Position numbers and translations under genes: made by a program | Notes under the pieces: model-generated | The model's input: the letters and a program-made list of their open reading frames with translations, nothing else | The model's database searches: none | Told to the model about the DNA's origin: nothing | Assembly (NCBI GenBank): GCA_902576785.1 | Contig: CACGWC010000002.1 | Location: 1-64,000, forward strand | DNA length: 64,000 nucleotides | Direction of reading: 5' to 3' | Source of the DNA: an uncultured Pelagibacteraceae bacterium | GTDB taxonomy: Bacteria > Pseudomonadota > Alphaproteobacteria > Pelagibacterales > Pelagibacteraceae | Shown here: positions 1-64,000 of the stretch, in pieces | Position numbering within the stretch: position 1 is the stretch's first letter | Layout of the letters: each line of letters begins with the position of its first letter

Positions 1-104
1 TTTCCAGAAGGATAATTTTTAATAATACTATCAGCAGTCTCTTTATTTTTTTTATTAAACTCAAATTTTTCAGGTTGTACTTTTGATATTTTTTTAACAG
101 CCAT
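1..104 (-). CDS. nuoE: NADH-quinone oxidoreductase subunit E (N-terminal part, runs off window)
   Basis: Minus-strand translation [34 protein letters not shown] starts at 104, directly upstream of the nuoD start context and in nuo order. Confidence 0.8.
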   Translation of the reverse strand, partial: MAVKKISKVQPEKFEFNKKNKETADSIIKNYPSG

Positions 105-1279
105 TATCTATCCACCTCTCCAAAAACAATATCCATTGAACCTAAAACTGCAGGAACATCCGCTAACATATGACCTTTAATTAAATAATCCATCGCTTGC
201 AAATGAGAAAATCCTGGAGCTCTAATTTTGCATTTGTAAGGTTTGCTTGAACCATCAGAAATTAAGTAAACACCAAATTCTCCTTTAGGAGCCTCTACAG
301 CTGTATATATTTCATCTTTATCAACTCTGTAACCTTCGGTATATAACTTGAAATGATGGATTAATGCTTCCATAGATTGTTTTATTTCTTTTTTTGGAGG
401 TGGACTGATTTTTCCATCATCAGTTTTAATTGGCCCTACAGGTAAATTTGCCAAGCATTGATTTATTATATTTACACTTTCTTTCATTTCTTCAATTCTG
501 CATAGGTATCTATCGTAACAATCACCATTTTTTCCTACTGGAATTTTAAATTCGAATTGTTCATAACAATCGTAAGGCTGGGATTTTCTTAAATCCCATG
601 GAACACCAGATCCTCTCAACATAACACCAGAAAAAGAATAATCTAGAGCATCTTGTTTTGATACTACTCCTATATCAACGTTCCTTTGCTTAAATATACG
701 GTTGTCAGTTAAAAGTAATTCTAAATCATTTATTATTTTTGGAAATCTTTCACAAAATTCTCCGATTTCTTTATCTAATCCTTTTGGTAAATCTTGATGT
801 ACTCCTCCAGCTCTAAAATAATTAGCATGTAATCTAGAACCAGAAACTTTTTCATAAAAACCCATTAATATTTCTCTCTCTTCAAATCCCCATAAAGTTG
901 GAGTTAATGCGCCAACATCCATTGCTTGTGTTGTAACATTTAAAATATGGCTAAGTATTCTTCCAATCTCACAAAACATTACTCTTATGTATTGAGCTCT
1001 TATTGGAACTTCAATTTTCAATATTTTTTCAATTGCTAAAGCAAATGCGTGTTCTTGGTTCATTGGTGCAACATAATCTAGTCGATCAAAATACGGAACA
1101 GCTTGAGTATAAGTTTTATTTTCAATTAATTTTTCTGTCCCTCTATGCAATAAACCAATGTGTGGATCTGCTTTTTCAACAATTTCACCGTCTAACTGTA
1201 ATATTAATCGCAAAACTCCATGAGCTGCTGGATGTTGAGGTCCAAAATTTAGATTCAAAGTTTTAGTTTCTTTTGCCAT
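104..1279 (-). CDS. nuoD: NADH-quinone oxidoreductase subunit D
   Basis: [15 protein letters not shown] and [12 protein letters not shown] motifs; nuo operon context. Confidence 0.98.
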
Positions 1280-1869
1280 TATTCTTTAGTTTGTTCTTTT
1301 ATATACTTGGTTCCTTCCCAAGGACTTTCATAATCAAAGTTTCTATAATTTTGCTCTAATTTTACTGGTTCATAAATAACCTTTTTATTTTCATGACTGT
1401 ATCTAACTTCATTATGACCTGTTAAAGGAAAATCTTTTCTTAATGGATGTCCTTTAAAACCATAATCTGTAAGTATTCTTCTCAAGTCCGGGTGATCTTT
1501 AAAATCAATTCCATACATGTCAAATACTTCCCTTTCCATCCAATTTGCTGCAGGAAATATAGATGTTATTGAACCAACAATTTCTTTTTCCTTTACATCT
1601 ATCTCTACAATAATTCTTTGATTAAATTCATGACTTAATAATAGATAAACTAATTTAAATCTAATTTCATTTTCAGGAAAATCTACAGCTGTAATGTCTA
1701 TCAATTGTCTAAATTTAGTTTTTGAATTTGTTTTTAAGAATAAAATAACTTCTGTTAAGTCCGTTTCATCAATTTTTAGGTAAATTTGATTATGTTTGAT
1801 TAAAGAGCTTTTTATTTTAGTATTTAGTTCTGAATTCAAAATTTTTTCTAAATCCTGGATGTTTTGCAT
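1279..1869 (-). CDS. nuoC: NADH-quinone oxidoreductase subunit C
   Basis: [42 protein letters not shown] motif. Confidence 0.97.
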
Positions 1870-1872
1870 TTT

Positions 1873-2394
1873 TTATCTTTCCAGAGAACCTTTGTTCCTG
1901 ATTTTCTTTTGAAGTTGCATTATCCCATATAAAAGTGCTTCAGCAGAAGGAGGACACCCGGGAACATATACATCAACTGGTACAATACGATCACATCCTC
2001 TTACTACAGAATAAGAATAATGATAATAACCCCCACCATTTGCGCAACTTCCCATAGAAATAACATATCTTGGTTCTGGCATCTGGTCATAAACTTTTCT
2101 TAGTGCTGGAGCCATTTTGTTTGTAAGTGTTCCAGCAACAATCATAACATCTGATTGTCTAGGTGAAGCTCTAGGTGCAGCGCCAAATCTTTCTAAATCA
2201 TATCTTGGCATTGAAGTTTGCATCATTTCTACTGCACAACATGCTAGACCAAAAGTCATCCAATGTAATGATCCAGTTCTAGCCCAGTTAACTAGATTAT
2301 CTAGTGAAGTTGTTATAAAACCATTATCACTAAAATCTTGTGCTAGTTGTTTAAATTCTTCTGGAATATTTTTTTTTCTTTCTTCTAAATTCAT
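1873..2394 (-). CDS. nuoB: NADH-quinone oxidoreductase subunit B
   Basis: [51 protein letters not shown] motifs. Confidence 0.98.
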
Positions 2395-2395
2395 T

Positions 2396-2782
2396 TTATT
2401 CCCAGTCTAATGCTCCTTTTTTCCACTCATAAATAAACCCAATGGTAAGAATAAATAGGAAGATCATCATTGATGTAAATCCAAATATTCCGATTTTGCC
2501 TAGAGATATTGCCCAAGGGAATAGAAAAGCGATTTCTAAATCAAAAATAATAAATAATATTGCAACTAGATAAAATCGAACATCAAATTCCATTCTAGAG
2601 TCATTAAAAGGTTCAAATCCACACTCGTATGCTGATAATTTTTCTGGATCAGGATTTTTTGGAGATGCTAAATAATTGACCGCTACAAATGCTACACTTA
2701 ATACAAGTGCAACTAGTAAAAACACAATTATTGGTAAATAATCTTTTAAAAAATCCACAAGCATGATGAGTCTATATAACAC
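2396..2782 (-). CDS. nuoA: NADH-quinone oxidoreductase subunit A
   Basis: [40 protein letters not shown] motif. Confidence 0.96.
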
Positions 2783-2847
2783 CTTTTAGATCAACTAAAA
2801 GAGCAGATAGGTCACATTTTAAGGCTTTATTTTATTAATTTATTTGA

Positions 2848-2924
2848 TGGCGGGAGTGAAGGGACTCGAACCCTCGACCTATCGCGTGACAGGCGATCGC
2901 TCTAACCAACTGAGCTACACCCCC
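2848..2924 (-). tRNA. tRNA-Asp (GTC)
   Basis: Minus-strand cloverleaf GGGGGTGTAGCTCAGTTGGTTAGAGC..CCTGTCACG..GGGTTCGAGTCCC..CACTCCCGCCA; 7-bp acceptor, anticodon GTC, encoded CCA. Confidence 0.95.
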
Positions 2925-2930
2925 GTGTTC

Positions 2931-3006
2931 TGGTGGGCAGTAAAGGACTCGAACCTTTGACCCCCTCGGTGTAAACGAGATGCTCTACCAACTGAGCTAA
3001 CCGCCC
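2931..3006 (-). tRNA. tRNA-Val (TAC)
   Basis: Minus-strand GGGCGGTTAGCTCAGTTGGTAGAGCATCTCGTTTACACCGAGG..GGTTCGAGTCC..ACTGCCCACCA; anticodon TAC. Confidence 0.95.
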
Positions 3007-3138
3007 AAAACCAAAAAGTAACGTGTTTTATATCTTTTAGAACGTGTAGGTCAAGATTTATTACCCTCAAAAAATGGCTAAAAAATTTATTTTTGCAACT
3101 CAACTGTGCACAGAGTGTGCTTAAATATTTTTTTATTT

Positions 3139-3483
3139 TTACTTAACTTCTAAATTTACTGTCGCTAATTGTACAACATAAAATAAGATAAAAAGTAATC
3201 CCAATCCAATGATCAAAGATAAAATATATGGTTTCTTTTTATTTGAAACTATTAATCCAACAAACACCCATATTGGCGTTAAGTATGTTGATAACATTAA
3301 AAATAGAGAAATATAAATTAAAAAAGTATATTCAAAATTAAGACTAGCACTGACAGCTCCAAATATACCAACCAGAACATAAGATAAAAAAATATATGAA
3401 ATTGGATACGTAAATGCGGCATGCCAAGGTTTATTGCTATAAATATATTTTAATCTTTTCCAGATATTAAATTTGTTTACCAT
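3139..3483 (-). CDS. hypothetical membrane protein (island ORF)
   Basis: 114-aa ORF with hydrophobic segments; 3483/3477 overlap with the upstream ORF. Confidence 0.6.
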   Translation of the reverse strand: MVNKFNIWKRLKYIYSNKPWHAAFTYPISYIFLSYVLVGIFGAVSASLNFEYTFLIYISLFLMLSTYLTPIWVFVGLIVSNKKKPYILSLIIGLGLLFILFYVVQLATVNLEVK

Positions 3484-4232
3484 TTTTCAGGAAAATAAAG
3501 ACTTTTATTTTTTATTGATGCTTTATGACTCTCTCGAAATTCTAAGTCTGGGTACTTATGACCGTTTAAAACAAAATTAGTAAATGTTGAATATTGAATA
3601 TTGTTTAAAGGACTTATTAATAATTTTAATTTAAGTTTTTCTCTATAACTATTTTCATAGAAAACACTCATACAATAACGAAATGGATGAACCCAATCTT
3701 TTTCAAAGTTTGAATTAAAATCTTTTAAATGTAATCTAATTGCATTAATTACTTCATATTTCCATGCTGCATGTCTATAATATCCACTTACTAAACTTTT
3801 GAGAAATTTATCATCAATTTTTTCTTTAGTTTTAATTCCATGTAACTTTTCTTTAAAATTTTTATCTACTTTAAATATTTTAACTATATGTTTATGTAAT
3901 TCACCGCTAATTCCAGGATGATTTAATAATCCTGTTGGATCGTTTTTATTTTTATTATCAACACATAATATTTCATTGGAACATAATTCTAAGATAACCT
4001 CGACTATTTGCTTCCTTAAAGCTATAAATGCATCTTCAGCATGCGCAATGTCATGAACTTTTTGCATTATGTAGTCGCTTTGCATATTTGCAATTTTATC
4101 AGCCATTTTCTCTAGACCCAGTTCTTTATTAGCTTTCAAACCAGCATTTATTGCAACAACGTGTATGGGACTATTCAAAATAGCTTTCTCTTCTTTTTTA
4201 TTTGAAAAATATTTTTTTATCTTATCGAACAT
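3477..4232 (-). CDS. hypothetical protein (island ORF)
   Basis: 251-aa ORF, no family recognised; overlaps the following gene as in an operon. Confidence 0.65.
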   Translation of the reverse strand: MFDKIKKYFSNKKEEKAILNSPIHVVAINAGLKANKELGLEKMADKIANMQSDYIMQKVHDIAHAEDAFIALRKQIVEVILELCSNEILCVDNKNKNDPTGLLNHPGISGELHKHIVKIFKVDKNFKEKLHGIKTKEKIDDKFLKSLVSGYYRHAAWKYEVINAIRLHLKDFNSNFEKDWVHPFRYCMSVFYENSYREKLKLKLLISPLNNIQYSTFTNFVLNGHKYPDLEFRESHKASIKNKSLYFPEKW

Positions 4233-4241
4233 GATTATTAA

Positions 4242-4844
4242 TTATAAATCGTTATTAAATTTTTCTGCATCTTGTTGTTGTCCTTGTTTATATTCATTTG
4301 TTGGCAGAATTGTTATTGTTCCCCACTCATCATTATCTCTATATCTAATTGTGGATATAGAAACTCCATCACCATGATGGTAAATACATTTTCTATTAAT
4401 CCATTTTGCTCCCATTTTATTCATAAGTTCTGTTTCGCTACATTTGAAGCCTGGGAACTTTTTTTTGATTGCCTCTACAACTCTAACAAAATTTGCTGCT
4501 GGTTGTATAAGCTTATTACAGGCATCTATTGAACTACAGGGTATTGGTTTGACCGCATCTACGTTATAAAAAAATCTAAATTGAATTGTGTCTACTTTTT
4601 TATCTAACCACCATATAGTTGGTTTATCCACATTAACCCCTGCTAGTGTAACTGTATAATGTGGTAATAAAACACTTGATAAATTTTGATGTACTTTGAC
4701 TCTTTTTGATTTCCAATTTTTCTTAAATTCCTTCTTGGTCATTCCCAATTTAAAACCCTTTAATTCAACTATTGAGGAATTTGCGACATTTGCAAATGTA
4801 TTAAACAAAAAGCCAATAATAATTATTAGAACAAACTTTTTCAC
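4242..4844 (-). CDS. hypothetical secreted protein (island ORF)
   Basis: 200-aa ORF with signal peptide MKKFVLIIIIGFLFNTFANVANS. Confidence 0.65.
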   Translation of the reverse strand: MKKFVLIIIIGFLFNTFANVANSSIVELKGFKLGMTKKEFKKNWKSKRVKVHQNLSSVLLPHYTVTLAGVNVDKPTIWWLDKKVDTIQFRFFYNVDAVKPIPCSSIDACNKLIQPAANFVRVVEAIKKKFPGFKCSETELMNKMGAKWINRKCIYHHGDGVSISTIRYRDNDEWGTITILPTNEYKQGQQQDAEKFNNDL

Positions 4845-4986
4845 AATACAAAGTTATCAAATATTTAAGCCTGTGTCTTTGCAATTTAATGTAACGAGAT
4901 TCTTAATTGTATATGAAGTGTGCGTACAGTGTGCTTAAAAATTAAAAAACGTTAATTTTAAATAAAAAACTAAAGAAATAAGAACA

Positions 4987-5029
4987 GTGTAAACGAGATG
5001 CTCTACCAACTGAGCTAACCGCCCAAAAC
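4987..5029 (-). pseudogene. Truncated tRNA-Val 5'-half (43-bp exact copy of 2969-3011)
   Basis: gtgtaaacgagatgctctaccaactgagctaaccgcccaaaac occurs identically at 2969-3011 and 4987-5029; no 3' half follows. Confidence 0.9.
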
Positions 5030-5071
5030 ATGGTACTATTACATCAACGTTTTAATAATGTAAATTGTTTA

Positions 5072-7459
5072 TTACTGAATACTGGCTTGAGATTTATCGT
5101 CTTTTTTAGTCTCTGTTAACTTATCTACTTCTGTCCATTCTGTTGGCTTTAACTCTTTAGTAAGAGCAATTTTAATTACTTCATCTGCTGTTTCAACTGG
5201 GACAATTTCAATATCATCTTTCACTTTTTTTGGAACATCCACTAAATCTTTTTCATTTTCTTTTGGTATTAAAACTTTTTTTACACCAGCTCTATGAGCA
5301 GCTAATAATTTTTCTTTTAAACCTCCAATTGGCAATACTTGACCTGTAATTGTTACCTCTCCAGTCATTGCAATTTCTCTCTTAACTGGAACTTTCGTAA
5401 TTGAAGATACTATTGATGTAACCATAGCTATACCTGCTGAAGGACCATCTTTTGGTGTTGCACCTTCTGGAACATGTATATGAAAATCTTTTTTCTCGAA
5501 TAGTGGTGGTGTTACACCAAATTCTAAACATTTTGATCTTACATAGGATTTTGCAGCTTTTACTGACTCTTGCATTACATCTCCTAACTTGCCAGTTATT
5601 TGCATTCTGCCTTTACCTGGCATATTAACTGTTTCAACTTTTAATATCTCTCCTCCAAACTCTGTCCAAGCTAAACCTATGACTATTCCAACTTTATCTT
5701 TTGTTTCTAGTTCACCAAATTTAAATTTCTTGATTCCAAGAAAGTCAGGTATATTTTTTTCATTAACCTCAACACTCTTTTCTTCATTATTTACAACTTT
5801 TTTAACAACTTTTCTTGTTACTTTTGATATTTCTCTTTCTAAATTTCTAACACCACTTTCTCTTGTATAACTTCTTATAATTTCTTTAATTGTATCGTCA
5901 GCTAGCTTCATTTCACCTTCTTTAACACCGTTATCTTTGATTTGTTTAGGAAGTAAATATTTGTTAGCAATATTAATCTTCTCATCTTCTGTATATCCTG
6001 GAATTCTTATGACTTCCATTCTATCTAAAAGTGGGGGAAGAATATTTAATGTGTTTGCTGTAGTAACAAACATAACATCCGATAAATCATAATCAACTTC
6101 AAGGTAATGATCGTTAAATGTTGTATTTTGTTCTGGATCCAAAGCCTCTAATAAAGCTGATGATGGATCACCTCTATAATCGTTTCCAACTTTATCAATT
6201 TCATCTAGTAAAAATAAAGGATTTTTAGTCCCTGCTTTTTTCATCATCTGAATAATTTTTCCAGGAAGTGAACCAATATAAGTTCTTCTATGACCTCTTA
6301 CCTCTGCTTCATCTCTTACTCCACCTAGAGACATTCTTACAAATTGTCTATTAGTTGCCTTAGCTATTGATTTACCTAAAGAGGTTTTTCCTACACCTGG
6401 TGGACCTACTAAACATAGAATAGGGCCTTTTATTTTATCCATTCTTTTTTGCACTGCTAAGAATTCTATTATTCTTTCTTTGACTTTTTCTAATCCAAAG
6501 TGATCTTCCTCTAAAATTTTTAAAGCTTTGTTCAAATCTATATCCACTTTGTCTTTTTTAAACCATGGTAAATCTATCATCCAATCTAGATAGTTTCTTA
6601 CAACAGTTGCCTCAGCAGACATTGGACTCATATTTTTTAATTTTTTTAATTCGGACATGCATTTTTTCTCAACTTCTTTTGGCATCTTTGCCTTCAAAAT
6701 TGATTTTTTTAAGCTTGTGGTCTCATCCTTGCCATCTTCAATTTCACCTAATTCTTTTTGAATAGCTTTTAACTGTTCATTTAAATAATACTCTCTTTGA
6801 GTTTTCTCCATTTGAGTTTTAACTCTTCCTCTAATTCTCTTCTCCACACCTATGATACTTGCCTCATTTTCCATTATTTTAATGACGCTATTTAATCTCT
6901 TCTTAACATCTAAAGTTTCAAAAATTTGTTGTTTCTCTGAAATGCTAGCATTTATATGTGAAATAATATTATCGGCAATTTTTGATGGATCTTTTAATTG
7001 CTTAATATTATTAATCGTCTCTGAAGATATTTTTTTGTTAACACTAGTTAGTTTTTCTAATCTTTTTATAGCAGTTAAACTTAATGGAAGCAGATCATCT
7101 TCTTTTGTTATAATATCCTTTTGATACTCAAATGAACATTTGATAAATTTTTCATCATCTTTAAAATCGACTATTTTAACTCTTTTGGTACCTTCAACTA
7201 ATACTTTAACAGTTCCATCAGGAAGTTTTAGTAATTGCAAAATATTACTCTCACATCCATATGTGAATACATCATTTTTTTTTGGATCATCAACTTCAGA
7301 ATTTTTTTGTGTAACAAGAACGATTTTTTTATCACCTTTCATTACTTCATTTAAAGCGGTAATTGATTTGTCTCTTCCAACAAATAAAGGGATTACCATA
7401 CTTGGAAAAACTACAATGTCTCTTAATGGCAATAACGGTAATGTTACTTTTATATCCAT
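5072..7459 (-). CDS. lon: ATP-dependent protease La
   Basis: GPPGVGKTSLGKSIA, PEGATPKDGPSAGIAM catalytic Ser motif, full-length 795 aa. Confidence 0.99.
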   Translation of the reverse strand: MDIKVTLPLLPLRDIVVFPSMVIPLFVGRDKSITALNEVMKGDKKIVLVTQKNSEVDDPKKNDVFTYGCESNILQLLKLPDGTVKVLVEGTKRVKIVDFKDDEKFIKCSFEYQKDIITKEDDLLPLSLTAIKRLEKLTSVNKKISSETINNIKQLKDPSKIADNIISHINASISEKQQIFETLDVKKRLNSVIKIMENEASIIGVEKRIRGRVKTQMEKTQREYYLNEQLKAIQKELGEIEDGKDETTSLKKSILKAKMPKEVEKKCMSELKKLKNMSPMSAEATVVRNYLDWMIDLPWFKKDKVDIDLNKALKILEEDHFGLEKVKERIIEFLAVQKRMDKIKGPILCLVGPPGVGKTSLGKSIAKATNRQFVRMSLGGVRDEAEVRGHRRTYIGSLPGKIIQMMKKAGTKNPLFLLDEIDKVGNDYRGDPSSALLEALDPEQNTTFNDHYLEVDYDLSDVMFVTTANTLNILPPLLDRMEVIRIPGYTEDEKINIANKYLLPKQIKDNGVKEGEMKLADDTIKEIIRSYTRESGVRNLEREISKVTRKVVKKVVNNEEKSVEVNEKNIPDFLGIKKFKFGELETKDKVGIVIGLAWTEFGGEILKVETVNMPGKGRMQITGKLGDVMQESVKAAKSYVRSKCLEFGVTPPLFEKKDFHIHVPEGATPKDGPSAGIAMVTSIVSSITKVPVKREIAMTGEVTITGQVLPIGGLKEKLLAAHRAGVKKVLIPKENEKDLVDVPKKVKDDIEIVPVETADEVIKIALTKELKPTEWTEVDKLTETKKDDKSQASIQ

Positions 7460-7521
7460 CAGAGAAATATGGATATTATATTTTATAATGCAATAGGAAA
7501 ATATGGTTTATTAACGTTAAA

Positions 7522-8784
7522 TTACGCTGCTGAAGTCTTATCAGTTTTAGTTTTGTTCTTCGAATGAACAATAACAGGCGCTGATACACCTTTCGCCGCA
7601 CCAGAATCAATTATAACTTCTTCTATGTTATCTTGACTTGGTAGATCAAACATTGTTTTCAATAATATATTTTCTAGAATCGATCTAAGTCCTCTTGCTC
7701 CAGTTTTTTTAGATATAGCTTTGTTGGCAATGTCTTTAACAGATTGATCTTTAAAAGTAAGTTTTACTCCCTCCAGTTTAAATAGTTCTTGATACTGTTT
7801 TATTAAAGAATTTTTTGGCTCTAATAAAATTTTAACTAAAGATTTCTCATCAAGATCATCAAGAGTTGCAGTTATAGGTAATCTTCCAATAAACTCAGGT
7901 ATCAGTCCATATTTTAATAAGTCTTCTGGCTCAAGGTTCTTCATCCACTCACCTACTTTTTTATCTTCTAAACTTTTAACCTCAGCTCCAAAACCAATAG
8001 ATGAACCTTTGTCTCTTTGAGAAATAATTTTATCTAAACCTGCAAACGCACCACCGCATATAAATAAAATATTAGTGGTATCTACTTGTAAAAATTCTTG
8101 TTGAGGATGTTTTCTTCCACCTTGAGGGGGAACACTAGCAACTGTTCCTTCCATTATTTTTAATAAAGCTTGTTGAACTCCTTCACCTGAAACATCTCTT
8201 GTAATTGATGGATTTTCTGATTTTCTGCTAATTTTATCTACCTCATCAATGTAAACAATTCCTCTTTGTGCTTTTTCAACATTATAATCCGCTGCTTGTA
8301 ATAGTTTTAATATTATATTTTCAACATCTTCACCAACATAACCAGCTTCTGTTAATGTAGTTGCATCTGCCATTGTGAATGGCACATCTAAAATTCTTGC
8401 TAAAGTTTGTGCTAATAATGTTTTTCCACATCCTGTTGGTCCAACTAATAAAATATTTGATTTTGAAAGTTCAACATTTTTGCTAGTTTTGTTTTCGTAA
8501 TTTAATCTTTTGTAATGATTGTGAACTGCGACTGATAAAACTTTTTTTGCGTGATCTTGTCCGATTACATAATCGTCAAGAACTGCACATATTTCTTTTG
8601 GTGATGGTAATCCATCTTGATGTTTTACAAAAGTATCTTTGCTCTCTTCTTTGATGATATCCATACATAATTCAACACACTCATCACAAATAAAAACAGT
8701 TGGGCCAGCAATTAATTTTCTGACTTCGTGCTGACTCTTTCCGCAGAAAGAACAGTAAAGAATATTTTTATTATTGTTGCTCAT
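7522..8784 (-). CDS. clpX: ATP-dependent Clp protease ATP-binding subunit ClpX
   Basis: N-terminal [16 protein letters not shown] zinc finger; [18 protein letters not shown]. Confidence 0.99.
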
Positions 8785-8873
8785 AGTTTTTTATAACGAA
8801 TCAATTTGAATACTTTATTACAAAGATTACTTCTTAATCAAGTATAGGTTGTGAATAAACTATATATTGTTGC

Positions 8874-9485
8874 TTAGTCTCTTTTTTCTACTACTTTATC
8901 GATCAAACCAAAATCTTTAGCATGGTCAGGAGTCATAAAATTGTCTCTCTCCAAAGCTTCTTTGATTTGATCAACTGACTTACCTGTGTGTTTAGAATAA
9001 ATTTCGTTCAATCTTTTTTTTAAAGACATGACCTCATTAGCATGAATTTCTATATCAGTTGCTTGACCTTGAAAACCTGCAGAGGGTTGATGAACCATTA
9101 TTCTTGAATTTGGTAACGATAATCTTTTTCCTTTTGATCCAGCTGCTAACAAAAATGATCCCATGCTTGCTGCTTGACCAATACATAGAGTGCTAACCTC
9201 TGGTTTAATGTATTGCATCGTGTCGTAAATTCCTAAACCAGCTGTTACTAATCCACCTGGACTATTGATGTATAATGAAATTTCTTTTTTGGGATCTTCA
9301 GACTCTAAAAATAATAATTGAGCCGTAACTAAAGATGCAACTGCATCATTAATCGGTCCAACTACAAAAACAATTCTCTCTTTTAATAATCTTGAATAAA
9401 TATCATAAGCTCTTTCACCACGGCTTGATTGCTCAACAACCATTGGGATCAAAGTACTTAAATGTTCTGGAATTTTTGTTGTCAT
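8874..9485 (-). CDS. clpP: ATP-dependent Clp protease proteolytic subunit
   Basis: [14 protein letters not shown] and [10 protein letters not shown] catalytic motifs. Confidence 0.99.
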
Positions 9486-9516
9486 AAGTGATTCGATTTA
9501 CTTATACAACTTGTGA

Positions 9517-10986
9517 TTACTTTTTGCTAACTTTTTTTGTTGATTTAGTTTTTTTTGCTACTTTTTTTGGAGCTTTAGTTGGTTTAGCTATTTTCTTTTC
9601 TTTTTTATCTTCTGACTTAACTTCTTTTTTCTCTTTTACTTTATCATCAGCGCCTTCGGATAATTTTGCTAATTTCTCTTGCTCTTTTAAATTTTTTTCA
9701 TTCTCTTCTTTTAATATTTTTTCAGCTTCTTCCTTACTAATTTCTTTTTTATTTACTTTCGCAATTTTTTTAAGTTCAGCAATTATCTTTTCTTCATAAA
9801 CAGAACCTCTTAAACTCTCTATAGCCCCTGGATTTTTCTCATAATATTCTTTGACCATCTTTTCTTGTCCGGGCATCATTCTAAATTGTTTTTGTATTTC
9901 TGCATTTAACTCTTCTTGAGAAACTTTGATTTTATTTTTTTCACCAAATGCATTTAAGATTAAACCAGTTTTAATTCTTTTTTTAGCTTGTTCCTCTAAG
10001 TATTTCATATTTTTTTTCTTTTCTTCTTCCTTCATACCTTGAGCTAATAAATTTACTTCTTGTTCAATTAGATTGGCTGGTAGCTGATCTAATTTTTGTT
10101 TTTCTATCTGTTCAAGAATTTGCTTTTTTGAAATCATTTCTAATGAATTTTTAAATTCATCATTGATTTGTTTGGATATTAATTCTTTTAAATTATTTAA
10201 GTCTTTTGCTCCTAAATTTTTTGCAAAGTTGTCATCAATTTTTGTTTCTTCTGGTTTTTTTACAGCTGTTATCTTACATTCAAATACTGCAGATTTGTTA
10301 GCAACATCTTTTTCTGGAAAGTTTTCTGGTAACTTAACTTCTACTTTTTTATCTTGTTTATGTTTGACACCTTCTAATTGCTTATCAAATCCTTTAATAA
10401 ATAAATCTTTTCCAAGTTCTAGTTGAGTATTCTTTCCTTCATTCCCTTTAAAATTATTACCGTCAACCGTAGCCTTATAATCAAAAACAACCAAATCACC
10501 TACTTTAGCTGCATAACTTTCTTCAGCATCTTTAAAGTTTTTTTGAGTTTTTGCTATTTGATCAATTCTTTTATCTGTTTCTTTAGGATCAATTTTAACT
10601 ACATATTCATCAACTTTAAGATCTTTTAATGAACCGACTTCAACATTAGGTAATTCTGTTACAGAAATTGTATATTCAAGATCTTTTCCTTCACCAAAAG
10701 ATTTTAAATCAATTTTTGGCTGACCAGCTGGTTTAATCTTATTATCCTCAAGAGCCTTTGTTGTCGTATCTTTTAATACTTTATCGATTACTTCTCCATA
10801 GACTGCTTTTCCAAATTGTCTTTTTAAAATTTCTGTGGGAACCTTTCCTGGTCTAAATCCTTTTAAAACAACATCTTTTTTTATCTCTTCGTATTTCTCT
10901 TCAAGATATCCAGATATAGTTTTTTTATCGATAAAAACTTTTATATCTTTTTCTAAACCTTTTTTATTTTCTACTGTTACTTTCAT
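9517..10986 (-). CDS. tig: Trigger factor
   Basis: N-terminal VFIDKKTISGYLEEKYEEIKKDVVLKGFRPGKVP; FKBP-like middle; Lys-rich tail; clp/lon context. Confidence 0.96.
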   Translation of the reverse strand: MKVTVENKKGLEKDIKVFIDKKTISGYLEEKYEEIKKDVVLKGFRPGKVPTEILKRQFGKAVYGEVIDKVLKDTTTKALEDNKIKPAGQPKIDLKSFGEGKDLEYTISVTELPNVEVGSLKDLKVDEYVVKIDPKETDKRIDQIAKTQKNFKDAEESYAAKVGDLVVFDYKATVDGNNFKGNEGKNTQLELGKDLFIKGFDKQLEGVKHKQDKKVEVKLPENFPEKDVANKSAVFECKITAVKKPEETKIDDNFAKNLGAKDLNNLKELISKQINDEFKNSLEMISKKQILEQIEKQKLDQLPANLIEQEVNLLAQGMKEEEKKKNMKYLEEQAKKRIKTGLILNAFGEKNKIKVSQEELNAEIQKQFRMMPGQEKMVKEYYEKNPGAIESLRGSVYEEKIIAELKKIAKVNKKEISKEEAEKILKEENEKNLKEQEKLAKLSEGADDKVKEKKEVKSEDKKEKKIAKPTKAPKKVAKKTKSTKKVSKK

Positions 10987-10992
10987 AAATTA

Positions 10993-11077
10993 TGGTAGGC
11001 GAGAAAGGACTCGAACCTTCACAGTTTGCACTATTGGTTCCTAAGACCAACGCGTCTACCAATTCCGCCACTCGCCC
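10993..11077 (-). tRNA. tRNA-Leu (TAG)
   Basis: Minus-strand GGGCGAGTGGCGGAATTGGTAGACGC..TTGGTCTTAGGAACCAA..GGTTCGAGTCC..CTCGCCTACCA; long variable arm, anticodon TAG. Confidence 0.94.
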
Positions 11078-11154
11078 AAATTATTGGTGCTTTATATATG
11101 ATTGTTTATAATTGTCCAATTAGAATAATAGTGTAAAACATTAGCTTAATTGAT

Positions 11155-11334
11155 ATGAGCAAAACAAATATTGCAATTGTTATTTATCTAGTTGGACTTG
11201 CATTAGGTGCAATCTTTTTAGATATATGGAGTGCCGAAACAAGTCCAAAAGCTTTATTAGGAATTGGATGGACAACTTTATTTGCGATCGCTTTATTCTT
11301 CGCTGAAAAAGAAAAAGAAGAAAAAAAAGATTAA
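11155..11334 (+). CDS. small membrane protein (59 aa)
   Basis: ATG ORF MSKTNIAIVIYLVGLALGAIFLDIWSAETSPKALLGIGWTTLFAIALFFAEKEKEEKKD; two hydrophobic segments; not in the supplied ORF track. Confidence 0.6.
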   Translation: MSKTNIAIVIYLVGLALGAIFLDIWSAETSPKALLGIGWTTLFAIALFFAEKEKEEKKD

Positions 11335-12185
11335 TTTTTTTTTATTAATTCACTTATAAAAAGCTCACCATTACCATCATCAACTGCTTTCTTATAAAAA
11401 GATTTTGAAAGATCTGATAATTTTTCTGCATTATCTATACCTTTTAGTAAGTCCGTTATATATGTTAAATCTTTTAATGTATTAGACGCCGTAAACTTAA
11501 AACCTGTGTAATCATCCTCTAAAACTTTGTCAAAAATTCTCTTCAAAGCATTAGAGTTTCCTGATCCTAATTGTGCTACTTTATAAAGTTTATCTAAATC
11601 TATATCTAATTTTTTTGCAGCTTTTATTAACTCAATTACATAAGTAGCTGTTCCTAAAGATAGAAAATTATTTAATAATTTTGTTTTTGCGCCATTTCCA
11701 ATGCCTCCAAAATGATAATAATTTTTACAAAAACATTTTAAAAGTCCCTCTGATCTTTTTAAATTTTCCTGAGATCCACCAACAATTCCACCCAATATTC
11801 CCTCTTCTGCTTGAACAGGGCCTCCCATTACAGGGCACTCTAAATAAGGAATATGATTTGCATTTAATATTTGCTCCATTTCAACAGATCCGTTTTGATT
11901 ATGAGTAGTAATATCAATGACAATTGTTTTATCAGTCAGTAATGAAACTATTTTTTTTCCAATTTCATGGGCTATAGGAGAATTCGTTACGCATAAAAAC
12001 AAAGCATCTAGTCCGCTTTTACAAAGATCTTCGTAGGATTTAACTTCTTTTGCACCCTCTTTAACTATTCTATCAATTGGTTTTCTATTTTTATTAGCTA
12101 TGACAAATAATTCATGATTATTTTTAAGGATGTTATTTGCTATACCAAATCCCATCCATCCAACACCTATAAATCCAATTTTCAT
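11331..12185 (-). CDS. NAD(P)-dependent beta-hydroxyacid dehydrogenase (3-hydroxyisobutyrate dehydrogenase family)
   Basis: IGFIGVGWMGFGIANNIL Rossmann start; ECPVMGGPVQAEEG; GNGAKTKLLNN. Confidence 0.88.
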   Translation of the reverse strand: MKIGFIGVGWMGFGIANNILKNNHELFVIANKNRKPIDRIVKEGAKEVKSYEDLCKSGLDALFLCVTNSPIAHEIGKKIVSLLTDKTIVIDITTHNQNGSVEMEQILNANHIPYLECPVMGGPVQAEEGILGGIVGGSQENLKRSEGLLKCFCKNYYHFGGIGNGAKTKLLNNFLSLGTATYVIELIKAAKKLDIDLDKLYKVAQLGSGNSNALKRIFDKVLEDDYTGFKFTASNTLKDLTYITDLLKGIDNAEKLSDLSKSFYKKAVDDGNGELFISELIKKN

Positions 12186-12228
12186 TCAATAATAGTTTTA
12201 AATGAGAATTACAATTTCTAAAAGCTTT

Positions 12229-12417
12229 TTATTTGAATGAGTCAATAATGTAAAACATTATCAATCTAATTATTATTGGAACAATAATTCCAGCAATTAT
12301 ACCAAACCATAACAAACCACTCCCATTAAATCCACCGATTGTTATTAGAGCTCCAATTGCAATCCAAATCCAAAAAGCTACATTAACAATTGCCTTTAAA
12401 CCATTTCCTATATTCAT
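12229..12417 (-). CDS. small membrane protein
   Basis: 62-aa hydrophobic ORF in intergenic space. Confidence 0.5.
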   Translation of the reverse strand: MNIGNGLKAIVNVAFWIWIAIGALITIGGFNGSGLLWFGIIAGIIVPIIIRLIMFYIIDSFK

Positions 12418-12446
12418 AATAATTATTTAGAATTATATAATAAGTT

Positions 12447-13010
12447 TTAAAAATCAAGTTCACCAGGTTTTGTAACCACAGGATAGCCATCGAAGATTTT
12501 CCTTAGTTTTGATTTATAAGCATCCATATCTATTCCTTTATAGTGTTTCATAAACAAACTGGCTTCTAACTCGCTGTAAACTTGTAATCTTCTAATAAAA
12601 TACTCAAAAAAATTTATCTCACGCTCCCAATACATTTCTTTGGCTCTATTCAAATCATCATATAAATTTGAATTCATTTTTAGTGCAGGTGGAAACCATT
12701 CATTTGCAAAATAGGCATCTTCATTAAATAATTCATTAAACTCCCAAACAATTTTTCTATTGCCAAAACCCAAAAACTTAACAAAATCTTGCATAACACC
12801 TCCCCTATCTTCATGAGCAAAAGGTACAGTTGGATGGGCTCCAGTTCTATCTGTAAGATCTAAAAATATACCCTCAAAATAAAATAGTTTTTTTCTAATT
12901 AATTCTGGATCTTCTCTTGGTATATTTTTTTCAAGTGCTTGGATCAATTCACTTGCAAATTCGTAATCTTGATTAACTGCAAATTTATTTACATCAAACA
13001 TATTATTCAA
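12447..13010 (-). CDS. hypothetical protein in nuclease operon
   Basis: 187-aa ORF overlapping the upstream nuclease-like gene by 8 nt. Confidence 0.7.
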   Translation of the reverse strand: MNNMFDVNKFAVNQDYEFASELIQALEKNIPREDPELIRKKLFYFEGIFLDLTDRTGAHPTVPFAHEDRGGVMQDFVKFLGFGNRKIVWEFNELFNEDAYFANEWFPPALKMNSNLYDDLNRAKEMYWEREINFFEYFIRRLQVYSELEASLFMKHYKGIDMDAYKSKLRKIFDGYPVVTKPGELDF

Positions 13011-13914
13011 AAGAATTTAGTTTAAAAGATACCTCATATTTCATAAATTTTATATTAGGTGCAACTGATAATGCATCCCTTAAATTCTTATCATCCTCTA
13101 ATGCAATAATAAGTCCTTTAACATCTCTATCACCAGCTAAATTATTTTTAATATGACCCATATATCTTTGAATCTGACCCATAACTACATCGCTAGCTCT
13201 ACCCTTCTTTAATTCTATAACTAAAAATTCTTTCTTATCCTTGCTAATTGCTAAGATATCTAAAGGACCAGATCCGGTTGAATATTGAGTGCAAAGTTTA
13301 TTATTCTCTTTGTGAATGTCGTAATCTTTATTTAGTTCAATGTTGGACCAATTTTTTATTATATAATCCTCAAGATGTTTCTCTAATAAGAAAGAAGATT
13401 TGGGAGCTAAATTATTTTCAATTGAAGGATATTGTTCTTTATCAACATTTGTCTGATTTTGGATAGGAATTATTTCACCAGAGTCTTCGACTGTTAATTT
13501 TAATTCTATAGTTTCTACCTCCTTTTTATTTCCATCTAAACACGGTACACCATCTTTAAAACTAACAACTTTTCCAATACCTAGGTAAGTGAATTGAGGA
13601 TCTTTATTATCCCAACGTGCAAAAAAATGAGGTGTCATTTCACCTGATAATAGCTTTTGAAATGTTGGTTGTTGAGAGTGTGATTTTGGTTTTCCGTACC
13701 AAACAATAACTCCTTTTGAATGATCATAATAATTATCAAAATCATGATCTGTTGTTCCTGGCACACCAATATTCATAAAGATTATTAAGTTATCCTCTAC
13801 ACGTACATAACCTGTATCCCAATCCCCACCAGCAGGTCTGCCTTTATCAGGAAAGCAAACCCAACCAATATCTTTTCTTGAATATTTTGACCCTTTTTTA
13901 AATTCTAATTTCAC
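13003..13914 (-). CDS. putative PD-(D/E)XK (NucS/DUF91-like) endonuclease with N-terminal domain of unknown/PUA-like type
   Basis: GPLDILAISKDKKEFLVIELKKGRASDVVMGQIQRYMGHI fits the GxxD..ExK..Q nuclease core. Confidence 0.75.
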   Translation of the reverse strand: MKLEFKKGSKYSRKDIGWVCFPDKGRPAGGDWDTGYVRVEDNLIIFMNIGVPGTTDHDFDNYYDHSKGVIVWYGKPKSHSQQPTFQKLLSGEMTPHFFARWDNKDPQFTYLGIGKVVSFKDGVPCLDGNKKEVETIELKLTVEDSGEIIPIQNQTNVDKEQYPSIENNLAPKSSFLLEKHLEDYIIKNWSNIELNKDYDIHKENNKLCTQYSTGSGPLDILAISKDKKEFLVIELKKGRASDVVMGQIQRYMGHIKNNLAGDRDVKGLIIALEDDKNLRDALSVAPNIKFMKYEVSFKLNSFE

Positions 13915-15147
13915 TTATTTTTTCTCTTCAATTTGAATTATACAATCTGGTCCAACTTTAAGTGTGAAAGATCTTATCATATCTCTAAAGTCTTCTTCCA
14001 TATCAAGCATAGCTCTTTCCTTATTTGCCATACTATTTTCAAAAAACTTTTTTTCTTTCCCCATAATATCGTTCATTTTAATCATTGATTGATACAAGTT
14101 TCTTACAGGTAACTGAAATGATGGACCCATTATATGGTCCCAAAGTCTTTTCATCATTTTTGGAGCATCAAAATCTTTCTTAGACTTATGTTCACTAATT
14201 AAATTAACTTTAATAAAACTAACCAACATGTGAATTATAGGATAATTCATAGGAATAATAATAATTCTTTTACCATGTCTTTCAACATAGCCATCATGTT
14301 GTTTATTATAATCTTTTGGCATAGCCGTGGTGATCAAAACACCATAATTTATATTTTTATCCTTCATATCACTAAGTAATTTACTCACCCACTCTTCTTT
14401 AAAATTTTTATGATCTTTGCTTTCAAAATAAATCTGCGCAAGTTTTTCATTATCATTATTATTAATCGTTAGTATACAATCTGCACCTTTTGCTCCCTTT
14501 TTAACTTCTTCAACAGTATCATTAGGAAATTTACTTCTAAGATAATCTTCTATCAATTCTTCTTGGACTTCGCCTTGAACTTCCATTGATTTTTGTTTTA
14601 GTTGTCTAGACATTTCATCAATTTTTACTTGAGTACGTCTTTTTTCTATCTCTCTTTCCTTTTCTTTTTTAGCCATTAAATCATTAAGCTTTTGAATAGC
14701 GTTTTCAGATTTTTCTTTTAATTTCTGTTCAATTACTTTTTCCTTAAGTTTTAAACTGGCCATCAACTTAGTTTCATTTTCTTTCGAACTTTTCTCCATT
14801 GCCTTCTCTTTAGCCTTAAGTTTATCATCTATTGCTTTTTCTTTTTGTTTTAAAGTTGCTATCATCTTTAATTCTATTTCTTTTCTACTTTTTTCAGCTT
14901 CCTGAATTTTAGACTGTAATGCCTGAACTTTAGCTTTACTTTCATTTTCAGCTTTTAATGAAATTTCTTTTACTAAATTTTTTTCTTTTAATTTAAAATC
15001 AAGATTAAATTTTTCTTTTAAAAGTTTTTCCTTAACTTTTATTTCTTCTTGGTACTCTTTTTCTTTGTTTTTTAAATGATTTTGTAATGCATGATCTGCA
15101 GAAAATGTTTCATTACATTTAGGACATGTTATTTCAAGTGCGCTCAT
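13915..15147 (-). CDS. DUF2130-family protein (Zn-finger, coiled coil, RmuC/PD-(D/E)XK-like C-terminal domain)
   Basis: MSALEITCPKCNETFSADHALQNHLKNKEKEYQEE; long coiled coil; GADCILTINNNDNEKLAQIYFESKDHKNFKEEW; start chosen at internal Met downstream of an SD-like GGAG. Confidence 0.85.
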   Translation of the reverse strand: MSALEITCPKCNETFSADHALQNHLKNKEKEYQEEIKVKEKLLKEKFNLDFKLKEKNLVKEISLKAENESKAKVQALQSKIQEAEKSRKEIELKMIATLKQKEKAIDDKLKAKEKAMEKSSKENETKLMASLKLKEKVIEQKLKEKSENAIQKLNDLMAKKEKEREIEKRRTQVKIDEMSRQLKQKSMEVQGEVQEELIEDYLRSKFPNDTVEEVKKGAKGADCILTINNNDNEKLAQIYFESKDHKNFKEEWVSKLLSDMKDKNINYGVLITTAMPKDYNKQHDGYVERHGKRIIIIPMNYPIIHMLVSFIKVNLISEHKSKKDFDAPKMMKRLWDHIMGPSFQLPVRNLYQSMIKMNDIMGKEKKFFENSMANKERAMLDMEEDFRDMIRSFTLKVGPDCIIQIEEKK

Positions 15148-15148
15148 T

Positions 15149-15319
15149 TTATATTTCTCCTTTTTTTGATAAAATTGTTTTTTTTTCATTAACCAAAGAT
15201 TCAATTGTTTTTGAAATTGATAGTTTTGAATTTGGTAAAAGCTTTTTTGCTATTTGTTCTAAATTTGAATATGTCTCTTTTGTTAGAGAAACATTTCTAT
15301 ATTTATTCATATCTGTCAT
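15149..15319 (-). CDS. ribbon-helix-helix-like small regulator/antitoxin-like protein (56 aa)
   Basis: Minus-strand ORF MTDMNKYRNVSLTKETYSNLEQIAKKLLPNSKLSISKTIESLVNEKKTILSKKGEI; stop lies 1 nt before the DUF2130 ATG; absent from the supplied ORF track. Confidence 0.7.
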   Translation of the reverse strand: MTDMNKYRNVSLTKETYSNLEQIAKKLLPNSKLSISKTIESLVNEKKTILSKKGEI

Positions 15320-15341
15320 ATTTATCCTTTATTTAATTTAG

Positions 15342-15363
15342 TCCCCTGTTTACACCCAGGGGA
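15342..15363. terminator. 7-bp GC-rich hairpin, terminator-like
   Basis: TCCCCTG-tttacacc-CAGGGGA followed by TTTTATT on the + strand. Confidence 0.4.
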
Positions 15364-15376
15364 TTTTATTGATTAT

Positions 15377-15589
15377 TTATTCACTTTTATTTCCAAAGTT
15401 TAAAAACATTGCTCCAACTAAACCTGCAGCAAGAGGTGTAAATTGAGACAATGGACCCAGGAAAGCAGTTAGATTTGTTCCCATCCAAGACATTGCAAAA
15501 TCAATAATTGCAAATCCTATTAAGAGCATTCCCAAAACCTGAAATACGCCGTTATTATTTGTTTTTTCTTGTACTTTTATTTTCTTCAT
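15377..15589 (-). CDS. small membrane protein (70 aa)
   Basis: MKKIKVQEKTNNNGVFQVLGMLLIGFAIIDFAMSW...; SD AAAGAGGAG immediately upstream; start taken at internal Met of the listed ORF. Confidence 0.65.
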   Translation of the reverse strand: MKKIKVQEKTNNNGVFQVLGMLLIGFAIIDFAMSWMGTNLTAFLGPLSQFTPLAAGLVGAMFLNFGNKSE

Positions 15590-15613
15590 TTTCTCCTCTT
15601 TGTTAGTAATTAT

Positions 15614-15691
15614 GATTAAGAGGAATTCACAAATTGTAGAAAGTGAGGTTATGAGACCTAGAAAGATCAATTTGCTTACTTCCTCTTAATC
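15614..15691 (-). ncRNA. candidate structured leader/cis-regulatory RNA
   Basis: Nested inverted repeats: 12-bp GATTAAGAGGAA/TTCCTCTTAATC, 7-bp CAAATTG/CAATTTG, inner AGGT/ACCT; lies just 5' of the 70-aa gene. Confidence 0.5.
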
Positions 15692-15803
15692 CTTTTGTGT
15701 TCAAACTAATCAAACACAAGATCAATATAGTTAAAATAAATTGATTTACCCGTAGGTTAACTTTTGACTTTGCCTACGGATGAATTTTTAATAATCTAGA
15801 AAT

Positions 15804-16310
15804 ATGAGTAAAAGAAAGGGTTATCCAAGAAAGCCGTATTCGTTTGAAAGAGTTTTAAAAGATTTAGCTGATGATATTGGTTACGATAATATTGAGACTG
15901 TTATTGAAAAAAAAAGAAAAGCTATTGAAAATATATCCAATCCTAATTTTAAAGATCGTCAACTTCATATACAAGATGGATTAGAATTAGATATTTATTG
16001 TAAAAAAATTGGCAAAGGAACACCATTCCTTACGGCTTATGAAACCCTGCTTAGAAAAGAGATTGAAAACAGAAAGGACCACGACACTACCGATGAAATA
16101 ATTAATAATTTATTAAGATTGGGTGAATCTATTGGAGATGTAATGGAAGAAACAAGAAAAGCTCTTGATGATGACAAAGTAGATGAAAATGAAAAAGAGA
16201 AAATTTCTATAGAAGTTATAGAATTAGAAAAGAAAATCGCAGAACTTAAACTGAAATTAAATTTAGGTGAAAAAACTGATTATAAAAATCAAAAAAAAAG
16301 AGAGTTTTGA
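15804..16310 (+). CDS. hypothetical protein, possible phage-type/DNA-binding regulator
   Basis: 168-aa charged ORF starting MSKRKGYPRKPYSFERVLKDLADDIGYDN; coiled-coil C-terminus; no firm family. Confidence 0.6.
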   Translation: MSKRKGYPRKPYSFERVLKDLADDIGYDNIETVIEKKRKAIENISNPNFKDRQLHIQDGLELDIYCKKIGKGTPFLTAYETLLRKEIENRKDHDTTDEIINNLLRLGESIGDVMEETRKALDDDKVDENEKEKISIEVIELEKKIAELKLKLNLGEKTDYKNQKKREF

Positions 16311-16312
16311 AT

Positions 16313-17524
16313 TCAATTTAATAATTTACTACCTAAAAATAAACCCTTGGCAGCTTCTAAGTTATAAAAATATGTTAACAAAATTAGCAATATAGCAAAA
16401 TAACTTAATGGTCCTAAAAATTGAGCATATCTATCAACAACACTTAAATCTTTACCTGATCTAAGTTTTCTAAGAAATGAATAAACACACAAAATTGTTG
16501 CTATACCCGTGTAAAAATATGATATCAGAATAAAACAGTCCATAAATGTTAGATATGGTAATTTAGGCAAATCTTCGTCTATAATAAAGTTGTAAGCAAT
16601 TAAAGATAATAAACAAACAATTGTAACATTAACTTTAGCCTCAAGTTGAGATCCTCTTACCCAAAAAACTGACCATGATATCGATAATATAAAAATTATA
16701 GGTAATATTATTTTATAAACATAGTATGAAGTAAGTCTTGATATATCAAAATATAAGTAAAAACCTTTATAAGGACTACCATCATTTTCTACATAAGAAT
16801 AAGTCTCATATCTAGGATTACCAACACTCCAGCCATCAATTGATAATGGCACACCATCACCACCCTTTTCAGATATACCAGTCTGGGAATACTCAGTCAT
16901 ATATGGTTCGTTAGGAATTAAATCTACCAAGAACGATGGGTATTCAGACCATAGTTCAATAAATAATGTTTGTTTATCAAATGGAAATTTTTTAAAATTA
17001 AAATCATTTACATGAAAAATTGGTTGATCTTTTAATCTTTTATCAACAGTTCCATCTGAAAAAACATCGACCCAATCGGCCATAAAATTCTCGATTGGTG
17101 GTTTATCTACTCTATTGAAAAATTCTATTGCTGGATCAAATAATTTAAAATTTGAAAATTCCATTGTTGGGTTGTAACTACATAAATATAAGGGTTTTTT
17201 AGTATCATCAGTTAAATAACCGTATTTTTTTAATATTGCTTTCAATCTAGGGTCTTTCCAAGTTAACCATAAATTTACTTGAGCTTTAAATGTGTTCTTA
17301 TCTGCCTTGATCTCAAATATTCTGTCAACATGGATATCAATTCTTACTTCTATTGGATCCTCAGATCCATAATTAGGATGTGGATAATTTAGTTCATCAT
17401 ATAAATTTTTACAAAAATTAGCTGGCAGGTCTTTTTGTGGATATTTATAATAATTAATAGGGTATGAATTAGAGATGAACAAATTAAAAAAAAATATAAA
17501 AAAAAGTAATAATCTCACAATCAA
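16313..17524 (-). CDS. prokaryotic pentameric ligand-gated ion channel (Cys-loop receptor superfamily)
   Basis: Pro-loop FNFKKFPFDKQTLFIELW; four C-terminal TM segments; pore-lining EAKVNVTIVCLLSLIAYNFIIDEDLPKLPYLTFMD matches the GLIC-type M2/M2-M3 pattern. Confidence 0.88.
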   Translation of the reverse strand: MIVRLLLFFIFFFNLFISNSYPINYYKYPQKDLPANFCKNLYDELNYPHPNYGSEDPIEVRIDIHVDRIFEIKADKNTFKAQVNLWLTWKDPRLKAILKKYGYLTDDTKKPLYLCSYNPTMEFSNFKLFDPAIEFFNRVDKPPIENFMADWVDVFSDGTVDKRLKDQPIFHVNDFNFKKFPFDKQTLFIELWSEYPSFLVDLIPNEPYMTEYSQTGISEKGGDGVPLSIDGWSVGNPRYETYSYVENDGSPYKGFYLYFDISRLTSYYVYKIILPIIFILSISWSVFWVRGSQLEAKVNVTIVCLLSLIAYNFIIDEDLPKLPYLTFMDCFILISYFYTGIATILCVYSFLRKLRSGKDLSVVDRYAQFLGPLSYFAILLILLTYFYNLEAAKGLFLGSKLLN

Positions 17525-17534
17525 TTTTAGCTAG

Positions 17535-18872
17535 TTAGGTTTTAATTTGTTTGGCGGTTTCTAAGCCAATTTCAGTTGCACCACCAACTGTACCCCAATC
17601 TCTGGCAGTAGCCTCACCAGCAAAATAAATCTTTTCTGCAACAGGTTCTTTTAAAATTTCTCTATATTTAAATGCGCCAGGTTCAGCTGATGCCCAAGCT
17701 CCTTGGATAAATTGATTAGATGACCAATCTGCAAAATGAGAACCAACTAAATCTTTTTTAATTTTTGAACCATAGATATTTATTAGTTCATTTAAAGCAA
17801 AATCAATTGCTGCCTCACTGCCCTCTTTTGAAATCTCAAGCCCAAATTTACCTCCAAAATCACAAAAACATAATTTAGATTTTGATGGATTTATTGTGAT
17901 TCCAACTCCCTTCGGGGAACCCATGCTATCAGTTGTCACTTTATAATATAGGTAGCTATCATGAGCTTTTTTAGAAAATAGTTTTTTAAATTCCAAGGCA
18001 ACTCTATTGTAATGTCCAAGAGATATTTTCGAGAAAGCTTCTTGTTTTTCTGGATTTAATTTTGGTGTAAATTTTATCTTTTCAGAACTGAGAATTGCAT
18101 TAGAAACAGTAATTATACATTTTTTAGCAGAGATTGTTCCTTTACCAGTTATAATTTTTACTCCCTTGCCGCTCCAATCTATCTCTTTAACATTGGTATT
18201 TAACTCAACAGGTAAGTCTTTATACATTTCATTAATAAGCGCTCCATAACCCTGTTCACAATGATATGTACCACTGAATTTAACATCATAATCAAAATTA
18301 AAATCTTTACATGAATAATCCGAAAAATCTTTCCCCATTTCCCACGGACCAACTAACATATGTGCAGTATTAAACCATGGACTATCTTGATTCTGAACAA
18401 CTTCTATCGGAGACACATCTTTACGTGTTGATGCTATTGAAGCCTGGGCAGAATCATAAATTTTCCAAAGCTCATTTTCATTTTTTGCAATTTTATTTCC
18501 ATCATAAACAGAATAGATTTCTGAAGCAGTACTTCTCTCTTTATATATTTTAAATTTACTATTTTTTTTTGCAAATTTTATAAAGGGGGATGATTCTCCA
18601 TTTTCAATCCACATTGCTCCAGCATCATAAGGCTTATTAAAAATTGTATTATCTGTCCAAGCCCTTCCACCAATTCTATTTGAAGCTTCTAGGCATATTA
18701 CAGACTTGCCCCCTTGTCTTCTAAGTTCTGTTGTAGCTGCAAGACCAGCAGCTCCTGCTCCGATTACAACTACATCATAATTTTGATTTATATTGGCTGT
18801 TATTATATTTGGAAAAGTTATAGCTGTTAGTCCTAACAATGATGATTTAATAAATTTTCTTCTTGATTTCAT
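17535..18872 (-). CDS. flavin amine oxidase (monoamine oxidase-like), predicted Tat export
   Basis: Tat-type MKSRRKFIKSSLLGLTAITFP; DVVVIGAGAAGLAATTELRRQG..ICLEASNRIGGRAWT; C-terminal FAGEATARDWGTVGGATEIGLETA. Confidence 0.9.
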   Translation of the reverse strand: MKSRRKFIKSSLLGLTAITFPNIITANINQNYDVVVIGAGAAGLAATTELRRQGGKSVICLEASNRIGGRAWTDNTIFNKPYDAGAMWIENGESSPFIKFAKKNSKFKIYKERSTASEIYSVYDGNKIAKNENELWKIYDSAQASIASTRKDVSPIEVVQNQDSPWFNTAHMLVGPWEMGKDFSDYSCKDFNFDYDVKFSGTYHCEQGYGALINEMYKDLPVELNTNVKEIDWSGKGVKIITGKGTISAKKCIITVSNAILSSEKIKFTPKLNPEKQEAFSKISLGHYNRVALEFKKLFSKKAHDSYLYYKVTTDSMGSPKGVGITINPSKSKLCFCDFGGKFGLEISKEGSEAAIDFALNELINIYGSKIKKDLVGSHFADWSSNQFIQGAWASAEPGAFKYREILKEPVAEKIYFAGEATARDWGTVGGATEIGLETAKQIKT

Positions 18873-19246
18873 ATTTTTTTTTTATTTCTTTTCTTAACAA
18901 TTTTTTTTAGTGGATTTGTTCCAAATCTATTTTTTCCTTTGGTTCCTTCAGGTATTAAAAAAAATAAAAGAGCGATACCACCGATTATAGGTATAAAACC
19001 AATTAATAAAAAAAACCCAGATCTATTTGTATCATGAAGCCTTCTCACACCTGCTGAGATTGCGGGTATTAAAGTAAATAATGTTATTCCTAAAAAAAAG
19101 TAAGAAATATTATTTTCAAATATAGTTGAAATAAAATATGACGGTGTAACAATCAACTGGAACCACCAGTATTCAGATCTAGAGGCTCTCCCCTCAAAAA
19201 TAAAGTATTTTTTTATACAAGTAGATACTGATTCACTAAAATTCAT
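18869..19246 (-). CDS. DUF805 family membrane protein
   Basis: FEGRASRSEYWWFQL and RRLHDTNRSGFFLLIGFIPIIGGIALLFFLIPEGTKGKNRFG. Confidence 0.92.
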   Translation of the reverse strand: MNFSESVSTCIKKYFIFEGRASRSEYWWFQLIVTPSYFISTIFENNISYFFLGITLFTLIPAISAGVRRLHDTNRSGFFLLIGFIPIIGGIALLFFLIPEGTKGKNRFGTNPLKKIVKKRNKKKI

Positions 19247-19248
19247 AA

Positions 19249-20802
19249 TTATCTAATCATTGCCCAGCTTAAGGCATCTATTGTATTTTCTGGCACAATA
19301 CTGACATTTATTATTACAATTATTAATATTAACAATATATATGATGATACACCATACTTTTTGCTTATCATCTCAACATTTTTACTTATTTTTCTATATT
19401 TGGTTTTTTTATTGATTTGAAAAGCATATATGGCCAACATATTTGGTGCAGCAGCATACAAATAAGAAGCTAGAATAATCCAGTCCATAATTGTTAAGTA
19501 CTCTAGTTTGGGTAGTTCATTATCAATAACAAAATTGTATGCAATTAAAGATAGCAAGCAAACTATTGAAATAGTAAGTTTTGCCTCTACCTCTTTAGGA
19601 TGAAGCCATACTGAACTCCAACAAATTATCAAAATTAGAGCTATTGGGAAAATAATTTTAAAAATATAATAAAATGATTGTCTTTCAATATCTACCTCGA
19701 TTGAGTTTTCGTTAAATATTATTCCTCCAAAATCAAAATTATTTCCAGTATTATATTTTACATCAATAATATCCCAACCAGGTATTTTTAAATTTTGCTT
19801 AGTATAATTTAAAAGTACATAATTTGTATTATAAGGAGATACTAATACTTCATCAAAAGATTCTGTATCAACTAATGATATAATGATTTTTTGTCTATCA
19901 AAAGGAAATGCAACTAAATTAAACTTGTTTTTAATTTCCCATTCACCCTCAGCAGAATATTCAACACTCAACAATATATCATCTCGCTCTTCTGTATCAT
20001 CATCGTCATAAACATATACTCCAACAGTTTCATAAACTTTATCTTTATCTTCTGAAATTAAATCGGCAAATGCTAACGTTTCTCCTGATATTGGTAATCT
20101 ATTTTCTTTTGCATAATCGTATGGAATTTCTGGACAATTCACACTTCTAATTATTTGATCGTTTTCATCAAAATATGCAATTGTATTTTTTGCGTGCTGG
20201 ACTATTTCCCAATCCATATTGTCGTAATATTGTCTATCTGAACCTAAATATCCTGAGAATTTTATTGTAGAATTTTTAAGATTTATTTCATTTATACTAT
20301 TTAATACGAACGATAATGGCCTATGTTCTTTTACATATTCTTGAGACTTAACTTTAACTTTAATTTTTTTTTTATTTCTTTGAATTACTAAATTATATTC
20401 TTTTATAGAATTTACTTGATTTATTATTTCACTAATCTCCTTATTATTTAATTTACTCAAATCTTTACCATCAATGGAAATTAGAATATCTTTATTTTTT
20501 AATTTATTTATATTTTCTCTTGTTGTTATAGAGCCAATTATAGGATAATTATTGAAGGTTCTTCGGTATTTAATACAATCTTCTTCACCACATCTTAAAA
20601 TATCAACACTTTGCACTGGGTCATTCTCTAAATCAAAACCTAAATCTAAGATTTCGACAACTGGCTGAATAGTTATATCCTTATTGTATTTTAAATATTT
20701 TAGTCCTTCTAAAAATTCATAGCACCTATTGTCCATGGAATAACTTGGATTATTAAAAAACAAAATGAACAAAAAGGTTAAAAAAATTTTGAAAATTTTC
20801 AT
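19249..20802 (-). CDS. pentameric ligand-gated ion channel with N-terminal PDZ-like domain
   Basis: PDZ-like INKLKNKDILISIDGKDLSKLNNKEISEIINQVNSIKEYNLVIQRNKKKIKVKVK; Pro-loop NLVAFPFDRQKIIISLVD; EAKLTISIVCLLSLIAYNFVIDNELPKLEYLTIMD pore segment. Confidence 0.85.
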   Translation of the reverse strand: MKIFKIFLTFLFILFFNNPSYSMDNRCYEFLEGLKYLKYNKDITIQPVVEILDLGFDLENDPVQSVDILRCGEEDCIKYRRTFNNYPIIGSITTRENINKLKNKDILISIDGKDLSKLNNKEISEIINQVNSIKEYNLVIQRNKKKIKVKVKSQEYVKEHRPLSFVLNSINEINLKNSTIKFSGYLGSDRQYYDNMDWEIVQHAKNTIAYFDENDQIIRSVNCPEIPYDYAKENRLPISGETLAFADLISEDKDKVYETVGVYVYDDDDTEERDDILLSVEYSAEGEWEIKNKFNLVAFPFDRQKIIISLVDTESFDEVLVSPYNTNYVLLNYTKQNLKIPGWDIIDVKYNTGNNFDFGGIIFNENSIEVDIERQSFYYIFKIIFPIALILIICWSSVWLHPKEVEAKLTISIVCLLSLIAYNFVIDNELPKLEYLTIMDWIILASYLYAAAPNMLAIYAFQINKKTKYRKISKNVEMISKKYGVSSYILLILIIVIINVSIVPENTIDALSWAMIR

Positions 20803-21503
20803 ATTTTTTTTGTTTCTTTTTCATTTCTTTTTAGTTTTTGTTTTTGCTTAAGTTCATTATGTAAATAAAATGAAAAAAGTACTAAAATTCCAACAACAGT
20901 CATTGGATACGGCCAAACTAAAAAATTGTAAAATCCATGAAATAAATAGGGTAAAATTAATGATAATATTAAAAAGTTTTTCTTTCCTGTAAAAGCATAC
21001 ATTCCAAAATAATAACCCATTACAGCACCATTAAGACCATGCATTGGTATTGCGGAATATGATCTGCCTAAAGCCACCAAATATGACAATTCAGCAAAGT
21101 TGTAACCTTCTTCTTTTGCTATTTGCTCTGCCCATTCATAAACATAAGTATAATTTTCGTATGTTGCAAAACCTAAAGAAACAACAACTCCATATACTAA
21201 ACCATCCATAGGTTCATTAAATTCATTTCTCTTTAAAACAATTAAATAAAGAATTGAAAACTTTAACAACTCTTCAGCCCAAGCAGGACCTAAAAAACTA
21301 CTAGTTAAGTTTTCAGAATACTTTGATCCGTCATAAAAAAAATCATGACTTAAACCATTTAGAATTCCTGCAGGTAAACAAATTAAAAAACCAAGAAAAA
21401 AAATTAAAATTACAGTGCCCTTAGGTTCTTTAAATTTATCAGCTAATACAAAGTATAATAAAATTATTATTGGAGGAACCAAAGTAATCAATAAGGTTAT
21501 CAT
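20799..21503 (-). CDS. PrsW-family intramembrane metalloprotease
   Basis: GPAWAEELLKF, GLVYGVVVSLGFATYENYTYV, HGLNGAVMGYYFG in a multi-TM protein. Confidence 0.85.
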   Translation of the reverse strand: MITLLITLVPPIIILLYFVLADKFKEPKGTVILIFFLGFLICLPAGILNGLSHDFFYDGSKYSENLTSSFLGPAWAEELLKFSILYLIVLKRNEFNEPMDGLVYGVVVSLGFATYENYTYVYEWAEQIAKEEGYNFAELSYLVALGRSYSAIPMHGLNGAVMGYYFGMYAFTGKKNFLILSLILPYLFHGFYNFLVWPYPMTVVGILVLFSFYLHNELKQKQKLKRNEKETKKI

Positions 21504-21690
21504 TTTGAAAAGCTATCAAAAGATTAATTTAATGTCTAACCTAAGTGTAGTCTTTTTGTAGTCCTTTTTATAAGAGCAACTTGCTATGACTTTAAAACAT
21601 AAGTAGTATCAACGTTAATGAAAGGAAAATTTGTTAAGCTATTTGATTTGTAATCAATAGGCCCACCTTGAAAGGCTTCGCTTAATATCG

Positions 21691-22254
21691 TTACATGGTT
21701 TCAATACTTCCTATTAATTTATAATCCTTATCTACAACGACAATTTCACCGGATGAAGTGCCAAAATTTAGCATTTCTGAAATAACTACAAAATGTGTTA
21801 CTAAAATAAGATTTTTCTCACCATTCCAGTTAGATATGTATTTTTTTAAACTCTTAATTTGTTCATCTTTATATTTATAGAACTTTTCTTGATAAAAAGA
21901 GTTTAACCCTTTGAAGATTTCATAATTATTAAACGCAAATCTTGCGGTATCTTTACATCTACACCACTCACTTGATAATACTTTATCAATTTGAATATTA
22001 TTATTACTAAATAATATTCCAATTTTTTTTGATTGCTCTATACCTTCTTGATTTAAATTTCTTTGAGTATCACATTTTTTTAAATCAATATTATTAGGAT
22101 CTCCATTTCCTGGTGCAAGTGAATGTCTTATAAATACAATTTTTCCACCCTTCTGCAGTTCGCTTATTACTAAATCATTAGCCTGTGAATAATTTGAATT
22201 AAAAATACTTAGCAAAAATAAAAGAATAAAATTTATATATTTCATAAACGACAA
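21691..22254 (-). CDS. histidine phosphatase superfamily protein, secreted
   Basis: IVFIRHSLAPGNGDPNN (RH motif), LSSEWCRCKDTA, LILVTHFVVI; signal peptide. Confidence 0.85.
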   Translation of the reverse strand: MSFMKYINFILLFLLSIFNSNYSQANDLVISELQKGGKIVFIRHSLAPGNGDPNNIDLKKCDTQRNLNQEGIEQSKKIGILFSNNNIQIDKVLSSEWCRCKDTARFAFNNYEIFKGLNSFYQEKFYKYKDEQIKSLKKYISNWNGEKNLILVTHFVVISEMLNFGTSSGEIVVVDKDYKLIGSIETM

Positions 22255-22275
22255 TTAAATTTTTATCTGTATTTT

Positions 22276-23754
22276 TTATAATAGAGCTTTCTGAACTGAT
22301 AATTTCCAACCATTTATTAAATCGTTCCTAACTTTTCGGTTTATTTTAGGCTTAAAAATTTTATCTTTTTTCCATTTCCTCTTGATTTGATATAATGATT
22401 TAAATAATCCAATTTGATATCCAGCTAGTAAAGCTACTCCTAAACCAGTTGTTTCTAATACCTTTGGTCTTTCTGTATTTATATTTATGATGTCAGATAA
22501 AAATTGCGAAAACCAGTTGTTTTTTACCATGCCTCCATCAATCTTAAGTTTAGTTGGTTTTAAACCATCTTTTTTCATTGCATTAAATAAATCATTACTT
22601 TGATAGGCAACTGACTCTAATACTGCTCTAACTAAGGTTTTCCAATCACTATTTCTTGTTAAACCTGTTATTACCCCTCTTGCATCAGGCCTCCAATAAG
22701 GTGCTCCCATTCCACTGAAGGCAGGCACAACGTATACACCCTCATTATTTTTTTTTGATTGAGCAATTGTTTCCGTATCAAAAGCATTGTTAATAAATTT
22801 TAATTTATCTCTTAACCATTGTACACCTGCACCTGCAATAAAAATAGATCCTTCAAGAGCATAAATATTTTTTCCATTCAATCTGTAACATATTGTTGTT
22901 AATAATTTATTTTTAGAATAAATTTTTTTTGAACCAGTATTCATTATGACAAAGGCACCAGTTCCATATGTGCTTTTTACTGAACCTCTTTCAAAGCATG
23001 ACTGTCCTACTGCAGCTGCTTGTTGGTCTCCTAGAACTGCTGATATTGGTATTTCACTGCCGACAATTCTCTTACTTGTTAAACCAAAATTATCAGCTGA
23101 ATTTTTAACTTTTGGCAAAATATTTTCAGAAATTTTAAGTTTTTTTAAGATTTCTTTATCCCATTTATTATTATTAATGTTAAATAACATGGTCCTACAA
23201 GCATTAGTTGCTTCTGTTAAATGATGTTGCCGATTAGTAAGTTTCCAAATAAGGAAAGTATCAACAGTACCAAATAATAAATTATTTGATTTTAAAAGTT
23301 TCTTAACATTTTTTACGTTTTCTAGTATCCATTTAATTTTAGTTGCAGAAAAATATGGGTCAATAAATAATCCAGTTTTTTTTCTAAAAATTTTTTCATA
23401 ATTTTTTTTCTTTAACTCTTCACAATAGTCTTGGGTTCTTCTATCTTGCCAAACAATTGCGTTGTAGACTGGTTTTCCTGTTTTCTTATTCCAAAGAATA
23501 GTTGTCTCTCTCTGGTTAGTTATTCCTATACTTAATATTTTTCCTCTTAATAGTGATGCTTTTTTTATTACTTTTTTCAACGCTTTTAGAGTTGTAAGCC
23601 AAATTTCGTTTGGATTATGCTCCACCCATCCATTTTTTGGAAAATATTGATTAAATTCAAACTGGGATGTAAATTTTATATTACCATCTAAATCAAAGAG
23701 AATTGCTCTAGTTGATGTTGTGCCTTGGTCAATAGCAACAAGAAATTTTTTCAC
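22276..23754 (-). CDS. glpK: glycerol kinase
   Basis: FLVAIDQGTTSTRAILFD; NQRETTILWNKKTGKPVYNAIVWQDRRT; GMGAPYWRPDARGVITGLTR. Confidence 0.97.
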   Translation of the reverse strand: MKKFLVAIDQGTTSTRAILFDLDGNIKFTSQFEFNQYFPKNGWVEHNPNEIWLTTLKALKKVIKKASLLRGKILSIGITNQRETTILWNKKTGKPVYNAIVWQDRRTQDYCEELKKKNYEKIFRKKTGLFIDPYFSATKIKWILENVKNVKKLLKSNNLLFGTVDTFLIWKLTNRQHHLTEATNACRTMLFNINNNKWDKEILKKLKISENILPKVKNSADNFGLTSKRIVGSEIPISAVLGDQQAAAVGQSCFERGSVKSTYGTGAFVIMNTGSKKIYSKNKLLTTICYRLNGKNIYALEGSIFIAGAGVQWLRDKLKFINNAFDTETIAQSKKNNEGVYVVPAFSGMGAPYWRPDARGVITGLTRNSDWKTLVRAVLESVAYQSNDLFNAMKKDGLKPTKLKIDGGMVKNNWFSQFLSDIININTERPKVLETTGLGVALLAGYQIGLFKSLYQIKRKWKKDKIFKPKINRKVRNDLINGWKLSVQKALL

Positions 23755-23828
23755 AATTTAAGTCTATACCTAAATTTTTTTTTCTAAAAGTAAAAACTAA
23801 TACAAGCTGGAAGGATATGAAATTTAAA

Positions 23829-25592
23829 TTATTTAGTGAAAGATTGAGTTGAATATTCTGACAAGGGAAGTTTTGATAAAGTTTTTATCTTTTTGACATA
23901 ATCTACAAAAGATTGAGCATAGCCGAGATATGTATTTACTACTCTTCCTTGCTTAGATATAATTCCAAAAGTTTTATATCCATCTTTACCAGCTGCAATA
24001 TAGTTATTTGTTGCTACTGTATAAGTCTTACTTGGATTTATCTTTACCCAACTCTTGTCTGTTCTACCCTTAAACTCTAAATTTATCACTCTATTTCCTT
24101 TACTATTGCTTGCTTGAACATCCCATCTCAATCCAGCAGCATATGGATAGGCTCCTGTAGAACCATCTGGAGTTAAAGCATAATCAATTGAGTCTTCCAA
24201 AACATTTTTAATTTCTTCTCCACTCATTTTCAATTCTACAATAGTATTACTGAAAGGTAATAAGGTATACGCGTCCCCAATTGTAATATTGCCTTCTTTT
24301 ATATCTATTCTTGTTCCACCACCATTTTGAATTGCAATATCACTTAATTTGGACATTTCTCTGAAGGCGTGTGCTACAATATTCGAAATATCGGATCCAT
24401 TTTTTTCAGTTTTTGATACATCACAAAGTTTTGACTTTCCTTGTCCAGGAATTCTTTCAAGACATAAATCATCAGTTACTCTGCCAATTACTTCACTGCT
24501 TTTTTCTTTAACTTCATTTTTGTATTTTTCTAATATTTTTGATGCTTGTGCGTCAGCCTCTACGATTGAAATATTTGGATTAACTTCGATAGCCTTGTAT
24601 ACGGCTTCTCTATAATTACCATCTATCTCAACTCTTTTTCCATTTGAATCTTTTCTCTTAAAGGAATCATCTAACATTATATGTGGTATTCCATCACATG
24701 ACTTGATGGTGCCATCGTTATTAAACTCGATATTAAGTTCTCCAACAATTTGAGAATATTCCCATGCTGTAACTATACAAACATCTTCCTCATTTTTATT
24801 TTTGACTACAGTTGGGTAGGCCCCATTAGAATTTAGTCCTACATTATCGAAATCTCCAGTTAGACTATGAGAATCACCTCCAACTATAACATCAACATCT
24901 GTGAGAAGTTTAGCCATGTTAATCTCATTTTTATATCCATAATGAGTTAAAAGAATTATCTTATTGATTCCTTGTTGTTTAAGCTTATTTATATTTTCTT
25001 GTGCTGAATTAATTTCATCTAAAAATAAAGTTGTGTCGTCTGGATTTGATGATTCTCTCGTTTTTTTTGAGATCACAATTCCAATTACTCCAATTTTTTG
25101 ATTTCCTTTATTGATTATAGTGTAAGGTTTAATTTTTTTTGACAAAGGTGAGTTTATTTTTGCTTTAATGTTTGCTGACAAAACTGGAGTCTTACACTTA
25201 TCAGTATGAAGATAATCTAAAAACTCAACTAAACTCTTATCACCATCATCAAATTCATGATTTCCTATAGCGAAAGCATCAAAACAAATTTGATTCATCA
25301 TTTCTGCATCTGCTTTGCCCTTGAAAAGAGTGTAATATAATGTCCCTGTAATAGCATCACCCGCATGAAGCTTGATAACATTTTCATTTTTTAATTTTAA
25401 TTCTTTAAATTTTGCTACGACAGATGGAAAACCGCCTGATACAACTCTCGTCTTTTCACCATCTAAATTTAAATCAAGTCTTTTATTTGGTTCCAAATGA
25501 GAGTGATGATCATTTATATGTAAAATGGTAATTTTATCTGCTAAAGCTGATGAACTTAAAATAAGTGAAAAAATAATTAAAAATAATTTCAT
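23829..25592 (-). CDS. periplasmic 5'-nucleotidase / 2',3'-cyclic phosphodiesterase family (UshA-like)
   Basis: ITILHINDHHSHLEP, HAGDAITGTLYYTLF, AIGNHEFDDG, NGGGTRIDIKEG; signal peptide. Confidence 0.93.
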   Translation of the reverse strand: MKLFLIIFSLILSSSALADKITILHINDHHSHLEPNKRLDLNLDGEKTRVVSGGFPSVVAKFKELKLKNENVIKLHAGDAITGTLYYTLFKGKADAEMMNQICFDAFAIGNHEFDDGDKSLVEFLDYLHTDKCKTPVLSANIKAKINSPLSKKIKPYTIINKGNQKIGVIGIVISKKTRESSNPDDTTLFLDEINSAQENINKLKQQGINKIILLTHYGYKNEINMAKLLTDVDVIVGGDSHSLTGDFDNVGLNSNGAYPTVVKNKNEEDVCIVTAWEYSQIVGELNIEFNNDGTIKSCDGIPHIMLDDSFKRKDSNGKRVEIDGNYREAVYKAIEVNPNISIVEADAQASKILEKYKNEVKEKSSEVIGRVTDDLCLERIPGQGKSKLCDVSKTEKNGSDISNIVAHAFREMSKLSDIAIQNGGGTRIDIKEGNITIGDAYTLLPFSNTIVELKMSGEEIKNVLEDSIDYALTPDGSTGAYPYAAGLRWDVQASNSKGNRVINLEFKGRTDKSWVKINPSKTYTVATNNYIAAGKDGYKTFGIISKQGRVVNTYLGYAQSFVDYVKKIKTLSKLPLSEYSTQSFTK

Positions 25593-25791
25593 GACGGGAT
25601 AATCGTTATAAAATATGAAAGTATTTTTACTAAAAAGTGAAAGATTTATTAAAAAAATTTAAACTAATTATTACTTATGCTCGATAAAAAACAATTTTAA
25701 ATTTGATGAAAATTTTAATAATAACAAATAATCATATCTATTATGAGCTGATTGAGTTTGGGGCTTAAAGAATATTTAGAATTAAAAACTG

Positions 25792-26511
25792 TTACAGACT
25801 GGAAGGATTAACACTTTTAAATTCTAACATGTTCTCAAAAGTACACATTTCAGGTTTTGAAAAAGTAATTTTTGGAAATTTTTTACTAAAGTCTAAAAAT
25901 AGTTTTTTATTAAATTCAATTAAATTACTTATTTCAATCTCACTAAGCTCTCTTAAGATATATGCCAAAGTAATATGAAAAGTATATCTTTGATGGTTTT
26001 CAAATTTAATTTTTAATAAGCTACTTAGTTCATCTCTACAATTTCTTAATATTTTTTCATCCTTTTCAGAATATGGTTCTAAAATAATACTGTATCCTCC
26101 AAAAAACATTTTTAGTTTAAGATTGAATTCTTTTGGAAAGATATAGTTCTGAATTCTTCTATTTAATTCAACAGCTATATCTTTATAATCCATATCAGGA
26201 TCTATATCTGATGGCCAATAATTAGTGTCTTTTGTATTAAAATTACAACAATCAAATAATGTCATATGAAAACTGGATGGAGGTAAATAGAAGTAAGTTT
26301 TTTTGGGGTTAAAATTCTCTATATTTTTTTGAAAACTAATAATTTGATCAGATAAATTAGTATTAAGAGGAATATTGCAAATTATTGTGCAGCCTGGAAA
26401 TGGTAAAGGATTTCCTCTATCATCAAATTTATTTTCTGCACCTTTTAAAGTATATCCTTCAAGTTTTCCTGCTAAAAATTTCTCTTGGTTATTAACTATA
26501 TTTAAATCCAT
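25792..26511 (-). CDS. DUF1868 / 2H phosphoesterase-like protein
   Basis: Two HxT motifs: SSFHMTLFDCCN and YTFHITLAYIL; KLEGYTLKGAENKFDDRGNPLPFPGCTIICNI N-terminus. Confidence 0.75.
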   Translation of the reverse strand: MDLNIVNNQEKFLAGKLEGYTLKGAENKFDDRGNPLPFPGCTIICNIPLNTNLSDQIISFQKNIENFNPKKTYFYLPPSSFHMTLFDCCNFNTKDTNYWPSDIDPDMDYKDIAVELNRRIQNYIFPKEFNLKLKMFFGGYSIILEPYSEKDEKILRNCRDELSSLLKIKFENHQRYTFHITLAYILRELSEIEISNLIEFNKKLFLDFSKKFPKITFSKPEMCTFENMLEFKSVNPSSL

Positions 26512-26520
26512 TAAGATAAA

Positions 26521-27441
26521 CTAAAACCATTTTATATTTTCTTTCTCACAAAGTTCTTTCAACCTTAATGGATAATCTGTCATAATACCATCTACACCGT
26601 ACTCAACCATCTTTAACATTTCGTACTCTTTGTTTACTGTCCATACATTTACTGGCAATTCTTCTTGATGAGAAATATCGACAAGTTTTTTTGTAATGTC
26701 TTTTCGGTATGGATGCCAAGCTTTTCCACCTTGTGACTTTATAATTTTTGGCAATTCATGATCTTCATAATAAGGCAAAAAACTCAACCATGGAGATCTG
26801 TTGTAAATAGTTTGATTAATATTAATTCCTGTCAAATGTTGAGTTAAGTAAGCTCTTGGAATTTCAGGATACTGATTTTTAATTACTGATAAAGTTCTCC
26901 AATCAAATGATGAAACGATTATTTTATCTTTTAAAGATGATTCATTTATATCGTTCATAATTAATTTTACTGTATCTTCTGGTTCTGGTGTCAAATTTTC
27001 TTCCTCTGGTGTAGATTTAATTTCTAAATTTATTAATAATTTTTCAGATTTATTTTTTGAAGACATTTCTAATAATTCAGAAAGTTTTGGTATTCTTTGG
27101 TTTTCTAATTTTTTTTGATTAATAAATCTTCTTCCGTATCTGGATAATTTATTTACTGAACCTACATCAAACTTTGAAAGTTCTGCATAAGTTAAATCAA
27201 ATATTTTTAAATTTTCATCCTCTATCCAATTCCCCTCATTATCTTTTGTTCTGCTTGGATCTAATCTAAAATCATGAGCAATAACTGGTACAAGATCCTT
27301 AGAAATTAATATATCTGTTTCGTATGCATTAATATTGTTTTCAAATAAGTATTTAAAACTTTCTAGAGTGTTTTCGGGAAGATCTCCTCTTGCTCCTCGG
27401 TGACCATAAATTTTTATATGATTTGGTTTGCTTAAAATCAA
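26521..27441 (-). CDS. glpQ: glycerophosphodiester phosphodiesterase
   Basis: IYGHRGARGDLPENTLESFKYLFENNINAYETDILISKDLVPVIAHD; VNVWTVNKEYEM. Confidence 0.95.
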   Translation of the reverse strand: MILSKPNHIKIYGHRGARGDLPENTLESFKYLFENNINAYETDILISKDLVPVIAHDFRLDPSRTKDNEGNWIEDENLKIFDLTYAELSKFDVGSVNKLSRYGRRFINQKKLENQRIPKLSELLEMSSKNKSEKLLINLEIKSTPEEENLTPEPEDTVKLIMNDINESSLKDKIIVSSFDWRTLSVIKNQYPEIPRAYLTQHLTGININQTIYNRSPWLSFLPYYEDHELPKIIKSQGGKAWHPYRKDITKKLVDISHQEELPVNVWTVNKEYEMLKMVEYGVDGIMTDYPLRLKELCEKENIKWF

Positions 27442-27443
27442 AA

Positions 27444-28496
27444 TTAATTAACTCTTTTGCCAGTGCTTTTATCAAAAATATAATATTTATTGTTCTCAAT
27501 ATTAAGACTTAGATCAGCACCTTTTTCAATAGTTAGATTTCCCGGACACCTATAACAAAAGTCTTTTTTGTCTTTTAATTGACCATAAACAAGATTATCC
27601 GAACCAAGTTGTTCCACTAAGTCTACTTTTAAATTAATTAAACTATTTTCACTTTGACTTAAATGTTCAGGTCTTATTCCTAATTTTACTTCTCCCTCAA
27701 AGTCACTATCAATATCTTTAATTTCAAAACCTTCTGCAGATAATGTTTTATTTTTTATATTACCATCTAAAAAATTCATTTGAGGTGAGCCAATAAAACC
27801 AGCAACAAATAATGATTTTGGATTATCATATATCTCAATAGGAGTTCCAAGCTGTTCAATAATTCCATTGTTAATAACTGCTAATCTATCAGCAAGTGTC
27901 ATGGCCTCTACTTGATCATGCGTAACAAATATGCTTGTTACTCCAACTTTCTGTTGAAGTTTTTTGATTTCAAGTCTCATCTGAATTCTTAATTTTGCAT
28001 CTAAATTTGAAAGAGGTTCATCAAATAAGAATATTTTTGGATTTCTAACAATTGCTCTACCCATTGCAACCCTTTGCCTTTGACCTCCGGATAACATTGA
28101 AGGTTTTCTCTGTAAATAATCTGAAATTTGTAACAGCTTAGCTGCATCATTTACTTTTTGCTCGATTGTTTCTTTGTCAATTCCTCTGTTTTTTAGACCA
28201 TAAGCCAAGTTATTATAAACATTCATATGTGGGTATAATGCATAGTTCTGAAACACCATTGCTACATCTCTTTCAGACGGATCTACCTCATTAATTAATT
28301 TTCCATCAAGATTAATATCACCCTCTGTAATATCCTCTAAGCCTGCAACCATTCTTAATAAAGTTGATTTTCCACATCCACTAGGTCCTACAAAAACCAT
28401 AAACTCACCCTCATCAACACTTAATGAAGTTTCATGAACAGCCTTAGTTCCATTTGGGTAAATCTTAGTCACATTTTTTAAATCTAAAAAGCTCAT
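27444..28496 (-). CDS. ugpC: sn-glycerol-3-phosphate-type ABC transporter ATP-binding protein
   Basis: FVGPSGCGKSTLLRMVAGLE; LSGGQRQRVAMGRAIVRNPKIFLFDEPLSNLD; cluster context. Confidence 0.95.
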   Translation of the reverse strand: MSFLDLKNVTKIYPNGTKAVHETSLSVDEGEFMVFVGPSGCGKSTLLRMVAGLEDITEGDINLDGKLINEVDPSERDVAMVFQNYALYPHMNVYNNLAYGLKNRGIDKETIEQKVNDAAKLLQISDYLQRKPSMLSGGQRQRVAMGRAIVRNPKIFLFDEPLSNLDAKLRIQMRLEIKKLQQKVGVTSIFVTHDQVEAMTLADRLAVINNGIIEQLGTPIEIYDNPKSLFVAGFIGSPQMNFLDGNIKNKTLSAEGFEIKDIDSDFEGEVKLGIRPEHLSQSENSLINLKVDLVEQLGSDNLVYGQLKDKKDFCYRCPGNLTIEKGADLSLNIENNKYYIFDKSTGKRVN

Positions 28497-29348
28497 TTAT
28501 TTCTCCGTTTGAATTAATCCTTTTATGAACCATTTTTGTAAAAATACTACCACTAAAACTGGTGGGATCATTGACAAAATGATATACGCAAATCTTTCTG
28601 CAGTTCTTGGCAGAGCAACTCCTTCATAGCTTTCTGTGTAAATAATCTTCATTCCCATTACAACAGTCCAGTATTCTTCTGCAGTTGTCATTATTAGTGG
28701 CCATAAATATTGGCTGTATCCATATACAAACATAAAGATAAACATTGCTGCTATCATGGTTTTAGATAATGGAACCAAGAAATCTATGAAAAAACTCCAA
28801 GCATTTGCTCCGTCTAATTTTGCTGACTCCAAGAGTTCATCTGGAATTGTTTTATAAAATTGTCTGAAGAAAAATGTTGCTGTAGCTGAAGCAACTAATG
28901 GAAGGATAAGGCCTGTATATGAATTTGTTAAACCTAAATCAGATACAATTTTATAGCTTGGAAAAATCCTTACCTCCAAAGGAACAAGTAGAGTAATAAA
29001 GATTAACCAAAAAATTGGTACAGCTAATTTAAATCTATAATAAACCAAAGCATATGCTGACATTGCTGAAATAACTACCTTAAGTGTTGCAATTCCTAAT
29101 GCCATTATAAAACTATTAATAAACATTTTTGCAGCAGTCACTTCTTCTGACCAACCACCTTTTTCATTTAAAACTTCGTTATAGTTTCTTGCTAGCTGAT
29201 CACCTATATGAAACTTCATACCTTCGGTTAATATAGTTACAGAGTCATGCGAAGAACTTGCAAAAGATATCCAAATAGGAACTACCATTAACAAGACTCC
29301 TAGTATTAAAATAATATGAGCAATTATTTGAAGTGGTTTAATTTTCAT
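28497..29348 (-). CDS. ABC transporter permease, UgpE-like (copy 2)
   Basis: FFRQFYKTIPDELLESAKLDGANAWSFFIDFLVPLSKTM (EAA-type loop). Confidence 0.93.
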   Translation of the reverse strand: MKIKPLQIIAHIILILGVLLMVVPIWISFASSSHDSVTILTEGMKFHIGDQLARNYNEVLNEKGGWSEEVTAAKMFINSFIMALGIATLKVVISAMSAYALVYYRFKLAVPIFWLIFITLLVPLEVRIFPSYKIVSDLGLTNSYTGLILPLVASATATFFFRQFYKTIPDELLESAKLDGANAWSFFIDFLVPLSKTMIAAMFIFMFVYGYSQYLWPLIMTTAEEYWTVVMGMKIIYTESYEGVALPRTAERFAYIILSMIPPVLVVVFLQKWFIKGLIQTEK

Positions 29349-30166
29349 TTATCTTGAAAAACCCCCTTAATAAAATATTTCTGCAACACAATTATAATTA
29401 AAATTGGTGGCACCATAGACATCATCACGAAAGCAAAACGATGAACAATTGAACCCGACATCATTTTTAATCCCATAACCACTGTCCAATATTGTTCTGA
29501 AGTTGTTACCAATAATGGCCATAGATACTGATTGTAGCCAAAAACAAACATAAATATTAACATCGCTACAATCATTGTTTTTGACAAAGGAATTAAAAAA
29601 TCAACAAAAAATCTCCAGGTATTTGCTCCATCAAGTTTTGCGGATTCAAGTAATTCATCTGGAACGGTTTTATAAAATTGTCGAAAGAATAATGTTGCTA
29701 TAGCTGATGCTGAAATAGGAACTATTAATCCAAAGTAAGAATTCACTAGATTAAGCTCAGCCATTACTGAATAAGTAGGGAAAATTCTTAACTCTAATGG
29801 TACTAAAATTGTAATAAATATAATCCAAAACAATAATGTTGCATATTTTATTCTGTAATAAACCAACGCGTAAGCAGCCATTAAAGATGTAACAACGGAT
29901 AATATTGCAACTCCTGTAGCCATGATAAAACTATTAAAAAACATTTTTAATGCTGTTATCTCTTTAAAAAAACCACCCTGATATAATAAAACTCGTAAGT
30001 AATTTTCATAAAAGCTATCTCCTAAAAACATTTGGAGACCATTCATATTAATCATTGAACTCGTGTGCGTCGAGCTAGCAAAAATCATCCATACAGGAAC
30101 TACCATGATTAGTATTCCAATGAGTAAAATTAAATGTGAAAAACTTGATGTGATAAATCTAGTCAT
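29345..30166 (-). CDS. ugpE: ABC transporter permease, UgpE-like (copy 1)
   Basis: FFRQFYKTVPDELLESAKLDGANTWRFFVDFLIPLSKTM; closely similar to the adjacent gene. Confidence 0.93.
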   Translation of the reverse strand: MTRFITSSFSHLILLIGILIMVVPVWMIFASSTHTSSMINMNGLQMFLGDSFYENYLRVLLYQGGFFKEITALKMFFNSFIMATGVAILSVVTSLMAAYALVYYRIKYATLLFWIIFITILVPLELRIFPTYSVMAELNLVNSYFGLIVPISASAIATLFFRQFYKTVPDELLESAKLDGANTWRFFVDFLIPLSKTMIVAMLIFMFVFGYNQYLWPLLVTTSEQYWTVVMGLKMMSGSIVHRFAFVMMSMVPPILIIIVLQKYFIKGVFQDK

Positions 30167-31044
30167 TAATTATAATGTATTTTCCCTTCGATATATCTAA
30201 ATTGAAAAATCGTAATTACTAATACAATCAACATCATCATTATTGATTGAGCTCCTGCACTTCCTAAATCCAGTCCTCTAAATCCATCCATGTAAGCTTT
30301 ATAAACTAGAGTTCTTGTTTCACCGGAAGGAGCACCTATTGTTGTGGTATCAATAATTCCAAATGTATCAAAGAAAGCATACGTTATATTAATAATTATT
30401 AAAAAGAATGTAGTTGGCATTAATAATGGGAATGTAATTGTCCAAAATCTTCTAAAACTATTTTTACAGTCAATCATTGATGCTTCAATTACAGATTTTT
30501 GTATAGCTTGAAGTCCAGCCAAGAAGAAAATAAAATTAGCACTGATTTGCTTCCAAGAACCAGCTATGATTACGTAAATATAAGAGTCGAACACACTTTC
30601 GTACCAATTAAATCCCCACAGTTCGTGAAATAAATGATAAAGAAGACCAAATCTTTCACTAAAAAAATAATTTGCCATTACACCGACTACCGCAGGCGCA
30701 ATTGCATAAGGCCAAATTAAAAGTGTTTTGTAAGTGCTTTTACCATGCATTACATTATTAGCCTGAACGGCAAGTAATAATCCAATTGAGCCTGTAATTA
30801 ACGTAATAACAAAACTATAAATAATAGTAAATTTGAAAGCTATGAAATAAGCTGGATCATCAAAAATAAATAAAAAATTGTCAAACCATACAAACTTCGA
30901 TCCAAATCCAAAAGCATCTTGCATTGTAAATGCATCTCTAAAGGTTTGTATGATTGGCCAATATAAAAAAATTAACAATATACCTAGCTGCGGAGCTAAG
31001 AAAAGATATTGTGAATAGCTAGATTTGAATTGGACTTTTTTCAT
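30166..31044 (-). CDS. ugpA: ABC transporter permease, UgpA-like
   Basis: LFLAPQLGILLIFLYWPIIQTFRDAF; EASMIDCKNSFRRFWTITFPLL. Confidence 0.93.
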   Translation of the reverse strand: MKKVQFKSSYSQYLFLAPQLGILLIFLYWPIIQTFRDAFTMQDAFGFGSKFVWFDNFLFIFDDPAYFIAFKFTIIYSFVITLITGSIGLLLAVQANNVMHGKSTYKTLLIWPYAIAPAVVGVMANYFFSERFGLLYHLFHELWGFNWYESVFDSYIYVIIAGSWKQISANFIFFLAGLQAIQKSVIEASMIDCKNSFRRFWTITFPLLMPTTFFLIIINITYAFFDTFGIIDTTTIGAPSGETRTLVYKAYMDGFRGLDLGSAGAQSIMMMLIVLVITIFQFRYIEGKIHYN

Positions 31045-31059
31045 ACTTTTGTAAAAATA

Positions 31060-31091
31060 AATAAGGAGGGTAAATTAATACCCTCCTTATT
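31060..31091 (-). terminator. 12-bp perfect hairpin between ugpB and ugpA
   Basis: AATAAGGAGGGT-aaattaat-ACCCTCCTTATT; on the minus strand followed by TATTTTTAC. Confidence 0.75.
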
Positions 31092-31104
31092 GTTTTAATT
31101 ATTC

Positions 31105-32412
31105 TTACAAAGTTTTAGCAAATTGCTTTAACAATTTAGCTGCACCTTTGTCCATATTCTGCAATCCTTTTTCGATTGATATTTTGCCGTTTAACATTGG
31201 CTCAATATTTTCGTAAATTACTTCACGAATTTGGGGCCAGTTACCAGCTCTATATCCACCAGGAATAGTTGAACCTTCTAAGCTTAATTGTTCACCAACT
31301 GCTTTATGATATGGAGAAGCTCTATAGAAATTTATAGTTTCAGCTAACTCTATACCACCTTTAGTCACTGCAGAGTAACCAGTCATATTGTGATAATACA
31401 GATCCATTTCTGGAGAACCCATAAATTCTATAAATTTAGCAAGTCCTTTGTACTCTTCCTCAGTATGACCATTTAAGATCCAGTTAGCAGCACCACCTAT
31501 AAAAGTTGGATACTCTTTTCCTTTGGTTACTGAATCCCAGTAAGGAATATGATTAACTGTAAAGTTTGGAACAACACCTTTCATTCCACCAAATGATGCA
31601 GCAGAACCAAACCAAAATGCAGCTTCACCTGCTATAAATGGTGCTTGATTGTCTCCCCACGCTCTTCCTTTATAGCCATATAAACCTTTATCATACCATT
31701 CTTTAACTTTCTTCCAATGATAGACAAATGCATCAGTTTCAGCGAATAAAGTTTTTGTAGGAACAGCATCGTAACCATTATTTCCATCTAACATTAATAA
31801 ATTATGTCTAGAAAAGAAATTTTCAGTCCAAATCCATGGACTATGACTTTGAACTAAAGGAATGTATCCAGCAGCTTTGATTTTTGGAGCTATGGCCTCA
31901 AATTCTTCATAAGTTTTTGGCACAGATTCAATTCCAACCTCTTTCAAAATGTCCATGTTTGCATACATCAAACAAGTTGAACTATTGAAAGGTACACCAA
32001 TCATTTTTCCATCAGAGTCGGCATAGAAATTTTTAATGCCTGGAATATAGTTGTCAGCATCTACATCAATGCCATATTTCTTAGCCATTTCTTCAAAACC
32101 GATAACAACACCATTTTTTACTTGAGCTACCATGATTGCAGCACCAGCATCATAAACCTGTGAATAGTGTGGTTGGTCGCCTGCTCTAAATGCAGCAATA
32201 GTTGCCGCCATGTTATCTTCATAACTTCCTTTTCCTGTAGGAATGACCGTATATTGATCTTGTGAAGCGTTAAATCTATTTGCAATTTCAATAATTACAT
32301 CACCAAGAAAACCACTGTTTCCGTACCACCAATGAATTTCTGTTTTTGAATAACTGTGTGATGTAAAAGAGAAAGTAAATAGAATTGTTAAAACACTAAG
32401 TATTTTTTTCAT
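31105..32412 (-). CDS. ugpB: sn-glycerol-3-phosphate-type ABC transporter substrate-binding protein
   Basis: Signal peptide; EIHWWYGNSGFLGDVIIEIANRFNASQDQYTVIPTGKGSYEDNMAATIAAFRAG. Confidence 0.93.
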   Translation of the reverse strand: MKKILSVLTILFTFSFTSHSYSKTEIHWWYGNSGFLGDVIIEIANRFNASQDQYTVIPTGKGSYEDNMAATIAAFRAGDQPHYSQVYDAGAAIMVAQVKNGVVIGFEEMAKKYGIDVDADNYIPGIKNFYADSDGKMIGVPFNSSTCLMYANMDILKEVGIESVPKTYEEFEAIAPKIKAAGYIPLVQSHSPWIWTENFFSRHNLLMLDGNNGYDAVPTKTLFAETDAFVYHWKKVKEWYDKGLYGYKGRAWGDNQAPFIAGEAAFWFGSAASFGGMKGVVPNFTVNHIPYWDSVTKGKEYPTFIGGAANWILNGHTEEEYKGLAKFIEFMGSPEMDLYYHNMTGYSAVTKGGIELAETINFYRASPYHKAVGEQLSLEGSTIPGGYRAGNWPQIREVIYENIEPMLNGKISIEKGLQNMDKGAAKLLKQFAKTL

Positions 32413-32552
32413 ATCTATCCTTCTGTTAAGTTTATTTTATTTTTTATTAATAATTTATTAATGTTAAGATATTATGAAATTGTAAATAATTGCATTTAAA
32501 AATTTTAAATTTCTAAAAGAGGTTGTATATTTTAAAACAAATCATAATTTAA

Positions 32553-33704
32553 ATGTCTAAAATATTTGATTTATTCATAATAGGTGGCGGTATAAACGGT
32601 GCAGGTATTGCAAGAGATGCTGCAGGTAGAGGTTTATCAGTTTGTTTAGCTGACAAAGGTGAGATTGGAGGAGCAACCTCATCTTGGTCGACGAAATTAG
32701 TACATGGTGGTCTTCGTTATTTAGAAAATTATGAATTCAAACTAGTTAGAGAATCTCTGAAAGAAAGAGAAATAGTTTATAAAATTGCCAGACATATTTC
32801 CAAACCGATTCCTTTTATAATTCCTTATGCAGATAAAATTCGACCAGCCTGGTTAATTAAAATTGGTTTATTTTTGTATGATAATTTAGGTGGCAAAAGC
32901 AATATACCAAAATCAAAAACGTTTGATCTTACAAAAAAATTTTCAAATATTCTTAAGCAAAAATACAAAACTGGTTTTCAATATTTTGACATACAAATTG
33001 ACGATAAAAAATTAACGAAACTAAATGCTAAAGATGCAAAAAGAAATAAAGCTAAAATACTAGAATATAACAAAGTTAAAAAAGCTGAAATTATTGGCAA
33101 TGAATGGATTATTAGTCTTGAAAAAGGTGAAAAAGTAAAATCAAAAATTTTAATTAATGCATCTGGACCATGGATAAACGAAACCTTAAATAAAAATATA
33201 AAAATTAAATCTAAGAAAAAAATAAGATTAGTTAAAGGAAGTCATATTATTACAAAAAAATTGTACAAAGAAAATGTTGCATTCACATTTCAAAATACTG
33301 ATAAAAGAATAATATTTGTGATACCTTATAAAGGGAAGTTTTCTTTAATTGGAACTACAGAAGTTGAGGTTAAATCACCAGAAAATAAAGGAATATCAAA
33401 AAAAGAAATTACATATTTAATTCGTTCAGTAAATAATTACTTAAAAAAACAAATCAGAACAAAGGACATTGTAGATACTTATTCAGGGATAAGACCTCTA
33501 ATTGAAGATTTTAATACAGCTTCAAAAGTCACAAGAGATTATGTTTTTGATTTAAAAATTATAAAAAAATTACCTTTATTGAATATATATGGAGGAAAAC
33601 TAACCACCTACAGAAAATTGTCTGAAAAAGTCCTTTTTGACCTTAGAAAGTTTTTACCTAAAACAAAAAAAGGTCCATGGACACACAAAAAGAAGCTTCT
33701 CTAA
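32553..33704 (+). CDS. glpD: glycerol-3-phosphate dehydrogenase
   Basis: DLFIIGGGINGAGIARDAAGRGLSVCLADKGEIGGATSSWSTKLVHGGLRYLE. Confidence 0.96.
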   Translation: MSKIFDLFIIGGGINGAGIARDAAGRGLSVCLADKGEIGGATSSWSTKLVHGGLRYLENYEFKLVRESLKEREIVYKIARHISKPIPFIIPYADKIRPAWLIKIGLFLYDNLGGKSNIPKSKTFDLTKKFSNILKQKYKTGFQYFDIQIDDKKLTKLNAKDAKRNKAKILEYNKVKKAEIIGNEWIISLEKGEKVKSKILINASGPWINETLNKNIKIKSKKKIRLVKGSHIITKKLYKENVAFTFQNTDKRIIFVIPYKGKFSLIGTTEVEVKSPENKGISKKEITYLIRSVNNYLKKQIRTKDIVDTYSGIRPLIEDFNTASKVTRDYVFDLKIIKKLPLLNIYGGKLTTYRKLSEKVLFDLRKFLPKTKKGPWTHKKKLL

Positions 33705-33709
33705 ACTTA

Positions 33710-34384
33710 ATGACCGTTAAATTTGAAAAATTAAAAAAAACAATAATTAAATGTAATAAATGCCCTAGACTTGTGAGGTTTAGAAAAAAAATATCTACGG
33801 AAAAAAGAAAACAATATATGGACCAAACTTATTGGGGAAAACCAGTTACAGGTTTTGGAGATATAAATGGAAAAATAATGATTGTTGGTCTAGCACCAGC
33901 AGCTCATGGTGGAACCAGAACAGGCAGAGTATTTACAGGCGATAAATCCTCAGACTTTTTATATAAATGTTTACACAATGTAAAAATTGCCAATCAAAGT
34001 AATTCAGATCATGTAGATGATGGATTGAAAATAAAAAATACTTTCATAACACCAGCTTTAAAGTGTGTCCCTCCAGGAGATAAACCATTAAATGAAGAGT
34101 TAAAAAATTGTTTTGGTTATTTTAAATCTGAATTTGAAATACTTAAAAATCTAAAAATTATTGTGGCTTTAGGGAAAATTGCGTTTGATACTTGTATAAA
34201 ATTTTATAGAGAAAATTTTGATTACACTGAAAGAGTAAAATTTGGTCATGGAACATATTTTAAATTACCTAACAATGTGTTGTTAATGGGGTGTTATCAT
34301 CCAAGTCCAAGAAATGTAAATACTGGACGAATAAATGAAAAACAAATGACTAAACTATTTAAAAAAGTAAAAGAACTAGTTTAA
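33710..34384 (+). CDS. uracil-DNA glycosylase, family 5-like
   Basis: CNKCPRLVRFR; GDINGKIMIVGLAPAAHGGTRTGRVFTGDKS; NTFITPALKCVPPGDKP; CYHPSPRNVNTGR; start at internal Met after glpD stop. Confidence 0.88.
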   Translation: MTVKFEKLKKTIIKCNKCPRLVRFRKKISTEKRKQYMDQTYWGKPVTGFGDINGKIMIVGLAPAAHGGTRTGRVFTGDKSSDFLYKCLHNVKIANQSNSDHVDDGLKIKNTFITPALKCVPPGDKPLNEELKNCFGYFKSEFEILKNLKIIVALGKIAFDTCIKFYRENFDYTERVKFGHGTYFKLPNNVLLMGCYHPSPRNVNTGRINEKQMTKLFKKVKELV

Positions 34385-34771
34385 TTTGTTAATAAGTGCT
34401 TTTGGAAGTTTTACTGGTTTTCCCAAATTATTAAGAGATACCAGTTTAATCTCTGCATCACATAAAGTATCTGATTTTCTTTTAATTACTTGTGACATTG
34501 TAATTGTAGTCAAAGTATTAGACTTAATTTTTGTAAAAACAGTAATTTTATCCTCAAATTTAGCTGGTTTTTTAAAGTCTACATTACAAGTTTTTACTGC
34601 TATTAAAATATTATGTTTATCTAATAACTTTTTATTTGAATAGCCTATTGAATAAATAAGCTCAGATCTTGCTCTTTCAAAGTACTTTAAATAATTTGCA
34701 TGGTAAACTATTCCACCAAAGTCAGTATCCTCATAGTATACTTTTAAATTATACTTAAATACTTTCATCAA
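34376..34771 (-). CDS. ybgC: acyl-CoA thioesterase, YbgC/4-HBA-CoA thioesterase family
   Basis: VYYEDTDFGGIVYHANYLKYFERARSELI motif. Confidence 0.9.
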   Translation of the reverse strand: MMKVFKYNLKVYYEDTDFGGIVYHANYLKYFERARSELIYSIGYSNKKLLDKHNILIAVKTCNVDFKKPAKFEDKITVFTKIKSNTLTTITMSQVIKRKSDTLCDAEIKLVSLNNLGKPVKLPKALINKLN

Positions 34772-34787
34772 TTGATATTAATAAAAT

Positions 34788-35441
34788 TTATTGAGAAGAA
34801 AAATAGATATTTTGATAGTAAGTAATTGATTTTTGCTTTGAATTATCTGTATCTGACATGATCGCTATCCCGTCCAGCTCATTAACATCTAAATTATGGA
34901 ATTTCTTGAAATCTTCTTTAACGTTTGCTTTGACAGTTACCCATTCATTTAAATTTGTTTTGGTAGTAGCAAGTACATTATCTATGGACTTTTTAGTATA
35001 TGGGCTTGGAAAGTTGCTTCCAACTTCTTGATTGCTTGAAAAAACATAATTTATTGCTCTATTGGATAAAGGTGTTGCTCCAGTTTTTTTAATGACGAAT
35101 ACTCTTCCTGCAAAGTCATGACCCTTTTTAGCTGTCTCATCTATCCCTGGTATGTCTTTCTCAATTTTCCAAGTAATATTTATGAAAGGTGTTTTATTTA
35201 GATCAATTTTAATCTCCTTACCTAGGCCAGAAGCAGCATTATCAGCAATAGCTTTAAGGTAATTACCATTTTCATCAGAGCCAACAGAATATTCAGTTTT
35301 ATTATCTGCCCCTCTTACTTTTCTAACTGTCAATTCTGATAGTTCTTTCTCTGTAAACTCAAATACTTTTACTTCCTCAGAATACAAAGTAGTTTGAAAC
35401 AACGCTGTAACTAAAATTAATTTAAATAAAAATCTAAACAT
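34788..35441 (-). CDS. DUF3047 family secreted protein
   Basis: Signal peptide; INITWKIEKDIPG..KGHDFAGRVFVI..INYVFSS; DGIAIMSDTDNSKQKSITYYQNIYFS. Confidence 0.8.
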   Translation of the reverse strand: MFRFLFKLILVTALFQTTLYSEEVKVFEFTEKELSELTVRKVRGADNKTEYSVGSDENGNYLKAIADNAASGLGKEIKIDLNKTPFINITWKIEKDIPGIDETAKKGHDFAGRVFVIKKTGATPLSNRAINYVFSSNQEVGSNFPSPYTKKSIDNVLATTKTNLNEWVTVKANVKEDFKKFHNLDVNELDGIAIMSDTDNSKQKSITYYQNIYFSSQ

Positions 35442-35536
35442 GTCCTTTCTATATAAAAGATAAAATAATTTTCAAATTCAAAATTTTGACATTATTTAAA
35501 CATGCATAAATCATTATTGTTCTCTATTTAGAAGAT

Positions 35537-35668
35537 GTGAAATTAACAGTTCTTTTTGGTTTAATGATTTATTGGTCTGTAATTATAACTGCACCTGTAA
35601 TTTCAAAAAATTCAGAAAAAATCGGAGAAAAAAAGGTATTAATACCTCTTAAAAAACCAAGAATTTAA
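35537..35668 (+). CDS. possible small membrane/secreted peptide (43 aa, GTG start)
   Basis: GTG ORF VKLTVLFGLMIYWSVIITAPVISKNSEKIGEKKVLIPLKKPRI in otherwise empty intergenic space. Confidence 0.35.
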   Translation: MKLTVLFGLMIYWSVIITAPVISKNSEKIGEKKVLIPLKKPRI

Positions 35669-36669
35669 GGCAGAAGCACTATCTTAGGTGCCGAACAGGT
35701 TCCATCATGAATTTCTTTAAAAGCTCCCCAACCATCCTTAAGATTTCTGTACTCAATCCACTCTATCTTTCCTAGTTTGTTATTGGTTAAAATATCAATA
35801 GTTTCTCCAAACTCTTTATTTGTATAACAATAAGTCCCAATAAAAGTGACTTCTTGAAGAGTTGCTTTTCTAAAATTAAAAGATCCTGCGGGCTGAGTTA
35901 GTCCAATATGAACTATTATTCCACCTGGTTTTACTACACTGATTGCCTGTTGTCGTGAAACTTCAAGTCCAACAGTATCAAAAACTAAATCAAAGCTGCT
36001 CTCTTTAATATCCTTATGATCTGGTGATACGGTTTTTGCATCTACATATTTTGAGCATGCATTAAGTCTTTTTTGATTTGGATCAGAAATAGTTAAATTT
36101 GTATTTCCTTGGATCTTGGATAAAATTAATGCACATAATAGCCCAATTGCTCCACCACCCTGAACAAGCGTTCTACATTCATTTAATGGTTTTTTCGATG
36201 CTTCTACAGCTAATAATACTGCATGATAAGAAACTGCTGTTGGTTCTGCAACTGCAGCCTCTTTTACATCAAGCTTTTCAGGAACTTTGAAAATATTGTG
36301 ATCTGGAACTGTAATAAGTTCAGCAAACGCACCTTGTCTTTCATAAGGTCTATTCATTCCTAGAAGAACTCTATCTGGACATAAATGTTCTCTTCCACTT
36401 TTGCAGTATTCACAATTTCTACAAGTTATTAATGGATTAAGAACTGAAATTTGATCCTTAAGCTTACCGTTTATTATTTGACCACTAACTTCATGACCTA
36501 AAATTAATGGTGGAATTCTTCTCTCGTCTTTTCCGTGGTAAGCATGCATATCTGAGCCACAGATGCCAGATGCATGAACTTTAAGAATACTTTCTCCAGG
36601 TTTTTCGGAAGGTTCTTTTTCCTCCCTAAATTCCATTTCCTCAACACCAGTGTAGACAAGGGCTTTCAT
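35665..36669 (-). CDS. zinc-dependent alcohol/polyol dehydrogenase (MDR family)
   Basis: VHASGICGSDMHAYHG; PLILGHEVSG; NPLITCRNCEYCKSGREHLC. Confidence 0.92.
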   Translation of the reverse strand: MKALVYTGVEEMEFREEKEPSEKPGESILKVHASGICGSDMHAYHGKDERRIPPLILGHEVSGQIINGKLKDQISVLNPLITCRNCEYCKSGREHLCPDRVLLGMNRPYERQGAFAELITVPDHNIFKVPEKLDVKEAAVAEPTAVSYHAVLLAVEASKKPLNECRTLVQGGGAIGLLCALILSKIQGNTNLTISDPNQKRLNACSKYVDAKTVSPDHKDIKESSFDLVFDTVGLEVSRQQAISVVKPGGIIVHIGLTQPAGSFNFRKATLQEVTFIGTYCYTNKEFGETIDILTNNKLGKIEWIEYRNLKDGWGAFKEIHDGTCSAPKIVLLP

Positions 36670-36671
36670 TA

Positions 36672-38126
36672 TTACTTATTATTTAATAAATAATATACTA
36701 AATAAGATGCGAATGCTCCAATAATCCATCCAAAAGATTGATATTGTATTAAATTTTCATTTAGCAGAGATGATAAAGAAAATATTGATCCAATTAAAAG
36801 AGCATACAATGCTTTGAGGTTCCAACCGTTACTGTAAATATATTCTGTATGTTCTTTAGGATAAAAAAGCTCTTTGTGATTAATTTGTTGTTTTTTAAAT
36901 AGATAATAGTCTGCAACCAACACTCCGAAAATTGGTCCAAAAGTTGTAGCTACAGCTTCAACAAATATCAAAACATTGGCTTTACTGAAAATTGAAAGCC
37001 AAAATGTTGAAATAATTAACCCAATAATTGATATTACAATTCCTGTTTTTTTTAACGTTAAAAAGTTCGGGAAAAAATTTATCAATGTATTTTGCGAAGG
37101 AATATAATTTGCTATCAAATTAGTTGATAACGAAGAAATGATAATAAATATCAAGCAAAAGAAAGTTAGAAAATTGTTATTAAATTTTCCAACTATATCA
37201 TTTGGATTAGTAAGTAGACTTGAAGCATTTAAACCTTTGTTAGTAAGAATAATATCTGAACCTAAAGTGATCAAAACAGAGAAAAAAGAAAAGAATATTA
37301 AATTTAATATTATACTTAAATTTCCTTTGGTCATTTCTTTGTAATTCATTGAGTATCTAGAAAAGTCTCCAAAAGTGAGAAGCACAATAGCAAAATAAGC
37401 AAATAAAGTTCCTGTGATTGATATTATAGGAGCGATATTCGATTGAATTGCAAAATTGCTAAAGACTAAGCTTAGTTTTATTCCATTAATGAGTTCATTG
37501 TAATACTCAGATAAAATAACAATTAGTAGTACAGATAGTCCTAAATATATTGAAAGACCTGAAAAATTAATAAATGATTTTAGAAAATTCTGTCCTTTTG
37601 TAAAAAGGATGTATTGAAATATTAAAGTTAAAAATAAACAAACCCAATCAATTAAATTCAAACCAAAAAAGAATAATAAAAATATTTCATTCTGTAGGAT
37701 TTGATTATCAATTTTAAATAGAATGATCCTTGCAATATAACTTAGAGACTTTGATATAAAGAATGTTTGTACACCAAACATGAATAAACCAACTAATCCT
37801 CTGATCATCCCTACATATCTTGCGCCAGTAAAACCCATTGAAAGTCTGAGAATTGTTGGAAAACTTAATCCGCTTTTTTGAGAAATTTTTCCAATAATGT
37901 TAGCAAAAAAGAATACTAATAATCCTGCTAGTAATGATCCTGTTAAGACAACAAAAAAATTAAGATCATAGAATAAATATAAAGCTGATATTAAAGAGAA
38001 CCCTACAATTGTTTGAATATTTATAGCCCAAAAGTTAAAGTAATTTTTCCAACTCCAGTCTCTATTATTAGGGTTTATCGAAACTAATTCCCAATTTCTA
38101 AGTTGAAATTTTTCGCTTTGATTCAC
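36672..38126 (-). CDS. NCS1-family nucleobase/cation symporter
   Basis: LVSINPNNRDWSWKNYFNFWAINIQTIVGFS; LTFGDFSRYS; FVEAVATTFGPIFGVLVADYYLFKKQ. Confidence 0.85.
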   Translation of the reverse strand: MNQSEKFQLRNWELVSINPNNRDWSWKNYFNFWAINIQTIVGFSLISALYLFYDLNFFVVLTGSLLAGLLVFFFANIIGKISQKSGLSFPTILRLSMGFTGARYVGMIRGLVGLFMFGVQTFFISKSLSYIARIILFKIDNQILQNEIFLLFFFGLNLIDWVCLFLTLIFQYILFTKGQNFLKSFINFSGLSIYLGLSVLLIVILSEYYNELINGIKLSLVFSNFAIQSNIAPIISITGTLFAYFAIVLLTFGDFSRYSMNYKEMTKGNLSIILNLIFFSFFSVLITLGSDIILTNKGLNASSLLTNPNDIVGKFNNNFLTFFCLIFIIISSLSTNLIANYIPSQNTLINFFPNFLTLKKTGIVISIIGLIISTFWLSIFSKANVLIFVEAVATTFGPIFGVLVADYYLFKKQQINHKELFYPKEHTEYIYSNGWNLKALYALLIGSIFSLSSLLNENLIQYQSFGWIIGAFASYLVYYLLNNK

Positions 38127-38148
38127 TTAAATGATATTAATCAATTAT

Positions 38149-39486
38149 TTACTGCTGTCCATATAAGAGAGTTGGCAACCACAGTACTATTTTTGGATAC
38201 GCTATGATGATAATTAATCCAATTATCTGTAATACCATGAACTGCATCATTCCAAGATAAATATCTTTTAAATCCCAGCTTGGAACTACTCCTTTTAAAA
38301 AATAAGCAGATAACGCTACGGGGGGTGATAGCCAAGCGGTTTGCAAATTAACGGCAACAAGAATTGCAAACCAAGTTAAATTAAATCCTAACGCTTCAAC
38401 TAATGGTAAAATTATAGGAACAACTATCATAACAATTGGTACCCACTCTAATGGCCATCCTAAAAGAAAAATCATAATCATGATTATTCCTAAAATTAAA
38501 TATTTGTTCATCTCAAGAGATAAAAGAAAATCTGTTAAAACCATTGGAGTTCCTAATCTTGCAAACACTGCTCCAAAGAAATTAGAAGCAGCTACTAAAA
38601 CCATAATTAATGCAGAAATTTCTAAAGTTTTAACTAAAGCATCTTGTAATTTTTTTAATGTTAATTTTTTGTAAGCTAATGAAAGTAATAATGCACCACC
38701 TGCACCACATCCTGCGGCTTCAGTTGGGGTAGCAAATCCAAATAAAATACTACCTAATGCAGCAAATACTAATGCAGCTGGTGGCACTAATCCTAAGAAA
38801 AATTCTAGCCATAATTTTTTTAAATCTGTTGTTCTTAATTCTTCTGGTATGGGTGGACCTAGTTTTGGGTTCATCATACATCTGAATGTTGTGTATGCAG
38901 CATATAAGCATGCTAACAATATTCCTGGAACTATTGCAGCTGCGAATAAATCAGTTACGGGAATTTCCATAATTGGACCCATAACAACGAGCATAATACT
39001 TGGAGGAATTAATATACCTAAAGTTCCTCCAGCAGTAATCGTACCAGCAGCTAATTTTACATCATAGTTTGATCTATTCATTGATTTTGCAGCCATAATT
39101 CCAAGAATTGTAACTGATGCACCAACTATTCCAGTTGCAGCTGCGAATATTACCGAAACAAATAAAACTGCATAATATAAAGAGCCTCTAACTCTTGCCA
39201 ACATCATTTGGAAAGCTGAGAATAATCTTTCCATTAAACCTGCTTGTTCCATCATTATTCCCATAAATACAAATAAGGGGACTGCGGCGAGAGTTTGTTC
39301 GGTCATCACCATTGAAAATTGAAGTGTCATTAAATAGAAAACTAATTTTCCAAAACCCAAGTATCCAAAAACGAAACCTAAAAAAATAAGAGTAAATGAA
39401 ATTGGAAATCCTATAAATATTGCAAACAACATCACACCGATAAGTATGAAACCTAAAATTGCAGGATCTATTAAATGTGAAAGCAT
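38149..39486 (-). CDS. dctM: TRAP transporter large permease
   Basis: PLFVFMGIMMEQAGL; GTLGILIPPSIMLVVMG; PTEAAGCGAGGALLLSL. Confidence 0.95.
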   Translation of the reverse strand: MLSHLIDPAILGFILIGVMLFAIFIGFPISFTLIFLGFVFGYLGFGKLVFYLMTLQFSMVMTEQTLAAVPLFVFMGIMMEQAGLMERLFSAFQMMLARVRGSLYYAVLFVSVIFAAATGIVGASVTILGIMAAKSMNRSNYDVKLAAGTITAGGTLGILIPPSIMLVVMGPIMEIPVTDLFAAAIVPGILLACLYAAYTTFRCMMNPKLGPPIPEELRTTDLKKLWLEFFLGLVPPAALVFAALGSILFGFATPTEAAGCGAGGALLLSLAYKKLTLKKLQDALVKTLEISALIMVLVAASNFFGAVFARLGTPMVLTDFLLSLEMNKYLILGIIMIMIFLLGWPLEWVPIVMIVVPIILPLVEALGFNLTWFAILVAVNLQTAWLSPPVALSAYFLKGVVPSWDLKDIYLGMMQFMVLQIIGLIIIIAYPKIVLWLPTLLYGQQ

Positions 39487-40091
39487 TAACTACCTGGCCA
39501 TTTACCTTTGACGGCTGCGTAATAACTTTTAAAAAGTTCTGAAACACCTTGGATTAGAAGGAAGACAATTCCAATCCATAGACAAGATTTTATCGGCCAC
39601 ATATATGGCATCCATGTTGTATCCATCCCTCTTTCGTTTCTCATTATGCTTTCTTGGACAAAGCCTGTTGTCATATACAAAAAGACTATTAATCCAGGAA
39701 AATAAAATAATAAGTAAAGCCAAAAATCTATTCTGCCTTGAGTTTTAACTTTAAAATTTCTATATAAAAAATCTGCTCTAATATGAACACCTTTTGAAAG
39801 AGCGTATCCTGCTCCTAACATAAATAATGCTCCATAAAAAAATCTACTCATATCATAAGCCCATATTGTAGGAGCTAAAAATAATTTTCTTGCTAAAACT
39901 TCATAAACCATCCCAAGCATTAATGGGATTGTAATCCAGCAAACAATGTTTCCTATTAATTTACTAAATTTGTCTATGTTAACTATAGTTTTAGCCATCC
40001 AAGTTGGCATATCATCAGGCATCTTTCCAGATCCTGATCGCCTTTCGGCTATCATTTCATCTGAAATATCTAACTTTGGATTATCCGACAT
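39486..40091 (-). CDS. dctQ: TRAP transporter small permease
   Basis: MVYEVLARKLFLAPTIWAYDMSRFFYGALFMLGAGYALSKGVHIRADFLY. Confidence 0.93.
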   Translation of the reverse strand: MSDNPKLDISDEMIAERRSGSGKMPDDMPTWMAKTIVNIDKFSKLIGNIVCWITIPLMLGMVYEVLARKLFLAPTIWAYDMSRFFYGALFMLGAGYALSKGVHIRADFLYRNFKVKTQGRIDFWLYLLFYFPGLIVFLYMTTGFVQESIMRNERGMDTTWMPYMWPIKSCLWIGIVFLLIQGVSELFKSYYAAVKGKWPGS

Positions 40092-40109
40092 ATAAATTTT
40101 AGAAAAAGA

Positions 40110-40133
40110 AAGCGGGCTTATAAAAGCCCGCTT
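40110..40133 (-). terminator. 10-bp perfect hairpin between dctP and dctQ
   Basis: AAGCGGGCTT-ataa-AAGCCCGCTT, followed on the minus strand by TCTTTTTCT. Confidence 0.8.
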
Positions 40134-40144
40134 AATAACTTTAT

Positions 40145-41242
40145 TTATTTCTTCAACGAATTAGCATAAGCCATTCCTAGCTTAGCATTCGATGTTTGTG
40201 CACCAGACCAGAATGGTACAGCAGTATTAGCAAAGCTTATCATTGAATCATAAACTTCTTTAAAGAATGCGTTTTCTTTTGCATTTTTCTCTAAAGTTGC
40301 TTTCGCTGCAGCCATATAAGCTGGGAAATAATCAGCTGGTGTATCTTCAAGTATCACACCATGATTTTCAGTTAAGTCTTTAAGTGCCAATCCATTAGTG
40401 TTGATTCTGTAAGCTAAAGCTCTCATCAACGATGCATCAGCAGCCATCTTCATTGAAAATTTCTCATGGTCAGTGAACTTATCGTAAGTGCTTTTATTTA
40501 AGTAAAAGTCAGCATTTACGACTACTTGGTGTAAACCTTGTAGATAGTAGTGTTTTAATACTTTATGAATACCAAACACTTTATCTGGTTGAGGACAACA
40601 CCACTCAGCAGCATCAATAGTTCCTGCTTCCAATGCTGGAAGAATATCTCCACCACCCATTGCAACTGAAGCTATTCCAATATCTTTATAAGTTTGACCT
40701 GGAATTCCCGGAGGAGTTCTGAACTTAAATGTTCTGAAATCATCCATATCTTTGATTTTTCTTGGGAACCATCCTAAAGCCTCTGGACCAACTGGTTGAA
40801 GCATGAAACCTTTAATGTCTCTTTTCATTTCTCCCCAAAGTCTGTCATATAGTTGTTCTCCACCACCATATAAAAACCATGATAAGAATGCGATGTTATC
40901 AATTCCTACACCACCACCTGCTACTGGCGAACCAAATAACATAGCTGCTGGATGTTCTCCAGACCAATAGTGAGTCCAAGCAAATCCGCAATCAATCAAA
41001 CCTTTATCAACAGCATCAAGAGTTTCTTTAACTCCAACTACTGTTCCTGCTGGCATAATTTCAAATTTTAGAGATCCACCTGTTAGTTTTGTTACGTTGT
41101 CAGTAAAGTCTTTTAACATTACCGCTTCATCACCTTTAGCGCTAATAACCGTCTGACACTTTAACGTTTTTGCAGCATTCGCATTTGAAATAAATCCAAA
41201 TACTAAGAACACAGCAAACAACGCTGAAACGATTTTTTTCAT
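40145..41242 (-). CDS. dctP: TRAP transporter substrate-binding protein
   Basis: Signal peptide; GVKETLDAVDKGLIDCGFAWTHYWSGEHPAAMLF; ALEAGTIDAAEWCCPQPD. Confidence 0.94.
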   Translation of the reverse strand: MKKIVSALFAVFLVFGFISNANAAKTLKCQTVISAKGDEAVMLKDFTDNVTKLTGGSLKFEIMPAGTVVGVKETLDAVDKGLIDCGFAWTHYWSGEHPAAMLFGSPVAGGGVGIDNIAFLSWFLYGGGEQLYDRLWGEMKRDIKGFMLQPVGPEALGWFPRKIKDMDDFRTFKFRTPPGIPGQTYKDIGIASVAMGGGDILPALEAGTIDAAEWCCPQPDKVFGIHKVLKHYYLQGLHQVVVNADFYLNKSTYDKFTDHEKFSMKMAADASLMRALAYRINTNGLALKDLTENHGVILEDTPADYFPAYMAAAKATLEKNAKENAFFKEVYDSMISFANTAVPFWSGAQTSNAKLGMAYANSLKK

Positions 41243-41377
41243 TATATCCCTCTCTTTTTATTTATAATGTGAAGATCCTCTCAAAAATCTAAGGCAGATA
41301 CAAGCGTCATTTCGAAGTATTTATGAGAAAAATGTTTAAAATCATTAAATATTCATTAAAAATTATTAATAAAAAAT

Positions 41378-42982
41378 ATGGATAAATTTGATTACATAAT
41401 TATTGGTGCTGGATCCGCAGGCTGTGTCTTAGCTAATAGATTAACAGCAAATCCTGATACTAAAGTTCTTTTACTTGAAGCTGGTGGTAAAGACACAAAT
41501 CCTTGGATCCATATTCCAGGGGGTTATTTTAAAACAATGCATAATCCAGATACTGACTGGTGTTTTAATACAGAAAAAGAACCAAACTGCGATAACAGAC
41601 AAATGGTTTATCCAAGAGGTAAAACATTAGGTGGAAGCTCCTCTATTAATGGAATGCTTTATATTAGAGGTCAATCTAATGATTATAATTATTGGAGACA
41701 ATTAGGTAATGTTGGTTGGTCGTGGGATGATGTTCTACCCTATTTCAAAAAGTCTGAAGATTTTCAATTTGGAGAAAATGAATTTCATGGTTCTGGAGGG
41801 CCTATTGCAGTCGAGAAAATTAGGGCAACATTTAAAGTTCTCGATTTATTTTTAGAGGCTGCTGAAGAACATGGTTACAAAAGAACCGATGATTTTAACA
41901 ACGGTGATAATGAAGGAATGGGATATTTTCCATTTACAATTAAAAATGGATTTAGATGTAGTACAGCTGTAGGTTATTTAAATCCTGTTAAGAGTAGAAA
42001 AAATTTAAAAATTATTACTAAGGCTCACATTAAAAATATAGAATTTGAAAATAATAAAGCAAAAAAAGTAAATTATTGGATAGATGGAAAAGAATTTTCT
42101 GTTGAAACTAATAAAGAAATAATATTAAGCGCAGGCACAATTGGTTCGCCTCATATATTACAAGCATCAGGAATTGGTCCAGGAGAACTTCTAAAAGAAA
42201 ACAATATTAATGTTTTAAAAGATCACCAAGGAGTTGGAAGAAATCTAACTGATCATTTAATGCTAAGACCAGTTTATAAGATTAAAAATTTAGAAACTTT
42301 AAATGATATTTATTACAGCTTTACTAAAAAAATGTTATCTGGTTTGAAGTTTCTTCTCTTAAGAAAAGGACCTTTAACAGTTGGTGCTAGTTATGTTTGT
42401 GGTTTTGTTAAAAGTGATGAGCATTTAGAAACCCCAAATCTTCAATTTCATATTTCACCAGCAAGTACCGATCTTTTAGGAAAATCTGCTTTACATAAAT
42501 TTCCGGCGTTCACTCCAACAATTACAAATGTAAGACCAACAAGCAGAGGATCTATAGAATTAAAATCTCCAGACACCAGAGTTTCACCAAAAATAAAAAT
42601 GAATTATTTATCAACTGATGAAGATCGTGAAATTGCTGGAAAAGCATTAAAGATTGTAAGAAAAATTGTTATGGAGTCTAAAGCTTATAAAGATTATCAA
42701 CCTGAAGAGCTTAGACCGGGAATCAATATTACTGATTATGAAGAATTAGCAACAGAAGCTGGAAAATTTGCGAATACTATTTTCCATCCAGTAAGCACAT
42801 GTAGAATGGGTAAAGATGAAAATGCTGTTGTTAATGATAGATTAGTCGCTCACGGACTTGAAAATTTAAGGGTTGTAGATGCCTCTGTTATGCCTCATAT
42901 CACATCAGGAAATACAAATGCACCGACAATAATGATTGCGGAAAAAGCAGCTGATATGATAATTGAGGATAGTAGAAGATGA
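41378..42982 (+). CDS. GMC-family oxidoreductase (choline dehydrogenase-like)
   Basis: DYIIIGAGSAGCVLANRLTANPDTKVLLLEAGG; YPRGKTLGGSSSINGMLYIRG; HPVSTCRMG. Confidence 0.94.
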   Translation: MDKFDYIIIGAGSAGCVLANRLTANPDTKVLLLEAGGKDTNPWIHIPGGYFKTMHNPDTDWCFNTEKEPNCDNRQMVYPRGKTLGGSSSINGMLYIRGQSNDYNYWRQLGNVGWSWDDVLPYFKKSEDFQFGENEFHGSGGPIAVEKIRATFKVLDLFLEAAEEHGYKRTDDFNNGDNEGMGYFPFTIKNGFRCSTAVGYLNPVKSRKNLKIITKAHIKNIEFENNKAKKVNYWIDGKEFSVETNKEIILSAGTIGSPHILQASGIGPGELLKENNINVLKDHQGVGRNLTDHLMLRPVYKIKNLETLNDIYYSFTKKMLSGLKFLLLRKGPLTVGASYVCGFVKSDEHLETPNLQFHISPASTDLLGKSALHKFPAFTPTITNVRPTSRGSIELKSPDTRVSPKIKMNYLSTDEDREIAGKALKIVRKIVMESKAYKDYQPEELRPGINITDYEELATEAGKFANTIFHPVSTCRMGKDENAVVNDRLVAHGLENLRVVDASVMPHITSGNTNAPTIMIAEKAADMIIEDSRR

Positions 42983-43557
42983 CCGAACAAATAGTAATTT
43001 TTTTTCAAATAGTTTTTATCGATTTAGTTTTAGCAGGAGATAATGCAATTATAATTGGAATGGTTGCTTCTCAGTTTCCAACTGAGCAGAGAAAAAAAAT
43101 TATTTTTTGGGGAATTGGAGCAGCGGTAGTTTTAAGAATTATATTTACACTAATAACTGCTTATCTATTACAAATCACAGGACTTAGACTTATAGGTGGA
43201 ATATTACTTATTTATATATGTTACAGACTTTACGAGGATGTAATTAAAATGAATGGTAATGCAGAAGAAAATGTTAAAAAAGTAGATAGCTCATCATTTA
43301 TGAAAGCCATAACAACTGTAATTCTAGCAGATGTAACAATGAGTTTAGATAATGTATTAGGAGTAGCGGGAGCGGCTAGAGATCACTATATGTTATTAAT
43401 TTTTGGTCTAGTGTTATCAATAGTTTTAATGGCTACTGCAGCAACATTGATATCTGGCTGGATTAAAAAGTATAAATGGATAGGATGGGTTGGATTATTA
43501 GCAATATTATTTGTTGCAATAGAGCTAATATATACAGATGTAAAACTATTTTTATAA
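42979..43557 (+). CDS. TerC/YjbE-family integral membrane protein
   Basis: QIVFIDLVLAGDNAIIIGMVA; ILADVTMSLDNVLGVAGAA. Confidence 0.92.
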   Translation: MTEQIVIFFQIVFIDLVLAGDNAIIIGMVASQFPTEQRKKIIFWGIGAAVVLRIIFTLITAYLLQITGLRLIGGILLIYICYRLYEDVIKMNGNAEENVKKVDSSSFMKAITTVILADVTMSLDNVLGVAGAARDHYMLLIFGLVLSIVLMATAATLISGWIKKYKWIGWVGLLAILFVAIELIYTDVKLFL

Positions 43558-44315
43558 ATGTACTTAAAAAAAATTAATTTAAAAAATAAAGTTGCTTTAG
43601 TTACTGGTGCGGGGAAAGGTATTGGTAGAGCCTGTTCAATTGCTCTTGCGGAAGCTGGTGCAACAATAATTGGAGTAAGTAGAACTACTTCTGATCTTGA
43701 TAAACTTCAAAAAGATATAAAAAAAGTTAAAGGAAAATTAACTAAAATAACTTGTGATATTATGAATTATGAGGATCTTTCTTCTAAATTAAAAAAAATT
43801 AAGAAAGTAGATATACTTGTAAATAATGCTGGTACAAATATTCCTGAGCCTTTTGAAAAAATAAAACAAAAAGCATGAACTATCTTGTAGATTTAAATAT
43901 GAAGGCGGCATTCAATGTTGCACAATTAGTAGTACTAAAAATGTTAAAAAATAAAAAAAAAGGTGGTTCTATTATTAATATGTCCTCACAATTAGGGCAT
44001 GTTGGTATGTCAGGTAGAAATGTTTACAATATGACAAAATTTGGAATTGAGGGATTAACAAAAGGAATGGGAGTTGAACTTGCAACAAAAAATATTAGAG
44101 TAAACACTGTTGCACCTACATTTGTTGAAACTCCAATGGTTAAAAAATTCTTTAAAAATAGAAAATTTAAACAACTAGCTTTAAGTAATATACCCATGGG
44201 AAAAGTTGCAACAGAGTCTGATGTGGCTACAGCAGTATGTTTTTTAGCTTCAGATGCTGCAAGTATGATAACCGGGACATCAATTGTGATTGATGGAGGT
44301 TGGACAGCAAAATAA
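43558..44315 (+). pseudogene. SDR-family dehydrogenase split by a frameshift (43558-43878 and 43875-44315)
   Basis: First ORF has VTGAGKGIGRACSIALAEAGA and VDILVNNAGTN; second continues with MSSQLGHVG..YNMTKFGIEGLTKGMGVELA..ITGTSIVIDGGW; junction at an A5 run with ATGA overlap. Confidence 0.85.
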
Positions 44316-44341
44316 TGAAATGATTGATACTAATACAGCTA

Positions 44342-44785
44342 TTATAAATCAATTTTTTCATAAAATTTACACCATTCTTTAGCATACTCCATATCAGGAG
44401 TTATTCCTAAGTCACTATCTCTCCAAGGTGTTTCGTCATAAAGTTCAAAAATTCTTATTTGAGCGTTATCAATTTTTGCTCCTCCACCAAACCAATATTC
44501 TCTATTTTGAGCAAAATAAATATTATTTTGTCTAATAAACTCACATTCTTCTGCAATTGCAATAAAGTTATAAACTATAGAAATTTCTTTAATTTCTTTT
44601 GAATTTTTTTTTCGTTCCCAAATTCTATCTCCTCTTTCAAAGCTTTGAATGTAAATCCAATTACCGTCTTCTATTTTGTAAATCGCTTTTAAATTTTCTT
44701 TTTTAAAAGGTAATTTAAAATCATCAGCAATTAGGGTGTTATTTAGTATTAAAAAAAATAAAATAAAACTTATAAATAACTTCAT
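44342..44785 (-). CDS. hypothetical secreted protein
   Basis: 147-aa ORF with signal peptide MKLFISFILFFLILNNTLIA. Confidence 0.65.
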   Translation of the reverse strand: MKLFISFILFFLILNNTLIADDFKLPFKKENLKAIYKIEDGNWIYIQSFERGDRIWERKKNSKEIKEISIVYNFIAIAEECEFIRQNNIYFAQNREYWFGGGAKIDNAQIRIFELYDETPWRDSDLGITPDMEYAKEWCKFYEKIDL

Positions 44786-44969
44786 TATTTTAGGATAACG
44801 AATAATTAAGGCATATTTTTGAATTCAACTTCATTGAGTCCTCATTGAAACTTAACTGATCTTTATTTTAGGAAATCGAAGTATTATTTATTGTGGAATT
44901 AACTTTCTTGGTATGGTATTTTGCAAATAAATAATGAAAATCCAATAATTAATAAATTTCTTATTCAAA

Positions 44970-45359
44970 ATGAAATTTGTAAAAATTTTTATATTTATAT
45001 TTGGCTTTGTTTTTCCTACTAACATTACTCAAGCATCATTTAAGTATATTTTTAAAACTAAACTTGAGTGTAATTTTGTTGATTGGGATATAGTAAATAA
45101 AGATATTGTAGTGAGAAATGAGGGCAAAATATTTATGGCTTTTGATAAAAATTATTTATGGATGAAATGGGATCCAATTAATCAAGATTTTTTAAGTAAA
45201 TATAAAATTTATATTTATAAAGAAGAAAAAATTAAAGCTGAATATTCAATTGAATTAAATAGAATAGATGGATCAGGAATGGGTCCGGGTTTCACTAATT
45301 ACAAAAATTGTAAAAAAATAAACACCCTCCCTAAAAAAAAAATTAAACAAAAATTTTGA
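44970..45359 (+). CDS. hypothetical secreted protein
   Basis: 129-aa ORF with signal peptide. Confidence 0.6.
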   Translation: MKFVKIFIFIFGFVFPTNITQASFKYIFKTKLECNFVDWDIVNKDIVVRNEGKIFMAFDKNYLWMKWDPINQDFLSKYKIYIYKEEKIKAEYSIELNRIDGSGMGPGFTNYKNCKKINTLPKKKIKQKF

Positions 45360-45365
45360 TTTATT

Positions 45366-46202
45366 ATGAAAAATAACAGTATTACATTATTATGGATACT
45401 ATCCGCAATAAGTGCAAGCGCGATTACACTACTTTTAGCAATTATATTTTCTACACACTCTCATGCTTTAGAGTTTCAAGGTAAATTTTTACAAGGACAT
45501 TTTATTTTAGGTAAAGCAGAAGCTGGATCAAAGGTATTTGTAGATAAAACACAAGTTAAAGTATCTGAGGATGGATATTTTGTATTTGGTATTGATAGAG
45601 ATCGAAAATTTGATGTAGCTATTACTGAAATAAGTAATGGTAAAAAAAATAAAGTTATAAAAAAAGTTTTTAAAAGAAAATATAATATTCAAAGAATAGA
45701 TGGTCTCCCTGAAAATAAAGTTACACCACCAGAATCTGTTTATAAAAGAATTAAAGAAGAAAATGGAAGAATTGGAAAAGCTAGAGCCATCAATTCAGAT
45801 TTAATTTTCTTTACTGAACAATTTATTATGCCAGTTAAAGGAATAATTAGTGGAGTTTACGGTAGCCAAAGAATTCTTAATGGTAAACCAAAATGGCCTC
45901 ACTATGGAATTGATATTGCAGCCAAACAGGGAACTGAAATCAAATCATCTGGAACTGGAGTAGTCACAATGGCGGAAGATGATCTTTATTATACAGGTGG
46001 TACTGTAATAATGGATCACGGGCATGGTATTTCAACAATATATTCACATCTTGAAAATGTAATGGTTAAAGTTGGTGATGAAATTAAACAAGGAGAAATT
46101 ATTGGAACTGTTGGATCTACAGGAAGATCAACTGGGCCTCATTTAGATTTTAGGATAAATTGGTTTCAAACTAGACTTGATCCTATGAGCATTCTTCAAT
46201 AA
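45366..46202 (+). CDS. M23-family metallopeptidase (LytM-like)
   Basis: HYGIDIAAKQGTEIKSSGTGVVTMAEDDLYYTGGTVIMDHGHGISTIYSHLENVMVKVGDEIKQGEIIGTVGSTGRSTGPHLDF. Confidence 0.94.
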   Translation: MKNNSITLLWILSAISASAITLLLAIIFSTHSHALEFQGKFLQGHFILGKAEAGSKVFVDKTQVKVSEDGYFVFGIDRDRKFDVAITEISNGKKNKVIKKVFKRKYNIQRIDGLPENKVTPPESVYKRIKEENGRIGKARAINSDLIFFTEQFIMPVKGIISGVYGSQRILNGKPKWPHYGIDIAAKQGTEIKSSGTGVVTMAEDDLYYTGGTVIMDHGHGISTIYSHLENVMVKVGDEIKQGEIIGTVGSTGRSTGPHLDFRINWFQTRLDPMSILQ

Positions 46203-46211
46203 GTTCTGGCT

Positions 46212-46985
46212 ATGAAAAATGAAATAAATCGTATCGCTGGAAGACTAGTTAAAGCTTTCAACACAAATACAGTCATTAATCCTATCCCAGTAAAATATTG
46301 TAAAAATATTAATTTAGCTAACAAACTTAGAAAATTGTGCGAAGACCAAATTAAAGACGAAACAATTGGAATAAAGGCTGGTGGAACTGGAATTCAAGCT
46401 TTAAAAAAATTAAAAGAAAAAGAACCTTTTACAGCAAAAGTATTTAAAAAAAGATTAGTTAAATCTGGTCAAAATGTAAAAATAAACCAACACACAAAAG
46501 GTATAGAGGTTGAAGTTTATTATTTTATTAAGAAATCTTTCTTTGAATTTAAAGGTAAAGTTACAAAATCAAATGTCACTAAATTTATTAAATTTATGGG
46601 GCCTTGTTTTGAAATAGTTGGATTTAGACAAAGAAATAAAAAATTTACATATTTAGGAGACATATGTGGGGATTTTGGATTTAACATCAAATTTGTTGTT
46701 GGAAGAAAAACAAAATTTAAAAAATTAAACTTAAATAATTTGAAAACTTCATTAGTCAGCAAAAAAAATGGAGTAAAAGTTAATGGTAATACAAATATTG
46801 TTTATATTAACCCATTAAATTCTTTAAGATTTGTTTTAAATAAAGTTAAGAAAGAAAAGATAAAATTAAATAAAGATTTTTATGTTTTCACAGGCTCAAC
46901 TGTGGGAGTTGTTCCATTTAAAGGAAAAGGATTATACAAAGGAACAGTTGATAAAATTGGTTCCGTTAGTGTTAACATTCGTTAA
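46212..46985 (+). CDS. 2-keto-4-pentenoate hydratase/fumarylacetoacetase-family hydrolase
   Basis: GIKAGGTGIQALKKL; FYVFTGSTVGVVPFKGKGLYKGTVDKIGSVSVNI. Confidence 0.75.
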   Translation: MKNEINRIAGRLVKAFNTNTVINPIPVKYCKNINLANKLRKLCEDQIKDETIGIKAGGTGIQALKKLKEKEPFTAKVFKKRLVKSGQNVKINQHTKGIEVEVYYFIKKSFFEFKGKVTKSNVTKFIKFMGPCFEIVGFRQRNKKFTYLGDICGDFGFNIKFVVGRKTKFKKLNLNNLKTSLVSKKNGVKVNGNTNIVYINPLNSLRFVLNKVKKEKIKLNKDFYVFTGSTVGVVPFKGKGLYKGTVDKIGSVSVNIR

Positions 46986-48136
46986 TGGGTCTTCATTTTA
47001 GTAAAGAAGAATTCTTAAATAGAAAACAAAAGACACTAAACTCTATGAAAAATGAGAGTGTTGATGCTCTTATTATGTTTAGACAGGAGTCTATGTATTG
47101 GCTCACTGGCTACGACACATTTGGATATGTATTTTTCCAAGCATTAGTTTTAGATCAAAAGGGTAATGTAATATTATTAACTAGAGCTCCAGATTTAAGA
47201 CAAGCTCAAAACACATCCAATATCAGTGATATAAGAATTTGGGTTGATAAAGATGGTGCCAATCCTGCTGATGATCTCAAATTAATTTTAGATGAGTTAA
47301 ATTTAAAAGGAAAAAACATTGGCGTTGAATATGAAGCATATGGTCTTACAGGAAGAAATGCATTAAGACTTAATACAGTTTTACAAAACTATTGCTCAAT
47401 TGAAGATAAGTCAGAATTAATAACAAAACTAAGAGTAATAAAATCTGATGAAGAAATTAGTTATGTAAAAAAAGCAGCAAATTTAGCTGATAAAGCTTTA
47501 GATGAAGTTTGGAAGCATGCAAAAGCAGGGGTAAGTGAGTCTAAAATTTTAGCTGAAATGAATAGAGTTATATTTGAAGGAGGTGGAGATTATCCTGCAA
47601 ATGAATTTATAATTGGATCTGGAAAGAATGCCCTACTCTGTCGATATCAAGCAGAAAAACAAATACTTAATAATCAAGATCAGTTAACAATTGAATGGGC
47701 TGGAACTTATAGGCACTATCATTCAGCGATGTTTAGAACAATACCAATAGGAAAAGCAGATCCTAAGCATCATAAAATGCATGAAGCATGCATTGAAGCT
47801 CTCACAAATTGTGAAAATAAATTAAAGCCTGGAAATAAAATTGGAGAAGTTTTTGATGTTCATGCAAAAACGTTTGATGATCATGGCTTTAAGAATTCAA
47901 GAATGAATGCATGTGGATATTCATTAGGAGCAACTTTTTCCCCAAATTGGATGGATTGGCCAATGTTATACACAGGTAATCCTTACGTAATAGAACCAGG
48001 CAACGTCTTCTTCATGCATATGATTTTAATGGACTCTGAAAATCAAATAGCCATGAATTTAGGCGAAACATATCTTGTTACTGAAAAAGGTAATGAAAGA
48101 TTAGGTAATCAAAAGATGGATTTAGTAGTTATATAA
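46985..48136 (+). CDS. M24-family Xaa-Pro peptidase-like hydrolase (DoeA-like)
   Basis: DALIMFRQESMYWLTGYDTFGYVFFQALVLD; KLRVIKSDEEISYVKKAANLADKALDE; EWAGTYRHYHSAMFRT. Confidence 0.85.
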   Translation: MGLHFSKEEFLNRKQKTLNSMKNESVDALIMFRQESMYWLTGYDTFGYVFFQALVLDQKGNVILLTRAPDLRQAQNTSNISDIRIWVDKDGANPADDLKLILDELNLKGKNIGVEYEAYGLTGRNALRLNTVLQNYCSIEDKSELITKLRVIKSDEEISYVKKAANLADKALDEVWKHAKAGVSESKILAEMNRVIFEGGGDYPANEFIIGSGKNALLCRYQAEKQILNNQDQLTIEWAGTYRHYHSAMFRTIPIGKADPKHHKMHEACIEALTNCENKLKPGNKIGEVFDVHAKTFDDHGFKNSRMNACGYSLGATFSPNWMDWPMLYTGNPYVIEPGNVFFMHMILMDSENQIAMNLGETYLVTEKGNERLGNQKMDLVVI

Positions 48137-48138
48137 AT

Positions 48139-50907
48139 ATGAAAAAACTTATTTTTTTTATTTTTTTTATAATTGTATTTAATTTTTCATATGCAAGTGA
48201 GTTTCCTTTAGATCCTAAAATAAAATATGGAAAACTAGAAAATGGATTAACCTATTATATTAGGAAGAACGATACCCCTAAAAAGAAAGTATATTTAAAA
48301 CTCGTTGTTAAAGCTGGTTCTTTAATGGAGGAAGAACGTCAAAGAGGTTTAGCACATTTGCTAGAGCATATGGCTTTTAATGGATCAAAAAATTTTCCAG
48401 GTAATTCAATTGATGAATTTTTATCAAGTCTTGGCCTTAATATTGGTTCTCATTTTAATGCAACAACTGGTTATTTTAAAACTAACTATCAATTTGAAAT
48501 CCCAACTGATGATATAAATAATGTCGAAAAAGGAATTCAAATATTGTCAGATATTGCAGGAAATTTGGATTTAAAAGATGATCAATTTGAAAAAGAAAGA
48601 AAAATTGTTGAAGAAGAATGGAGACAAGATTTAGGATCTGAAAATAAATATGTTAATGAATTGCTGAATTATATTTACAAGGACTCACTTTTACTCGAAA
48701 GAAGGCCTATTGGAACAATAGATGTAATAAAAAACTTTAGATATCAGGATGTAATAGATTTCTATGAAAAATGGTATCAACCGCAAATAATGGCGGTTTT
48801 CGCAATAGGAGATATTGATGAAATAGAAATTGAGAACTTTATTAAGAAACATTTCAATTATTTAGAAAATACCACTGAATTAATACTTCCAGATCCATCA
48901 ATACCTAATTTTAGTAGACAATTTTTTTCTTATCAGAATAAAAAAGAAGAAGATATTGATTTTGTAATATGGAACAAAGATACATTTAAACCATTAAATA
49001 CTTTTAAAAATTATAAATTATCAAGAATAAAAAATATTACTGAAAACATATTTCAAAAAAGAATTGTAAAACTAATAAATGAAAATTCCGTAAATTTTAA
49101 AAGTGCTTATATCACTGATTTTAACATATCTGATAAAGATAAATACTTTATAATAAATACTAGTTTAAGATCTGATAAAATTAAAGAAGGTATAGAAGAT
49201 ATCTATTATCTTATAGAACAAGTCAAAGAACATGGTTTTCTCCAGTCCGAATTAGATCAAGCAAAAAAGGAAATTATTCAAAGCCTAGAGAAATTTTTAA
49301 CTTCCGAAGAAACCCGTTCATCATCCAGTTTTGTTAATGAGTATATACGTCATTTTACAGAAGATGAAATGATATCAGGTCCTGAAAAATATATAGAATA
49401 TTCAAAAAAAATACTTCCAACAATTTCTTTAAGTGAGGTTAATAATTATTTTAAAAATTATATAAAAAATCAAAACCAAATTTTACAAATTATAGGACCA
49501 TCAAGTATAAAAAATTTGCCTGATGAAAATGAAATAGATAATATCAAAAAAATTGTAATTTCAAAGAGTATAGAAAAATATGATTATAAATTAAAAAAAG
49601 TTGAGTTAATTAAAGGTAATCTAGAAGGATCAAAAATAATTAAAACTAAATTTTATCCAAACTCAAATGTAAAAGAAATTATTCTTAGCAATGGAGCTAA
49701 AATTCTTTTAAAAAAAACAGATTTTAAAAAAGATCAAATATTAATTGAAGGATATAGTTTAGGTGGATACTCCACTGTGGATATAGAAAAATTACCTTCA
49801 GCAACTTATGCTGAAAGTATTTTAGCTAAAGCTGATGTTGGTGATTTAACAACTCCAGAAAAGGAGGAATTGTTTCCAACTAATATCATTGATATCTATC
49901 CGGAGATCTCGAGATACACAGAAAGTATTAATGGTTATAGTAATAATCAATATTTAGAAGATTTATTTAAATTATTATATGTAAATTTTAATGATTTAAA
50001 AATTCAACAACACCACATCGAAAAATTTAAAAATGAAAAAATTGATGAATTACAAATTGAGATGCAAAATCCAATGTATTTATATCTTAAGGAATTTTAT
50101 AATAAATTTTATCTTAAAAACCCAAGAATAGCTTATCCAACAATTGAGGAATATAAAAAAGTTAATTTGAAAGATGTAGATAATTTCTACAAAGAAAGAT
50201 TTCAAAATAGTGGCGATTTCACATTTGTAATAGTTGGGGACTTTAAATTTAACGAAATAGAACTTTTAATAAAAAAATATATTGGAAGTTTAAAATTAAA
50301 TAATAAAGAAGATACTTATATAGAGAGAAATATATTAACAAATCTAAATAAAGAAAAAATATTATATGAAGAAGAAAATCCAGTTAAAGCCTCTGTAACA
50401 AGGTTTTATAACAAAAAATTTAATAATATATTTCCTAATCGTCTTAAAAATAAATTGCTTATATCAATAATTGATAAACTAATTTTTGATGAAATAAGAG
50501 AAAAAGATAAATTAGTTTACTCTGCAGGATCTTATGAATTTTTTTCACAAAAAAAACCGATTGGATTAACTAGTATAATGATTAATTTTAACTCTGATCC
50601 GAAAAATATAGATAACATTAACAAAAAAATTGATGAAATATTAGCAAATGTTTCTAAAAAAAATTTTGATAAGCAGATATTTATAAATCAAAAAAAATCA
50701 TTGATAAAAGATTATGAAGAAAGTTTAAATTCTAATATTTTTTGGTTGAATGCAATTATAAAAGCAGAGAAATATAATGAAAGTTTTGAGCGTGTGAATT
50801 TTTATGAACAAATCATTAATCAGATTACCCTTAATGAAATTTCTAAATTAGCTAAAAGATATTTTGATGAAAATTATTTTGAAACTACACAATTAATAGA
50901 AAATTAA
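48139..50907 (+). CDS. M16-family zinc metallopeptidase, secreted
   Basis: Signal peptide; RGLAHLLEHMAFNGSKNFPG (HxxEH); KLENGLTYYIRKN. Confidence 0.95.
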   Translation: MKKLIFFIFFIIVFNFSYASEFPLDPKIKYGKLENGLTYYIRKNDTPKKKVYLKLVVKAGSLMEEERQRGLAHLLEHMAFNGSKNFPGNSIDEFLSSLGLNIGSHFNATTGYFKTNYQFEIPTDDINNVEKGIQILSDIAGNLDLKDDQFEKERKIVEEEWRQDLGSENKYVNELLNYIYKDSLLLERRPIGTIDVIKNFRYQDVIDFYEKWYQPQIMAVFAIGDIDEIEIENFIKKHFNYLENTTELILPDPSIPNFSRQFFSYQNKKEEDIDFVIWNKDTFKPLNTFKNYKLSRIKNITENIFQKRIVKLINENSVNFKSAYITDFNISDKDKYFIINTSLRSDKIKEGIEDIYYLIEQVKEHGFLQSELDQAKKEIIQSLEKFLTSEETRSSSSFVNEYIRHFTEDEMISGPEKYIEYSKKILPTISLSEVNNYFKNYIKNQNQILQIIGPSSIKNLPDENEIDNIKKIVISKSIEKYDYKLKKVELIKGNLEGSKIIKTKFYPNSNVKEIILSNGAKILLKKTDFKKDQILIEGYSLGGYSTVDIEKLPSATYAESILAKADVGDLTTPEKEELFPTNIIDIYPEISRYTESINGYSNNQYLEDLFKLLYVNFNDLKIQQHHIEKFKNEKIDELQIEMQNPMYLYLKEFYNKFYLKNPRIAYPTIEEYKKVNLKDVDNFYKERFQNSGDFTFVIVGDFKFNEIELLIKKYIGSLKLNNKEDTYIERNILTNLNKEKILYEEENPVKASVTRFYNKKFNNIFPNRLKNKLLISIIDKLIFDEIREKDKLVYSAGSYEFFSQKKPIGLTSIMINFNSDPKNIDNINKKIDEILANVSKKNFDKQIFINQKKSLIKDYEESLNSNIFWLNAIIKAEKYNESFERVNFYEQIINQITLNEISKLAKRYFDENYFETTQLIEN

Positions 50908-50922
50908 TTGGATTTCCATTTT

Positions 50923-53900
50923 TTATTTAAGTGAAATTCTATCTAAATTAAAAGATCTTACTTCGTTTGTTAATGAATCATATGCTTTTAAATGATTACC
51001 TGTAATTGATTTAACTGTTAGTTCACGTTCTCTGGTTTCACCCTTTAAATTTATATATGAAACGCTATATGTTTTTCCTTCAGCAAGTTTAAGTTTTGAC
51101 TTTTTTGATTTAGTTTTTCTTTGAGGTTTTTTTAATATTTTTCCTTGTAAACCTTTGCATGGTCTACATACAACTCCAATGCCAGAAGTTAAATTTCTAT
51201 CATAAAATTCTTCTCTTGGTTTTGATTTATTACATCTTTCACAGTGTTTCATTTGACCTTCTTTAGTTTTTTTAAAGGTCTCAATAGTATTGTATTGAGA
51301 AACATTTAATTTTTCGATTGACTGAAACACTTCTTTCAATTTTTTATCTAAAAATTTTACGGGATCATCTGCTGTATTAAATTTGTTTAATCTAATGAAG
51401 TTATAACCATATGTTTCTAAGGCTTTTTCTCTTTCATAATGATTTGTACTATAAAAATCTTCGAAATTACCATCTGTAACTAATTCTTGTGAATCAAAAT
51501 GATCTTTCAAACCATCGTATTCTATAATCACATTTTTATTTCCAGATGGATCTGAATATATAACTAAAAAATCTACAACAAATTTTGGATGACCATAATC
51601 TGGATCAAGCTGTTTTAAAGTTTCTCCTAACGGAAATTGAGCTCTCATTTCTAAATTTTTTTTATTTTGCATGTAAAAACTCGTTTTTCTAAACCATTCA
51701 ATTACTTTTTTTTCCATTGGTGAGTTTGGATCAACTTGTTTACTCGATGGTAATCTATCTTTGGAAGACAAGTTTTTTATAAACCTTAAAGCATTTCCAA
51801 TCTCACCATCAATTTTATCAAGTGGTTTTGAAGTAATAATATGCATGACTTCTTGAACACGACTAAAGCCTACATTTAATCTTTGTGCCCTTTTATCAGC
51901 ATTTTCCTCTAGATCTTTATTTGATAAATCTATTGGAAATATTGTATTTAATTTAGATTTATTCTTACTATCAACCATTGAATAAAAAACAATTTCACGT
52001 TCTTCACCTTGAATAGTGTCAAAAGTTTTTATAATTAATTTCATTGTTTCAAAAAAATAATCTCTGTCTGGATGTTTTGTTATTTTTGTTGTTAGATGTC
52101 TTTGTTGATCAGTAAAAGGTGTAATTATTGCTACACTTGCTTTTGAATTTTGTTTTTTTAAGCTTTCTAAATTTTTAATTATTAGTTCTGCTTCTTTAAA
52201 ATTTATATTTCCTTGTTCCTCTTTTGCGGAGTAATCAAGAATATCAAATTTGATAATCTCATTAATTGGCTTTGTTCTTAATCTAATTGCTTGTAAATCA
52301 GAATTATAAAAAGTTTTACTACAGTACTCAATATGTTCTGGATACCCTCTAAAATGTTTTCTTAGTCTTACTGAAAGATTACTTATATTTTCAAAAAAAT
52401 CTAATATGGATGTCCTAACATTAAAATTTTGTAATCTAATTAATTTATCAGACTCTGTTGATATATTTTTTTTAAATACTTTTTTTATATTATTCATATA
52501 AGAATTATTTATTAAAGTTGTTGCTTGAGATGATTGTAAATTGCTATATTGTTTTCTATCTCCAAGAACTAAAACTTTCTTTGCTCTGATTAAAGCAGGG
52601 AAAGCTTGTGCAATACTTACCTGAGAAGCTTCATCTACTATAATTAAATCAAATAGATCTTTTTGAAGATTTATATATTCGGCAAAATCTCTTACACTCG
52701 ATATAATACATGGAAATGCAGTTTTTAACTTATCAAACTGTGTTCTTGGAAATTTTTGTTTAGCACGGATTATTTGTCGAATTGCATTAGCACTATTTTT
52801 TTGTTTATCATAAAAATTTAATAATTTACCATCAAGCTCACTTGCCATTTTACTAGTATGAAGTGACTGTAATTTTTGCATAGATTTGGTATAATCAAAT
52901 CTGTCTTTAATATTAAAACTTCGAGAAAAGAATTCCTCCATCTCATAATATTTTTTTATTGCGTGATTTTTTTCTTCACTAAACTCAAAGTAAATATTTG
53001 AAAATAAAGTATCTATATTCTCATTCTTAATTAACAGTTTTTCAGCACTTTTTTTATCAATACTTAGAAATTTAAAAACATTATAAAAATTTTTCTTAGC
53101 ATCTATTATAGATTTAATTTCCTCATTTTTTTTTGCATGTTGAATTATTTTGCAAATTATTTCAAAATTTTGTTTTTTTGTTAAATCGTTTAAAATTGAG
53201 TACTCATCAAAAGAATTTTTAATTTTGTCATCATCATATTTAAGATTAATTGTTTTTTTTATACCTACAATATTTTCAACCTTTTTAGATAAATGAGTTA
53301 TTCTATCTCCTTTAAATAAAGTTCCTAAAAATCCACCACTCATCTTATAGTATTCTTCAAGTAAAGATTTTAAGTTTACCAATCTTTGTTTGGATACTTT
53401 TGTGAAAAATTTTAAAGATTTAAAGTTAGAATTATTTTGAGCTATATATTTATCGATTACATCTAAATGATCCAGAAAAATCATAAAATTTGAGAGGTTT
53501 TTCTTTCCAAGATCTTTGTTCCAAATAGCATTATAGAAATCAATAAGTTCTTCTGCTTCTTCAATGTTGTGAAGTTTATCAATAATTTGATTTATAAACT
53601 TATCATCCTTCTCTAAATTAAAATTCTCCTTTTTAATAATATCTTCGACATCTTCGACTTTTAATACAAGATCGGTTGGCTTTACTAATTGCTGTATCTC
53701 TGAAAAATCCTCAAATTTTTCTTTATCAATATATTTATAGTGCTCTGTCTCAATTTGAATTCTATCATTAATATAATTTGTTAATTCTGTTATTTCTTTT
53801 TTTACATTTTCAATGTCATTTTTTTGCGATCGATGAAAATCTCTGATGTTTTCCATTGATGTTCTTGATAAAATCTTACTATACGTATTTCCCATTTTTC

Positions 53901-55503
53901 CTAAACGTAAAATTGGGTTTTGAATATTTATCTCACCTCTAACTTTATCTAAAGTTTGATCTATTTTATTTTCAACAACATCCAATGCTTCTCTTGTATC
54001 TGATAATATTAATATAGACTTTCCAGACAATATATAATCAAAAGCAATAGATGATATAGTGTGAGATTTACCAGTTCCTGGTGGTCCTTCTACTACTACA
54101 TATTTGCATTTTTCATTTTTAAGTGCTCTAATAATCTTTAGTTGTTCGGAGTTAAGTGGTATTGGACTTACATAATTAAGTCTTTCTCCCACACCCATTT
54201 CATCCCATTCATCTGCTAAATCTTCTGTAATTACTTCAGGTTCATTTAATAAAAAATCAGAAATTATTTTTTTAAACATTTCAACTACTTCACTGCTAGA
54301 TCCATTGAACATTTCCAGTATCTCTTCGTAGTCATTTATCAATGCTTCATCTGATTTATCTGCTACAGAAATAGAAAAATTATTACTAATTTTAAACGTG
54401 GAGCTTTTATCCGTGCTAACAACTAATTGCGGATTTGTATTATCTAAATTTATATTTCCGTCTAAACGTAATTTAGAAATTAAAGATATAACAACTTCAC
54501 TTATTAATTCAGATAAATTATTTATTTCTGAAATATAGAATTTTCTATCTCCTTCAAAATATTCAATAATATTTTTGTCTTTTTTTAAAACATCGAATGC
54601 GTATTTAATTGCAGCTTTATTGACAAATAATTCACTAGAAGGTTCAATTTTAAATTTTGCACTTCCTGAGTTTTCAACAATATTTATTTGGGTATAAAAA
54701 AGTGGAAAAACTTTACCTTCAATTTCAATATGAAAAATATTTAAGTATGTTTCCTTTTTATCAAGATTTCTCCTTGAGATAACAATTTCTCGAAGATCAT
54801 AATAAAGATCTTTAACATCTAAATTTTGGAAACTGTTTAGTAAATTATTTGAGATATCGGTTTTGTTGAATAATTCTGAAATTTTATCTTTAGGTTTAAT
54901 TTTTTTGTTAGCTAATATATCATTAAAAATATATGGTATACCTTCTGTTAGAGGATTAAGTATGCTTTCTGACAGTCTTAATCTTAAAGTGTTTTGTGAC
55001 TCAATTTCGTAATTGCTCTGACTTCCGATTAATGGATCCATCTTTTCACAAATTGGATCGACTATTAATTTATTTAAATCGTATTTAATTGTCTCATTAA
55101 TTTTTTCGTATGCCTCATCAGGTTTGGTTCGATAAGATACTGAATACTCTTTTATAGTCTTATTTGTAAGATTTACTATTCTTTCAATGTCTTTTTCAGA
55201 AATTTGCTTTACTAATTTTTTTATTAAGTCTTGAGCTGTATTATTTAATTTAACACCAAATTCACCCTTATTAACATTAAGAGTTTCTTCAAAACTTTTC
55301 TGTTTAATAATTTTTTTTTTTAATGAGAGATTAAATTTTTCATATTTTGCTAAATCAATTCCAATTTTATATCCTTTTTCATCTGTTATTCTTAAATATC
55401 TTTTTGGAAACCTAGAGGATTTAAAACCTGATTTTAAAAAATCCATGTAATAACTGCAGACTTCTTTTATAAATGCAGTTTGAGCATCAATTTTTAATCT
55501 CAT
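50923..55503 (-). CDS. large SF1 (Dna2/Upf1-like) helicase with C-terminal nuclease-like, Zn-ribbon and WYL-like regions
   Basis: Walker A VVEGPPGTGKSHTISSIA; Walker B DLIIVDEASQVSIAQAFPALIRAKKVLVLGDRKQ; IVFYSMVDSKNK/RLNVGFSRVQEVMHII; nuclease-like PKFVVDFLVIYSDPSGNKNVIIEYDGLKDHF; CERCNKSKPREEFYDRN..CRPCK; tail YSVSYINLKGETRERELTVKSITGNHLKAYDSLTNEVRSFNLDRI. Confidence 0.88.
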   Translation of the reverse strand: MRLKIDAQTAFIKEVCSYYMDFLKSGFKSSRFPKRYLRITDEKGYKIGIDLAKYEKFNLSLKKKIIKQKSFEETLNVNKGEFGVKLNNTAQDLIKKLVKQISEKDIERIVNLTNKTIKEYSVSYRTKPDEAYEKINETIKYDLNKLIVDPICEKMDPLIGSQSNYEIESQNTLRLRLSESILNPLTEGIPYIFNDILANKKIKPKDKISELFNKTDISNNLLNSFQNLDVKDLYYDLREIVISRRNLDKKETYLNIFHIEIEGKVFPLFYTQINIVENSGSAKFKIEPSSELFVNKAAIKYAFDVLKKDKNIIEYFEGDRKFYISEINNLSELISEVVISLISKLRLDGNINLDNTNPQLVVSTDKSSTFKISNNFSISVADKSDEALINDYEEILEMFNGSSSEVVEMFKKIISDFLLNEPEVITEDLADEWDEMGVGERLNYVSPIPLNSEQLKIIRALKNEKCKYVVVEGPPGTGKSHTISSIAFDYILSGKSILILSDTREALDVVENKIDQTLDKVRGEINIQNPILRLGKMGNTYSKILSRTSMENIRDFHRSQKNDIENVKKEITELTNYINDRIQIETEHYKYIDKEKFEDFSEIQQLVKPTDLVLKVEDVEDIIKKENFNLEKDDKFINQIIDKLHNIEEAEELIDFYNAIWNKDLGKKNLSNFMIFLDHLDVIDKYIAQNNSNFKSLKFFTKVSKQRLVNLKSLLEEYYKMSGGFLGTLFKGDRITHLSKKVENIVGIKKTINLKYDDDKIKNSFDEYSILNDLTKKQNFEIICKIIQHAKKNEEIKSIIDAKKNFYNVFKFLSIDKKSAEKLLIKNENIDTLFSNIYFEFSEEKNHAIKKYYEMEEFFSRSFNIKDRFDYTKSMQKLQSLHTSKMASELDGKLLNFYDKQKNSANAIRQIIRAKQKFPRTQFDKLKTAFPCIISSVRDFAEYINLQKDLFDLIIVDEASQVSIAQAFPALIRAKKVLVLGDRKQYSNLQSSQATTLINNSYMNNIKKVFKKNISTESDKLIRLQNFNVRTSILDFFENISNLSVRLRKHFRGYPEHIEYCSKTFYNSDLQAIRLRTKPINEIIKFDILDYSAKEEQGNINFKEAELIIKNLESLKKQNSKASVAIITPFTDQQRHLTTKITKHPDRDYFFETMKLIIKTFDTIQGEEREIVFYSMVDSKNKSKLNTIFPIDLSNKDLEENADKRAQRLNVGFSRVQEVMHIITSKPLDKIDGEIGNALRFIKNLSSKDRLPSSKQVDPNSPMEKKVIEWFRKTSFYMQNKKNLEMRAQFPLGETLKQLDPDYGHPKFVVDFLVIYSDPSGNKNVIIEYDGLKDHFDSQELVTDGNFEDFYSTNHYEREKALETYGYNFIRLNKFNTADDPVKFLDKKLKEVFQSIEKLNVSQYNTIETFKKTKEGQMKHCERCNKSKPREEFYDRNLTSGIGVVCRPCKGLQGKILKKPQRKTKSKKSKLKLAEGKTYSVSYINLKGETRERELTVKSITGNHLKAYDSLTNEVRSFNLDRISLK

Positions 55504-55553
55504 GCTTTAAAGAATATCAAATCTGACGATCTCTTACAATTATATGCATATTA

Positions 55554-56108
55554 TTAACTTTTTGAGGATATATTTTTACAAATATCATAAGCTTTCAATA
55601 TATTTTTGTTAAAATTCTCTAATTTCCAATTATTTTTTAGAATATCAAAATAATCTTTAGCTTCAAAATTTAGACCATTTCTTAATGTGATCTCGTATTT
55701 CTCACTTTCTAAATAGTAATTATGTAAAAGATTTGAATATTTTTTAAGATCATATTTACCTAAACTAAAAATAACCCAGTGCCCATAATTATTATCAAAT
55801 GATTTAATAAGAACTACGTATGCAGTTAATTCAGTTCCATTAAGAGTTATAGGAAGTTTTTGTCTTTCTAATTGAAAAATATCTCCTTTTCCTTTTGTTG
55901 TTAAAAAAGAAAAAAATGGATGAATATCTTCACAATTTGAACGCTCTAAACCAAATCTTAATTTATCTCCATGAATTACTTCTCCATGTTTGCTTAATAC
56001 TACATATTTATCCATTTCGTCTATTTCCCACCCATCCGCAAAGGAATGGGTGGTTAAAAGGATCAAAATGAAAAAAAGGTTTAATAAATTAAATGCGGAC
56101 CTTCGCAT
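55554..56108 (-). CDS. hypothetical secreted protein
   Basis: 184-aa ORF with signal peptide. Confidence 0.65.
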   Translation of the reverse strand: MRRSAFNLLNLFFILILLTTHSFADGWEIDEMDKYVVLSKHGEVIHGDKLRFGLERSNCEDIHPFFSFLTTKGKGDIFQLERQKLPITLNGTELTAYVVLIKSFDNNYGHWVIFSLGKYDLKKYSNLLHNYYLESEKYEITLRNGLNFEAKDYFDILKNNWKLENFNKNILKAYDICKNISSKS

Positions 56109-56203
56109 TATATAAATTAAAAAATTGTTTTGGTGATAGTTAGTCGTAAATGTGACGGATGTAAGATGTATTTAATAATTCTTTATTTTCTGTTTCCAAA
56201 AAA

Positions 56204-56671
56204 TCAATTTGATTTCCATTTTTTATTACAATTAAAGAAAGAAATATATTTTTCATTATCCTTAGTATTCATATTTTTTGTAACTTCATGGATTAACTCA
56301 CCAGTGGATCTATTTAAAAACACTGACTCTGAGTATTTTTTTTCTTTATCTATATTTTTAAATAAAATTGTATCGTTTTTTGCAATTCTAACATCATCTT
56401 TACTAATATCTGAATAAGTATCTATAAATTCTGATAAACCATTAATAGTAAGTTTACTTGGTTGTGCTGCTACAACTTTTAAAACTTTTTTTTTATCTAC
56501 CTCAATATTGTCTGCAGTAAAAGTTTGATAATTAAAATCTTTATTTTTGATCATTATTTTTTCTAATTTACAATCAAAAGTAATTTTAAAGTCATGGATA
56601 ATATCAGTATTTTTAGAAAAACTAATTGATGATGAAAAAAGTAAAATTACTATCGAAAATATAATTTTCAT
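56204..56671 (-). CDS. hypothetical secreted protein
   Basis: 155-aa ORF with signal peptide MKIIFSIVILLFSSSISFS. Confidence 0.65.
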   Translation of the reverse strand: MKIIFSIVILLFSSSISFSKNTDIIHDFKITFDCKLEKIMIKNKDFNYQTFTADNIEVDKKKVLKVVAAQPSKLTINGLSEFIDTYSDISKDDVRIAKNDTILFKNIDKEKKYSESVFLNRSTGELIHEVTKNMNTKDNEKYISFFNCNKKWKSN

Positions 56672-57649
56672 TTATTTACCATATCGTATTTTACTGTGTA
56701 AATCGTGTGCACTTTGCCACCCATTTTCTAATCTTGGTCCTCCAAAATAATCACCGCATAAACCTAATTTTAAAGACTTATTCCATAAAGATAATTGTTT
56801 GAGTGGCTTTGAATTGGATGAATACATCCAGCCATGAATTCTTGAATGATGAATTTTTTTAATTTTTAAATTTGTTAATTTCTCAAATTTTTTAACAAGC
56901 TGATTGGTATAATATTTTCTTTTATTTCTATAATCTTTTGTAAATTTATTGCCGTATTTATAAGTACTTTGAAGTGTCCATAAATCATACTTAAATTTAA
57001 ATCTTTTCTTACTATTTTCGTATGCAGCCCAACCAAGCATATCATCATTAAAAAAGTAACTACTATTTGATTGTTTAAGCTTATTAGAGACAATCAAGAC
57101 TGTTAAATTAGCATCCATTTTAACTTTTTGATTTAAATAGGATTTATTTAAATATTTTTGTCCTAATTTCTTACTTTGAGGAAATGGACAAGTCAAAATA
57201 AGATTTTTACAAATTTGTTTTACATCATTTTTAAATGTTAATTCCCAATGATCATTTAATCTCTTTATATTTGTAAGTTCATGTTCAAAATTACATTTAA
57301 TTTTCTTTAATAAATGTTTGCTAATAGAGTTGTTTCCTTTTGTTCCAATTAATTTTAAATGATTTTTAATTTCTTTAACCGTTTTATGCAGAAATAAATG
57401 ATTTCCTTCCCACTTTTTTAAAACTTTTTTCTTAATAAGTTGATTAGTAAATGTTTTAAATTTTTTAGATTTTGGAGAGATATATTGAAGTCCATGATCA
57501 AATCCAACTTTATCTTTGTATTTTTTAAATGAACTTCTTCCTCCATAACCTCTTGCTTTATCATAAACTGCAACGGAATATTTTTTATTTAATAAGTTTG
57601 CTATTGTTGATCCAGAAATTCCCGATCCTATGATGCAAAAATCAAGCAT
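56672..57649 (-). CDS. FAD/NAD(P)-binding oxidoreductase, renalase-like
   Basis: DFCIIGSGISGSTIANLLNKKYSVAVYDKARGYGGRSS; C-terminal LGLCGDYFGGPRLENGWQSAHDL. Confidence 0.88.
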   Translation of the reverse strand: MLDFCIIGSGISGSTIANLLNKKYSVAVYDKARGYGGRSSFKKYKDKVGFDHGLQYISPKSKKFKTFTNQLIKKKVLKKWEGNHLFLHKTVKEIKNHLKLIGTKGNNSISKHLLKKIKCNFEHELTNIKRLNDHWELTFKNDVKQICKNLILTCPFPQSKKLGQKYLNKSYLNQKVKMDANLTVLIVSNKLKQSNSSYFFNDDMLGWAAYENSKKRFKFKYDLWTLQSTYKYGNKFTKDYRNKRKYYTNQLVKKFEKLTNLKIKKIHHSRIHGWMYSSNSKPLKQLSLWNKSLKLGLCGDYFGGPRLENGWQSAHDLHSKIRYGK

Positions 57650-57667
57650 AATTCACAACTTGATTGA

Positions 57668-58840
57668 TTAACAAAGATACTCAAGTGCCTTAAGTATTCC
57701 ACCTTTTTTATAAGGTATTTTAGATTTCATTAAACCCATTTCAACACCTGCTAGTGTTCCAGCTAACATGAGTTCATTAAAATCACCTAAATGACCAATT
57801 CTAAAAATTTTACCAGCAACTTTTGCAAGTCCAGTTCCTAATGACATGTTGTAATGATCTAAAATAGTTTTTCTTAAAAAATCAGCATCATGACCATCTG
57901 GAACCATTACTGCTGTTAATGAGTCTGAGTATTCTTCTGGATTTTTACAAAGTATTTCTAATCCCCACGAGTTAACTGCAACTCTTGTGGCTTCTGCAAA
58001 TCTTTTGTGTCTCTTGAAAACATTATCTAAACCCTCTTCTGTAAGCATATTAATTGCTTCATCCAAACCATAAAATAGATTTGTTGCTGGTGTGTAAGGG
58101 AAGTAACCTTTCTTATTATTTTCTAACATAGGTCCCCAATCCCAATACGATTTTGGTAATTCAGATGTTTTATATGCCTCTAAAGCTTTAGAACTTATTG
58201 CATTAAAAGAAAGTCCTGGTGGTAATAGTAATCCTTTTTGAGAACCACCCACAGTTACATCAACTTTCCACTCTTCATGTCTATAATCAATAGAGCCTAA
58301 TGAAGATATCGTATCAACAAATAATAAAGCTGGATGTTCCGCATTATCCATAGCTTTTCTAATTTCTCCAATTCTACTTGTAACACCTGTAGAAGTTTCA
58401 TTATGTACAGCACAAACTGCTTTAATTTTTTTATCTTTGTCTTCTTTGAGTTTTTGTTCAACGATGTTTGGATCAACACCTGTTCTCCAATCACCTTCAA
58501 CAAAGTCTACTTCAATTTTAAATTTTTGAGCAATATCCCACCAAAGAGTTGAGAAATGTCCAGTTTCGAACATCAAGATTTTATCACCAGCACTTAAAGT
58601 GTTTACAAGCGCAGCTTCCCAAGCACCTGTACCTGAAGCTGGGAAAATTATTACAGGTTCAGAAGTTTTAAAAATTAATTTTATTCGATCTAAAACTCTC
58701 AATCCTAATTCGGCAAAGTCAGGTCCTCTGTGATCTATAGTAGGATAATCCATAGCTCTTAGAACTCTATCTGGAACGTTTGTTGGTCCTGGAATTTGTA
58801 AAAAATGTCGACCAGGTCTTATATTATTTGAAATTGCCAT
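57668..58840 (-). CDS. serine-glyoxylate aminotransferase family (class V PLP)
   Basis: GRHFLQIPGPTNVPDRVLRAMDYPTIDHRGPDF; VDVTVGGSQKGLLLPPGLSF. Confidence 0.95.
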   Translation of the reverse strand: MAISNNIRPGRHFLQIPGPTNVPDRVLRAMDYPTIDHRGPDFAELGLRVLDRIKLIFKTSEPVIIFPASGTGAWEAALVNTLSAGDKILMFETGHFSTLWWDIAQKFKIEVDFVEGDWRTGVDPNIVEQKLKEDKDKKIKAVCAVHNETSTGVTSRIGEIRKAMDNAEHPALLFVDTISSLGSIDYRHEEWKVDVTVGGSQKGLLLPPGLSFNAISSKALEAYKTSELPKSYWDWGPMLENNKKGYFPYTPATNLFYGLDEAINMLTEEGLDNVFKRHKRFAEATRVAVNSWGLEILCKNPEEYSDSLTAVMVPDGHDADFLRKTILDHYNMSLGTGLAKVAGKIFRIGHLGDFNELMLAGTLAGVEMGLMKSKIPYKKGGILKALEYLC

Positions 58841-58885
58841 ACCGCTGTATATGCTAAAGAAATTATATAAGCAAATTTATAATGT

Positions 58886-60040
58886 ATGACAAATAGTAGT
58901 AATTTAATTGATAGCTTAGAAGTTTATGTTCTTAATAATCCAGATGAAGTAAAGCCACATTGGGTTAGTCACTTTATTGTACCAACAGCTAATGAACTCT
59001 TAATTAAAATTAAAACTAAAGATGGTCATTCAGGATTTGGTTTAGCAACAAGCTACACTGATATTGCTCCTATCATCAAACCATTTTCAAATGGCTTAGA
59101 AAATTTAATAATTGGAGAAGATCCATTTTGCCCAGAAAAAATTTATGAAAAAATTTTCAAATTAACTGATACTCGAACCAGTAGCGAAAAGGGTTGGAGC
59201 AGAGAATCATTAATTAGAATTTCAGCAGCTTTAGATATTGCTTGTTGGGATTTGATAGGAAAAGCTTCAAACATCCCATTGTACAAATTATTTGGTGGAT
59301 ACAGAAATAAAATTCCTGTTTATGTTACATGTGCTTACTACAGAGACGGTAAAGACGAAAAAGAACTAAAAGATGAAATTAAAAAATTGGTAAATCTTGG
59401 TCATCAAAGTTTTAAAGTTAAAGTTGGAGGGCTTAGTATCAAAGAAGACGCTAAGAGATTAGAAATTATTAGAGATGAAATTGGAGACCAAAAAGGTTTA
59501 ATGATTGATGTCAATAGAGCATGGAGTCTAAAAACTGCAATTGAAGGTGTTAAAGAATTTGAGAGATTTAATCCTACATGGATTGAAGAACCTGTTAGAT
59601 GGGAAGATGATAGAAGAACTTTAAAACTTTTATCAGAACAAACTAAAATTCCATTATCAGGTGGTGAAAGTGAAATAACTATTTATGGGTGTAGGTCTAT
59701 GATTGAAGAAGAGGCAATACAAATTTTACAATTTGATTGCACAATGTTTGGTGGTTTTACTAATGGAAAAAAACTTTCAGCTTTATGTGAATTAAATCAT
59801 ATAGATGTAGCACCACATCATGATTGTTATATTCACGCTCCATTAGTAGCGTCAACTCCAGCTGGAAGAATAGTTGAGTCATTTGATGATGAGAGAGATC
59901 CTCTTCAAGCACAATTATTTGAAAATCCACATAAAATGAGTGATGGATGGATACATTTAAATGAAAAACCTGGTTTAGGTTTAGAGATTTCAGAAGCCGC
60001 GTTAAAAAAGTTCGGTAAACTGGTTTACAAAAATAAATAA
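58886..60040 (+). CDS. mandelate racemase/muconate lactonizing enzyme family (enolase superfamily)
   Basis: ALDIACWDLIGKASNIPLYKLFGGYRNKIPVYVT; FKVKVGG; MIDVNRAWS; WIEEPVRWED. Confidence 0.93.
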   Translation: MTNSSNLIDSLEVYVLNNPDEVKPHWVSHFIVPTANELLIKIKTKDGHSGFGLATSYTDIAPIIKPFSNGLENLIIGEDPFCPEKIYEKIFKLTDTRTSSEKGWSRESLIRISAALDIACWDLIGKASNIPLYKLFGGYRNKIPVYVTCAYYRDGKDEKELKDEIKKLVNLGHQSFKVKVGGLSIKEDAKRLEIIRDEIGDQKGLMIDVNRAWSLKTAIEGVKEFERFNPTWIEEPVRWEDDRRTLKLLSEQTKIPLSGGESEITIYGCRSMIEEEAIQILQFDCTMFGGFTNGKKLSALCELNHIDVAPHHDCYIHAPLVASTPAGRIVESFDDERDPLQAQLFENPHKMSDGWIHLNEKPGLGLEISEAALKKFGKLVYKNK

Positions 60041-60057
60041 ACCTTTAATTAAGTTTT

Positions 60058-62961
60058 ATGCGGTTTAATTCAGATCAGATACAAAAAATTGGTAAAGAAA
60101 TTAGCAGTAAAGTTGATGGTAAAACTTTATTCGATGAATTCTCACGAGGAAGATACAGTACCGATGCGTCTGTTTATCAAATTAAACCCCTTGGTGTAGT
60201 TCTCCCAAAAGATACCAATGATGTTTTAAGTTTAATGGAGTATTCACAAAAGAATTCTGTGCCTCTATTAGCCAGAGGTGGTGGAAGTTCTCAATGTGGT
60301 CAAACTGTTGGGGAAAGTGTTGTGCTTGATTACTCTAAACATCAAAATAAAATTTTAGAACTTAATGTTGAAGAAAAATATGTATGGGTTCAGCCAGGTG
60401 TCGTATTAGATCATCTAAATGCTTATTTGAAGCCTCATGGTCTATGGTTTCCAGTAGATGTTTCAACAAGCAGTAGAGCAACTATTGGAGGAATGTCAGC
60501 TAACAATTCCTGTGGATCTAGATCATTATATTATGGCAACATGGTTCATAATGTATTAGCTATTGAAGCAATATTAGATGATGGATCTATATTTAATTTT
60601 GATAAAATAAATAAGAATTATTTAGCTACTAAGAACAATCAAGATAGACTTTATAAAATCATAGACAAATTCATAGATGTAAGACAGCAGGTTGGAAGTG
60701 AGATTGATGCTAATTGGCCAACAACACAAAGAAGAGTTGGAGGATATAACATTGATTTAATTGATCCTGAAGGCTTCAACTCATCAAATCTTCTTGTTGG
60801 TTCTGAAGGAACATTATCTTTATTTAATAAAATAAAATTAAAATTATCAGAAATACCAAAGAATAAAATTTTAGGTGTCTGTTACTTTGATAATTTCCAT
60901 CAAGCAATGGAATTATCAAAAGAGATTGTGAAATTAAAACCAACTTGCGTTGAGTTGATGGACCAAAATTTATTAAATTTAGCGAAAGAAATCCCGATGT
61001 ATGCTGGGGGTATAAAAAAATACATTAAAGGAAATCCTGAAGCTGTTTTGATGGTAGAATTTATTGATACCGAGAAAAGTGTATATGAAAAGAGAATAAA
61101 GGATCTAGAATATTTAGTTTTAAACCAAAACAAAAAAAATGAGTTTTCATATTATTCAGATCTTTCAGAACAGAAAGAGGTTTTTGAGATAAGGAAAGCT
61201 GGATTAAATATTTTGATGTCAATGAAAGGTGATAGAAAACCAGTTGCCTTCATTGAAGATTGTGCAGTTTCTTTAGAACACTTAGCTGACTACACAGCTA
61301 GATTAAAAGAAATATTTAAAAAATATGGAACAAGTGGAATGTTTTATGCACATGCATCTGTTGGAACTCTCCATGTAAGACCAGTTTTAAATATGAAATC
61401 AGACAAAGATATACAAAACATGAGATCCATATCTGAAGAAGCTTTTGAAATGGTTAAAGATTATAAAGGTTCTCATTCTGGTGAGCATGGTGATGGAATT
61501 GTTAGATCAGAATTTCATGAAATGATGTTTGGTAAAAAAATCACAAATGCCTTTGAAGAAATAAAAGATACGTTCGATAGTAAAAACCTTTTAAATCCTG
61601 GAAAAATTGTTCGGCCATTTAAATCAAATGATAGATCTTTAATGAGATACAAATCAGGTTATCAAACAGAAAATATAGATACACATTATGATTGGTCAAA
61701 CTGGGGCCAATTCTCTGATGCTGTTGAGATGTGTAATAACAATGGAGCTTGTAGAAAATTAGATTCTGGTGTGATGTGTCCGTCATACAGAGTAACTAAA
61801 GAAGAAAAAGATTTAGTCAGAGGTAGAGCAAATACTTTAAGATTAGCTTTATCTAATCAACTCCCAGAAGGTTCATTTGCATCAAAAGAAATGTATGAAA
61901 CCATGGAATTATGTGTGAGCTGTAAAGCTTGTCAAAGAGAATGTCCTATGTCGGTTGATATGGCTAAGATGAAATCTGAGTTTCTCTCTCATTACTATAA
62001 AAAATTTAGTATGCGTATTAAAGATAGAGTTATCTCAGATATGCCAAGACTTATTTGGTTATTAAAAATTGTTGCTCCTATTTTCAATAAAGTTAAAAAC
62101 CTACCTCTAATTTCTACAATTGTTGAAAAGTTTGGTTTTGCAACAGCAAGGTCTATGCCTGAAGTTCAAAACCAGAATGCATTACGAGAGATTTATGACA
62201 GTCAGACAGTATCAGAAAATAAAGTAATTTTGTTTGCAGATACTTTTAATATTAACTTTGAAAATGAAAATTTAGTTTATGCAATTAAAGTACTAAATAA
62301 ATTTGGTTATCAGGCAATTATACCAAGTTTTGGTAAAGATAAATTAAAGAGACCCCTATGTTGTGGCAGAACTTATATATCTTACGGTCAATTAGACAAA
62401 GCCTCTGAGGAACTAAATAGATTTAATGATTACGTTATCCAAAATAATTATATTGATTTACCAGTTGTAGGTATCGAACCATCTTGTTTATTAACTTTTA
62501 ACGATGAATATCAGACTTTAAAAAATGTGAATAATAGAGAACAAATTAAAAATAAATTTTATCTGCTTGAGGAATTTATTTTAGAACAAATAAGAAATAA
62601 TAATAACATTAAAGCTAATAAGTTCGATCAAAATGTATTAATCCATGGTCACTGTCATCAAAAATCACAAGATAGAATGAAGGGTCTAACTAGTCTTTTA
62701 TCAGAATTAAATATTAATAATAAAATGATAGAATCTAGTTGTTGTGGAATGGCTGGTTCATTTGGATATGACAGTAAGACTTATGAAGTCTCTAAAAAAA
62801 TGGCTAATCTTTCTTTAATACCTACAATCAATAATAGTGGTGAAAAAGATTTTATTGTTGCAAATGGTACAAGCTGTAGACATCAAATATCTGATTTATC
62901 TGAGAAAAAAGGTAAACATGTGTCAGAGTTATTATTTAAAATTTTTGAAACAGTTAATTAA
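60058..62961 (+). CDS. FAD-linked oxidase fused to Fe-S (CCG-domain) oxidoreductase, GlcD-GlcF/D-lactate dehydrogenase-like
   Basis: LARGGGSSQCGQTVGESVVLD; SSRATIGGMSANNSCGSRSLYYG; GEHGDGIVRSEF; CVSCKACQRECPMSVD; CCGMAGSFGY. Confidence 0.93.
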   Translation: MRFNSDQIQKIGKEISSKVDGKTLFDEFSRGRYSTDASVYQIKPLGVVLPKDTNDVLSLMEYSQKNSVPLLARGGGSSQCGQTVGESVVLDYSKHQNKILELNVEEKYVWVQPGVVLDHLNAYLKPHGLWFPVDVSTSSRATIGGMSANNSCGSRSLYYGNMVHNVLAIEAILDDGSIFNFDKINKNYLATKNNQDRLYKIIDKFIDVRQQVGSEIDANWPTTQRRVGGYNIDLIDPEGFNSSNLLVGSEGTLSLFNKIKLKLSEIPKNKILGVCYFDNFHQAMELSKEIVKLKPTCVELMDQNLLNLAKEIPMYAGGIKKYIKGNPEAVLMVEFIDTEKSVYEKRIKDLEYLVLNQNKKNEFSYYSDLSEQKEVFEIRKAGLNILMSMKGDRKPVAFIEDCAVSLEHLADYTARLKEIFKKYGTSGMFYAHASVGTLHVRPVLNMKSDKDIQNMRSISEEAFEMVKDYKGSHSGEHGDGIVRSEFHEMMFGKKITNAFEEIKDTFDSKNLLNPGKIVRPFKSNDRSLMRYKSGYQTENIDTHYDWSNWGQFSDAVEMCNNNGACRKLDSGVMCPSYRVTKEEKDLVRGRANTLRLALSNQLPEGSFASKEMYETMELCVSCKACQRECPMSVDMAKMKSEFLSHYYKKFSMRIKDRVISDMPRLIWLLKIVAPIFNKVKNLPLISTIVEKFGFATARSMPEVQNQNALREIYDSQTVSENKVILFADTFNINFENENLVYAIKVLNKFGYQAIIPSFGKDKLKRPLCCGRTYISYGQLDKASEELNRFNDYVIQNNYIDLPVVGIEPSCLLTFNDEYQTLKNVNNREQIKNKFYLLEEFILEQIRNNNNIKANKFDQNVLIHGHCHQKSQDRMKGLTSLLSELNINNKMIESSCCGMAGSFGYDSKTYEVSKKMANLSLIPTINNSGEKDFIVANGTSCRHQISDLSEKKGKHVSELLFKIFETVN

Positions 62962-63743
62962 ACTAAACTAGGTATAATTTTTCTTAAATCCATAGAAAGC
63001 TTAGGGTTAATTTTTGAATAAATTACGCCCTTCCCTAATTTTTTTAATGCTAATATTTTTCCGTCTGGTGAAATAATTGCTGTATGACCAAATGTTTCTC
63101 TTTTAGGGGTATTTTTACCAGTTTGAGCTGGTGCAAAAATATAACAGAAATTTTCAATCGCCCTTGCTCTTAAAAGTGTTAACCAATGTTTTTGTCCCGT
63201 AAACTTTGTGAAAGCTGATGGAACAGCTATAAAACTTAAATTTTTTTTTGATAAATTCCTATAAAGTTCAGGAAATCTCAGATCAAAACAGATTGTAAAA
63301 CCTATTTTGCCCCAAGGTAAATTAGCCGTGACTAATTTATTTCCTGCTTTAAAAGTTTTACTTTCTTTATGTTGTTCTTTATTTGGAATTTTAACATCAA
63401 ACATATTAATTTTATCATAATATTTGACAATTTTTCCATTTGGTCCGACCAATATAGATCTATTTCTGAGTTTGTTTTTAACCTTAACGCAAATTGATCC
63501 GAGTAAAATCCATTTCTTATATTTTTTTGAAACTTCTCTAATTTTCATCAAAATTGGATCTTTATTCATTTCAAATGAATATTTAAAAAGTGTTTCTCTA
63601 CTACTAGACATCAAAGAAGAAGTTTCAGGTGTGATTATTAGATCAGATTTATTTTTTATAGCTTGATTTACGTATTTAATGATATCTTTAAAATTATTTT
63701 GATAATTTTCTCCACTAGATAATTGTATGCAAGCTATTTTCAT
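62958..63743 (-). CDS. carbon-nitrogen hydrolase (nitrilase/Nit family)
   Basis: TPETSSLMSS; Cys motif IGFTICFDLRFPELYRNL; RARAIENFCYIFAPAQTG. Confidence 0.92.
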   Translation of the reverse strand: MKIACIQLSSGENYQNNFKDIIKYVNQAIKNKSDLIITPETSSLMSSSRETLFKYSFEMNKDPILMKIREVSKKYKKWILLGSICVKVKNKLRNRSILVGPNGKIVKYYDKINMFDVKIPNKEQHKESKTFKAGNKLVTANLPWGKIGFTICFDLRFPELYRNLSKKNLSFIAVPSAFTKFTGQKHWLTLLRARAIENFCYIFAPAQTGKNTPKRETFGHTAIISPDGKILALKKLGKGVIYSKINPKLSMDLRKIIPSLV

Positions 63744-64000
63744 GTTTGAAATCCATATTTTTTTTCTAAATATTTAATTACATTATGAATTATAAAAGTC
63801 ATAAACAAGTAAATACCTCCTGCCACAATAAATACCTCAACAGGCTTAAATGTTGTTGAAATTATATATTTAGCAACACCAGTTAAGTCCATAAGTGTGA
63901 CTGTACTTGCCAAGGATGTACCTTTAAGCATTAAAATAATTTCATTACCATAAGCTGGTAAAGATTGTTTAATTGCAATAGGAATTTGTATTTTTGTAAA
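63740..64000 (-). CDS. polar amino acid ABC transporter permease (C-terminal part, runs off window)
   Basis: Open frame continues to window edge (FTKIQIPIAIKQSLPAYGNEIILMLKGTSLASTVTLMDLTG), typical His/Gln-type permease C-terminus. Confidence 0.8.
   Translation of the reverse strand, partial: FTKIQIPIAIKQSLPAYGNEIILMLKGTSLASTVTLMDLTGVAKYIISTTFKPVEVFIVAGGIYLFMTFIIHNVIKYLEKKYGFQT

Follow-up and report, generated by a model that had tools for sequence, protein, structure and literature searches.

In the 64,000 nt stretch of SAR11 (Pelagibacteraceae) DNA analysed here (the window), five coupled genes form one minus-strand operon at 16313–21503, and each of the ORFs with short overlaps or gaps listed in the original prediction was found in its place. 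The first gene (20799–21503) encodes a PrsW-family glutamic-type intramembrane protease of 234 aa (PF13367 in Pfam, 1e-33), and a 4-nt ATGA overlap (20799–20802) joins it to pLGIC_A (19249–20802), a 517 aa protein with a signal peptide, a conserved Cys27, a PDZ domain, a divergent ligand-binding domain and four TM helices. A 2-nt gap (19247–19248) separates pLGIC_A from a DUF805 membrane protein (125 aa, 18869–19246; PF05656 in Pfam, 1.6e-25), which shares a second 4-nt ATGA overlap (18869–18872) with a Tat-type FAD-dependent amine-oxidase-like protein (445 aa, 17535–18872; PF01593 in Pfam, 2.8e-45). After a 10-nt gap (17525–17534) the operon ends with pLGIC_B (16313–17524), an ELIC-like protein of 403 aa without a PDZ domain, for which the choice of start codon (TTG 17524 or GTG 17518) is uncertain. 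Convergent with pLGIC_B on the plus strand is a gene for a putative CII-like regulator of 168 aa (15804–16310, family f2), which lies beyond the operon boundaries of the first reading and was overlooked there. In a survey of 77 related channel loci, DUF805 was present at 15, and it also adjoins PrsW at loci without channels.

Two of the five genes had been proposed to be pentameric ligand-gated ion channels (pLGICs), and Pfam and NCBIfam HMMs, PDB sequence search, AlphaFold2 and Foldseek all agree. The channel signatures described for them are present in both proteins, namely the Pro-loop (FPFDRQ in pLGIC_A and FPFDKQ in pLGIC_B), the pore segments (EAKLTISIVCLLSLIAYNF and EAKVNVTIVCLLSLIAYNF, respectively) and the post-pore motif (LPKLEYLT and LPKLPYLT). 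In Pfam, pLGIC_B matches PF02931 above the curated cut-off (5.3e-9) and PF02932 slightly below it (5.9e-6), and pLGIC_A matches PF02932 below the cut-off (4.5e-4). Matches to the NCBIfam model NF033918 'ligand-gated ion channel' (2e-26 for pLGIC_B, 6e-19 for pLGIC_A) are both below the model's own cut-off. In the PDB sequence search both have ELIC as their best relative (2.1e-24 for pLGIC_B and 1.7e-16 for pLGIC_A), and Foldseek places their AF2 monomer models (pLDDT 78.1 and 84.6) with pLGIC structures at 8e-23 and 1.2e-18, the matches of pLGIC_A being GABA-A β3, ELIC, GLIC and DeCLIC (6v4s). AF2, Foldseek and the family models give both proteins a β-sandwich ligand-binding domain with four TM helices after it; in pLGIC_A the AF2 strands put the binding domain with its FPFD Pro-loop at residues ~156–374 (19681–20337) and the four helices put M1–M4 at 19297–19680. 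F299, P300, F301 and D302 of pLGIC_A are invariant in 49 homologues, and the invariant columns of alignments A5 and A6 comprise the Pro-loop F-P-F-D, the pre-M1 Arg, the M2–M3 Pro and M2 Leu9′. On these profiles and models both genes encode channels of the Pro-loop/Cys-loop superfamily, with pentamer formation and conductance predicted.

Both channels share with ELIC, the amine-activated, cation-conducting prototype (PMC3119659), the Pro-loop, the pre-M1 Arg, the M2 −2′ Glu and the hydrophobic Leu9′/Phe16′ (M2 of pLGIC_A reads E−2′, T2′, V6′, L9′, A13′, F16′). They differ from it in a conserved N-terminal Cys/binding-domain Cys pair, and pLGIC_A differs further in its PDZ domain and divergent binding domain. 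Identity to the window copy is 20–56% in the heads of A-type and 42–73% in those of B-type channels, as opposed to 62–85% and 87–94% over M1–M3; the periplasmic heads diversify while the pores are conserved.

The domain at residues ~81–155 of pLGIC_A (20338–20562) was also overlooked in the first reading. A profile of 23 such N-terminal domains matches the PDZ tandem of the Aquifex site-2 protease AQ_1964 in a PDB search (2e-12), as well as the PDZ domains of HtrA/DegQ/RseP/SpoIVB. Pfam PDZ is matched by 14 of the 23 members (best 1.7e-6) and weakly by the window pLGIC_A alone (E 0.09), and the AF2 model has the strand-helix-strand order that a PDZ requires. By sequence profile and strand/helix order the N-terminus of pLGIC_A is a PDZ domain, with putative peptide binding. 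The profile is matched by 58 of 75 A-type and 0 of 15 B-type channels, and the 17 A-type channels without a match include divergent SAR86/gamma ones. The closest solved relatives of the domain are the PDZ domains of RseP and HtrA (DegS), but here the PDZ is on the channel and not on the protease, and neighbouring genes code for the proteases. In DegS/HtrA and site-2 proteases, PDZ domains have a steering role. DeCLIC likewise has a periplasmic extension preceding its ligand-binding domain, but this consists of two Ca2+-binding jelly-roll lobes (PMC12664993) instead of a PDZ. Sensory accessory domains or genes were linked to bacterial pLGICs, as predicted chemoreceptors, by Tasneem et al. (PMC549065), who described ART-LGIC fusions as well as operons encoding PBP, Cache and MCP-N domains; PDZ, protease and amine oxidase are all unmentioned there. 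We found no description of the PDZ/PrsW channel architecture in the literature searched. Channels of this superfamily in Pelagibacter were already mentioned by Jaiteh et al. 2016 (PMC4795631), and 30 of the 297 genomes sampled from the order contain pLGICs; the rarity originally expected of such a system is not supported.

Residues EE77-78, K81, E116, R147, H155 and H189 of PrsW are invariant in 13 homologues, and by these conserved motifs it is a member of the glutamic-type intramembrane protease family, with cleavage predicted. It has the Pfam family and the EE..K, E, R..H and H motifs in common with the B. subtilis site-1 protease PrsW; orthology is not claimed, since its score against the NCBIfam equivalog is 113 bits and the cut-off is 225 bits. 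It differs from the PrsW of B. subtilis and of polymorphic toxins in that the SAR11 partner is a ligand-gated channel, not an anti-sigma factor or a fused toxin. A single copy was found in the genome (86% complete). Across the survey, 47 of 77 loci have PrsW on the same strand as a channel and within 2 kb of it, and at 32 the two genes directly abut or overlap (gaps −74 to +3 nt); SAR86 (L117) and a MAG of a gammaproteobacterium (L128) show the linkage as well, and PrsW and pLGICs co-occur in 15 genomes versus 3.2 expected. PrsW and pLGIC_A diverge together (Mantel rho 0.76, n=43, without species-tree control). PrsW and the PDZ-bearing pLGIC_A are thus a co-diverging, usually translationally coupled module (module 1), bearing out for pLGIC_A the link between PrsW and a channel that had been proposed.

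The oxidase has the FAD-binding Rossmann motif GAGAAGL and an Amino_oxidase domain, and its nearest solved relatives are LSD2, putrescine oxidases and polyamine oxidases. Its N-terminal SRRKFIK motif, with a twin arginine invariant in 12 homologues, marks it as a candidate Tat substrate of predicted export; TatC was present in 15 of 15 relatives at least 90% complete and was not found in the source genome, which is 86% complete. In an alignment with LSD2, residue 290 is Arg at the position of Lys661, the catalytic Lys near flavin N5, and the Arg is invariant in 12 homologues. The Lys of flavin amine oxidases (MAO/PAO/LSD) is therefore missing from this family as aligned, and we downgraded the label from canonical amine oxidase because of this replacement. 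The broader family adjoins TctABC transporters without channels. At 12 of 12 loci the oxidase gene immediately precedes pLGIC_B, and its divergence is unrelated to that of PrsW (Mantel rho 0.04) or pLGIC_A (−0.13), both without species-tree control. Between L120 and L086, and between L077 and L089, the oxidase–pLGIC_B block has been transferred, mostly at 92–100% DNA identity versus 56–59% in the flank. The flavin oxidoreductase and the ELIC-like pLGIC_B are a second module (module 2), moving as a block between loci and uncorrelated with module 1.

The original prediction had instead read pLGIC_A and pLGIC_B as one amine-gated channel, either a pair or a heteropentamer, whose activity would be tied to the oxidase's turnover of amines and might be regulated by PrsW. 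The constant adjacency of oxidase and pLGIC_B and the closeness of the latter to ELIC fit this. The ELIC cage of F19, Y38, F133, Y175 and F188 (ELIC numbering) was compared across 16 aligned B sequences. The Y175 position is aromatic in 15 and the F188 position is Tyr in 15, and with these loop-C aromatics the E77 equivalent (E134) is kept; the F133 position in loop B is Glu in 15 and Asp in the remaining one, and this conserved acidic residue also counts for the model. Against this, the loop-B Phe of the cage is itself lost by that replacement, the Y38 position is aromatic in 0 of 16 and the F19 position is Tyr in 3 of 16, such that pLGIC_B, unlike ELIC, retains just two of the five aromatics and an ELIC-type primary-amine cage was not found in it. 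pLGIC_A and pLGIC_B mostly occur apart among the channel loci, and their divergence is not correlated (Mantel rho −0.11, n=8, without species-tree control); for the latter reason an obligate A/B heteromer is unlikely, and we rejected it as the default. With Arg 290 also speaking against amine turnover, we consider the amine-gated pair quite unlikely and amine gating itself unproven from the residues aligned.

The locus could also be a genomic island, with PrsW and the CII-like gene at the two ends of a recombination hotspot where cargo is exchanged without direct functional coupling. Loci L162 and L163 enclose non-channel genes between the same ends (PrsW 86–89%, f2 94%), the left flank is common to the window, L116 and L162 while the contents differ, and the block exchange of oxidase and pLGIC_B also fits. 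PrsW is not channel-specific, because it is found with this cargo and with unrelated exported or TM proteins in SAR11; we rejected such specificity after examining 18 PrsW loci at which no adjacent channel was detected. Family f2, present at 55 of 77 channel loci, matches the PHROG_101 CII-like activator (4.6e-7) and, in 21 of 26 members, Pfam Phage_CP76 (best 3.4e-7), the window copy scoring 25.4 bits, just below the cut-off of 26. Hitch-hiking is also favoured by the 14 of 28 f2 genomes in which no pLGIC was detected, and the occurrence of f2 in other contexts weakens the idea of a dedicated channel regulator. However, the co-divergence and overlapping reading frames of PrsW and pLGIC_A, the invariable oxidase–pLGIC_B adjacency, and a linkage that is kept in several different gene orders and recurs in SAR86/gamma genomes are not what uncoupled cargo would predict, and we regard hitch-hiking as unlikely. 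Across SAR11 the genes stay together, though in rearranged combinations, and on this point the original prediction therefore stands. A search for the 5′-nucleotidase flank in 13 relatives, run without a positive control, found nothing.

Divergent heads and cargo swapped between conserved ends could also point to a conflict or receptor-diversification system, in which a polymorphic envelope protein, as a phage/competitor interface or a proteolytically triggered permeabiliser, is under protease control. Exported trypsin-like (PF13365, 2e-26) and caspase-like (PF00656, 5.5e-17) proteases adjoin other A-type channels, the trypsin-like gene overlapping the channel 3′ end in L088, L100, L104 and L105, though these loci may share flanks by descent. 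Such neighbours, with PrsW, recall the PrsW and caspase-like releasing peptidases of polymorphic toxin systems (PMC3482391). PADLOC, on the other hand, returned nothing for the channels, PrsW, DUF805 or the CII-like protein, and one weak, unspecific FAD-motif match for the oxidase. No relatives of pLGIC_A were found in viral contigs or plasmid records and none of pLGIC_B or the CII-like gene in phage records, and a phage or plasmid carrier is therefore not supported. Since ordinary ELIC-type gating motifs are conserved, a ligand-gated channel fits better than a lytic pore, and we think a conflict role highly unlikely.

Our preferred reading, to which we give about an even chance, is that two pLGIC sensor modules make up this composite operon, which occupies an exchangeable locus of SAR11. 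Both channels would be cation-selective and located in the inner membrane, and both modules would convert chemical or proteolytic signals in the periplasm into cation flux. In module 1 the PDZ would be the sensing or regulatory element, binding a periplasmic peptide or protein C-terminus and biasing gating, comparable to PDZ domains in DegS/HtrA and site-2 proteases, and PrsW may act on pLGIC_A, either cleaving it within the membrane or serving in its quality control. In module 2, pLGIC_B may report what its oxidase consumes or produces. More tentatively, and with a minority chance of being correct, A-type channels in general could be protease-coupled, PDZ-headed sensors that turn periplasmic peptides or C-termini, made or controlled by PrsW, trypsin-like and caspase-like partners, into a cation current. 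To our knowledge no such mode of gating is known for pLGICs.

Prokaryotic pLGICs are structural models for neurotransmitter receptors, yet their physiological role is unsettled. Recurrent gene partners such as these give a handle on what bacterial pLGICs do, and the combination of a conserved pore with divergent heads provides a natural pLGIC series whose members probably differ in ligand specificity.

The original prediction of a five-gene operon was borne out, with every minus-strand gene and coupling found where it had been placed, and Pfam, NCBIfam and PDB searches identified PrsW (20799-21503), pLGIC_A (19249-20802, 517 aa), a DUF805 protein (18869-19246), a flavin amine-oxidase-like protein (17535-18872) and pLGIC_B (16313-17524, 403 aa). 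AlphaFold2 models built from sequences of the window and related loci gave both channels a beta-sandwich and four helices, and in Foldseek both matched GABA-A beta3, ELIC and GLIC, with DeCLIC also matched by A and sTeLIC by B. Together, the family, PDB, AlphaFold2 and Foldseek matches confirm that the operon is no chance pattern. Each channel also carries a conserved cysteine pair distinct from the Cys-loop, C27 (47/49 homologues) and C223 (44/49) in A and C38/C115 (16/16) in B, probably a disulfide joining the N-terminal segment to the binding domain. The mere presence of pLGICs in Pelagibacter is not new, having been noted by Jaiteh et al. 2016 (PMC4795631); within the order pLGICs are an accessory trait, present in 30 of 297 sampled genomes. 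The named relatives are nearly all Pelagibacteraceae single-cell genomes, which places the window in SAR11. Another divergent short (~415-aa) pLGIC-like family with weak channel-family scores occurs in the order without PrsW linkage (L065-L067, L069-L072), and same-type channel genes are paired, A+A or B+B, at L078, L080, L091, L111 and L118, possibly as heteromers.

Judged from profiles and the model, residues ~81-155 of A are a PDZ domain. Built from 23 A N-terminal domains, a profile matched the paired PDZ domains of a site-2 protease from Aquifex (PDB) at 2e-12, followed by PDZ domains of HtrA/DegQ, SpoIVB and RseP; 14 of the 23 members have a Pfam PDZ match, and the strand and helix order of the AlphaFold2 model is that expected for PDZ. 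Scores below 1e-3 were obtained for 58/75 A-type channels, 23 of these 58 having been used to build the profile, and for 0/15 B-type channels, while the window's A taken singly matched weakly (E 0.09). No PDZ-bearing bacterial pLGIC was found in the open-access papers searched.

PrsW lies within 2 kb of a channel on the same strand in 47/77 channel loci, directly abutting or overlapping it in 32; SAR86 and one gammaproteobacterial MAG are among these loci. Both genes co-occur in 15 genomes versus 3.2 expected (uncorrected for phylogeny). PrsW in SAR11 is also found beside unrelated exported proteins and may therefore be a general processing partner; its action on the channels we infer. At L152-L169, SAR11 PrsW has no detected neighbouring channel, and various exported or TM proteins without known function precede or follow it, a pattern of PrsW plus variable partner. 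In most A-type loci lacking adjacent PrsW (L124, L127, L129-L136, L139, L140, L142-L145, L147-L150), an exported trypsin-like protease (PF13365; acidic, D-rich C-terminus in the copy read) and an exported caspase-domain protein (PF00656) are encoded beside the channel and a divergent CII-like regulator gene. At L088, L100, L104 and L105, where the channel is PrsW-linked, the 3′ end of its gene overlaps the gene for the trypsin-like protease. Releasing peptidases of PrsW and caspase-like kinds are known from polymorphic toxins (PMC3482391). Exported ~195-aa paralogues (67 members over 14 loci; no Pfam match in the copy tested) form tandem arrays beside channels at L127, L130, L139, L140, L142, L143, L147 and L150.

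Co-localisation of the five genes recurs in related loci, but their order is not fixed: PrsW-A-DUF805-oxidase-B, PrsW-DUF805-A-oxidase-B, PrsW-oxidase-B-A and PrsW-A-oxidase-B occur with A, and PrsW-DUF805-oxidase-B and PrsW-oxidase-B without it. B directly follows the oxidase in 12/12 oxidase-bearing loci. Distances correlate for PrsW and A (rho 0.76, n=43), with rho 0.04 for PrsW and oxidase (n=11), -0.11 for A and B and -0.13 for A and oxidase (both n=8). Between L120 and L086, DNA identity is mostly 92-100% in the oxidase-B block (two windows 82-83%) and 56-59% in PrsW; L077 and L089 are alike, at 84-91% in the block and 43-59% in the flanks. Correlations, adjacency and block identity thus resolve the operon into two pairs, PrsW with A and, as a mobile unit, the oxidase with B.

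In close relatives the locus ends are 83-95% (PrsW) and 90-94% (CII-like protein; window copy 15804-16310, plus strand) identical to the window, and the inner genes 32-62% (A), 58-77% (B) and 61-64% (oxidase). Within the channels, identity is 20-56% in the periplasmic part versus 62-85% in M1-M3 for A, and 42-73% versus 87-94% for B. L162 and L163 retain both ends around other membrane proteins, and the window, L116 and L162 share a left flank. The CII-like gene is present in 55/77 channel loci, co-directional, divergent or convergent, and also occurs away from channels.

Placed on ELIC by alignment, B retains the two aromatics of loop C and an equivalent of Glu77, has Glu at Phe133 (Asp in one homologue) and no aromatic at Tyr38, both positions of the ELIC aromatic cage. 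For both channels an ELIC-like pore is predicted from the M2 residues -2′ Glu, Leu9′ and Phe16′; cations would flow through it when a putative ligand opens the channel. Oxidase Arg290, invariant in 12 homologues, aligns with the catalytic Lys661 of LSD2 (numbering offset 46). Tat-type paralogues directly 3′ of TctCBA-like tripartite tricarboxylate transporter operons (L185, L186, L188) have His there by eye. The four closest oxidase copies in the order each adjoin pLGIC_B, and remoter paralogues neighbour TctABC transporters or other genes. Tat export of the oxidase is plausible: TatC is present in 15/15 near-complete relatives and was not seen in the window's own incomplete genome. The analysis thus shows the components of the operon, their linkage and their modularity, which are best read as two sensor-channel modules, one PDZ-headed and protease-coupled and the other oxidoreductase-coupled, joined in an exchangeable locus.
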